From: Magnetococcales bacterium WMHbin3
GTDB taxonomy: Bacteria; Pseudomonadota; Magnetococcia; Magnetococcales; Magnetaquicoccaceae
Length of the DNA: 41,946 nt
NCBI GenBank assembly: GCA_002753185.1
Contig: PDZX01000034.1
Span: 1-41,946 of the forward strand
Reading direction: 5' to 3'
Shown: one piece after another, positions 1-41,946 of the stretch
Layout of the letters: each line of letters starts with the position of its first letter
Position numbering within the stretch: position 1 is the first letter of the stretch
Made by a program: the position numbers and the translations under genes
The notes under the pieces: generated by a model
Told to the model about the DNA's origin: nothing
Database searches by the model: none
The model's input: only the letters and a program-made list of their open reading frames with translations

Positions 1-748
1 GGTCGTTGCCGAGGGTTTCCACAATGCCGATCAGGAGAATGGCCTTCTCATCGAGCAGGGATGCGAGATTTTGCAAAACGATCCGCCGTGTCGGGGCATC
101 GAAATAGATGGAGACGTTGCGAAACAGGACGATGTCGAACCGGCCCAACAGGCGCCCGATCTCCGGGTTCAACAGATTGCATTCCCGAAAGGCGACCAGC
201 CGCTTGATCGGCTCCTTCAGGAGAAATTGCCCCTCGCGCAAGTCGAAATAGCGCTCGCGCGGATAGGGAAAATCCCCCCGGAAGGAGTAGGCGCCATAGC
301 TGCCCTGGCGCGCTTTGGCGAGCGATGTCGAATCGATATCGATGCCGGTGAAGGAGAACAGGCGCGAAACTTGCGGGCCGAATTTCTCCAGCAGGGCCAT
401 GACCAGGGAGTAGGGTTCCTCGCCCGATGCGCAGCCGGCGCTCAGGATGCGCACCGGCAACGCCCGGCCCGGTTCGGCCAGCAGGCGGGGGATCAGTCGT
501 TCCACCAGCAGGCGCAACGGTTCCGGTTCGCGGAAGAAGTAGGTTTCGTTGATGGTGATCCGGGTGATCAGTTCCCGGAACTCCTCCTCGCGGATTTGCA
601 GGAGGGTCAGGTAGGCGCCGGGTTCCACGGCGCAAGACCGCATGCGCTCCTGCAAGGCGGCTTGCAGGTTTTCCGCCAGGGATCCATCGCAGGCCAGACC
701 GCATCTGGCCTTGATGAGCGCCTGGAATGGGGCCGGATCGAAATTCAT
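1..748 (-). CDS. cheR: Chemotaxis protein methyltransferase CheR (3' end cut by window edge)
   Basis: S-adenosylmethionine-dependent methyltransferase that methylates glutamates on chemoreceptors. Reading the minus strand from the ATG at 748 gives MNFDPAPFQALIKARCG, then INETYFFREPEP (the CheR N-terminal/linker signature), SAGCASGEEPYSL (the SAM-binding motif I region), a GIDID strand and FRNVSIYFD, all in the family order. About 249 codons are visible and the frame is still open at base 1, so only the last part is missing. The ATG overlaps the cheB stop as ATGA (745-748), which implies translational coupling behind mcp and cheB. FRNV where many CheRs have CRNV is a minor variation. Family assignment is secure; which receptor it serves is inferred from the neighbouring mcp. 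Confidence 0.95.
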   Translation of the reverse strand, partial: MNFDPAPFQALIKARCGLACDGSLAENLQAALQERMRSCAVEPGAYLTLLQIREEEFRELITRITINETYFFREPEPLRLLVERLIPRLLAEPGRALPVRILSAGCASGEEPYSLVMALLEKFGPQVSRLFSFTGIDIDSTSLAKARQGSYGAYSFRGDFPYPRERYFDLREGQFLLKEPIKRLVAFRECNLLNPEIGRLLGRFDIVLFRNVSIYFDAPTRRIVLQNLASLLDEKAILLIGIVETLGND

Positions 749-1785
749 GCCTGTTCTCCGGCCAGGCGGATCATCTCGCCGGCGATGGCCTCCAGGGGGA
801 GAACCCGTTGCACCACGCCGGTCTGGATGGCGGCGGCGTTCATGCCGTAGATCAGCGAGGTGGCCTCATCCTGGGCCAGGGTGACGCCTCCCCTGGCATG
901 GATTCTGGCCATGCCCCTGGCGCCGTCCTGGCCCATGCCCGTGAGGATGATGCCGACCGCGCGGTGACCGAGGATCTCCCCCGCCGATTCCAGGAGCAGA
1001 TCGCAACTGGGGTGATAGATGTCCAGTGGCGAACGGGCGACGCAGGTGTAGCGCCTGGCCGGGGTCAGGATGCAATGGGCCTCGGAGGAGACGATGTGGA
1101 TTTCGCCTGCCGTGGGGAACTCCCCCTCGGCGGCCAAGCGCACCCGCAGGCGGCACAACGAATCGAGCCAATCGGCGATGCCCTGGGCGAAGCCGTCGGA
1201 AAGGTGCTGGGCCACGACCACGGGCGCGGGAAAATCGGCGGGCAGGGCGGGCAGGATCTTGGCCAGCGCCTGAGGCCCGCCGGTGGAGGCGGCGATGGCG
1301 AAAAGACGTGGATAGCGCAAGGCCGTCGGATCGGGCATGAGGGGGAGGGCAATGCTGGGGGGAACGGGCAGGGGAGGGGGAGTGGAACGCTTGCGGCGGG
1401 TGACGACCGTCACGCCCGCCAGCAATCGCACCCTGGCGGGCAGGTCCATGGCGCCGTTTTGGCATTCGTTGATCCCCAGGACTTCCAGCGCGCCCCGTTC
1501 CATGGCCGTCGGGACGAAGCCGGTGTCGTTGTCGGAGCTGATGGCGAGGATGGGCAGCGCCTTGTGGCACATGATCTCCTCGATGGCCTGGAGGCCGGTC
1601 ATCACGGGCAGGTGGAGGCCCATGAGGAGCAGATCCGGCAAGAGCGATCGGGTCATCTCCACCGCCTGGCGGCCGTTGACCGCCTCGCCGGCCACGACGA
1701 TGGCTGGATCGGCGGCGAGGAGTTGGCGCAGCAGGGCGCGCTCCCCGGGACTGGCGTTGGCGATGAGCACGCGCAGGCGTTTCAT
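745..1785 (-). CDS. cheB: CheB-type protein-glutamate methylesterase with degenerate receiver domain
   Basis: 346 residues: an N-terminal receiver-like domain (about 1-120), a Pro/Arg linker (about 130-150) and a C-terminal methylesterase domain (about 160-345). The esterase keeps its catalytic triad motifs: serine in AASTGG, histidine in AQHL and aspartate in TGMGQDG. The receiver does not look phosphorylatable. The acidic pair after beta-1 reads IANAS instead of VDDS, and the phospho-acceptor position reads LMGLHLP where LDVEMP is usual. The conserved lysine near the end is also absent (VLGINEC). I chose the ATG at 1785 (MKRLRVLI) because the family begins there; an in-frame ATG upstream at 1812 would overlap the mcp end. 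The gene lies 16 bp after mcp and overlaps cheR by 4 bp. The product probably removes methyl groups without classical CheA control, which is inference. Confidence 0.93.
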   Translation of the reverse strand: MKRLRVLIANASPGERALLRQLLAADPAIVVAGEAVNGRQAVEMTRSLLPDLLLMGLHLPVMTGLQAIEEIMCHKALPILAISSDNDTGFVPTAMERGALEVLGINECQNGAMDLPARVRLLAGVTVVTRRKRSTPPPLPVPPSIALPLMPDPTALRYPRLFAIAASTGGPQALAKILPALPADFPAPVVVAQHLSDGFAQGIADWLDSLCRLRVRLAAEGEFPTAGEIHIVSSEAHCILTPARRYTCVARSPLDIYHPSCDLLLESAGEILGHRAVGIILTGMGQDGARGMARIHARGGVTLAQDEATSLIYGMNAAAIQTGVVQRVLPLEAIAGEMIRLAGEQA

Positions 1786-1801
1786 GGGGGAGCACTCCGC
1801 G

Positions 1802-3718
1802 TCAGGCCGCATGGAGCTTGAACTGTCCCACCAACTCTTCCATGCGCGTGGAGAGGCTCAACATCTCCTGACTGACCCGCGAGATGCTGTTGATGGAGTG
1901 GGCGGTATGCGAGGTGGCGGTGACGATCTCGCGCAGGGCGGTGACCACCTGGCTGCTGGCGATCTGCTGTTGTTGGGTGGAGAGGGAAATCTGTTGCGCG
2001 GCGGTGCTCGCCTGGCTCGCGGCCCGCACGATTTCGCCCAGCCGTTCGGAGGTGTTGGCGCTGGCGGTGGTGCCCGCAACGATGCCGGTTGCGCCCTTTT
2101 CCGAGGTGAGGATCAGGCGGTGGATGGAGTCCTGGATTTCGTTGATTCTGGACTCGATGGTATTGGTGGAGTCGGTGACGTTGTCGGCCAGGCGGCGGAT
2201 CTCCCCGGCCACCACGGAGAAGCGTCGGCCCGCCTCGCCGGCGCTGGAGGCCTCCAGGGCGGCGTTGAAGGCGATCAGCCGGGTCTGATCCGCCACGGCG
2301 TTGATGATTTCCATCACCTTGCTGATCTGTTTCGACTTGGCCCCCAGATCGAGGATCTCGCGCAGGCTCTCCTGCTTGTCGGTCTGGATGTCGCGCATGC
2401 GGCCGAGGACGGTCTCCATGGCCTCGGAACCCTTGCGGCTGTCGTCGAGGGTCAGTTTGGCGATGTCGGCCACCGACCTGGCCTGTTCGGCGATCTGGGT
2501 GGAGGAGGCGGAGAGTTCTTCCATGGTCGAGGTGATTTCCGCCACCGACGCGGAGAGTTCGGCGGAGGTGGCCGCCTCGCCGGTGGTGGCCTTGGTGATC
2601 TCGTGGGCCGCCGTGTGGAGTTTGCCGGCGTTTTCGCCCACGGCGGCGGCCAGGTCATGGAGTTTGCGGCGCATCTCTTCCGTGGCGCGGGCCAGGGTGG
2701 TGATTTCGTCGTTGCCGGTGAGGGGGATGGCCCCTCCCAGGTAGCCTGCCGCCACCCGATTGACCCCATGCATGATGGTGTGGATGCGCCGGATGATATG
2801 ACGCGCCAGGAGCGTGGCGAGCAGCAGGCCGAACAGCATCGCGCCGATGCCGATGGAGATGGCCGAGGCGCGCGCCGCCTTGAGCGAGGCCTGATAGGGG
2901 GTGGAGTCCATGGCGATTTCGATGACGCCGATGGGTTTGCCGGAGTAGTCGTGCACCGGGGCGGCGTAGATGGCCATGGGAACGCCACGGATCTCGGCGT
3001 GTTGGAGCAGGGGTTCGCCCGCCATGGCCTGCTTGAGCAGACTTTCGTCCAGCAAAGGCTGGGTGCCCAGGGTGGATCCCAGGGTTTTGAACCCTCCTTC
3101 CTTGTTCTGGAGGTGCAGGCCGGAATCGACGCCGTTGCGTTTTTTGAAGGTGTCGAAGAAGAGTTGTCCGAAGGTGAAGCCGAACTCCACGGAGCCGATG
3201 TGCTGGTCGTTGTGCCGCACCGGGACGATGCCGCGCGCGCCGAGTCCGGCCACGCCGCTTTCCAGGCCGCGCGTGGGGGTGACATTCTTGTTGGTGGCGG
3301 TGACGGTATGGCGGAAGGAGGAGAGGTCATCCCCGAATTTTCCCGGCTGGTGGACCCGCAGCCAGGAGGTGGCCGGGGGGGTGTGGAACTGGAACTGTTC
3401 CACGCCGTACTCCTTGTTCATGACCGGGAAACCGGGCACGAACAGCTCCCTGAGGGCTTGCCGGTCATCGGCGGCGAATTTTTCCCTGACCAGGGGGATG
3501 CCGGCGACCAGGGCGCTCATGGCCTCGGCGGTACGGCTTTCTGCGGCGATGGCGTTGTGAATCGCCTTGAGATGGGCATCCAGGGCGTTGCGTTCCGATT
3601 GGTGAATCAGGTCGCGCATGTTGGCGAGGTTGGTGAGGGTCAGCACCACGCCGACCGAGAGGATGGCAATACCCATCACTAGCAGGATTTTGACCCAGAG
3701 TCGCAGATGATCCAACAT
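1802..3718 (-). CDS. Methyl-accepting chemotaxis protein with dCache_3-like periplasmic sensor
   Basis: 638 residues. A TM helix near residues 8-28 (LWVKILLVMGIAILSVG) is followed by a periplasmic sensor of about 250 residues. That sensor carries VEQFQFHTPPATSWLRVHQP and FGDDLSSFR, typical of the dCache_3 fold found in receptors and sensor kinases. A second TM (about 290-312) and HAMP segment follow, then a long coiled signalling domain with the hairpin-tip-like segment DQTRLIAFNAALEASSAGE. The start at 3718 (MLDHLRLW) is preceded by GAGGAG at good spacing; the frame is open further upstream but without a ribosome site. It is the first gene of the mcp-cheB-cheR operon. The ligand cannot be read from sequence; related sensors bind small organic or quinone-type molecules. 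Confidence 0.93.
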   Translation of the reverse strand: MLDHLRLWVKILLVMGIAILSVGVVLTLTNLANMRDLIHQSERNALDAHLKAIHNAIAAESRTAEAMSALVAGIPLVREKFAADDRQALRELFVPGFPVMNKEYGVEQFQFHTPPATSWLRVHQPGKFGDDLSSFRHTVTATNKNVTPTRGLESGVAGLGARGIVPVRHNDQHIGSVEFGFTFGQLFFDTFKKRNGVDSGLHLQNKEGGFKTLGSTLGTQPLLDESLLKQAMAGEPLLQHAEIRGVPMAIYAAPVHDYSGKPIGVIEIAMDSTPYQASLKAARASAISIGIGAMLFGLLLATLLARHIIRRIHTIMHGVNRVAAGYLGGAIPLTGNDEITTLARATEEMRRKLHDLAAAVGENAGKLHTAAHEITKATTGEAATSAELSASVAEITSTMEELSASSTQIAEQARSVADIAKLTLDDSRKGSEAMETVLGRMRDIQTDKQESLREILDLGAKSKQISKVMEIINAVADQTRLIAFNAALEASSAGEAGRRFSVVAGEIRRLADNVTDSTNTIESRINEIQDSIHRLILTSEKGATGIVAGTTASANTSERLGEIVRAASQASTAAQQISLSTQQQQIASSQVVTALREIVTATSHTAHSINSISRVSQEMLSLSTRMEELVGQFKLHAA

Positions 3719-4202
3719 GGAGGCTCCTCGATCAGGAAGGAAGAAAGGTTCGACAGGGGTGGAGCTGGTCGATTTTCCACGATTCCTGAATATCATAGCG
3801 TATTTCGGTTGGAAACGCCACAAGGGACGCTTGAGGCATGGCCATGGGGTGTCATCTCGCCGTGTTTGGTGGAAGATCGGTCACACGGGTTCATGTTACC
3901 TCACACGGAGCGCAATTGCACCATAAGGAAATAGATTGACAGGCCATGCCGACCGAGGATCCGGCATGGCCGAAACAAGAGGAGACGGTGGACGTCCAGG
4001 ATGGATCAGCGTAGACTTGGGCTTGTCGGGTGAAACGGAAGCGGGCACTGCTGGGGAGCAACCCGCCAGGGATAACCCGTCAGGGATCATCGAGCCGAGA
4101 GTTGGGACGAGGGGAGATACCCCTTGTCCATTCCCAACACCTCGGACGATAGACCCTCAATGCCTCAAAAAAAACCGTTCGAAGGGCGGAATGCCGATCC
4201 CG
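3719..4202. other. Intergenic region with two strong hairpins at the left edge of the accessory island
   Basis: No convincing gene. Two structures stand out. One is a perfect 10-bp inverted repeat GGCCATGCCG/CGGCATGGCC at 3942-3951 and 3962-3971 with a 10-base loop and no T-run. The other is a compound hairpin at 4101-4138: outer stem GTTGGG/CCCAAC, middle AC/GT and inner AGGGG/CCCCT around loop AGATA. Short CAGGGAT repeats lie at about 4064 and 4081. The stretch separates the mcp promoter region from the truncated DUF3883 fragment. It could hold a structured RNA, a transposon end or just a junction scar. I cannot match it to a known RNA family. Confidence 0.5.
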
Positions 4203-4433
4203 AGGAAAGGGCGTGCCAAGGGACAGACCACCATCACGGTGACCCGCAACGAGATCCTGTACGGGTTGAACCAGACGGACAAGTTCATTCTGGCGATTGT
4301 GCTGGTGGATGGGAATCGGACCGAGGGGCCTTATTATTTGCGCAATCCGTTCCAGAAAGAGCCGGATTGGGCGGTGACCAGTCTCAATTTGGATCTGCAT
4401 GAACTCTTGAAAAAGGCTTGCACAGCATGTTGA
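4203..4433 (+). pseudogene. C-terminal remnant of a DUF3883-domain protein
   Basis: Translation from about 4203 gives [20 protein letters not shown], then [25 protein letters not shown] and [12 protein letters not shown]. This is the end of the DUF3883 (NO VEIN C-terminal-like) domain, usually found at the C-terminus of much larger proteins, often helicases or restriction/defence-associated proteins. The frame is open back to 3936, but nothing upstream of KGRAKG resembles the family, so the rest of the gene is gone. Its TGA (4431-4433) overlaps the ATG of the next gene (4427), the coupling expected of an operon. I therefore read it as the truncated first gene of a three-gene cassette. The domain call is from recognition of the motif pattern and is fairly confident. 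Confidence 0.7.
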
Positions 4434-5611
4434 CTCTCGATCAATTGCAGGCATATCTGGCTGACTTGGAATCGGATCGTGTGGAACGTACCACTTCCAC
4501 CGACAAGACCGATAAATTTGCTCAAGCGGTTTGCGCTTTTGCCAACGATTATCCCAACCATCGGCAACCGGGTTATCTCATCGTCGGGGCCAATGATCGA
4601 GGCGAGCCTGCTGGTTTGACTGTAACCGACGAACTACTGCAAAGACTTGCTGCCTTGCGATCCGATGGCAACATCCTGCCGCTTCCGGCACTGTCTGTCG
4701 GTCAGTTCGCTCTTGACGGAGGGCAACTTGCTGTGGTCGAGGTTCAGCCTTCTGATCTGCCACCAGTGCGCTACAAGGGGCAGGTCTGGCTGCGTGTCGG
4801 GCCGCGCAAAGCCATTGCCAGCGAGCAGGAAGAGCGCATTCTGATGGAGCGGCGCATAGCCAATGCACGTAGTTTCGACGCCATGCCGGTGTCAGATGCC
4901 CTTATCGGTGATTTATCATTGACTTTATTTGAATCCTATCGGCATGAGGTTATCGACCCGGAGATTATCGTGTCCAATCACCGTCCGTTGGAAGACCAAC
5001 TGGCGTCGCTACGTTTTTTCAACAATCGGGCCAAGCAGCCGACTGTAGCCGGTATCGTGATGTTCGGGAAAAATCTGCGTTATTTTTTGCCTGGTGCTTA
5101 TATTCAATTCTTGCGTCTTCCGGGCACAACCCTCACTGAAATACCAGACAACCAGGCTGAAATATCCGGAGACCTGCTGACCGTATTACGCGAACTGGAT
5201 GCCGTGCTTAAAGCCAATATCCAGACTGGATTGGAACAGATCACTACGCTTCGCGAGCGTTTTGCTCCTGACTACCCACAAATTGCCATCCGAGAGTTAC
5301 TGCTGAATTCTGTCATGCATAGGGACTACCAATCCAACACACCAGTACGTTTTTACTGGTTCTCCGACCGGATTGAAATTCAAAGCCCAGGAGGATTGTA
5401 CGGCGAGGTTACACTGCAAACGCTCACCCAAGCCAACAGCTATCGCAATCCAGTCATTGCCGAGTGCATGAAATCGCTCGGTTATGTCAATCGCTTTGGA
5501 TACGGTATTCAGCGTGCGCAAAAATTATTAAATGATAATGGTAATCTGCCTGCTGAATTTGATATTAATGACAAGGTGTTTCTTGTCACTATTCGCAGGA
5601 GATTCGCATGA
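4427..5611 (+). CDS. Schlafen/AlbA_2 domain protein with C-terminal HATPase_c_4-type domain
   Basis: 394 residues. The N-terminal half is an AlbA_2 (Schlafen-type) domain: an acidic start [12 protein letters not shown], then [15 protein letters not shown] and [16 protein letters not shown], ending in [25 protein letters not shown]. The C-terminal half carries the GHKL-like/RecG-C-like module: [56 protein letters not shown]. In this family such proteins are annotated as ATP-binding or transcriptional regulators; several are linked to defence. I chose the ATG at 4427; an in-frame TTG at 4418 is possible. It overlaps the DUF3883 remnant upstream by 7 bp and the ParA gene downstream by 4 bp. Codon use is clearly more AT-rich than in the flanking genes, which suggests transfer. 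The biochemical role is unknown. Confidence 0.85.
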
Positions 5612-6591
5612 AATCGATTGCTTTTTTCAACAATAAAGGCGGCGTAGGAAAAACTTCTCTTATATATCATTTGGCTTGGATGTTTGCAGAACGCGGCATC
5701 AAGGTGCTGGCCGTTGATCTTGATCCACAGGCCAACCTCACGTCCATGTTCCTGGAGGAGGAGAGACTGGAAGCATTATGGCCAGATGGCGATCATCAGC
5801 AGACCGTATATGGAGTCATTAGCCCCATCCTTCGTGGCATTGGGGATATCGCGCAACCTTTTGTCGAAAAGCTTGCACCAAGGCTTGGCTTGATTCCGGG
5901 TGATTTGGGATTATCTCGATTCGAAGATAAACTTTCAGAGGCATGGCCTAAATGCCACAACCGTGATGAATCGGCATTTCGCACAATGACCGCCTTTCAT
6001 CGTCTTGTGTTGCAAGGCGCGGATTGGGATACAGACATTGCCTTGATTGATGTGGGTCCCAACCTGGGGGCGATCAACCGTGCAGCCTTGATCGCTTCAG
6101 ATTATGTCGTGTTGCCTCTAGGTGCCGATTTATTCTCGCTGCAAGAGATGAAGAACCTGGGGCCGACCATGCGCGACTGGCGGACGATCTGGAAGGAATT
6201 GCTCAGCAAAGCTCCAACCGATCTTCCCATGCCGACAGGTTTAATGAGTCCACTTGGTTACGTTGTCAGTCAACATGGCATTCGTGAAAGCCGACCAGTG
6301 AAATCTTACCATCGCTGGGTGGATCGCATCCCCCGCATTTACCGCGAAGCTGTGTTGAATGAACAGGTTGATGTGCCGCCCAGACCCGAACTAGACCCTT
6401 ATTCGCTTGCAATGCTCAAGCATTATCGCAGTTTGATGTCTATGGCTATGGATTGCAATAAGCCAATGTTCTTTCTTAAAGCTGCCGATGGTGCCATTGG
6501 TTCGCACACCCAGGCTGTACGCGACTGTTATAGTGATTTTTTTATCCTGGCAAAACGTATTGCTTCTTTTACTGGTCTTGTATTGAGTTAA
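5608..6591 (+). CDS. ParA/MinD-family ATPase
   Basis: 327 residues. It begins [17 protein letters not shown], the deviant Walker A of ParA/MinD ATPases, followed by VDLDPQANLTS (switch I/Walker A'-type) and DIALIDVGPNLGAINRAAL (Walker B region), then VLPLGADLFSLQEM. A C-terminal half richer than plasmid ParA follows (LGYVVSQHGIRESRPVKSYHRW). The ATG overlaps the AlbA_2 gene stop (ATGA at 5608-5611). No ParB-like gene or centromere-like repeat array lies nearby, so a partition role is not supported. As the partner of the AlbA_2 protein it more likely works in a two- or three-protein complex. Its low GC matches its partner and differs from the chromosome on both sides. Confidence 0.88.
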   Translation: MKSIAFFNNKGGVGKTSLIYHLAWMFAERGIKVLAVDLDPQANLTSMFLEEERLEALWPDGDHQQTVYGVISPILRGIGDIAQPFVEKLAPRLGLIPGDLGLSRFEDKLSEAWPKCHNRDESAFRTMTAFHRLVLQGADWDTDIALIDVGPNLGAINRAALIASDYVVLPLGADLFSLQEMKNLGPTMRDWRTIWKELLSKAPTDLPMPTGLMSPLGYVVSQHGIRESRPVKSYHRWVDRIPRIYREAVLNEQVDVPPRPELDPYSLAMLKHYRSLMSMAMDCNKPMFFLKAADGAIGSHTQAVRDCYSDFFILAKRIASFTGLVLS

Positions 6592-6670
6592 TACCCATGC
6601 CCACCATCAAATCCCCCAAAAAGCTCATTCTAACATTGCAACAAACACTGATTGGGAGGCGTTGCATCAG

Positions 6671-6817
6671 ATGATCCGCCTCTATACCCTCTGCGAGCGC
6701 AAAGCTGGGTCGAGGATGCGCGCTACTACCAACGAACTGGTCACCGCCTGGAACGGAATGGAACAGGTCTCCCGTCAGGTGGGGATCATTGGCACGCAAA
6801 CGGTTATGGATGTGTGA
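6671..6817 (+). CDS. Small unrecognised ORF upstream of antitoxin gene (48 aa, possibly a fragment)
   Basis: An ATG at 6671 opens 48 codons (MIRLYTLCERKAG ... GIIGTQTVMDV) ending at TGA 6815-6817, 10 bp before the antitoxin ATG. GGGAGG lies 11 bp upstream, a loose ribosome site. The same frame stays open upstream through ATNTDWEALHQ without a good start, so this may be the tail of a lost gene rather than a real small gene. Residues such as TNELVTAWNGMEQV look protein-like and helical. I recognise no family. Confidence 0.35.
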   Translation: MIRLYTLCERKAGSRMRATTNELVTAWNGMEQVSRQVGIIGTQTVMDV

Positions 6818-6827
6818 GGAGACAACC

Positions 6828-7109
6828 ATGTTGAAGAGCTATGAAGCGATTTATGATCGAGGACAATTCCGTTGGCTGGGACCACCTCCAGACATCGAGC
6901 AGGCACGGGTCATCGTGACGGTATTGCCTCCCCAGCAGACGATTGCGCATGAAAAACCAATCTCACGCCCTCTGCCGTCAGACAAGATCAAGGGGAGCAC
7001 GCGCATTCCAGGAGATATCGTCGCTTCGCCCTATTCGGAGAAGGAGTGGGAAGCCATGTTCGAACGGACGGCGCGACAACTGGAAGGCGATCCAGAGGCG
7101 TTCAAATGA
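6828..7109 (+). CDS. Type II toxin-antitoxin system antitoxin-like protein
   Basis: 93 residues, MLKSYEAIYDRGQFRWL then IEQARVIVTVLPP, and a C-terminal tail GSTRIPGDIVASPYSEKEWE. The short beta-rich N-terminus (self- and DNA-binding in such families) plus a charged C-terminal tail that would wrap a toxin is the usual antitoxin plan. The N-terminus resembles small antitoxins paired with PIN-domain toxins. GAGGAGA lies 7 bp upstream of the ATG at 6828, an excellent ribosome site. The next frame starts at 7106 in an ATGA overlap, as in VapBC-type operons, but that toxin is truncated. An orphan antitoxin may be kept as a repressor or as protection against a homologous toxin elsewhere. Confidence 0.7.
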   Translation: MLKSYEAIYDRGQFRWLGPPPDIEQARVIVTVLPPQQTIAHEKPISRPLPSDKIKGSTRIPGDIVASPYSEKEWEAMFERTARQLEGDPEAFK

Positions 7110-7186
7110 ATGGCTTCGAATGGTTGTTGTTGGACACCTATAGGAACAGGTCATGCGCATTCGTGCCGCACCATGGTTTCAATTAA
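7106..7186 (+). pseudogene. Truncated PIN-domain (VapC-like) toxin start
   Basis: The frame overlapping the antitoxin stop reads MNGFEWLLLDT, which matches the start of a PIN ribonuclease (hydrophobic strand ending in the first catalytic Asp, normally followed by N..I). After LLLDT the reading changes to YRNRSCAFVPHHGFN and stops at 7186. The toxin is therefore cut after about 11 residues, just where sequence of pst-operon character begins. The position, the 4-bp overlap and the LLLDT motif support the call; the fragment is too short for certainty. It marks the right edge of the accessory island. Confidence 0.55.
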
Positions 7187-7221
7187 AAGAGGGGTCGCGC
7201 CCAGGCTCCCGGCCTGGGCGC
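7187..7221 (-). terminator. Rho-independent terminator of the pst operon
   Basis: Perfect 10-bp stem GCGCCCAGGC/GCCTGGGCGC (7197-7206 and 7212-7221) with a 5-base loop. Read on the minus strand it lies 8 bp beyond the second pstB stop and is followed by GACCCCTCTTTTAATT, a modest T-run. It ends the operon that starts at pstS. Confidence 0.75.
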
Positions 7222-7229
7222 GGGAGGGG

Positions 7230-8015
7230 TCAGCCGTAGCGGCCTTCGATGTAGTCGGCGGTTTCTTTGTGGGCAGGGGTGACGAACAGCTTTTCGGTGG
7301 GGGCGTGTTCCACCACTTTGCCCATCAGCATGAAGATGCACTCCTCGCTGGCGCGCCGGGCTTGCGCCATGTTGTGGGTGACGATCAGGATGGAATAGCG
7401 GCCTCGCAGCTCCCAGATCAGCTCCTCCACGGCGGCGGTTCCCTTGGGATCCAGGGCGGAACAGGGTTCGTCCATCAGCAGAATCGACGGCTTGACCGGC
7501 AACAGCCGGGCGATGCACAGTTTCTGCATTTCTTCCAGGGAGAGTCCCACGGATGCCTTCTGATGCAGGCGGTCTTTCACCTGGTCCCAGAGCAGCACCT
7601 GACGCAGGGCGTCCTCGACGATGGCGTCCTCCTCGCTTTTGGAACTGGATTTTGCGTTATGAATCCGATGGCCGAACAGGATGTTGTCCCGGATCGAGAT
7701 GGGCAACGGATTGGGGCGCTGGAAGACCATCCCCACCTGTTTGCGCAATTGGGCCAGTTCCACGTTCGGTTCGTAGATGTTCTGGTCGAGTACCTCGATG
7801 GCCCCCTTGATGCGCACGTAGCCGAGGCGTTCGTTGATGCGGTCCACGCTGCGCAGGAAGGTGGATTTGCCGCATCCGCTCGGACCGATCAGGCTGGTGA
7901 TGATTCCCTGCTTGATCTTGAGGTTGATGTCGAACAGGGCTTGAAAGGTTCCGTACCAAAGATTGAGATCCTTGGTGTTGATGGCAAGCGGTTCTGTCGC
8001 GTTGCTGGTGTTCAT
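7230..8015 (-). CDS. pstB: Phosphate ABC transporter ATP-binding protein, PstB paralogue with degenerate signature motif
   Basis: 261 residues, ATPase of the high-affinity phosphate importer. Its own nucleotide-binding motifs are intact: Walker A GPSGCGKS (44-51), Q-loop VFQRP (Gln about 99), Walker B LLMDEP (about 179-184) and H-loop IVTHN (His about 214). The ABC signature is not: it reads VGLSLEEMQ (about 156-164) where PstB normally has LSGGQQQ. The protein starts at 8015 with ATGA overlap to the preceding pstB and is last in the operon, before a terminator. Because an ABC site combines one subunit's Walker motifs with the other's signature, this protein would complete a canonical site only with the LSGGQ of the neighbouring PstB. 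A heterodimer is inference. Confidence 0.93.
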   Translation of the reverse strand: MNTSNATEPLAINTKDLNLWYGTFQALFDINLKIKQGIITSLIGPSGCGKSTFLRSVDRINERLGYVRIKGAIEVLDQNIYEPNVELAQLRKQVGMVFQRPNPLPISIRDNILFGHRIHNAKSSSKSEEDAIVEDALRQVLLWDQVKDRLHQKASVGLSLEEMQKLCIARLLPVKPSILLMDEPCSALDPKGTAAVEELIWELRGRYSILIVTHNMAQARRASEECIFMLMGKVVEHAPTEKLFVTPAHKETADYIEGRYG

Positions 8016-8775
8016 CCGAACTTGCCTCCGATGTAGTCATTGGTGCGGGGATCCTTGGCGGAACCGGAGAAGAGCGTCTCGGTATCGTCGATCTCGACGC
8101 ACTCGCCGTTGAGGAAGAAGGCGGTGCGATCCGCCAGGCGGTTGGCCTGCTGCACCAGGTTGGTGACCAGAATGATGGTGACCTCCTCCTTGAGTTCCTT
8201 GAGGACATCCTCGATGCGCATGGTGGTGACCGGATCCACCGCGATGGAGAACTCGTCGAGCATGAGGATCTCCGGGCTTTGCGACAGGGCGCGGGCGATG
8301 GTCAGGCGTTGTTGCTGGCCACCGGACAGCAGGCTGCCGAGGTGGGTCAGGCGGTCCTTGACCTCGTCCCAGAGGGCGGCGCGGCGCAGGCACCGTTCCA
8401 CCAGTTCGTTCAGATCGGCCCTGCTCCCGGCGGTTCCGGCCAGCCGGGGGGCGAGGGCCACGTTGTCGTAGACGGTCAACGGCAGCCCGACCGGCAGGGG
8501 AAAGACCACGCCGATCTTGCGTCGCAGGGCGTAGACGTTGCGCCAGGAGCGGGTTTCTATGCCGTCGATGCGGACCGTGCCGGAGACGTTCATGTTGGGC
8601 CGCATCATGTCCATGCGGTTGACCGCGTTCAAGAACGAGGTCTTGCCGCTGTTGGCTGGTCCGATGATGCCGAAGATCTCGTTCTTGCGCACCGTCAGGG
8701 AGACATTGCCCAGCGCCTTGTGAGCGCCGTAGTGGATGGAGAGGTCCTGGACCTCGATTTTGTTGTGAGCCGTGC

Positions 8776-8782
<7 letters not shown>
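8012..8782 (-). CDS. pstB: Phosphate ABC transporter ATP-binding protein, PstB paralogue lacking Q-loop Gln and switch His
   Basis: 256 residues. Walker A is GPANSGKT (41-48) and the signature LSGGQQQR (152-159) is perfect. The Q-loop position reads VVFPLP (Pro about 95 for Gln), Walker B is LMLDEF (Phe instead of Pro) and the switch segment reads LVTNLVQQ (Asn about 208 where PstB has His). This is the mirror image of the other PstB, which keeps these residues but lost its signature. The ATG at 8782 overlaps the pstA stop by 7 bp, and its own stop overlaps the next pstB by 4 bp, so the two are made together in near-equal amounts. Clear PstB family by length and sequence; the exact ATPase behaviour is inferred. 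Confidence 0.93.
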
Positions 8783-9645
<863 letters not shown>

Positions 9646-9649
9646 GGCG

Positions 9650-10552
9650 TTATCCTTTCTTCACGCCCCGGACGATGAAGTCCGCGGTCATGTTGATCAA
9701 GAAGGTGATGAAGAACAGAAAGATGCCGATGGCGAACAGGGACTGGTAGTGGGGCGAACCCACGGCGGTTTCCCCCAGTTCGGCGGCGATGGTGGCGGTC
9801 AGGGCGCGGAACGAGTCGAATACGCTGGTCGGGATGTTGATCGAGTGGCCGCTGGCCATGAGAATGGCCATGGTTTCGCCGAATCCGCGTCCCACGCCCA
9901 GCAGGCCGGCGGAGAGCAGGCCGTTCTTGGCTGCCGGCAGGACCACCTTGTGGATGGTTTGCCAGCGGGTGGCTCCCAGGGCCTCGGCCGCCTCCCGGTA
10001 GGTGTCGGGGACCGCCTTGAAGGCGTCCTCGGCGATGGAGGTGACGATCGGGGCCGCCATCAGGGCCAGGATCAGCGCCGAATTGAGCACCCCGAGGCCC
10101 ATGGGCACCTCGAAGGTGGTGATGATCAGGGGATTCATGATCGACAGGGCGATGAATCCCCACACCACGGAGGGGATCGCCGCCAGAAATTCGATGAGGA
10201 TCTTCAAAATTTCGCGGGTCTTGCCGGTGGCGAACTCCGCGATGAAGATCGCCGCGCCGATGGAGAAGGGCAGACAGATCGCCATGGCCAGCACGGTCAC
10301 CGCTGCGGTCCCGGCCACCATGGCCAGAATTCCGTAGGTCGGCTGGTGCAGCGAGGTGGGACGCCACTTGGGCGAGAAGAAGAATTCCGCCACGTTCAAG
10401 TCGTTGACGATGAATCCCAACCCCTCCTTGAAAACGAACAGGAAGATCCCCACCACGAAGACAATGGCCGAGATGCCGCAGACGAACATCAACGACTGGA
10501 AGAATTTGTCGATGAACCAGTTCTTGTCCCTGGCGTCGCTGGCGGTTGCCAT
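9650..10552 (-). CDS. pstC: Phosphate ABC transporter permease PstC
   Basis: 300 residues. An N-terminal TM (about 20-42, VCGISAIVFVVGIFLFV), a periplasmic segment with SPKWRPT, then the usual helices. The coupling loop is REAAEALGATRWQTIHKVVLP (about 192-212) followed by GVGRGFGETMAILM, a PstC hallmark. It starts one base after the phoU-fusion stop, with GGAGG 9 bp upstream, which lies in the end of that gene. Length and order are typical. Partner of PstA. Confidence 0.96.
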   Translation of the reverse strand: MATASDARDKNWFIDKFFQSLMFVCGISAIVFVVGIFLFVFKEGLGFIVNDLNVAEFFFSPKWRPTSLHQPTYGILAMVAGTAAVTVLAMAICLPFSIGAAIFIAEFATGKTREILKILIEFLAAIPSVVWGFIALSIMNPLIITTFEVPMGLGVLNSALILALMAAPIVTSIAEDAFKAVPDTYREAAEALGATRWQTIHKVVLPAAKNGLLSAGLLGVGRGFGETMAILMASGHSINIPTSVFDSFRALTATIAAELGETAVGSPHYQSLFAIGIFLFFITFLINMTADFIVRGVKKG

Positions 10553-10553
10553 G

Positions 10554-11639
10554 TCACTGTCCCTCCTTGCCGGTCAGGATATCCATCAACTGGCGCAGGC
10601 GCACCGCGAGTTCGCGATAGATCTCTTCGCAGCGCCGGTTGGCCCCCTCCCGATCGGTTTCGTTCGGGACGCTGCCCACGTCCCAATGCAGGAAGGCGGT
10701 ATGGAACGGCGGATGGGTGATGAAGGAGCGCACCGGCCCTTGCAGGCTGATGATGATGTCCATGGTCGTCATGTCGATTTCCGCCAGTCCCTTGGGTTGC
10801 ATGCGGGCCAGGTCGATGCCGATGGAGCGGGCGAATTCCGTCATGCGGGGGTGGGGTGCCGTGGCGGGCATGCGACCGGCGCTCTGGAACCGGCAGTGCA
10901 TGTCGTACCCTTTGCGGGCGATGGCCTCGGCCAGCAGGCCCAGGGCGTGGTTTTCTTCATCCACGAAGAGGATATTGATCGTCTTGGGTTGTGGGGTTTC
11001 GCCGGTGAGCCAGAAGAGGATCTCCTCGCACAGGTTAGTGGCCCGGTTGCCCACCCGCTCCAGCATGGTGAAGATGACGTAGAGGTCCATCACGTCCCGC
11101 GAGTGACCCGCGTTGGCGTTGCCTTCCGCCACCAGATCGCGGATGGCCGTGTCCAGTTCCTTGCCGAGTTGGGGGTTCATTTCCATGGTGCTGCGCGCCA
11201 GACCGGCATTTTCCTCGGCGAAGGCGGTCATGGTTTGCCGCAGCATGGTCCGGGAGTGGGTCGTCATGCTTTCCAGTTCCTGCCGCAACAGGCCGGAGGG
11301 GGGCGCGGGGAGATCCAGGGACTCGCGGCAGATGTTGACCGCGTAGTCCGCGATCCGTTCCAGGTCGTAGATCATGCGCAAGGTGGAGGAGATCATGCGC
11401 AGATGGCCGGCACTGGGCAGGTGGCGGGCGATGAATGCATGGCAGAGGCGATCCAGTTCCCGGCACTGCCGGTCGAGGGGATGGTCCTGCAAAATGGTCA
11501 TGTTGGCCAGGATTTCGTTGCCGGTGAAGAGGGCCTGCATGGCGTTCTTGAGGGCGATTTCCACCCCTTCGCCCATGGCCGTCACCGCGACGCGAATTTC
11601 GTTGAGATCCTGTTGTAATCTTTTTTCATAAATGGGCAT
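10554..11639 (-). CDS. phoU: PhoU fused to a catalytically dead LMW-phosphatase/ArsC-like domain
   Basis: 361 residues, about 140 more than ordinary PhoU. Residues 1-215 are the two three-helix PhoU repeats with metal-site helices YDLERIADYA (91-100) and MLERVGNRATNL (192-203). PhoU normally links the Pst transporter to PhoR and represses the Pho response. Residues about 219-355 follow the low-molecular-weight tyrosine phosphatase/arsenate reductase pattern: INILFV, AEAIARK, SAGRMP, HPRMTEFARSIGIDLARMQPK, MDIIISL, then HWDVGS. The active-site loop that should read CxxNxCRS is DEENHALG (227-234), so the catalytic Cys and Arg are missing, and the DP general-acid motif is also lost. The domain may bind phosphate or a partner without catalysis (inference). 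It sits between pstS and pstC. Confidence 0.88.
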   Translation of the reverse strand: MPIYEKRLQQDLNEIRVAVTAMGEGVEIALKNAMQALFTGNEILANMTILQDHPLDRQCRELDRLCHAFIARHLPSAGHLRMISSTLRMIYDLERIADYAVNICRESLDLPAPPSGLLRQELESMTTHSRTMLRQTMTAFAEENAGLARSTMEMNPQLGKELDTAIRDLVAEGNANAGHSRDVMDLYVIFTMLERVGNRATNLCEEILFWLTGETPQPKTINILFVDEENHALGLLAEAIARKGYDMHCRFQSAGRMPATAPHPRMTEFARSIGIDLARMQPKGLAEIDMTTMDIIISLQGPVRSFITHPPFHTAFLHWDVGSVPNETDREGANRRCEEIYRELAVRLRQLMDILTGKEGQ

Positions 11640-11677
11640 TGCTTGCTCCGTCGATTCTGCGTGGACACGATTGGCGC

Positions 11678-11712
11678 GAACCGCCCGGATCGGATGTGTC
11701 GCCGGGCGGTTC
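11678..11712. other. Strong hairpin between pstS and phoU
   Basis: Perfect 11-bp inverted repeat GAACCGCCCGG/CCGGGCGGTTC with a 13-base loop, in the 107-bp gap between the pstS stop and the phoU start. On the minus (operon) strand no T-run follows, so it is more likely an RNA-stability or attenuation element. Such an element lets the binding protein be made in excess of the membrane subunits. The rest of the gap shows nothing else. Confidence 0.5.
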
Positions 11713-11746
11713 TGTTTGTATTCAATGGTGATTGTTGCAAGAAAAA

Positions 11747-12631
11747 TTATTTCTTGCAGGTGACGGGTCGCACCGGGGCGTAACCTTTATCCATGATGAT
11801 GCACTGGCCGGTATCGCTTTTGATCCAGTCGAGGTAGGTCTTGACCTCCCCGGCCGGTTCCCCTTTGGTGTACATGAACAGAGGCCGGGCGACCGGATAG
11901 GTCTTCTTGACCGCGTTGTCCATGTTCGCCTCGACTGCGGGCGAGTTGTCGTCCTTGGAGACCGGGAGTTTCTTGACCAGGGGGCTGTCGTAGGCCAGGC
12001 CGCTGTAGCCGATGGCGCAGGGGGTCTTTTCCACCAGATCGACCACGTCCTTGGAGCCGTGCATGTCCTTGGTGCCCAGGCGGAAATCCCGTTTTTCGCC
12101 CAGGACCGCCTCCTGGAAGTAGACGTAGGTTCCGGAGTTGTTCTGTCGGCTGACCACGATGATCTGGTTGTTTTTGCAGCCTGGCACCGTGAGGCCCAGT
12201 TTGCTCCAGTTGTCGATCTTGCCGCCGTCGCCATAGATCTCGGCGAGCTGGGCGATGGAGATGGACTTGATCGGATTGTCCTTGTGGACGAAAATGGCCA
12301 GGGCGTCATAGCCCACCAGGTGCTCGATCGGGGTATGGCCGTTTTTCTTGGCGGCGTCGATCTCCTTGTCCTTCATGGCGCGGCTGGAGTTGGCCAGGTC
12401 CACGGTGCCGTTGATCATGGCGGCGATGCCGGTGCCCGATCCGCCGCCGGTCACGGCCACGGCCACTTCGGGTTTGACCTTCTGATAGGCCTCCGCCCAG
12501 GCTTGCGCCACGTTGACCAGGGTATCGGAGCCTTTGTTCTGGATCATGGTGCGGGCGGAGGCATCCTGGACGGCGAGAAGTTGCATGATCGAGGCGAGGA
12601 TGGCGGCACTGGCAAAAGATTTCAATTTCAT
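11747..12631 (-). CDS. pstS: Phosphate-binding periplasmic protein PstS
   Basis: 294 residues. MKLKSFASAAILASIMQLLA... up to ASARTM is a standard Sec signal peptide (cleavage likely near ASA-RT, residue about 26). The mature protein shows IQNKGSDTLVNVAQAW, GGGSGTGIAAMINGTVDLANSSR, a phosphate-binding loop region SRQNNSGTYVYF and AIGYSGLAY, all typical of PstS. The start at 12631 has AAGGG 8 bp upstream; an upstream in-frame start at 12694 would put the Pho box inside the gene and is rejected. First gene of the pst operon. Confidence 0.95.
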   Translation of the reverse strand: MKLKSFASAAILASIMQLLAVQDASARTMIQNKGSDTLVNVAQAWAEAYQKVKPEVAVAVTGGGSGTGIAAMINGTVDLANSSRAMKDKEIDAAKKNGHTPIEHLVGYDALAIFVHKDNPIKSISIAQLAEIYGDGGKIDNWSKLGLTVPGCKNNQIIVVSRQNNSGTYVYFQEAVLGEKRDFRLGTKDMHGSKDVVDLVEKTPCAIGYSGLAYDSPLVKKLPVSKDDNSPAVEANMDNAVKKTYPVARPLFMYTKGEPAGEVKTYLDWIKSDTGQCIIMDKGYAPVRPVTCKK

Positions 12632-12671
12632 GTTCGTTACCCTTGATATAAGCTGAATGGTGGAATCGACA

Positions 12672-12689
12672 GTGACCGGATTGTGACAG
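12672..12689 (-). promoter_or_regulatory. Pho box upstream of pstS
   Basis: On the minus strand the sequence reads CTGTCAC-AATC-CGGTCAC, two PhoB half-sites with the 11-bp period of the consensus CTGTCAT-A(A/T)A(A/T)-CTGTCAT. It lies 40 bp upstream of the pstS ATG. A TATATC box at about 12645 is a plausible -10. A PhoB-type regulator is encoded at 17082-17786. The same site lies between pstS and the divergent P-loop gene. Confidence 0.75.
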
Positions 12690-12710
12690 GGCATTGTTAA
12701 AGCTTTATAA
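12681..12710 (+). promoter_or_regulatory. Putative promoter of the P-loop NTPase/FHA-phosphatase pair
   Basis: TTGTGA (12681-12686), an 18-bp spacer and TTATAA (12705-12710) on the plus strand, about 46 bp upstream of the chosen TTG start. The -35-like box overlaps the Pho box, so the divergent genes may share PhoB control. Inferred from spacing and sequence only. Confidence 0.4.
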
Positions 12711-12756
12711 AAAATCGAAGAAAACTTTATTAAACCGTTACGAAGGGGAGATCCTG

Positions 12757-13368
12757 TTGATTGCCATTGGCCTGCATCCCTACCAGAACATTCAGGAAAT
12801 CAAGGGGATTCCCTTTCCCCCTGGCGTCCGTTTTCAACAGATTCTGATCCTCGGTCCGCCGGGTGTGGGCAAGAGCACTCAGATACGACGCCTGGGCGGC
12901 TGGATCGAGGAGGGGCATCTCGACCTGGCCGGGCCGTTCTGGTGGCGCAGCAAGGCCTTGGCCTTCATTCCCAGGGAGTTGCACCTTTATTTGCCATTCC
13001 AGGGCAGCCAGGAGTCTCTTTCCGTGTACAGCCGGGAGGCATTGTCCTCCCCGGCGCCGTTGGATTTCCCGCGCATCCGCATTCCTCCACGGCGTGATAC
13101 CTTTTTTGCCATGGATTGGCTGCAAAAATACGTTTTCGAGTTCCTGCTCCCCCCGCCGGACACGGTATTCGCGATGCGCACGGAACGTCGGGAGCGGCAC
13201 ACCCATCCCGTGGATGACGACCTGACCTTGGAGCAGGTCACCCGGCAATTGCTCATCTTCTGGAATGTGGCCAAGCATCTGCATCGGTGCGGCATGCTGG
13301 TGTACATTCGTACCGGTTGTCACGAACCTCCCCTGGAAATCATCGACAGCATGGATGGCGCGATATGA
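12757..13368 (+). CDS. P-loop NTPase of unknown function, paired with an FHA-phosphatase
   Basis: About 203 residues. IAIGLHPYQN leads to FQQILILGPPGVGKSTQIRRLG, a clear Walker A (GPPGVGKST) preceded by a hydrophobic strand. Later parts include LAFIPRELHLYLPFQ, MDWLQKYVFEFLLPPPDTVFAM and LLIFWNVAKHLHRCGMLVYIR. I see no NKxD motif, so it is not an obvious small GTPase; a kinase-like or regulatory ATPase is possible. The frame is open upstream to 12694, but AAGGGGAG lies 6 bp before the TTG at 12757, so I chose that start. The stop overlaps the next ATG (ATGA, 13365-13368). It diverges from pstS and may share its Pho box. Confidence 0.7.
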   Translation: MIAIGLHPYQNIQEIKGIPFPPGVRFQQILILGPPGVGKSTQIRRLGGWIEEGHLDLAGPFWWRSKALAFIPRELHLYLPFQGSQESLSVYSREALSSPAPLDFPRIRIPPRRDTFFAMDWLQKYVFEFLLPPPDTVFAMRTERRERHTHPVDDDLTLEQVTRQLLIFWNVAKHLHRCGMLVYIRTGCHEPPLEIIDSMDGAI

Positions 13369-14774
13369 AAATAATTAATAAAATAAAACAATTTTTGAAT
13401 AATTGTCGCCGGGGTGGGGTTTTGATCGAAGAGGGGGAGTACGATTTCAGTGGCACCTGCGTGAACGTGCCGGTGGATGACGCGAGTTGCGTGTTGCGAC
13501 TGGGGGGCGAGTCGGGCAAGCGCCTGGAACTCTATCCCGTGGCTGCGGGCGTCCACGCCAATCCCAACCATCGGATCTGGATTCTGGTGGATCCGGATCG
13601 TTTTTTCACCGAACCGGGGGGGTACATTCTTCTGAAACCGGGGGTGCAATGGATCATCGGTCGTCAGCAGGAGATGCAGGCCGTTGCCTTTCAGTTTCCG
13701 CCCTGGGTGGCCAATCGTCATCTGTTGATCGAACATCGGTGGGACCATCTCTATTTGCAGGATCTGAAAACCGACACCGGTTCCCATCTGACCGTTCACC
13801 GGGACGAGACGAGCTTCCGGCGTGTGATCGACTGGCGCGAGGAGCGGTTGCGACAGGTCCGGGAGATTTTCGGCGGGCCGTTGTCCCCATTGCCGGCGGA
13901 GGAGGCGTTGCGTCGTCTGCAACAGGCCCATCTCATGCTGCGCGCCACCTGGGCGACGGCGGGCGATCACCCGGCCCCGGCCATTCTGCACATCTCCACG
14001 CCGATTCCCATTCTGGTCGGGGATCTGCACGCGCACACGGACAATCTGCTGACCCTGTTGACCACCGGAGGGTGTCTGTCCGCACTGGAAGCGGGTCGCG
14101 CCAAGCTGATCTTTCTCGGTGACGCGGTCCATCCCGACGAGGGCGGGAATCTGGCGGACATGACCGGTTCGTTGCTGATGATGGATCTGATTTTTTCGTT
14201 GATGATGCGTTTTCCGGGGCGGGTGGTTTATTTGCGTGGCAACCATGATGGTTGTGACGAGGAGATCAGCAAACGGGGGGTTTCCCAGGGCCTGGCTTGG
14301 CGGAAGACGATGATGGCCATGCGTGGCGCAGCCTATGCCGAGGCGATGCTGGCCTTCTATGAGGACCTGCCTTACATCGTGATTCACCCCAGGGTGGTGG
14401 CCTGTCACGCGGCGCCGTTCGTAGTCAAGGTGAACGGGGCGATCCTGGCCAATTTGCGCCAATATCCCGGCCTGTTGCGACAGTTGATCTGGAACCGTCT
14501 CCATCGTCCCGCCTGTCCTGGCGGTTATCGGGCCAAGGACGTGCGCAATTTCCTGCACGCCGTGGCCGGGCCTTCCCATCCCCCGCTGGTGGTGGGGCAC
14601 ACGCCGCTGGATGATCATCATGCCCTGTGGATGCACGTGGGGGGCATCGAGAATCATCATATTCTTTATGGGGGGTGTCCGACGACCATGAGTTGGATCA
14701 CGTTCACGGAGGGGTTGCTGACCGCGTGGGAGTATCCGGTGGAGCCTTTGTCGGAAAGAATCGCCGGGAGGTGA
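13365..14774 (+). CDS. FHA-like domain fused to a PPP-family Ser/Thr protein phosphatase
   Basis: 469 residues. Around residues 85-150 an FHA-like pattern is present: WIIGRQQ, WVANRHLLIEH and YLQDLKTDTGSHLTV correspond to the GR, SxxH and DLxSxNGT signatures of phosphothreonine readers. From about 215 the metallophosphatase motifs of the PPP family follow in order: GDLHAHTDN (about 219), GDAVHPDEGG (about 252), RGNHDG (about 291), CHAAPF (about 347) and VGHTPLD (about 410). All metal ligands look present, so it should be active. The ATG at 13365 overlaps the P-loop gene stop. The reader-plus-eraser layout suggests removal of Ser/Thr phosphate from a specific partner, perhaps a target of the kinase at 24190-25482 (inference). 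Confidence 0.8.
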   Translation: MKIINKIKQFLNNCRRGGVLIEEGEYDFSGTCVNVPVDDASCVLRLGGESGKRLELYPVAAGVHANPNHRIWILVDPDRFFTEPGGYILLKPGVQWIIGRQQEMQAVAFQFPPWVANRHLLIEHRWDHLYLQDLKTDTGSHLTVHRDETSFRRVIDWREERLRQVREIFGGPLSPLPAEEALRRLQQAHLMLRATWATAGDHPAPAILHISTPIPILVGDLHAHTDNLLTLLTTGGCLSALEAGRAKLIFLGDAVHPDEGGNLADMTGSLLMMDLIFSLMMRFPGRVVYLRGNHDGCDEEISKRGVSQGLAWRKTMMAMRGAAYAEAMLAFYEDLPYIVIHPRVVACHAAPFVVKVNGAILANLRQYPGLLRQLIWNRLHRPACPGGYRAKDVRNFLHAVAGPSHPPLVVGHTPLDDHHALWMHVGGIENHHILYGGCPTTMSWITFTEGLLTAWEYPVEPLSERIAGR

Positions 14775-14785
14775 GCACCTCCCGG
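14764..14785. terminator. Palindromic hairpin between convergent phosphatase and pit genes
   Basis: Perfect inverted repeat CCGGGAGGTG/CACCTCCCGG with a 2-base centre, overlapping the TGA of the phosphatase gene and 16 bp from the pit stop. It has no T-run on either side. Its place between convergent genes suggests a bidirectional terminator or transcript-end stabiliser. Confidence 0.5.
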
Positions 14786-14801
14786 ACGAAACGCATGACT
14801 G

Positions 14802-16067
14802 TCAGCCGAAGATTCCCTTGATGATGAAGAAAAAGGCTGCGGCGCCAAGTGCGCCGGCGGGGACCGTGATCAACCAGGAGATGACGATATTGAAGATCAC
14901 GCGCAGATCCAGCGCGCCGATGCCTCGCGCCAGACCGACCCCCATCACCGAACCCACGGCGATGTGGGTGGTGGAGACCGGCATGCCGGTTTTGGAGGCC
15001 AGCACCACCACGGTGGCTGCCGCCAGCGTGGCGGAGAAGGCGCGGCTCGGGGTCAGTTCGGTGATTTTGGTGCCGATGGTGGCGATCACCTTGGTCCCGT
15101 AGGTCGCCAGGCCGACGACGATGGCGATGCCGCCGAGGAACAGCACCCACAGGGGCAGGGGGGCGCTCTTGCTGACCTTGCCTCCGGTGTTCACCACGTC
15201 CAGGACCGCAGCCAGGGGACCGATGCCGTTGGCCACGTCGTTGGAGCCGTGGGCGAAACACATGGCGGAGGCGGTGAAGACCATCATGGGGATGAACACC
15301 TTCTCCGCGCTCGCGTAACGGTGATCCTTGTCGGCTTCGGGATCTTCCTGGATCTTTTCGATCATCACCTTGCCGATCAGGGCGCACATGACGCCGACGA
15401 GTGCCGCCAGCATGAAGGTTTCGACGTCGTTCAACTTCAGCTTAAGATGGGTCAACCCCTTGAAGAAGGTGACCAGCGCCACCATGAAGCCGACCAGGAA
15501 GATGTAGTAAGGACCACGTTTCTTGGCGCTCTGGAAGGGGTTGTCGGTTTCCAGGATCAGTTTGCGGATGCTCAGGGTCAGCAGGAAGGCAACGAGGCCG
15601 CCCAGGACCGGCGAGATGAACCAGGAGGCCACGATGGTGCCCATTTTGTCCCATTTGACCACATCCATGCCTACGCCGACTGCGGCGAATCCGGCCACCG
15701 CGCCCACGATGGTGTGGGTGGTGGAGACCGGCCAGCCGAAATGGGTGGCGATATGCAGCCAGATGGCGGTGGCCAGCAGGGCTGATGTCATGCCATACAT
15801 GAGCAGATGGGGATGGCCGACCATGGCGTTGGGGTCCACGATCCCCTGACGAATGGTGGCGGTCACCTCGCCACCGGCGATGAAGGCGCCGGCGAACTCG
15901 AAAATGGCGGCGATGATCACCGCGTTGCGAATGGAAAGGGAACCCGACCCCACCGGCGGTCCCATGGCGTTGGCCACGTCGTTGGCGCCGATCGCCCAGC
16001 AGGCATAGAAGGCGAATATCATGGCCATGGTTGTGAAGATGCTACCGTACTGCGCAATAATTTCCAT
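14802..16067 (-). CDS. pit: Inorganic phosphate transporter, Pit family
   Basis: 421 residues, low-affinity phosphate (metal-phosphate) symporter in the inner membrane. Both PHO4 halves carry the family signature: WAIGANDVANAMGPPVGSGS near residue 26 and FAHGSNDVANGIGPLAAV near 274. The repeated GWPVSTTHTIVGA (about 113) and GMPVSTTHIAVGS (about 360) are also present. About ten hydrophobic helices are visible. The ATG at 16067 has GGGAG upstream; a TTG one codon earlier is possible. It follows the DUF47 gene by 27 bp. Having Pit next to Pst gives low- and high-affinity uptake in one region. Confidence 0.95.
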   Translation of the reverse strand: MEIIAQYGSIFTTMAMIFAFYACWAIGANDVANAMGPPVGSGSLSIRNAVIIAAIFEFAGAFIAGGEVTATIRQGIVDPNAMVGHPHLLMYGMTSALLATAIWLHIATHFGWPVSTTHTIVGAVAGFAAVGVGMDVVKWDKMGTIVASWFISPVLGGLVAFLLTLSIRKLILETDNPFQSAKKRGPYYIFLVGFMVALVTFFKGLTHLKLKLNDVETFMLAALVGVMCALIGKVMIEKIQEDPEADKDHRYASAEKVFIPMMVFTASAMCFAHGSNDVANGIGPLAAVLDVVNTGGKVSKSAPLPLWVLFLGGIAIVVGLATYGTKVIATIGTKITELTPSRAFSATLAAATVVVLASKTGMPVSTTHIAVGSVMGVGLARGIGALDLRVIFNIVISWLITVPAGALGAAAFFFIIKGIFG

Positions 16068-16094
16068 CAATCATTCTCCCGTGTAAGTTACCGT

Positions 16095-16775
16095 TTAGCG
16101 TGCCAACAAAAGGCGGACCCGGCTGCCGGCCTTGTCCGCAGCGGCGGGAATTCTGGACAGTTCATCCAACACCTGTGACCAGTAGATGACTGCCAGTGGC
16201 GCAACCGCCCCTTCCACCTCGAAGAGACGCCCGGCGAGTCGTTGCATGGTCCCTTCGGCATCCTTTCTGGCAGCGCCCAACTCTTCGATCAACCCCATGA
16301 CCAGTTTGGCCTCGCGACCGGCGAAACCGGTTTCCACCAGTTCGTCCATTTCTTCCATGATGCGTTTGGATTGCTGGACGACATGCAGGCATTTGCGAGT
16401 CGCATCCTTCAACTCTTCCCCGACTGCGGTCGAGGGGGGGTGTTGGGCGACCAGCAGGCGATTGGCCAGGCGCAGGCACTCGTCGGCCACCTCGTCGTTG
16501 AAATCCAGGATGACGAGCAGGTCGCGGCGGTCCACGGCCATGAACAGACTCTTGGGCAGATGCAGGAAGAGATCGTTCTCCATGGTTTCCGCTTCTTTTT
16601 CGAGTTCCTGGATGCGTGTGGCAATGGCCTGAACCTGATTGCGGTCGCCCGCCACCACGGCATCGATCAGCGTGGGCAATTGTTCCGCGCATTCGTTCAC
16701 CTTGCGCATGTGTTGTTGCAGCGCCTTGAACGGCGATTTGCCGAACAGACTTTGAAGAGGGCTGAGTGTGTCCAT
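16095..16775 (-). CDS. DUF47/PhoU-like Pit accessory protein
   Basis: 226 residues, nearly all helical and acidic. It has the family layout: SPLQSLFGKSPFKALQQHM at the start, IQELEKEAETMENDLFLHLPKSLFMAVDRRDLLVILDFNDEVAD near residues 70-115, and IEELGAARKDAEGTMQRL near the end. DUF47 (TIGR00153) proteins are PhoU relatives commonly encoded beside pit, and they are thought to regulate it. The start at 16775 (MDTLSPLQ) fits the family; AAGGAG is 12 bp upstream, a long spacing. The frame is open 37 codons further upstream without similarity to the family. Same transcription unit as pit. Confidence 0.9.
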   Translation of the reverse strand: MDTLSPLQSLFGKSPFKALQQHMRKVNECAEQLPTLIDAVVAGDRNQVQAIATRIQELEKEAETMENDLFLHLPKSLFMAVDRRDLLVILDFNDEVADECLRLANRLLVAQHPPSTAVGEELKDATRKCLHVVQQSKRIMEEMDELVETGFAGREAKLVMGLIEELGAARKDAEGTMQRLAGRLFEVEGAVAPLAVIYWSQVLDELSRIPAAADKAGSRVRLLLAR

Positions 16776-17081
16776 AAGATGCGGCGACTCCTTGCATGTA
16801 AATTGAAATGGCTCGATACAGTGTTTTTCGATGGGATCATGAATGTGACCGATGCTCTTTTCGCGTTGTTCTCCTTGGCTTATCACGTGGTGTTGCAGGT
16901 TATCATTAAATGTTTGTAGGGCAATTTAAAAGATCTTTATTAAGAAAAAATCAATCATGTGTTAAGAGTTTATTAAATTTTGACTGGGTATCCGGCTGCC
17001 GGCGCCTGGCAGGCGAACGATTATCCATGGACCGCAAATGCGGTTCATGGTTTCATTGGGCAGGCAGAAAGATAAAAGATG
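16776..17081. other. Intergenic region between the DUF47 gene and phoB, with a hairpin
   Basis: AT-rich stretch (about 16905-16985) followed by a GC-rich part. A hairpin CCATGGACCGC/GCGGTTCATGG (one G-T pair) with loop AAAT lies at 17025-17050, just beyond the phoB stop. It may help end the phoB transcript, though no T-run follows on either strand. The DUF47-pit promoter must lie in the AT-rich part, but I cannot pick boxes with confidence. I see no gene. Confidence 0.4.
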
Positions 17082-17786
17082 TTATTGATGTTGCGTTGCG
17101 GAGAACATGTAGCCGACTCCCCGAATGGTTTGCAGCATGCCGTCCTTGCCGAAGGGTTCCAGGTGTTTGCGGATCTGCCGCACATGGACATCGACGGTGC
17201 GGTCGCCGACGTGGACATTGCGTCCCCACACCAGGTCGAGCAGTTGGTCGCGGTGGTAGACCCGATCCGGATGGGTCATGAAGAATCCCAGGAGTTTGTA
17301 CTCCATGGCGCTGCACTTGAGGGGGTAGTGTCTGATGCTGATGGTGTGCTTGGCGCGGTTGAGCACCAGGCAGTCGAAGCTCACCTCGTCCGTGGCGGGA
17401 TGCGGTTCGATCCGGCGCAGGGCGGTATGGATGCGGGCCAGGAGTTCCCTGGAGGAGAAGGGTTTGGTGATGTAGTCGTCGGCGCCTTGTTCCAATCCGG
17501 TCACCTTGTCCATTTCTTCGCCCCTGGCGGTGAGCATGATGACCGGGATGGAACGGGTGGTCACATCCTGTTTGAGCAGACGCAGATAGTCGATGCCGGA
17601 GGCGCCGTTGAGCATCCAGTCCAGCAGGATGAGGCTGGGCGGGTTTTTATCGAGGATCATTTTGGCTTCCTGTACGTTGGAGGCCTCCCTGCTGGTCATT
17701 CCGGCCTGTGTCAGGATCATGCGGATGGTGTCGCGGATGGGGGATTCGTCATCGATGATCAAGACTTGCGCGTGCGATTCGGACAT
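17082..17786 (-). CDS. phoB: PhoB-type phosphate-response regulator (OmpR family)
   Basis: 234 residues. The receiver domain (about 1-120) has IIDDESPIRD, the phospho-acceptor in LILLDWMLNGASGIDYLR, IMLTARGEEMDKVTGLEQGADDY and TKPF, all intact. LLDWMLxGxSGI is a PhoB-like wording. The C-terminal winged helix (about 140-230) has EYKLLGFFMTHPDRVYHRDQLLDLVWG, VGDRTVDVHVRQIRKHLE and IRGVGYMF, including the DNA-recognition helix. The start at 17786 (MSESHAQV) fits the family; the best ribosome site, AGGAGA, is rather far (13 bp). It would activate pstS through the Pho box. No phoR lies beside it, so its kinase is elsewhere. Confidence 0.88.
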   Translation of the reverse strand: MSESHAQVLIIDDESPIRDTIRMILTQAGMTSREASNVQEAKMILDKNPPSLILLDWMLNGASGIDYLRLLKQDVTTRSIPVIMLTARGEEMDKVTGLEQGADDYITKPFSSRELLARIHTALRRIEPHPATDEVSFDCLVLNRAKHTISIRHYPLKCSAMEYKLLGFFMTHPDRVYHRDQLLDLVWGRNVHVGDRTVDVHVRQIRKHLEPFGKDGMLQTIRGVGYMFSATQHQ

Positions 17787-17973
17787 CTTGAGTATTATTT
17801 CTCCTGGAATTTTTTTGTATATTACAATGATCTGACTGTAACATTTTGCTGCACCCCAAGACAAGCAAAAAATGGCTGGCGACGCGCATTTTTTTATTTT
17901 TTTTTGATTGTCATGAATATCAAAAAAAAGAAAACGAGGTCGCGCGCACCGTGCAAAATCTGTAAAAAAATGC
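17787..17973. other. Divergent intergenic region with an A/T-tract inverted repeat
   Basis: Between phoB and the giant secreted protein. It contains a perfect 11-bp inverted repeat TTTTTTTTGAT/ATCAAAAAAAA (17898-17908 and 17919-17929) with a 10-base centre. Its T and A tracts could bend DNA or act as a weak terminator on either strand. I see no clear Pho box before phoB. Confidence 0.45.
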
Positions 17974-18001
17974 TTGACAATCAATTGATCGGGTGTATGG
18001 T
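17974..18001 (+). promoter_or_regulatory. Promoter of the giant repeat protein, probably giving a leaderless mRNA
   Basis: TTGACA (17974-17979), a 16-bp spacer and TATGGT (17996-18001). The expected transcription start, 6-8 bases downstream, falls at or next to the ATG at 18008, and no Shine-Dalgarno sequence precedes that ATG. The message is therefore probably leaderless if this start is right. Confidence 0.5.
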
Positions 18002-18007
18002 ATACGC

Positions 18008-21000
18008 ATGCCTGACAACGCGCCCGATAACCCTCTCCAGGAGGGCGTCTCCCCGCCACCCGACGCCGTCAGCGCCTCGGACGTGGAAGCCCTACTGCGC
18101 GCCCTCGGCAGCGGGGCGGAGGTGGACGGGACCCTGGCCAAACTCCTGAACGTCCACAACGACAAGGCCTCGGCCCTCGGCGTTCCCGCCGACGGGCAGA
18201 ACGAGGCGATCGGTCGCTTCAAGGCGATCCTGCTGGGGGAACTGGGCAGCGGGGATGCGCCGCAACAGGTTTATCTCAATGCCGTCAAGGCCTACTGGGC
18301 GCGCATCCAGTTGGCGATGAACCCCGTGCAGCAGGATAACGAGGTGACGCGCCTGCTCTCCACCCTGGCCGGGGAGAAGTCGATTGCCAACGTGCAGGCC
18401 ATCCTGAAGACCATCCAGCCGCCGGAGGAGAATCAATCCCACCCCCAGGCCGCCCAGATTTTCTTGCAGAATTTCGTCAACTCCCTGGAAACCGGCGTCA
18501 ATACGCATGGCGCGGTCCAAACCGCCGCCAGTCGGCTGCCGCCGGTTGCGGACACGGAGCACCCCCCCTCCACCCCCATGGATCTTTTCGCCGCCGGGCT
18601 GCCGGAAGGTCGGACTGTGACGCAATTGTTCGCCGATCGGCTGGACAAGGGTGGCGCGGTCGCCTTTCAGAATGCCTTGTTGAACAATCTGGAACGGGGA
18701 GACGGCTTCAACGCGGCGATCCGGCAGGCGACCGCCACCGCGCATGAGACCGTATCGCGGGCCGCCGGGTTGCAAGGGCCGGTTCCGCAACAGATGGCGT
18801 TTCTGAATGCCTTGGCCACCGGTGATGGGGTGGACGCGCTGGCGGGGGGCCATTTCGCCACCGCCTTGCTGACGGCCCTGGCCGAGAAGGGCGACGTTCG
18901 TGCCGCCCAGGCGAGTGCGGCCAACGCGGTGGCGGCGCGGAGCGCGGCGGCGGCGGTCGATACCGGGGTGGCCTCGCCGATGGGGGCGCTGTTGGCTGCC
19001 ATGGCCAGCGGGGAGAATGTGCAGGGGGCGGTGAACGGCGTGCCCGGCCTGAATGGCGCGGCGGGGGCGCTTTTGTTCCAGAGCGTGCTCGCCGACGCCT
19101 TGGGCAGTGGCGTCACGCCATTGCTGGCCATGCAAAACGCCTCGTCGAGCGTGCAGGCCGTGGCGTCGCTGGGATCCGTCCTGCAACAGCCCGCCAACTC
19201 CGAGGCCGCGATGCTGATGGCGGCCATGGCCAGCGGCCAGAACATCGCCCAGGCGGTGGCCAATCTGCCAGCCGGCAAGGGGTTCGCCGAAACCCTGGGC
19301 GAGACCATCCAGAACGGCGGTTCCGTGGCGGAGGCCATGCACGAAGCCAACCAGGTGTTGCAGACCATCGCCGAGACCATCGACAACGTGCAGACCAACC
19401 TGGCGGATCCGACCCTGCTGGCCATGGCCACCGGTCAGAACGTGCAATACATCCAAAGCCTGACGGATGTTTCTCCACTTGGCGGCATCGTCCCCAATCC
19501 CGCGCCCGCCAACGATCCCCCCGTGGACAACCGGGAGAACAGAGTGGATCCGGTGGTGCCGGCACCTCCACCGCCGCCTCCGCCACCACCGCCTCCGTCA
19601 CCACCACCGCCGCCACCACCGCCACCACCGCCAGCCCCGGCGCCCGTGCCTCCCGCTCCCCCCGTCACAACGACAACGACCGTGACGGAAAGCCCGCCCG
19701 TGGTGACCACCATCACCACCGTGACGACACCCAACCTCGCTCCCAGCGATATTCTCCTCTCTAATCGCTCGGTGACGGAAAACCTCTCTGGAGCCACCAT
19801 TGGCGAGTTGTCGATCAGCGACGCCGACTCCCCGTCGGGAGGGGTGTTGACCCTGGTCAACGATGCCGGGCTGTTCGAGTTGTCCGGGACTACCTTGCGG
19901 TTCAAGACCGGTGTCGCCGCCGATTTCGAGACGGCCGCTTCTCACGGGGTGCGGATCAAGGCCACCGACAGCGCCGGGGCCTCCCTGGAGAAGGATTTTA
20001 CCATTTCCATCCTCGATGCCAACGATGCCCCGACCGTCACCAACCTCTCGACGGGGGAGATCTTTGCCGAGGACGCCGCCGCCTTCGCCTTGCAACCGAT
20101 CGTCATCACCGATCCCGACGCCAATGCCTCGCTCACCGTTCAGTTGACCGTGAGCGATGCCCAGGCTGGCAAGATCGTGTTCGGGAATGCCAGTGGGGTT
20201 TCCATGACCTCTTCCTCCGGGGCATGGACGCTGCAGGGAGCGGTGGCGGCGCTCAACGGCGCGTTGGCCTCGGCGAGTTTCGTCCCCATGGCCGACTGGG
20301 ACCGGAATTTTTCCATTTCCACCTCGGTGAGCGATGGGGTCGCGTCCGCCCTGACCGGCAGCAAGAGCGTCACGGTCACCCCGGTCAACGACAAGCCCAC
20401 CGGCAGCGTGGCCATCGCCGGAACCGCCACCCAGGGGGAGACCCTCACCGCCTCCCATACCCTGGTCGATGTGGAGGGGCTGGGCGCCATCGCCTGGCAG
20501 TGGTTCGCGAACGGTACCGACATTTCGGGCGCCACCGCTTCCACCCTGGTTCTGGCCGAGGCGCAGGTGGGGAAGGCCATCACCGTCAAGGCCAGTTACA
20601 CCGATGGCCGCGCCACCGGGGAGGACGTTACCAGCCAGCAGGCCACCGGCGCGGTGGTCAACGTCAACGACCCCCGCACCGGCGACATCGTCATCACCGG
20701 CGTGGCCACCCAGAACCAGACCCTGACCGCCTCCAACACCTTCGCCGACATCGATGGTCTGGGCACGATCACCTATCAGTGGTATGCCGACGGCACCCCC
20801 ATTGATGGCGCTACCGCTTCCACCCTCGCGCTCGGCCAGGGGCAGGTCAGCCGCGCGATTACCGTGCGGGGCAGCTATACCGACGGCCATGGCACGGCGG
20901 AAGACAAAACCAGCGCCGCCACCAGCACGGTAGCCAACGTCAACGACTCGCCCACCGGTTCCGTCTCCATCGCGGGAACGGCGGAACAGAATCGAACCCT

Positions 21001-24000
21001 GACCGCCTCCAACACCCTGGCCGATCTCGACGGCCTGGGCGACATCACCTACCAGTGGTTGGCGGATGGAACGGAGATCGGCGGCGCGACCGGAGAGACC
21101 ATGACCTTGACCGAAAGCCATGTGGGCAAGGTCATCACCGTGGTCGCCAGTTACACCGACACCTTCGGCGCGCACGAAAGCCCCGCCAGTTCCGCGACCG
21201 TGGCGGTGGCAAATGTCAACGACGCGCCCACCGGCTCCGTCACCATTTCCGGCCGCAACGTCCAGGATCAGACCCTGACGGCTGCCAACACCCTGGACGA
21301 TATCGACGGGTTGGGCGCCATCTCCTATCAATGGCAGGCCAATGGCGTGGACATTTCCGGCGCCACCGGGGTTACGTTCACCTTGATGCAGGCTCAGGTC
21401 GGCCAGACCATCCGCGTCAAGGCGGGCTACCAGGACGGCCATGGCACCCTGGAGAGCGTGCCCAGCGCCGACTTCGGCACGGTGCTCAACGTGAACGACC
21501 CGCCCTCCGGCGAGGTCGTCATCACGGGCGACGCCACGCAAAACCAGGCCCTGGGCGTGGATTCCTCCACCCTGGTGGACGATGACGGGTTGGGCGCCCT
21601 GGACGTTCAATGGTTTGCCAACGACGTTGCCATCACTGGCGCGACCGGCTCCACCCTGACCCTGGCCGAGGCCCAGGTCGGCAAGACCATCAAGGTCACG
21701 GTCAGCTATACCGATCCACTCGGCGGCAATGAGAGCATGACCAGCACCGCCACCAGTACGGTGGTCAACGTCAACGATGCCCTGACGGGCAGCGTCACCA
21801 TCTCTGGAACCGTGACCCAGAACCAGACCCTGACCGCAGTCACCTCCGGCCTGAGCGACGCCGATGGCCTGGGGAGTTTTTCCTATCAATGGCTGGCAAA
21901 TGGCGCCGACATCCAGGGCGCGACCAATGTGACCTTCGCGTTGACCGAGGCCCAGGTCGGCAAGGTCATCGCGGTGCGGGTCGCCTACACCGATGGCCAT
22001 GGCACCCCGGAGAGCCTCCCCAGCGCGTCAACCACCGCCGTGGCCAATGTCAACGACACCCCTACCGGCCAGGTGACCATCGCGGGGACATTCGAGCAGG
22101 GGAGAACGCTAATTGCGAGCCACAACCTCTCCGATCCGGATGGGGGACCCAATGGGGTCACCTGGCAATGGCAGGCCAATGGCGTGGCCATCCAGGGCGC
22201 CACCAGCGACACCTTCTCGTTGACCGAGGCGCAGGTGGGCAAGACGATCACGGTGGTGGCCAGCTATGCCGACGGCCATAACACCGGGGAAAACATCTCC
22301 AGCGCCACTTCCCAGGCCGTGGCCAATGTCAACGACGCCATGACCGGCACCGTGACCCTGCCGGCCTCCCCGTCCCAGGGAAATACCTTGACCGCCGATA
22401 CCTCCGGCCTGGCGGATCCGGATGGTCTGGGCATCTTTTCCTATCAGTGGATGGCGGATGGCGCGAACATCTCCGGGACCACCGGCAGTTCCCTGATCTT
22501 GGGGCAGGCGCAAGTCGACAAGGCCATCTCGGTGCGCGTCACCCAGACCGACAGCCACGGCACCACCGAAAACGTGATCAGCACCGCGACGAATAAGGTC
22601 GCCAATGTCGATGACGCCCCCACCGGATCCGTGACCATTTCCGGAACCCCGGTCGTGGGCGGCACCTTGACCGCCGCCAATACCCTGGCCGACGCGGACG
22701 GCTTGGGGTCAATCGCCTATCAGTGGAAGGCGAATGGCGCGGTCGTTGGATCCGGTTCCTCCCTGACCCTGACTTCCTCGGATTTGGGAAAAACCATCAC
22801 CGTCACCGCCAGTTATACCGATGGATTCGGTCACGGGGAAAGCGTGGTCAGCAATCCGACAACCGCGATCATCAACAATCACCCCCCGACCGGCAGCGTC
22901 ACCATTGCGGGTCCGTCCTATGTGGGCAATACGCTGACCGCTTTCAACACCTTGAGCGACACCGATGGCATGGGGTCCGTCACCTATCAATGGTATGCGG
23001 ATGGCAGTTCCGTCGGCTCCGGAGGTTCTCTGCTCCTCACCCAGGCCATGGTGGGAAATCGCATTACCGTCACGGCCAACTATCTTGATGGACTCAATTT
23101 TCAGGAGAGTGTCCCCAGCGCGGCAACCGATCTGGTCCGCACTTTGCCGGGTGGCGATATCCCAGGCAACATCAATACGCCATGGCAAATTTCTCCTGGT
23201 CAAACCAGGAGTAGCTCTATAGACCAAAGTTATGATCTGGATTGGTTTTCCGTGGTCCTGAAGGCTGGAAATTCCTATTCGTTCGATATGACAGGCAATT
23301 CAGTTTGGAGTGGCGGTTTGAGCGATCCTTATTTACATCTTTATAATTCATCAGGTAATCAGATCGCCTATAATGATGATTATTATGGATTAAATTCTCA
23401 TCTTAATTACACTCCTAGCACAAGTGGAACTTATTTTATTGGTGCGGGCGCTTATTGGATATATACTGGTAGTTACAATCTCTCCGTCACTTGTAATTCG
23501 GGTGATCCCCTGGTGCTGGATCTCGATGGCGACGGCGTCCGGCTCCTCTCCATGGAGAGTGGCGTGCGCTTCGACATGAACAACGACGGCAGGCCGGAAA
23601 CCACCGGATGGATTGCGCCCGGAGACGGGCTGCTGGTGATGGATGCCAATCACGACGGCGATATCGCGGGCATCGGGGAACTCGTTTCCGAATATTCGAC
23701 GCCAGGGAGCCAATCCAGCCTGCAATCCCTGGCCACCCTGGACGCGAACCGCGATGGCCGGGTGGACGCGAGCGACCCCGCTTTCGCCGGGTTGCAGGTG
23801 TGGGAGGACGCCAACCAGGATGCCGGTTCCCAATCCGGCGAACTGCACGGCTTGCCGGATCTGGGGATTCTGTCGCTGGAACTGCAAACCACCAGCTCCA
23901 ATATCGAGGAGAACGCCGGCAACCTCATCACCGCCGTGGCCACCTTCACCCGTGTCGATGGCACGCAGGGGCAAATGAACGAAGTGGCGTTTCGTTTTGG

Positions 24001-24181
24001 CGATCCGGACAATGCCACCCGCATCGACCTGACCGCCCCATCATCCGAAGCGCCTTCCCATGCCGAGCTGATCCTGGGCAAGGAGGGCATCCTTGTGGAT
24101 CTTCCGCCCCCACCGGTCGAATTTTCGTATTCGGATGGCATCGATCCCGTGCCGACGCAGCACGCGGATGGCATCGCCTGA
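18008..24181 (+). CDS. Giant repeat-rich secreted adhesin-like protein (2057 aa), candidate type I secretion substrate
   Basis: No signal peptide. Residues about 30-490 are Ala/Gly-rich helical segments with a recurring hhAhASGxNVxxAV motif (MASGENVQGAV, MASGQNIAQAV, MATGQNVQYI). Residues 518-550 are a proline-rich rod, then Thr/Val-rich sequence. A cadherin-like domain (about 577-675) ends in LDANDAP, and a second beta domain follows (676-795). Ten tandem repeats of about 92 residues (796-1711) come next. Residues about 1712-1833 resemble a PPC-type beta domain (DLDWFSVVLKAG). The end carries Ca-binding-like loops (DLDGDGV, DMNNDGRPETTGW, DANHDGDI, DANRDGRVD), a module common near the C-termini of type I-secreted adhesins. 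It converges on a type I secretion operon. No RTX nonapeptide array is seen. Substrate status is inference. Confidence 0.85.
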   Translation: MPDNAPDNPLQEGVSPPPDAVSASDVEALLRALGSGAEVDGTLAKLLNVHNDKASALGVPADGQNEAIGRFKAILLGELGSGDAPQQVYLNAVKAYWARIQLAMNPVQQDNEVTRLLSTLAGEKSIANVQAILKTIQPPEENQSHPQAAQIFLQNFVNSLETGVNTHGAVQTAASRLPPVADTEHPPSTPMDLFAAGLPEGRTVTQLFADRLDKGGAVAFQNALLNNLERGDGFNAAIRQATATAHETVSRAAGLQGPVPQQMAFLNALATGDGVDALAGGHFATALLTALAEKGDVRAAQASAANAVAARSAAAAVDTGVASPMGALLAAMASGENVQGAVNGVPGLNGAAGALLFQSVLADALGSGVTPLLAMQNASSSVQAVASLGSVLQQPANSEAAMLMAAMASGQNIAQAVANLPAGKGFAETLGETIQNGGSVAEAMHEANQVLQTIAETIDNVQTNLADPTLLAMATGQNVQYIQSLTDVSPLGGIVPNPAPANDPPVDNRENRVDPVVPAPPPPPPPPPPPSPPPPPPPPPPPAPAPVPPAPPVTTTTTVTESPPVVTTITTVTTPNLAPSDILLSNRSVTENLSGATIGELSISDADSPSGGVLTLVNDAGLFELSGTTLRFKTGVAADFETAASHGVRIKATDSAGASLEKDFTISILDANDAPTVTNLSTGEIFAEDAAAFALQPIVITDPDANASLTVQLTVSDAQAGKIVFGNASGVSMTSSSGAWTLQGAVAALNGALASASFVPMADWDRNFSISTSVSDGVASALTGSKSVTVTPVNDKPTGSVAIAGTATQGETLTASHTLVDVEGLGAIAWQWFANGTDISGATASTLVLAEAQVGKAITVKASYTDGRATGEDVTSQQATGAVVNVNDPRTGDIVITGVATQNQTLTASNTFADIDGLGTITYQWYADGTPIDGATASTLALGQGQVSRAITVRGSYTDGHGTAEDKTSAATSTVANVNDSPTGSVSIAGTAEQNRTLTASNTLADLDGLGDITYQWLADGTEIGGATGETMTLTESHVGKVITVVASYTDTFGAHESPASSATVAVANVNDAPTGSVTISGRNVQDQTLTAANTLDDIDGLGAISYQWQANGVDISGATGVTFTLMQAQVGQTIRVKAGYQDGHGTLESVPSADFGTVLNVNDPPSGEVVITGDATQNQALGVDSSTLVDDDGLGALDVQWFANDVAITGATGSTLTLAEAQVGKTIKVTVSYTDPLGGNESMTSTATSTVVNVNDALTGSVTISGTVTQNQTLTAVTSGLSDADGLGSFSYQWLANGADIQGATNVTFALTEAQVGKVIAVRVAYTDGHGTPESLPSASTTAVANVNDTPTGQVTIAGTFEQGRTLIASHNLSDPDGGPNGVTWQWQANGVAIQGATSDTFSLTEAQVGKTITVVASYADGHNTGENISSATSQAVANVNDAMTGTVTLPASPSQGNTLTADTSGLADPDGLGIFSYQWMADGANISGTTGSSLILGQAQVDKAISVRVTQTDSHGTTENVISTATNKVANVDDAPTGSVTISGTPVVGGTLTAANTLADADGLGSIAYQWKANGAVVGSGSSLTLTSSDLGKTITVTASYTDGFGHGESVVSNPTTAIINNHPPTGSVTIAGPSYVGNTLTAFNTLSDTDGMGSVTYQWYADGSSVGSGGSLLLTQAMVGNRITVTANYLDGLNFQESVPSAATDLVRTLPGGDIPGNINTPWQISPGQTRSSSIDQSYDLDWFSVVLKAGNSYSFDMTGNSVWSGGLSDPYLHLYNSSGNQIAYNDDYYGLNSHLNYTPSTSGTYFIGAGAYWIYTGSYNLSVTCNSGDPLVLDLDGDGVRLLSMESGVRFDMNNDGRPETTGWIAPGDGLLVMDANHDGDIAGIGELVSEYSTPGSQSSLQSLATLDANRDGRVDASDPAFAGLQVWEDANQDAGSQSGELHGLPDLGILSLELQTTSSNIEENAGNLITAVATFTRVDGTQGQMNEVAFRFGDPDNATRIDLTAPSSEAPSHAELILGKEGILVDLPPPPVEFSYSDGIDPVPTQHADGIA
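20392..23140 (+). repeat. Ten tandem about 276-bp repeats encoding Ig-like/VCBS-like domains
   Basis: Ten in-frame units of about 92 codons, each with PTGSVxIxGxxxQxxTLTA, a DxDGLG, YQWxANGxxIxGAT, an EAQVGKxIxV, YTDGHGT and an ending VANVND. Units 9 and 10 are the most divergent and shorter (VGSGSS in place of IxGATxST), and they lack the VNVND end. The DNA-level repetition also produces long meaningless reading frames on the opposite strand. Confidence 0.9.
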
Positions 24182-24189
24182 GAGCGCTG

Positions 24190-25482
24190 CTAGGCCCGGC
24201 AGGGATTGCGTCCCTCGGCAAGCTGGGCCAGTGCGTCGCCATGCAGCCAGAGCGGCGCGGCGTGGGCATCGAACATCTCCACCATCTCCAGCATCTTCAT
24301 GTCGTATTCCCGCCGTCCGATCTTGACCGGATCCAGATTGCCGGTCTCGTCCCGTTGCAGGTGGACCAGTTGGATCATCTTCATTTTGTTCAGGTACAGG
24401 GCGAAGGAGTGGTCGGTGGGGCCGTAGCCGTGCCGGTAGACCACCTCGCCCACCAGGTCGCGCAGGCGGCAGGCCGACGAATAGCGGTTCTCCCGCTTGT
24501 ACTCCAGCATGGTCATGACGATCTCGGACAGCTCCTGGTTGATCCCCTTGGCAATGCGGTGCGGCGGGACCAGCGGGCGCTTCTGGTAGTCGGCGATCAC
24601 CGAGGCCACCTCCTGGTTGGGCAGTTGGGTCAGTCCGGCAATCCGGTTGGGATTGATTCCTGTGAGCAACTGGTACATGATCACCCCCAGACTGTAAAAA
24701 TCCACCGTGAAATCGGCGATGTCGTGCTCGATCAATTCCGGGGCCATGTAGGCGGGCTTGCCCAGGAAATACCCCTTGGCGATCTTGGCGCGCATCTCCG
24801 CCAGGGTGGAGGCGATGCCGAAATCCGAGATTTTGATCAGCCCCAGTTGTCCGTTGATCAGGATGTTGCCGGGCGAAAGATCCAGGTGGGCGATGCCGTG
24901 GGAGCCGTCCGAAAAGCGGTAGGTGTGGGCGTGGTGCAGGGCATTGGCCACCTTGAAGAGCAGAAACCCGATGAATTCGTTGGGGATCATCAGCGCCCGA
25001 CCGGCCAGCAGGTGGCGGGTGTCGATCCGGTGCAGGGCCAGCAACTCCTTGAGGTCGAACCCCCGGACATACTCCATGACGAAATAGAGTTCTCCGCCCG
25101 CATCCCCATCCGACTCCATGATGTCCGCGCCGCGAAAGCCGACGATATTGGGATGACCGTTCAATTCGGCGATGATGGAGGCCTCCTGGAGAAAGCGGTC
25201 GCGTACCTCCTTGCGGTCTTCGGGATCGGCGATGGCCAGGTCGTTGCGGATCTTCTTGAGGGCCACCACCTCGGAGGTGCCCAGGTTGCTCATCAGGCGC
25301 GCCTTGTAGACTTCGCCCATCCCGCCGACGCCGATCTTTTCGAGAAGTTCATAGGTGATCGAGGATTGAATTTTGCGACCGGTGAGCACCGTCTTCCCTT
25401 CGTCCTCGCGGGCGGCGATGGAACGCAGCACCGGTTTTGGCGAGGGGACCGTCTCCTGCAAGGCCTCTTCCTGGTTCATCAT
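24190..25482 (-). CDS. Ser/Thr protein kinase (Hanks type)
   Basis: 430 residues with no TM helix visible, so probably cytoplasmic. The kinase domain covers about 44-340: glycine loop GVGGMGEVYKA (51-61), ATP lysine in VALKK (about 76), Glu in FLQEASII (100), hinge FVMEYV, catalytic HLDLSPGN (199-206), DFG (220-222) and APE (247-249). The catalytic Asp and Asn are present, but the loop has Leu for the usual Arg (a non-RD kinase) and Ser for the usual Lys. After the kinase comes a helical C-terminal part of about 90 residues (SFALYLNKMKMIQLVHL). It is last in the operon behind hlyD and the TerB-like gene and ends 8 bp from the convergent giant gene. Likely targets are co-encoded proteins, which is inference. 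Confidence 0.9.
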   Translation of the reverse strand: MMNQEEALQETVPSPKPVLRSIAAREDEGKTVLTGRKIQSSITYELLEKIGVGGMGEVYKARLMSNLGTSEVVALKKIRNDLAIADPEDRKEVRDRFLQEASIIAELNGHPNIVGFRGADIMESDGDAGGELYFVMEYVRGFDLKELLALHRIDTRHLLAGRALMIPNEFIGFLLFKVANALHHAHTYRFSDGSHGIAHLDLSPGNILINGQLGLIKISDFGIASTLAEMRAKIAKGYFLGKPAYMAPELIEHDIADFTVDFYSLGVIMYQLLTGINPNRIAGLTQLPNQEVASVIADYQKRPLVPPHRIAKGINQELSEIVMTMLEYKRENRYSSACRLRDLVGEVVYRHGYGPTDHSFALYLNKMKMIQLVHLQRDETGNLDPVKIGRREYDMKMLEMVEMFDAHAAPLWLHGDALAQLAEGRNPCRA

Positions 25483-25501
25483 GGAGCGTGCTCCCGGTGT
25501 G

Positions 25502-25981
25502 TCAGAGGTTGATCGCCAGAATCAGCCCGAGACGGAATTTCACGCTCATGGGGATCTCCTTGGCGGTGGCCTGGATATGCTCCAGCAGGGCGATCTCGTT
25601 GGCATCGTATTGCGAGTCCCGTTCGATCATCTGGATCAGCCAGTGGGCCTCGGCCTCGTCCACGATGCCGGACGACACGTCGTCGTTGAGCAGGTGCAGG
25701 GTGATCGCCTCGATGAAGAACGCCTTCCATTTCTCGTCGTTGCGCTTGCCCATGGTGGCTTCGTTCAGTTCGAACAGAATCTCGATCTCTGCCCGCTTGA
25801 CCGCATGGGAGGTCTTGGGACGGGTGGAGAGGATCATCCTGCGCATGATATCCACCTCGTGGTCGTCGATCACCCTGTCCACCAGAATCAAATCCCGGAT
25901 GGCATGCAACCGCTCCAGGTCCACCTCACCGGCATGGATTTGGGCATTGGCCAGTTTTGCCAGTTCACTCGTTTCCGTCAT
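25502..25981 (-). CDS. TerB-like helical protein of unknown function
   Basis: 159 residues, all helical and acidic, no signal or TM segment. The N-terminal part LHAIRDLILVDRVIDDHEVDIM and the second part WKAFFIEAITLHLLNDDVSSG-IVDEAEAHWLI each have the acidic helix-turn-helix look of TerB-type tellurite-resistance-like domains. I recall the second block from widely distributed uncharacterised proteins. AGGAGA lies 5 bp upstream of the ATG. It lies 51 bp after hlyD and 19 bp before the kinase gene, so it is probably co-expressed with them; a scaffold or kinase partner is possible. The function is not known. Confidence 0.65.
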   Translation of the reverse strand: MTETSELAKLANAQIHAGEVDLERLHAIRDLILVDRVIDDHEVDIMRRMILSTRPKTSHAVKRAEIEILFELNEATMGKRNDEKWKAFFIEAITLHLLNDDVSSGIVDEAEAHWLIQMIERDSQYDANEIALLEHIQATAKEIPMSVKFRLGLILAINL

Positions 25982-26032
25982 GGTTCTCTCCTGTCGAAAT
26001 AAAGACGTTATTTGATATTTATAAGTACCAGT

Positions 26033-27316
26033 TTACCGTTCGCGCATGGCATTGTCCATGGACCTTCGCAGCGGTCCCACCAGGGCCTCCAGGATGGTGC
26101 GGCTGCCGGTCACGATGGCGCAGCGCACCCGCATGCCCGGCAACAAGGGATGACGCACCATCCGTCGGCTGGAAAAAAAATGGTCCCGATCGGGTCGTAT
26201 CCGCGCCAGGTAGTAGGGGATGCCCTTCTTGTCCACCAGCGAGTCCGGACTGACGTGGATCACCGTGCCGGTCAGGGTGTCGAAGGTGGCGCTGCCCGGC
26301 CCCTCCAGACGGATGAGCGCCTTTTGTCCGGCCAGCACGAAACCGATCTCCTGGATGGGCAGTTGCGCCTGGATCACCAGGGGATCGTCGCTGGGCACCA
26401 GTTCCAGCACCGTGCCTCCCGGCGGGATCACCTCGCCGACGGTATGCACGAAGACGTTTTTGACCACCCCTGCCACCGGCGCGCGCAACACCGTGCGCCG
26501 CAAGGCGTCCTCCAGCCGGTCCCGGCGGTGGCGCAACTCCTGGAGCGCGCCGGTCACCGAGGCCAACTCCTTGCCCGCCTCCTCCAGGAAACCGGTTCGC
26601 AGGGCGGCCAGACGTTTTTCTCCCTCGCGCAAGGCGGCCTGCAAACGGGCTTGTCTGGCCTCGTTTTCGGCGATGATGCTGCGGGTGCGGGCGGCGTCCT
26701 TGAGATACTCCATGTGCTTCATCCGATTGGAGAGGTCTTTTTGCAGCAACTGCTCGCTGATGGCGATCTGTTCGTTGAGATGTTTCAACAATTCCCGGCC
26801 TCCCTGGGCCTGTGCCCTGGCTTCCTGGATCTCCTGTTCGCGCTGGGTGTTCACTTCCCTCTGGATGGCGCGCTGTTCCCGCAAACGCTTCTGGCGCGTC
26901 TCGAAATAGGCGCGCATTTCGGCGACTTCGGTGGGGGCCTGGCGGGTCAGTTCGTCCGGGGGGTCCGGCGGCGCGGTCTCCTCGGTGTCCGGCAGGGCGG
27001 TTTCGGCCCGCAACCGGATCGCCTGAATGGTCAGCGAAACGATGTGCGCCCGCAACTCCTCGTAGTCGGCCTCACTGCGCACCGGTTCCAGGATGACCAG
27101 TTCCTGTCCTTCCCGAACCGTCTCCCCTTCCCGGACCCGCACCTCCCGGACGATCCCCCCTTCCAGGTGCTGCAGGTTCTTCACCTGGCTGGAGGGGATC
27201 ACCTCGCCCACCGCCAGGCTGACGACATCGATGGACCCCACCACGGCCCAGACGCCGAAGGCGATCACCCCGGCCAGGCAGAGGGCCAGGAACAGATGCG
27301 TGCCCCGTTCCCTCAT
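26033..27316 (-). CDS. Type I secretion membrane-fusion protein (HlyD/LapC type)
   Basis: 427 residues. A single N-terminal TM (about 8-27, FLALCLAGVIAFGVWAVVG), then the lipoyl half-motif QHLEGGIVREVRVREGETV, a long coiled coil (about 135-290), and the second half RAPVAGVVKNVFVHTVGEVIPPG. The C-terminal beta-barrel ends with LLPGMRVRCAIVTGSRTILEALVGPL, the HlyD-family signature. It links the inner-membrane ABC protein to TolC across the periplasm. ATGA overlap with the ABC gene (27313-27316). Family assignment is secure. Confidence 0.94.
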   Translation of the reverse strand: MRERGTHLFLALCLAGVIAFGVWAVVGSIDVVSLAVGEVIPSSQVKNLQHLEGGIVREVRVREGETVREGQELVILEPVRSEADYEELRAHIVSLTIQAIRLRAETALPDTEETAPPDPPDELTRQAPTEVAEMRAYFETRQKRLREQRAIQREVNTQREQEIQEARAQAQGGRELLKHLNEQIAISEQLLQKDLSNRMKHMEYLKDAARTRSIIAENEARQARLQAALREGEKRLAALRTGFLEEAGKELASVTGALQELRHRRDRLEDALRRTVLRAPVAGVVKNVFVHTVGEVIPPGGTVLELVPSDDPLVIQAQLPIQEIGFVLAGQKALIRLEGPGSATFDTLTGTVIHVSPDSLVDKKGIPYYLARIRPDRDHFFSSRRMVRHPLLPGMRVRCAIVTGSRTILEALVGPLRRSMDNAMRER

Positions 27317-28980
27317 GCGGGCCGCGCCTCCGGCGGACGCCGGATCAGGGTGGGGGTGGGCCGGGTGTTGAGATCCAGCAGCAGGGTGGCCGCCCGCAAC
27401 AACACCGGGTCATTGGTGAAGACAATGACCGTCGCCCCGCGCAGGGAGAGCTTGCGCAACACGGCATAGACGGTCATCTCCCCCTTGTGGTCGAGTTCCT
27501 CGGTGGGTTCGTCGAAGATCGCCAGGTTGCCCCTGGAGGTCAGGGCGCGGGCCAGAGCGAGCCGCTTGCGCAATCCTGGCGTCAGTCCGGTGTGTCCGTC
27601 GTTCACGGGGGTGTTGAGTCCTTGCGGGGATTCGTCCAGCCAGGGACCCAGTCCCGCGTCGGCGATGGCGATTTGCAACGTTTCCACCGGCAGTTCCGGA
27701 TCGAAACGGGTGAGGTTTTCCCGCAGGGTGCCATCGACGAACTCCGGGTCCTTGGGCAGCAGGATCAACTGGCGGCGCCACCAGGCCGGATCCAGTTGCC
27801 GCACATCCACGCCGTCGGCGAGGATCTGGCCACGATCCGGTTCGATCATGCCGGCGATCATCCCGGCCAGCACGCTCTTGCCCGTCCCGTCGTCCCCGGT
27901 GACCACCAGCACCGACCCCGGCGCGAGGGTCAGGCTGAGGGACTCGAACAGCGGAATCGGCGTGGAGGGCAGGCTCTTGGCCAGATCCCGGAACTCCACT
28001 CCGCCCTGGTAGTGACGCAGGGTCGCCCCGGAACCCGGCTCCACCGGCAGCCGGGAAAAGGCCTCCAGACGCGCCAGCGCCGCTTCCGCGCGCAGCATCG
28101 ATTCGGTCAGTCCCACCACGCGCAGGATCGGTCCCATGGCGCGGGAGGCCAGGATGTTGGCGCCGATCAGGGTGCCCACCTGCAGCTCGCCGGCCACCGC
28201 CAGCACCGCCCCGACCGCGATGATGGCCACCGACATCGTGGCTTGCAGCATCCCCTGCACCCCCTGGAAAAGACCCTGCCGGGCCTCCAGGTGGCGATGC
28301 CATCCGGCCCCTTCCGCTTCCAGTTCCAGCCAGCGTTGCATGGTCGCCCGCGTGGCCCCGAACAGACGGATGGTCTTGGCGCGGGCGCTGGCGGTGGTGA
28401 CCAGGGACTCCTTGCGCAGATTGATCTCCCCCAGGCGCCGCAGCGGCTGGCGGGTCAGACGGCTGGCGGCGAATCCGGCAAGCAGCGACAGCATCATGAA
28501 TCCGCTGGCGATCAACCCCAACGGCAGGCTCAACAGCAACAGCGTGATGATGTACAGCAAGGAAAACGGCAGATCCAGCACCGCGACCAGATTGGGCGCC
28601 GAGTAGGCGGAGTGGATGGTCCGCAACCCCCGCAGCGTCTCGGAACGCCGGGCCGCAGACCAGTCGGGCCGGTCCTCGCCCCTGGCCGTGGTCAGAATCC
28701 CCATGGCCCCGGCGTTCAATGCCCGGTCCCGTTCCGTCCCGATGGTCAACGCCAGCCGCAGCCGGGCCTGGCGGAAACCCCATTCCAGGATGATGGCCAC
28801 CGTCACCCCGACGGTCAGGGTGGCCAGGGTGGCATCCACCCCGCTGGTCACGTAACGGTCCAGAACCTGGGAAACGAACAGCGGCGACGCCAGGGCGAGC
28901 AGATTGGCGCACAGGGAGGCCAGAATCATCTCCAGGGCCAGCCAGGGATGGGCCGCGAGCCGCCGGATCAGCTCCTTCAC
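27313..28980 (-). CDS. Type I secretion ABC transporter with degraded nucleotide-binding motifs
   Basis: 555 residues: a transmembrane domain (about 1-300) and ATPase domain (about 325-540). It has no N-terminal C39-like domain. Walker A GDDGTGKS (362-369) and Walker B LAIFDEP (486-492) are present. The Q-loop position reads LLPKDPE (Lys 410 instead of Gln), the signature reads LTPGLRKRL (466-474) instead of LSGGQ, and the switch reads VFTNDP (Asn 523 instead of His). In a homodimer both sites would be affected. GTG at 28980 overlaps the tolC stop (GTGA) and the frame is open far upstream without similarity, so this start is well supported. It may need a second ABC subunit encoded elsewhere, or work with weak ATPase activity (inference). 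Confidence 0.9.
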   Translation of the reverse strand: MKELIRRLAAHPWLALEMILASLCANLLALASPLFVSQVLDRYVTSGVDATLATLTVGVTVAIILEWGFRQARLRLALTIGTERDRALNAGAMGILTTARGEDRPDWSAARRSETLRGLRTIHSAYSAPNLVAVLDLPFSLLYIITLLLLSLPLGLIASGFMMLSLLAGFAASRLTRQPLRRLGEINLRKESLVTTASARAKTIRLFGATRATMQRWLELEAEGAGWHRHLEARQGLFQGVQGMLQATMSVAIIAVGAVLAVAGELQVGTLIGANILASRAMGPILRVVGLTESMLRAEAALARLEAFSRLPVEPGSGATLRHYQGGVEFRDLAKSLPSTPIPLFESLSLTLAPGSVLVVTGDDGTGKSVLAGMIAGMIEPDRGQILADGVDVRQLDPAWWRRQLILLPKDPEFVDGTLRENLTRFDPELPVETLQIAIADAGLGPWLDESPQGLNTPVNDGHTGLTPGLRKRLALARALTSRGNLAIFDEPTEELDHKGEMTVYAVLRKLSLRGATVIVFTNDPVLLRAATLLLDLNTRPTPTLIRRPPEARPA

Positions 28981-30311
28981 GGTGTCCCCCCGGTCTCGGC
29001 GAGCAGTTCCAGGCTGAGTTGGCCGGTGCTCTTGAGCAGCGCGATCATGCCGATCACCACATCGACGCGGGCCGCCGCCGCGTCGCTTTGGGCATTGATC
29101 AGCGAGGTCTCCCCGGAGAGGATGTCCAGCAGGGAACGGGTGCCCAGCTTGCGCTCCTGGCGGGCCAGTTCCAGAAAACCGGAGGAGATCTCCGCCTGCC
29201 GGGCGAGGGTCACGGCAATGGCCCTGAGGGTGATCAGATCCTGCCAGGCGTTGCGCACCTCCTCCTCGGTCTGATGGACCGTTTCGTTGAGTTGCTGCTC
29301 GGCGGCGGTCACCTCGTTGCGTTCGGCGCTCACTGCGTCGATGGCGGTCAGGCCCAGATTGAACGGCATGTTCAGCTTGATCCCCGCCTTGGAGTCGTTC
29401 TTGCGTCCCTCGGTCCCGTCCATGTTGTTCTGCCACTTGTGGTCCATCTCGATGGTCAGACTGGGGAAATAGTTCTTGGCGCGGGTCTGCCGCAACTCCT
29501 CGCGGGCGATGCTCAGGTCGAAGCGGGCAGCCCGTGTGTCGGGATGGTTCTCCACGGCCAGCCGCAACGCCTCGTCCAGATCTTCCGGCAGGTTTCCCGC
29601 AAGCGCGCTCTCCACCCCTGCCACCGGCGGGATCTCCTCCGGGGGTTGCCCAAACAGCTTGATGTATTCGTTGTGCGTCTTGATCAGGGCGCCCTCGGCG
29701 CGGATGCGCCGCGTCTGGGCGGCGGCGTATTGCGCGTTGGCCTGCAACAGGTCCGTGGCCAGGCCCGCGCCGGCGGTGATGAGATTCTTTTCCATCTCCG
29801 CCTGTTCGTGGATGTTGTTTTCGGCCTTTTTGGCCAACTCGAGGACCTCGATGTTTTTTGCCACGTTCAATATCGCGCGGGCGCCGTCCAGAAGCAGCTT
29901 GAGGGTGGCCCCCTCATGGGCGGCGCGGGCCTTCTCCCATTGCTCGATGGTCTTGCGCACCTTGCCGTTGGTCTTGCCGAAATCCCACAGCCGCTGGGTC
30001 AGCTTGATGTCCCACTCCTGGTATTGCAGACTGTTGTCGCTGGTCCCCTCCTTGAACTGACGCTGCCCGCCGGTGGTGGCGTTCAGTTCCAGGCCGGGCA
30101 GCCACTCCCCCCAGGTCTCCCGCACCCGCAGCCGGGCGGCTTCCAGTTTGGCCGCGCTTTTATGAATCCGTTCGTTGCGGTCGGTCAGGTCCCGCAGCAG
30201 CCGTGCCATCAGGGAGTCGTCCCCTTGCGGGATTTCCGCCGGCCAGGCCGGGGCGTGCCATGCCAGAAAAACCAGCAGCGCCAGCCCCGCGATGTTACGC
30301 ATTGCCGCCAT
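28977..30311 (-). CDS. tolC: TolC-family outer-membrane efflux/secretion protein
   Basis: 444 residues. Signal peptide MRNIAGLALLVFLAWHAPAWPA, then two long coiled-coil/beta repeats of the OEP type: TWGEWLPGLELNATTGGQ in the first half, ARQERKLGTRSLLDILSGETSLINAQSDAAAARVDVVIGMIALL in the second. The family wording LGTRSLLDIL and TDLLQANAQYAAAQ is clear. The start may be 30311 or the ATG at 30302 that gives the cleaner signal peptide; both overlap the stop of the channel gene. It forms the outer-membrane exit duct of the type I system with the next two genes. Confidence 0.93.
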   Translation of the reverse strand: MAAMRNIAGLALLVFLAWHAPAWPAEIPQGDDSLMARLLRDLTDRNERIHKSAAKLEAARLRVRETWGEWLPGLELNATTGGQRQFKEGTSDNSLQYQEWDIKLTQRLWDFGKTNGKVRKTIEQWEKARAAHEGATLKLLLDGARAILNVAKNIEVLELAKKAENNIHEQAEMEKNLITAGAGLATDLLQANAQYAAAQTRRIRAEGALIKTHNEYIKLFGQPPEEIPPVAGVESALAGNLPEDLDEALRLAVENHPDTRAARFDLSIAREELRQTRAKNYFPSLTIEMDHKWQNNMDGTEGRKNDSKAGIKLNMPFNLGLTAIDAVSAERNEVTAAEQQLNETVHQTEEEVRNAWQDLITLRAIAVTLARQAEISSGFLELARQERKLGTRSLLDILSGETSLINAQSDAAAARVDVVIGMIALLKSTGQLSLELLAETGGTP

Positions 30312-33300
30312 CTGCGGGTTTGTCCTTGGCCGACTCGTCCTCCTGTTTGTCTACCTCTTTCTCCTCCTTGCCGGCGCCATCTTCTTCCTCGGCCCCCTCC
30401 CCGGAGGGCATGCCCGCCGTCAGGAGTGCCGGGTTGACCGGCATGTCGTCGTCCGGGATCAGGGAGATCCCCTGTTGCCGGAAAACCCGCCAGATCGATT
30501 CCCAGATATCCGCAATCAACTCCTTGCGCAGCGCGTGGTCGGCGATCCAGAACTCGGCCTCGTACTTGGCCACCCAGCGTCCCAGGAGATTGATGACCCC
30601 GTGAAATTCGCTCTGGGGCGGTGCGCCTTCCGGATGTTCGTGGCGCAGCAGGGCCTCCTCCAGCAGGGCGCGGATGTGGCCGGGGTCGTGGGCGGGCGAG
30701 ACATGCACGGCCAGGCCGACTTTCTCCACCGCCTCGGCGCTGTAGTTGACCACCAGCATCTCGGTGGCCTTGGCGTTGGGCAGGCTCAGTTGCAGACCGT
30801 CGCGCGTGCGCAGACGCATGGTGCGCCAGGTGATGTCGATCAGTTTGGCATCCTCGTGGGCACCGATCTTCAGCCAGTCGCCGATGGAAAACGGGCGCTC
30901 CACGTTGACGGCGATCCCGGAAAAGATGTTGGCGATGTTGGCCTGGACCGCCAAACCGATGATCATGGTGATCAGACCACTGGTGGCCAGCAGGCTGGTC
31001 AGCTTTTCGTCGAAGACGAAGGCCGTGACGCCGAATCCGGCCAGCAGATAGACCAGAAAGGCGGCGATGTTGCGGACCACGTTGGGGATCGGCTGGTGGG
31101 CGCGCCGCTCCAGGGGATCCCAGAGAAACCGCTCCAGGGCCATGGTGGCCAGCATGGCCGGGATGAGCCACCAGAGAATCCGGTAGGCCAGCATGAAATG
31201 GTCTGTGAAGTGCAACGGCATGTTCTGGAAGGAGTAATCCAGGAAGATGTTGCCGAAGGCGACCAGGAACAGCGGCCAGAACAGCACCCGCAACCCCCAG
31301 GAGGCCACTTTCCAGAAGGCCCCCTGGGTGTTGATGTCGATGCCCAGGGCGAAGATCAGGCCGATGAGGCCGCAAATGCCGAGATAGATGAAATATTCAT
31401 AGGGCACGAAGTCCCTGGCGGCGAACTCCCCCCTGCTGATGATGACGCCCATGTCGATGCGGGAGAACTCCGGTTCCATGGTGCCGTAGCCAACATAGGC
31501 CGGCTTGCCCAGGGTGCTGGTCAGGGTGCGTTCCTGGGCGAGCCAGGCGCGATCCATTTTCCAGCCCGTGGTGGGGCTGAGGATTTGTGGTGTGTTCACC
31601 AGTTCGAGGAAGGTCTTGCCGGATTGCAGCCCGATGCCCAGAATGTCCACCACGAACAGGACGTTGTTGCGATTCAGGGTTTTGTGGCGGAAGGAGGTTC
31701 CGATCACATGGCTGCCGTAGGGACGTTTGGTGTCGAGAAAGTCGGAGGAGAACTTGCCCTTGACCTTGAACAGCTTGAAGGAAATGTCGTCCTTGATCAG
31801 GGTTTCCACCGGCTCCTCGAGTGCGATGGTTTCGGCGGCGTTGGTGAACTCGATGGTCTCCGGATGGAACGACCCCCGGTAGCGGAACCAGATGAGGAAC
31901 TCCATGGAGAAGGTGTTCTCCTTGAAATCCAGCTCCTTGATTTCCGTCACTTCCATGCCGGTATAGACCACGTTGGTCTTGTACATGAAGCGGTCGTTGA
32001 CGAAGAGCATCCGGCCCTGTTGCAACTCTTCCAGGTAGTTGGTCGTGCCGCTGCGCTGGATCGCCTCCTTGATGGGATGGAGTTGGGTGAGGGCGGAGAT
32101 CAGGTTGTCGCCGTCGTAGCGGCCCATCTGGATAGGTTTGGACTCGCGGCCCGGCTGGTCGAAGAGGGCGCCGTCCACGATGCCGGGGGTCTGGGAGGTG
32201 ACGAAGTTCTGGAACGATGTGGCGGCCATGTGGATTTTGCGCCGGTCGAGGTCGGCGTTCGCCTCGCCGTCGGGGGACCAGGATGCGGCCAGATGGTTGA
32301 GCAGGGTGGTGAGGGTGGCGTAGGTGTAGGCGGCGACCCAGTCGGGCGATTGCGCGCCGTAGCGGGAGGCGTACTGGTTCTTGAAGCGTTGCGCGCTTTC
32401 GTTGGCGGTGTCGAACAGCAGGGGGAGCGTGACCAGGAGTTGGTTGGTGTAATCGGCGGTGGAGGGCAACTCCCCCCGGATCGATTGCAGGGTCTTGAGG
32501 AAGGCGTGGGTGGCCAGGCCATCGGGCGCCACGGTGAGATTGCGCGCCTTGCGGTCCCTGGCCTTCTTGAGGAACAGCGCGGCATCCCGTGGTTGCAGGG
32601 CCAGGAACAGGGCGCTGCCGTCCTGGCTCTCCTTGATCTCCCTGGCGAAGCCGTCCAGGCGCGTCTCCCGGTCGGGAGCGTCGGCGGGCAGGAGGAGTTT
32701 CTTGTGGATCCTGGTGCCGAAGAGATTGTAGATCTTTTCGAAATGCTCCAGCAGCGTCCGTCCGTATGGGGTGTCGTCGTGGAGGATGGTGACGATCTTT
32801 TCGCCGATGACGTTGCGGGTGTAGTTGCCCAGGAATTGCGCCTGGCGTTCCAACGTGGGGGCCAGGCGGAAGAGCCAGTTGCGTTCCGCCTGGTCGCCGA
32901 GGTGCTCGGAGGAGAGGGAAACGAAGGGGATGCCCGCCTTTGCCACTTCCGGCGCCATGGCCGCGAGTTGGTTGGCGGACCAGTAGCCGAGGACGAGCGC
33001 CGCCCGGTTTTCACGGACGATCTCCCGCACGGCCTGGCGTGTGTTTTCGGGGGTATCGAATCCCTTGCGTTCTTCCACGATGATCCGCCGGCCCGGCATG
33101 CCCGATTGGTCGGTGAAATGGGCGACGGCCAGCTCGGCGGCATTGCGCATGGTGGTCGGGATGCCTTCCTGATCCGACCTGGCGTCGCTCCCGGTGACCA
33201 CGATATGAATCGGCGGCTGTTTGCTTTCGGCGGTCATCTGGCGGCGGGCCACGAAGGTGCCGATCAGGCTCAGCACGCAGATGATGCCGATAATGATCAA

Positions 33301-33321
33301 TAATTTGTTCGTGTTGCGCAT
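30295..33321 (-). CDS. Fusion channel: periplasmic-binding-protein domain + Cys-loop-receptor-like domain + MscS pore
   Basis: 1008 residues. A TM anchor (about 6-26) is followed by a type 1 periplasmic-binding fold (about 36-415): AAELAVAHFTDQSGMPGR, TRQAVREIV, LVLGYWSANQLAAMAPEVAK and AGIPFVSLSS, as in LivJ/amino-acid receptors. Residues about 430-640 match a pentameric ligand-gated channel extracellular domain: VVYTGMEVTEIKELDFKENT, FLIWFRYRG, then GKFSSDFLDTKRPYGSH and FSRIDMGVIISRG before the membrane. Membrane helices span about 642-800, followed by an MscS core (about 765-955): GLAVQANIANIFSGIAVNVE, PFSIGDWLKIG and LPNAKATEMLVVNYS. The tail is Lys/Glu-rich. ATG 33321 is chosen; GTG 33333 is possible. 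A ligand-gated or ligand-modulated channel is inference. It leads the type I secretion operon. Confidence 0.8.
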   Translation of the reverse strand: MRNTNKLLIIIGIICVLSLIGTFVARRQMTAESKQPPIHIVVTGSDARSDQEGIPTTMRNAAELAVAHFTDQSGMPGRRIIVEERKGFDTPENTRQAVREIVRENRAALVLGYWSANQLAAMAPEVAKAGIPFVSLSSEHLGDQAERNWLFRLAPTLERQAQFLGNYTRNVIGEKIVTILHDDTPYGRTLLEHFEKIYNLFGTRIHKKLLLPADAPDRETRLDGFAREIKESQDGSALFLALQPRDAALFLKKARDRKARNLTVAPDGLATHAFLKTLQSIRGELPSTADYTNQLLVTLPLLFDTANESAQRFKNQYASRYGAQSPDWVAAYTYATLTTLLNHLAASWSPDGEANADLDRRKIHMAATSFQNFVTSQTPGIVDGALFDQPGRESKPIQMGRYDGDNLISALTQLHPIKEAIQRSGTTNYLEELQQGRMLFVNDRFMYKTNVVYTGMEVTEIKELDFKENTFSMEFLIWFRYRGSFHPETIEFTNAAETIALEEPVETLIKDDISFKLFKVKGKFSSDFLDTKRPYGSHVIGTSFRHKTLNRNNVLFVVDILGIGLQSGKTFLELVNTPQILSPTTGWKMDRAWLAQERTLTSTLGKPAYVGYGTMEPEFSRIDMGVIISRGEFAARDFVPYEYFIYLGICGLIGLIFALGIDINTQGAFWKVASWGLRVLFWPLFLVAFGNIFLDYSFQNMPLHFTDHFMLAYRILWWLIPAMLATMALERFLWDPLERRAHQPIPNVVRNIAAFLVYLLAGFGVTAFVFDEKLTSLLATSGLITMIIGLAVQANIANIFSGIAVNVERPFSIGDWLKIGAHEDAKLIDITWRTMRLRTRDGLQLSLPNAKATEMLVVNYSAEAVEKVGLAVHVSPAHDPGHIRALLEEALLRHEHPEGAPPQSEFHGVINLLGRWVAKYEAEFWIADHALRKELIADIWESIWRVFRQQGISLIPDDDMPVNPALLTAGMPSGEGAEEEDGAGKEEKEVDKQEDESAKDKPADGGNA

Positions 33322-33373
33322 GCGGATTGCCACGCCATATGGGACGTCGGATATCTGTTGATAATGATATTAC

Positions 33374-33402
33374 AGAATAACGGGATTGGTGTGGCGGGTC
33401 AA
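33374..33402 (-). promoter_or_regulatory. Promoter of the channel-secretion-kinase operon
   Basis: On the minus strand: TTGACC (33402-33397), a 17-bp spacer and TATTCT (33379-33374), about 53 bp upstream of the ATG at 33321. It lies in the 104-bp gap after the SPOR gene. Good boxes and spacing; the start is not confirmed. The downstream genes overlap or are spaced by at most 51 bp to 24190, so one transcript is likely. Confidence 0.6.
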
Positions 33403-33425
33403 GGATAACGCAAAAAAATAAACGA

Positions 33426-34400
33426 TTATTCATTATCCTGAAAGATGAGGGTGTTGAATCCGCCCAGATGCCATTGCATCAGGGCGCGGGCCGCGTCGGC
33501 GTGGGAGGGGAAGGGACCGACGCGCACCCGGTAGGCATTGCCGCTCTTGACCATGCGGGCGGGAACCCCCTTTTTCTGCAGGTCGCTCACCATGGTGTTG
33601 GCATTCTGGGCGTTGCCGAATACGCCCAGTTGCGCCATGTATTTGCCCGTACCGACGTTGGGTTTCTCCTGGGGTTGCTGGGCCGCCGGGGGGGTCTGGG
33701 TCTTGCCCGGCACGCGGTTGTCGGCCATCTCTTCCAGGGGCACGATCACCTTGCGTTTGGGCAGTTCCCGATAGAAGGTCATGTCCAGATCGGGTGTCTT
33801 GGCCTTCGGGGCCAGATCCTTGGGCGCGGAGGGCATCGGCGGCTCGGAGGGGGGCGACGGCTCTTGGGAGGGAGCGGGCGTCGGGGCGGCGGCCTGGACC
33901 GGCACCGGCACCGGGGCCGGCGGCGGGGGCGTCGTGTCGGGGGTTTTCCTGCTTTCGGCGGGTTTGGCCTCTTCCCTGGTTTTGAGGGGCAGGGGCTGCA
34001 CCGGCACGGCCACGAAGGATTTGTCCGGCTGGGTTGGGGGGAGATCCTTGGGCGGTTCCGGAGGGGGAGCGAACTCGCTCATGGGCTGTCGTGAGCCGCG
34101 CGAGTCCTGCCTGGCCTTGACCGGGGCCGGCGACGCGCGACCGGGGGCGGGTTCCGGTTCCCTGGCGAAGGGGGTGGCGACCTGCGAGGGCAGGGGCGGG
34201 GTGGCGGTTTTCAGGTGTTCGGCCACCTCTTCCCCGGCGGCCGGTGGCGGGGCGGGCGGGGGTGGCGCCTTTTTGGGAGAGGGCGAGGAAAAGATGAAAT
34301 AGGCCACCAGCACCCCCAGCAATCCCAACAGGATGGGGCGGCCCGGTTTCCGGGTACGGTGACGCCGGTACTGGTTCGAGGTAGGATAACGAGGGTTCAC
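33426..34400 (-). CDS. SPOR-domain membrane protein (FtsN-like layout)
   Basis: 324 residues. A short basic cytoplasmic N-terminus (RRHRTRKPGR), one TM helix (about 23-38, ILLGLLGVLVAYFIFSS), a long Pro/Ala/Lys-rich periplasmic linker and a C-terminal SPOR domain (about 250-322). The SPOR domain reads YMAQLGVFGNAQNANTMVSDLQKKGVPARM, YRVRVGPFPSHADAARAL. SPOR domains bind denuded peptidoglycan at the septum, so a role in division or cell-wall work is likely. Its ATG overlaps the argS stop (ATGA, 34397-34400). FtsN itself cannot be claimed, as essential FtsN motifs in the linker are not recognisable. Confidence 0.85.
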   Translation of the reverse strand: MNPRYPTSNQYRRHRTRKPGRPILLGLLGVLVAYFIFSSPSPKKAPPPPAPPPAAGEEVAEHLKTATPPLPSQVATPFAREPEPAPGRASPAPVKARQDSRGSRQPMSEFAPPPEPPKDLPPTQPDKSFVAVPVQPLPLKTREEAKPAESRKTPDTTPPPPAPVPVPVQAAAPTPAPSQEPSPPSEPPMPSAPKDLAPKAKTPDLDMTFYRELPKRKVIVPLEEMADNRVPGKTQTPPAAQQPQEKPNVGTGKYMAQLGVFGNAQNANTMVSDLQKKGVPARMVKSGNAYRVRVGPFPSHADAARALMQWHLGGFNTLIFQDNE

Positions 34401-36100
34401 ATCGATTCCGGAGCGGAGACACCCAATAAATCCAGCCCGTTGGCGATCACCTGCCTGACCGCCAGGCAGAGTTCCATGCGGGCGCCGCGCAAGCCCGGAT
34501 CCTCATCCAGGATGCGATAGTTGTTGTAATACCCATGGAAGGCCGCCGCCAGTTCCGAGAGATAATAGGTCAGGCGGTGCGGCTCCCTGCTCAGGGCGGC
34601 CCCTTCCACGGTCTCCGGGAAGAGTCCCAGCCGACGGATCAGGTCCAGTTCTTCCGGGGCGTCCAGGCGTGACCGGTCACCCTGGTCGCACGCGAGGTTG
34701 CGCTCCTGGAGTTTGCCTTGCAGGGAGAAGACCCGCGCATGGGCATACTGCACGTAAAAGACCGGGTTGTCGTTGGTGCGCGACTTGGCCAGGTCCAGGT
34801 CGAAATCGATCCCCGCGCCCGAGGAGCGGGTGAGAAACCAGAAGCGAACCGCGTCCACTCCGGTTTCCTTGACGACATCGCGCAGGGTGACGAAGGTGCC
34901 AGCCCGTTTGGACATGCGCACCGGTTTGCCCCCCTGGGTGAGATTGACCATCTGGGTGAGGATGACATCCAGGATGTCCCGGCGGCCGGTCAGCGCCTCC
35001 AGGGCCGCCTGCACCCGTTTGACGTACCCGCCGTGATCCGCGCCCCAGACATCGACGAGGCGCTCGAAGCCCCGCCGGGCCTTGTCGAAGTGATAGGCGA
35101 TGTCTGCGGCGAAATAGGTATACGATCCGTCACCCTTTTGCAAGGGGCGATCCGAGTCGTCGCCGAAATGGGAGGAGCGGAACAGCAACTGGGGGCGGCT
35201 GTCGTAATCCTCCGGGGAGGCGCCATCCCATCCCTTGGGCCGTTCCAGGACCCCCTGGACGATCCATCCGTTTTTTGACAGTTCCTCCACCGCGCGGTCG
35301 ATTCCTCCGCTCACATGCAGGGAGCGTTCCGAAAACCACTGATCGAAATGGATTTGCATGGTTTCCAGGTCTTCGCGGATCTCCCGTATGACCCAGTCGA
35401 TGGCGAAATCGACCACTTGCGAAAACGGCAGGGTTGCGGGATCCCCGTGCCGGTCCAGGAGCGCCCTGGCGATTTCGATCACGTATTCGCCAGGATACCC
35501 CCCTTCGGGAGGCGCTTCGACGTGACCCGCGATTTCGCGGCAGCGGTGGAGCACGGAACGGCCCAGCACTTCCACCTGGGCGCCGGCGTCGTTGATGTAG
35601 TACTCCCTGGTGACCTGGTGTCCGGTGGCGGCAAGCAGACGGGCGATGGTATCCCCGGTGACCGCGCCGCGTCCATGGCCGACATGCATGGGGCCGGTGG
35701 GATTGGCGGAGACGAACTCCACCAGCACCTTTTGTCCGCGACCCGCCTCCGAGTGGCCGTAGCGGGCGCCGCGTTCGAGGATTTCCCCCAGCAGCAGGCG
35801 CAGCCGTTCCGGGGCGATGTGGAAATTGATGAATCCGGGACCGGCGATGTCGCAGGAGATGCCGGCGGTCTGCCCGGTGGGGATGGCGGCCAGGATTTTG
35901 CGCGCCAGGTCCAGGGGTTTCATGCGGGCATGGCGCGCGAGCACCAGAGCGGCATTGGTGGAAAAATCGCCATGGGTTTTCTCGCGCGGGCGTTCCACCT
36001 TGATTTCCGGCAAGGCCGCCAACACCCCGGCGGGCAGTTCCCCGGACCCGGTCAGGCGGTGCAGGCCGGCAGTCACGACTTCAACGACGATCTCCCGCAT
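34397..36100 (-). CDS. argS: Arginyl-tRNA synthetase
   Basis: 567 residues, usual length. It has the N-terminal Arg-tRNA-synthetase domain (GDFSTNAALVLAR), then VEFVSANPTGPMHVGHGRGAV containing the HIGH motif (HVGH), YYINDAGAQVEVLG, DVWGADHGGYVKRVQAAL and VRMSKRAGTFVTL, the KMSK-loop equivalent. The DALR anticodon-binding C-terminus ends with LCLAVRQVIANGLDLLGVSAPE. GGGAG lies 5-6 bp before the ATG at 36100. It is divergent from cobT and overlaps the SPOR gene by 4 bp, a common ArgS-SPOR pairing in proteobacteria. Confidence 0.97.
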   Translation of the reverse strand: MREIVVEVVTAGLHRLTGSGELPAGVLAALPEIKVERPREKTHGDFSTNAALVLARHARMKPLDLARKILAAIPTGQTAGISCDIAGPGFINFHIAPERLRLLLGEILERGARYGHSEAGRGQKVLVEFVSANPTGPMHVGHGRGAVTGDTIARLLAATGHQVTREYYINDAGAQVEVLGRSVLHRCREIAGHVEAPPEGGYPGEYVIEIARALLDRHGDPATLPFSQVVDFAIDWVIREIREDLETMQIHFDQWFSERSLHVSGGIDRAVEELSKNGWIVQGVLERPKGWDGASPEDYDSRPQLLFRSSHFGDDSDRPLQKGDGSYTYFAADIAYHFDKARRGFERLVDVWGADHGGYVKRVQAALEALTGRRDILDVILTQMVNLTQGGKPVRMSKRAGTFVTLRDVVKETGVDAVRFWFLTRSSGAGIDFDLDLAKSRTNDNPVFYVQYAHARVFSLQGKLQERNLACDQGDRSRLDAPEELDLIRRLGLFPETVEGAALSREPHRLTYYLSELAAAFHGYYNNYRILDEDPGLRGARMELCLAVRQVIANGLDLLGVSAPESM

Positions 36101-36206
36101 GGCGGCTCCCGAGGCTGGATGGATCGAAAAAGGGCACCCGACAGTTTACCCGCGCCACTGCCCGCATGGCAACCGGAAGGGTGCATTACGGAAAAAAAAG
36201 ATCGTC

Positions 36207-37307
36207 ATGGCCGATCTTCCTGGTATTGCGCGCGGGGATTGGATAGACTGGGAATGCTTGTCAACCAACGATTACGGAGCAACTTCAAGCGTGTCACCCT
36301 ATTGGCTGCATCAACCGATCCGCATCCCGGCCGAGCCTGCCCCCAACTCCCATCGAGCCGCGCGTTCGTTCGGCCCGCCCGGCGCCCTCGGCACCCTGGG
36401 CGAGATCGCACGCCGCATGGCCGTCATGCAGGACACCGGCACGCCCGTGGCCGATCCGGCCTGGGCCACGGTGTTCGTGGCGGATCACGGCGTGACCAGG
36501 GCGGGAATCGCCGGCCACACCGAACAGGATACCCTGGAGTGGGTGCGCAACTGCCTGCGCGGGGAGAGCGCCAGCGCAGTGATGGCCCGCCACCTCGGCA
36601 TCCCCTACGAGGTGGTGGACGTCGGCATGCGGGAAACGCCGGAAGACCTGCCGGGCCTGATCAGCCAGCGGGCCGGCAATGGCACCCAGGACTTTCGCCA
36701 TGCTCCGGCCATGAGCGAAATGCAACTCCATACCGCCCTCAACGCGGGCCGGGAGGCGGTGGAACGCGCCCAGCGGGCAGGCACGCGGACCTTCATCGCC
36801 GGCGAAATCGCCACCGGCAAAAGCACCTCGGCGGGCGCCCTGGCCTGCGCCCTGCTCGGCATGCCCCCGGAAACCGTGGCCGGACCGGGATCCGGCATCC
36901 CCCCGGAAATGATCTCGGTCAAGGCCGCCATCATCCAGGGAGCGGTGGATCATCACCAGAAGTTCATCGCCAATCCCCTGGATCTGCTGCGCCGCCTGGG
37001 CGGCTTCGAGATCGTCGCCATGTGCGGGGCCTATGTCAGTTGCGGACAGTTCGGGATCACCGTCATCGTGGACGGCCTCTGCTCCACGGTGGCCGCCCTG
37101 TTCGCCGTCACGCTGCATCCCGCCCTCAAACACTGGCTCTTCGTCGGTCACCGGGCAGCGGAACCAGGCCAATACCCCATCCTGCGCAACCTGGACATGC
37201 GCCCCATCCTCAACCTGGACATGCGCTTGGGAGAGGGGAGCGGGGCGCTGGCCGCCCTGCCGATCCTGCGCATGGCCTGCGCCCTGTCGGGCGCCCCCGC
37301 GCGATGA
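36207..37307 (+). CDS. cobT: Nicotinate-nucleotide:dimethylbenzimidazole phosphoribosyltransferase CobT
   Basis: 366 residues. Makes alpha-ribazole phosphate for the lower ligand of cobalamin. Seen in order: PPGALGTLGEIARRMA, ADHGVTRAGIAGH, the phosphate-binding-like GEIATGKSTSAGALACALLG, CGAYVSCGQFG and LNLDMRLGEGSGALAALPILRMA. The Glu in LGEGSG is the family's catalytic base. Start at 36207 (MADLPGIARGDW) chosen by length; no strong ribosome site, and the frame extends further upstream. Overlaps the phosphatase gene by ATGA. I see no cobalamin riboswitch in the 106-bp gap. Confidence 0.95.
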   Translation: MADLPGIARGDWIDWECLSTNDYGATSSVSPYWLHQPIRIPAEPAPNSHRAARSFGPPGALGTLGEIARRMAVMQDTGTPVADPAWATVFVADHGVTRAGIAGHTEQDTLEWVRNCLRGESASAVMARHLGIPYEVVDVGMRETPEDLPGLISQRAGNGTQDFRHAPAMSEMQLHTALNAGREAVERAQRAGTRTFIAGEIATGKSTSAGALACALLGMPPETVAGPGSGIPPEMISVKAAIIQGAVDHHQKFIANPLDLLRRLGGFEIVAMCGAYVSCGQFGITVIVDGLCSTVAALFAVTLHPALKHWLFVGHRAAEPGQYPILRNLDMRPILNLDMRLGEGSGALAALPILRMACALSGAPAR

Positions 37308-37957
37308 TCCCTCCGAATTACCGGAGCCACAACGCCGAGGAGGGGGTCCTGCTCGACCTGCTGCGCCACGGCGCTCCGGAAGGAGGCGTCAAATACCGGG
37401 GTTCTCTGGACGACCCCCTCGCCCCGGAAGGGTGGGAGGCGATGCGGGAGACGGTGCGCCATCACCCCCCCTGGGACCGCATCCTGACCTCCCCCTTGCG
37501 CCGTTGCGCCGCGTTCGCGCAAGAACTGGGAAAACAAATCGATCGCCCCGTGACCGTGGACCCGCGCCTGCGCGAAATGAGCTTCGGCCGCTGGGAAGGC
37601 CGCACCGCCAGCGAAATCCTCGCCACCGATGGCGACCTCCTGCCCCGCTTCTGGCGCAACCCCCTGGAAAATCCCCCTCCGGGCGGAGACGACCTGCGCG
37701 ATGTCCGGCAACGCCTCCTGCAACTCTGGAACGACCTGCTGGACAATCCCGATGGGGAGCGTCTCCTCGTCGTCGCGCATGGCGGGGTGATCCGCGTGCT
37801 GCTCAGCTTCGTCCTGATGACCCCGCTGGAACACCTCTCCCGCATCACCGTGCCCTATGCCGCCCTGGCGCGCATCAAAGTCGAGCGCATCGGCGAGACC
37901 TGGATGCCCAGATTGCTCTTTTGCGGCCTGGCGGGAAACCGGGATGAAACCCGGTGA
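37304..37957 (+). CDS. Histidine phosphatase, CobC/alpha-ribazole phosphatase-like
   Basis: 217 residues of the phosphoglycerate-mutase-like fold. LLDLLRHGAPEGG carries the catalytic RHG; TSPLRRCAAFA and LREMSFGRWEG follow, as does LLVVAHGGVIRVLL with the second catalytic His. The position right after cobT, with a 4-bp overlap, points to alpha-ribazole-phosphate dephosphorylation (CobC), though the family also has other substrates. GFRWEGR-type wording is typical of CobC/GpmB. Ends 14 bp inside the next gene. Confidence 0.85.
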   Translation: MIPPNYRSHNAEEGVLLDLLRHGAPEGGVKYRGSLDDPLAPEGWEAMRETVRHHPPWDRILTSPLRRCAAFAQELGKQIDRPVTVDPRLREMSFGRWEGRTASEILATDGDLLPRFWRNPLENPPPGGDDLRDVRQRLLQLWNDLLDNPDGERLLVVAHGGVIRVLLSFVLMTPLEHLSRITVPYAALARIKVERIGETWMPRLLFCGLAGNRDETR

Positions 37958-40877
37958 CTTCCAACTGCTGCTGGTCGAGGACGACCAGATCGACCGGTTG
38001 GCCTTCAAAAGGTTGATGCGCCAGGAGCATCTGCCCTTCCAATCCACCATGGCCGGATCCCTGGCCGAGGCGATCCGCCTGATCGGGGAGCGCTCTTTCG
38101 ACGTGGTGATCTCCGACTACCGCCTCGGCGACGGAACCGCCCTGGAACTCTTCCCCTTGCTCCCGGAAACCCCGGTGATCGTGGTCACCGGCGGCGGCGA
38201 CGAGGAGATCGCCGTCCAGGCCATGAAGGCGGGCGCTTATGATTACCTGATCAAGGATCACGATCGCAACTACCTGAAATTCCTCCCCGTCGTCGCCCGA
38301 CAGGCGGTGGTCGGCCGCAATGCCCAGTCCCGCCTCAAACAGAATTTTCACCTCCAGGAGGCCCTCAACGCCATCCTGAAGATCGCCCTGGAAAACATCC
38401 CCCTCCACGAACAGATGCACCGCATTCTGGAGCGGGCCATGGCCATCGCCCCGTTGCCGGTGACCATTCTGGCCGCCGACGATCCCGGCGTGGTGGTGAA
38501 CCGGTTGCGCCGGGCCACCGAGGCGATGGACGACCCGGAGGCCAGGGCCTTCCCCCAGGCGGTCGCCGATACCCTGGCCGGCTGCATCGAACACAAGCGG
38601 ATGGAAGAGGACCTCCGACAGGCCAAGGAGGCCGCTGAGGCCGCCAGCCAGGCCAAGAGCGCCTTTCTGGCCAACATGAGCCACGAGATCCGTACCCCCA
38701 TGAACGCCATCATCGGTTTCACCGGCCTGGCGCTCAAGAGCGAACTCGGCCCCAGAATCTACGACTATCTGACCAAGATCGAGGGTTCGGCGGATATCCT
38801 GCTGCGGGTGCTCAACGACATCCTGGACTTCTCCAAGATCGAGGCGGGCAAACTCGATTTCGAGCAGGTCCCCTTTTCGTTGTCCGCAGTCGGCAATCAC
38901 ATCGCCGACCTCTACCGCAAGCAGAGCGCGCAAAAGGGGGTGGAACTGATCATCGTCCTGCCCGCATCCGTCCCCATGGCCCTGATCGGCGATCCCTTGC
39001 GCCTGGAACAGGTGCTGGTCAACCTGGTGGGCAATGCGATCAAGTTCACCGAACACGGCGAGATCGTCGTGCGCGTTCGCGTCCTGGAACAGGGCAAGGG
39101 CCGCGTCAAACTGGAGTTCTCGGTCAAGGATACCGGGATCGGCATGCGTCAGGAAAAGATCGCCGGGCTGTTCGATCCCTTCACCCAGGCGGACGAGTCC
39201 ACCACCCGGCAATACGGCGGGACCGGGCTGGGACTGGCGATCTGCCGCAGCCTGGTCGCCCGGATGGACGGCGAGATCTGGGCGAAAGCGGAGCTGGGCC
39301 AGGGGAGCACGTTCCACTTCACCGCCGTTTTCCAGTTGCAGTCCGAAACGCGCGCCCCGGCGTCCGCGAACCGGGAGAGCCTGCGCGGCATGCGGGTTTT
39401 GTGCGTGGACGACAACATGGCGGCACGGGAGATGTTGGAAGAGATCCTGCGCTCCTTCTCCTTCGAGCCGGTCATGGCCGATTCCGGTCCCGACGCCCTG
39501 CGGGAGTGGCAGGTCTCCCTGGCCCAAAACCGGCCCTTCCCCCTGGTGCTGATGGACTATGTCATGCCGGAGATGGATGGGCTGGAAACCATCGGCCGCA
39601 TCCTGGCCGGGAGCGTCAAGCCGAAAATCATCCTCCTGAGCGCCTTCGATCAGGTGGCGCTCAAGCAGGGCAAGGGGATGGACGCCATCCTCACCAAACC
39701 GGTCTGCCGCTCTCGGCTGTTCGACACCATCATGGAGGTATGCGGCCAGCCCGTCACCCGCGAGCGGCGCGCCAACCCCACCGCCCCCCTGGAAGAGGAG
39801 ATCGTCGCCAAGATCGGTGGGGCGCGTATCCTGCTGGTGGAGGACAATCACATCAATCAACAGGTGGCGCGGGAGATCCTGGAGCGGGTCAAGCTCTTCG
39901 TGACCATCGCCAACGACGGCCGGGAGGCGATCCATCTGGCCGGAACGGATCAGTTCGACGCGGTGCTGATGGACCTGCAAATGCCGGAGATGGATGGCTA
40001 CGAGGCGACCCGCCGGCTGCGCGCCGAACCGAAGTTCCGCGCGCTGCCCATCATCGCCATGACCGCCCACGCCATGGCCGGGGAACGGGAAAAGTGTCTG
40101 GCCATCGGCATGAACGACCACGTCGCCAAGCCGATCCAGCCGGCCCGGCTCTTTCAGGCGCTGTTGGCGTGGATCGCGCCCCAGGAGCGCTGTCTCCCCC
40201 GGTCGCTCGACCAGCGCCCGGCCCGCGAGGCTGCTGACGGGTTGCCCGACACGCTGCCCGGCATCGACGTCTCCGCCGGATTGATGCGCCTGATGGGCAG
40301 CAGCAGTCTCTACCGCTCCTTGTTGCGGCAGTTCGCACGGGATTTCGCCAATGTGGGCGGAAAGATCCGTACCGGGCTGAATGGCAAGCGGGCCTCGGAC
40401 ATGGAGATGGCGCGCGCCACCACGCACATGATCAAGGGGGTGGCCGGCAATCTCGCCGCCACCGGGTTGCAGAACGCGGCCCGCAATCTCGAATTGGCCA
40501 TCCGCGAGCAGGACCCCGCGCAACTCCCCCTCCTGATGGATCGCTTCGATGCCGCCCTGCGGCAGGTGATGGCGTCCATCGCCACCCTGCCGGATCCGCC
40601 GGAAACCGGCAATGCCCCCTCCGCCGCCACAACGGATGCGGCGGCGGCTCCCAGTCAGGTGACCACCGTGCTGCATGCCCTGTTGATCCATCTGCACAAG
40701 AACGACCTGATGGCCGAGGAGAACGTCGCCGAATTGCGGCGCCTGCTGGCCACGAGCACCGCGCGGGACCAGGTGGAACTCCTGGCCCGGCAGGTGGATG
40801 AGTTGGAGTTTACCGGGGCCGTCGATACGGTCCACAAAATCGCCGCCACTTTGAATCTTGTCCTGGAACGGCCATGA
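37944..40877 (+). CDS. Hybrid sensor histidine kinase: REC - shortened GAF - HisKA - HATPase - REC - REC - HPt
   Basis: 977 residues with no TM, so cytoplasmic. REC1 (about 5-120) has LLVEDDQ and VISDYRLGDG. A GAF-like region (about 140-220) is internally shortened. HisKA has ANMSHEIRTPMNAIIGF (His about 247). HATPase follows with NLVGNAIKFTE, DTGIGM and GGTGLGLAI. REC2 (about 483-600) has VLCVDDN and LMDYVMPEMDG, and REC3 (about 628-745) has LLVEDNHINQQ and LMDLQMPEMDG. HPt (about 775-885) has HMIKGVAGNLAATGL (His about 826). The phosphorelay residues are all intact. The start ATG at 37944 lies inside the previous gene. It is followed by a receiver gene (ATGA). Input comes by REC1, so it likely sits mid-relay. 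Confidence 0.93.
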   Translation: MKPGDFQLLLVEDDQIDRLAFKRLMRQEHLPFQSTMAGSLAEAIRLIGERSFDVVISDYRLGDGTALELFPLLPETPVIVVTGGGDEEIAVQAMKAGAYDYLIKDHDRNYLKFLPVVARQAVVGRNAQSRLKQNFHLQEALNAILKIALENIPLHEQMHRILERAMAIAPLPVTILAADDPGVVVNRLRRATEAMDDPEARAFPQAVADTLAGCIEHKRMEEDLRQAKEAAEAASQAKSAFLANMSHEIRTPMNAIIGFTGLALKSELGPRIYDYLTKIEGSADILLRVLNDILDFSKIEAGKLDFEQVPFSLSAVGNHIADLYRKQSAQKGVELIIVLPASVPMALIGDPLRLEQVLVNLVGNAIKFTEHGEIVVRVRVLEQGKGRVKLEFSVKDTGIGMRQEKIAGLFDPFTQADESTTRQYGGTGLGLAICRSLVARMDGEIWAKAELGQGSTFHFTAVFQLQSETRAPASANRESLRGMRVLCVDDNMAAREMLEEILRSFSFEPVMADSGPDALREWQVSLAQNRPFPLVLMDYVMPEMDGLETIGRILAGSVKPKIILLSAFDQVALKQGKGMDAILTKPVCRSRLFDTIMEVCGQPVTRERRANPTAPLEEEIVAKIGGARILLVEDNHINQQVAREILERVKLFVTIANDGREAIHLAGTDQFDAVLMDLQMPEMDGYEATRRLRAEPKFRALPIIAMTAHAMAGEREKCLAIGMNDHVAKPIQPARLFQALLAWIAPQERCLPRSLDQRPAREAADGLPDTLPGIDVSAGLMRLMGSSSLYRSLLRQFARDFANVGGKIRTGLNGKRASDMEMARATTHMIKGVAGNLAATGLQNAARNLELAIREQDPAQLPLLMDRFDAALRQVMASIATLPDPPETGNAPSAATTDAAAAPSQVTTVLHALLIHLHKNDLMAEENVAELRRLLATSTARDQVELLARQVDELEFTGAVDTVHKIAATLNLVLERP

Positions 40878-41254
40878 ACACCGCAGAGGAAAACAAGCCG
40901 AGAATCCTGATCGTGGACGACATCGTCGTCAACCTGAAGCTGTTGCGTCAGATTCTGCGGGACGATTTCCTGATCTCCTTTGCCCCCGGCGGGCGGAAGG
41001 CACTGGAGGTCGTCGCGCTGCAAAAGCCGGATCTGATCCTGTTGGACATCATGATGCCCGACATGGACGGCATCGAGGTGTGCCGGTACCTGCGCGAGAA
41101 TCCGGAGACCGCCGCCATTCCGGTGATCTTCGTCTCCGCCAACGAGGAGGCCATGGCGGAGATCGCCGACTGCGCAGGCGAGCGGGTGGACTGCATCGTC
41201 AAGCCGGTGGATGCGGGGGTGCTGTTGACCAAAATCAGGCGGTTCCTGGGGTGA
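40874..41254 (+). CDS. Single-domain response regulator
   Basis: 126 residues, one receiver only: ILIVDDIVVNLKLLRQIL, phospho-acceptor in LILLDIMMPDMDGIEVC, IFVSANEEA and VKPVDAGVLLTKI. All required acidic, Thr/Ser and Lys positions are there, so it should accept phosphate, probably from the hybrid kinase upstream whose stop it overlaps (ATGA). Its output is not encoded in the protein itself. The stop overlaps a GTG (GTGA) of the next frame. Confidence 0.92.
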   Translation: MNTAEENKPRILIVDDIVVNLKLLRQILRDDFLISFAPGGRKALEVVALQKPDLILLDIMMPDMDGIEVCRYLRENPETAAIPVIFVSANEEAMAEIADCAGERVDCIVKPVDAGVLLTKIRRFLG

Positions 41255-41259
41255 CGCCC

Positions 41260-41946
41260 ATGTCGCGACCGATCCGGGTGCTGCTGGTCGATGCCTCGCC
41301 GCTTTCACAGGCCCTGCTCAAACGGCTCCTGGCCCCCTGGCCGGACCTGGAGGTGGCGGGCAGCGCCCGCGACGGCGCGGAAGGACTGCGTCTCGTCGAG
41401 GAGACGCGGCCGGATCTGATCTGCACCGATCTCTTCATGCCGGTGCTGGACGGCCTGGAACTCACCAGGACGGTTCGGGAGCGCTTCAACCTGCCGGTCC
41501 TGGTGGTCACCGATTCCCTGCGCGAGGATCAGTCGATCAGCCCCTTCGATCTGCTGGTGGCCGGCGCCTCCGATCTTTACTACAAACCCGTCAACTGGAA
41601 CGCCGGCGAGGCCGAGGATGCCTCCCGCGCCCTGGCTGGCAAGATCCGGCTGCTGGTCGGCGTGCATGTCCACCACGAGACATGGATCGCGCCGCCATCC
41701 CGGATTCCGGATCAGGCCATGCCGGCGGTGAATCTGGTGGTGCTCGGCGGCGGGACCGGAGTCGTGCCGGTGCTGCGCGAGATCCTGTCCGGCCTGGGCG
41801 CCGATTTTCCGGTGCCGATCCTGTGCGTGACCCATCTGGCCCCGGTGTTTCATCGCCCCTTGATCCACTGGCTGGCGCGTCAGACCTCGATGCTGGTTCA
41901 GGAGGGCGCCCAGGGCGAAATGCCGATGCCCGGATCGGTCTACTTC
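41260..41946 (+). CDS. CheB-like protein with intact receiver and altered esterase active site (3' end cut by window edge)
   Basis: The frame starts at ATG 41260 (MSRPIRVLLVDASPLSQALL); GTG 41251 in a GTGA overlap is an alternative. The receiver is complete: VDAS, phospho-acceptor in LICTDLFMPVLDG, VVTDSL, and YYKPVNW with the Lys. After a linker (about 120-160) the methylesterase domain begins: LVVLGGGTGVVPVL, then FPVPILCVTHLAPVF. In CheB this first motif is ASTGG with the catalytic Ser; here the Ser position reads Gly. His of the triad (THLAP) is kept. The domain is open at the window end, so the Asp cannot be checked. It may act as a phosphorylation-controlled binding protein rather than an esterase (inference). 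Confidence 0.85.
   Translation, partial: MSRPIRVLLVDASPLSQALLKRLLAPWPDLEVAGSARDGAEGLRLVEETRPDLICTDLFMPVLDGLELTRTVRERFNLPVLVVTDSLREDQSISPFDLLVAGASDLYYKPVNWNAGEAEDASRALAGKIRLLVGVHVHHETWIAPPSRIPDQAMPAVNLVVLGGGTGVVPVLREILSGLGADFPVPILCVTHLAPVFHRPLIHWLARQTSMLVQEGAQGEMPMPGSVYF

Follow-up and report, generated by a model that had tools for sequence, protein, structure and literature searches.

Pentameric ligand-gated channels (pLGICs) mediate fast synaptic signalling in animals, and a central question about them is how the outer domain drives the pore. To our knowledge, the pLGIC extracellular domain has so far been known only above its own four-transmembrane (4-TM) pore or, as AChBP, in soluble form. 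A type I periplasmic binding protein (PBP-I) followed by a pLGIC domain and a 4-TM pore was described in 2004 by Tasneem et al., in the cited passages of which the domain and the 4-TM core are said to be preserved in bacterial receptors (PMC549065). Jaiteh et al. 2016 accepted only full-length matches that included the pore, and edge cases joining a pLGIC fragment to an unrelated fragment were put aside as possible assembly errors (PMC4795631); the passages giving this rule do not mention MscS, and under it MscS-type fusions would be left out. The original prediction knew of no described protein with a binding protein, a pLGIC-type domain and an MscS channel in this order, and we found none among the channel-literature matches listed, mainly open-access papers; PMC8584932 and PMC9221113 mention both channel kinds and, in the passages concerned, name no such fusion.

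The window, i.e., the whole 41,946-nucleotide stretch of DNA analysed here, encodes on its minus strand a protein of 1008 residues (30295..33321, ATG at 33321), in an open frame of 1012 codons (30295..33333) with GTG at 33333 as an alternative start. A predicted N-terminal membrane anchor helix (residues 3-30, 33232..33315; AlphaFold2 helix 3-30, hydropathy peak at 1-28) is followed by a PBP-I domain (residues 36-416, 32074..33216), a pLGIC-type extracellular domain (residues 437-633, 31423..32013), five predicted membrane helices (residues 641-808, 30898..31401; AlphaFold2 helices 641-664, 668-700, 703-741, 747-769 and 774-808), the last of which is the MscS-type pore helix (residues 774-808, 30898..31002), and an MscS beta domain (MS_channel_2nd, residues 796-861, 30739..30936), all on the minus strand. 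Numbered from the GTG start, Pfam detects Peripla_BP_6 at 60-358 (E 7e-29) and MS_channel_2nd at 800-865 (E 1e-12), and no Pfam family covers the middle of the protein. Searched whole against PDB sequences, it matches a binding protein at best at E 1.2e-6 and MscS chains at E of about 1e-11 (best 8.8e-12). The LivJ-like binding fold and the MscS-type helices and beta core that had been predicted are thus both borne out, the former in sequence and in fold; the strings quoted with them, VTEIKELDFKENT, FLIWFRYRG, RPYGSH and FSRIDMGVIISRG, are all present. The MscS superfamily is defined, in the cited passages, by homology over the pore helix and upper vestibule (PMC4560390), which the window protein displays. 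The full-length AlphaFold2 model, built from 87 alignment rows, has a mean pLDDT of 83.1 and a pTM of 0.73, with a low-confidence C-terminal tail.

Six pore-helix residues, A779, G782, G789, A791, G802 and N806, are invariant in all 167 aligned MscS-type proteins, while Met786 is kept in 151/167 and Leu790 in 160/167. In a PDB-chain alignment, the latter two align with two leucines of the E. coli MscS pore helix, which we take to be Leu105 and Leu109. The four-helix M1-M4 pore domain of pLGICs is replaced by this MscS pore, and hhalign of the pore region against two 4-TM profiles gave E of 0.12 and 0.35. A fold search with the full-length model returned a list filled by binding proteins and was uninformative on the pore, so the pore assignment rests on sequence. 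The predicted topology places both sensory domains in the periplasm, above five membrane helices, with the N-terminus anchored and the cage on the cytoplasmic side; with five helices starting from the periplasm, the cage would indeed come to lie on that side. A pLGIC assembles as a pentamer with ligand between its subunits, whereas MscS is a heptamer, many members of its superfamily being gated by tension, so the two modules cannot both retain their known symmetry.

In pLGICs, the proline of the Pro loop is described as the one absolutely conserved residue (PMC4795631, in the cited passage); the pairing of the loop's acidic residue with a base ahead of the membrane is described as apparently universal (PMC549065, likewise). 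Consistent with this, 41 proteins with a binding protein and a 4-TM pore (P0121-P0159, P0208 and P0210, some partial; loop counts from one MAFFT alignment) share the motif [YF]-P-x-D-x-Q, with Pro, Asp and Gln each in 41/41. In the 167 MscS-type proteins, by contrast, the proline occurs in 73; the position of the Asp is occupied by Gly in 161 and by Asp in two, and Tyr precedes it in 156. The window protein's counterpart in the same alignment (KRPYGSHVIG, residues 532-541, 31699..31728, minus strand) keeps Pro534 and has Tyr-Gly in place of Phe-Asp; the pLGIC combination of conserved proline and acidic residue is therefore absent from it. The domains of P0208 and P0210 score nearest the MscS type yet keep the pLGIC motif, arguing that the motif follows the pore rather than overall likeness. 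As judged from this alignment, the two pore types have different versions of the loop that in pLGICs touches the pore, which suggests sensor-pore coupling. P0208 itself carries a second, C-terminal binding protein (SBP_bac_8) behind its 4-TM pore.

The window protein aligns collinearly with the binding-protein pLGICs P0208 and L002, and its own genome also encodes a sister protein that has a pLGIC-type pore. In a tree of the binding protein plus domain, with the loop removed, each pore kind lies on its own side of one branch (SH-aLRT 90, which does not reach the program's starred level; quick method, 59 rows, i.e., 48 MscS-type proteins thinned from 159 and 11 4-TM proteins). This unrooted tree is consistent with one pore exchange, in either direction, between the MscS-type group and the binding-protein pLGICs.

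Domain order, homologies and conservation of the whole architecture are established here. What they probably describe is a channel gated by a periplasmic small solute, in which a binding protein and a pLGIC-related domain act on an MscS-type pore. A solute, amino-acid-like at a guess, would bind and close the clamshell of the binding protein; closure would twist the pLGIC-type domain, whose membrane-facing loops, which differ from those of pLGICs, would push the first helices of the MscS module; and the hydrophobic gate at Met786/Leu790 would shift so that the channel opens or closes. Four relatives (P0195, P0209, L126 and L127) are four-part fusions with a cyclic-nucleotide-binding domain after the MscS pore, and these would read a cytoplasmic ligand too.

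The same pore might instead belong to a tension-gated MscS channel whose periplasmic part sets threshold, conductance or place in the envelope, with the ligand modulatory or lost. The strong conservation of the pore helix, the five predicted helices as in YnaI, and the many extra domains that MscS subfamilies carry in the cited account (PMC4560390) all fit such a channel. We nevertheless consider it rather unlikely, since 119/120 listed relatives retain both the binding protein and the pLGIC-type domain, a combination that also holds across several classes, and the pore-type difference in the loop suggests that the two parts are coupled.

For a solute-gated channel, the gene neighbourhood offers a candidate role. 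Downstream and overlapping the channel gene by 17 bases lies a gene for a TolC-family outer-membrane protein (28977..30311), followed by one for a type I secretion ABC permease/ATPase of 555 residues (27313..28980, GTG at 28980 the probable start, frame open up to 29436) and one for an HlyD-family type I secretion adaptor (26033..27316; TIGR01843, 349.8 bits, over cut-off), all on the minus strand. Beyond them, also on the minus strand, are genes for a Ser/Thr kinase (24190-25482) and a 159-residue protein of no known kind (25502-25981), a pair found in 3/80 related loci (L027, L028 and L030) within flanks limited to 6 kb. TolC, ABC and HlyD genes are all present in 45/80 MscS-type loci. With at least 5 kb on both sides, the full set occurs in 38/50, or 37/49 when recomputed without the low-complexity filter, versus 0/12 4-TM-type loci with long flanks (18 fetched, six of them with shorter flanks), among which L144 has TolC and ABC. 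Fisher's test of 37/49 versus 0/12 gives p 1.6e-6 for rows that are not independent, 16 being Azospirillum; leaving out Azospirillum, 22/34 MscS-type loci keep the set (counted on the 38/50 base). Since the genome has seven HlyD genes over cut-off, we estimate a chance neighbourhood at about 2%. Against the tie count the betaproteobacterial (0/3) and Methylococcales (1/4) loci. The set lies downstream in 18, upstream in 17 and otherwise in three of 38 loci, a spread that suggests a tie rearranged or formed anew.

On the plus strand, 17993..24181 encodes a 2062-residue repeat protein with ZirU-family repeats (166 bits, cut-off 100), a PPC domain just over cut-off and a C-terminal FrpC-type self-processing module. 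Residues 1839-1999 match the FrpC structure 6sjw (E 3.6e-26), with GDPLVLDLDGDG at the Asp-Pro site; such modules are described as cutting an Asp-Pro bond and linking covalently on calcium (PMC7078468, in the cited passages). The antisense frames 19598-22000 and 18092-19456 (minus strand) have no Pfam match. Homologues of this module occur in the fetched flanks of 20/80 MscS-type loci (16 Azospirillum, four others) versus 0/18 4-TM-type loci, though the strict Asp-Pro pattern occurs in only 5/80 MscS-type loci. The repeat protein is likely the substrate of the type I system. Because the channel genes travel with type I secretion operons, ion or solute flux through the channel would serve the export or use of the proteins these secrete, here giant surface proteins.

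The same association could mean that the protein is an accessory of the secretion locus, its periplasmic part binding a signal or the exported protein and its pore relieving or reporting export, with ligand gating secondary. The excess of full sets over the 4-TM relatives (37/49 versus 0/12), the self-processing-module homologues (20/80 loci, 16 of them Azospirillum) and the overlap with tolC speak for this; the 12/49 loci that miss the full set speak against it, and the varying side of the set (18 downstream, 17 upstream, three otherwise) makes a physical subunit role unlikely. Overall, an accessory role appears improbable next to solute gating.

The middle domain (residues 437-633), in the window protein an all-beta domain of the pLGIC extracellular fold, is supported as a pLGIC-related domain by several lines. 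A chain built purely on sequence leads to pLGICs by way of an intermediate that combines a pLGIC-type pore with the same domain at 34% identity. The middle profile against PDB sequences found nothing (best E 0.22, an unrelated regulator), and direct hhalign against six classical pLGIC domains was weak (E 0.012 over 36 columns; best of 20 shuffles 0.074), so the pLGIC claim rests on intermediates and fold. The domain model has a mean pLDDT of 75, poor at 138-143 and 180-189, and its top Foldseek alignments reach a TM of about 0.53 at an rmsd near 10. The predicted pLGIC likeness is therefore upheld through the intermediate, the fold and profile scores far above shuffles, while the comparison with pLGIC ectodomains that the original prediction proposed clears the 20 shuffles and is weak in direct hhalign and in Foldseek TM. 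The genome from which the window comes contains no PF02931 match; a search relying on that Pfam model would therefore overlook the family. L121, L122 and the plus-strand frame of L123 encode short proteins in which a pLGIC-type domain and hydrophobic segments stand without a binding protein, with the loop RVPIE; the minus-strand frame of L123 matches GLIC, was found on rescanning the fetched stretch and not by the genome scan, and is left out of the genome-level match count. L125 has no PDB match at E<=0.01. A common beta sandwich that resembles pLGIC domains through convergence, or through the structure predictor repeating what it has memorised, would fit the lack of direct Pfam or PDB sequence matches, but is very improbable given the chain to a pLGIC-pore protein and the profile scores far above shuffles, which together also nearly refute chance likeness.

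Of 7993 candidates scored in a whole-protein search, 455 proteins matched at E<=1e-3. PF00924 is present in every one of the 120 relatives listed, and a binding-protein Pfam in all but P0105, a 748-residue partial; at least 119 thus have both ends. In genome contigs, 122 stretches encode a relative, and the 80 loci kept span Magnetococcales, Rhodospirillales, Azospirillum, Desulfamplus, Methylococcaceae and several betaproteobacteria. The architecture is a recurring protein family, not an accident, and the proposed three-part fusion in a single polypeptide is confirmed by this recurrence and by the open frame. That two genes were joined by sequencing or assembly error, a reading for which we found nothing in favour, is rejected with near certainty by the 120/120 MscS parts, the 119/120 binding proteins and related loci in many assemblies, isolates included. 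The middle-domain profile, which also detects 4-TM relatives, has patchy matches: 36/48 genomes of the window's class, and 40/398 of a phylum sample including those 48, i.e., 4/350 outside the class. One MscS-type member (L094) lies in a cave metagenome record labelled Helicobacter cetorum, a label that may be wrong. Database names mostly follow one part, "mechanosensitive ion channel" or "ABC transporter substrate-binding protein"; one JGI name gives binding protein and small-conductance channel together, so automatic annotation has met both ends together, though not the middle domain.

Taken together, these findings permit a tentative proposal, which we hold with less confidence than solute gating itself: a new natural class of ligand-gated channel that arose by pore exchange, in which the pLGIC domain serves as a gating module that is portable between pores and here sits, its gating loop rewritten, on a seven-fold MscS pore, and in which the channel controls how giant surface proteins secreted by type I systems are exported or used. 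A pLGIC-type domain on an unrelated pore, with a 4-TM sister in the same genome, would make the sensor-pore coupling code readable by comparison, and one loop differs where the pore differs. The fusion raises the question of how a five-ring domain is seated on a pore that elsewhere has seven subunits, suggests ligand gating, besides tension, as an input to MscS channels, and offers through type I secretion a testable physiological role.

Compared with PBP-I prokaryotic pLGICs, the window protein has the same binding protein followed by a pLGIC extracellular domain, whereas a predicted five-helix MscS module replaces the 4-TM pore and, in 161/167 MscS-type proteins, Gly takes the place of the gating loop's acidic residue. 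With the MscS superfamily it shares the pore helix, the beta domain and five predicted membrane helices, as in YnaI, but ahead of these it has a further 600 or so residues, made up of the binding protein and the pLGIC-type domain. Ionotropic glutamate receptors likewise stack a PBP-I-type domain on a second sensory domain over a pore; their second domain and pore come from other families, the window protein having no Pfam match at E<=0.1 to their PBP-II ligand domain or P-loop pore, and the likeness is an analogy only. DeCLIC, too, is a pLGIC with an extra periplasmic N-terminal domain (PMC12664993 and PMC9897478, in the cited passages), but its N-terminal lobes are compared there with regulatory domains other than PBP-I, and it has a pLGIC pore (PMC12664993). 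The MscS relatives named bacterial cyclic-nucleotide-gated (bCNG) channels (references 14, 29 and 30 in PMC4560390, as cited there) differ from the window protein, which has no C-terminal cyclic-nucleotide-binding Pfam match at E<=0.1 and whose own module is N-terminal and predicted to be periplasmic; in both, an MscS pore is joined to a ligand-binding module, and bCNG channels thus provide a precedent for ligand input.
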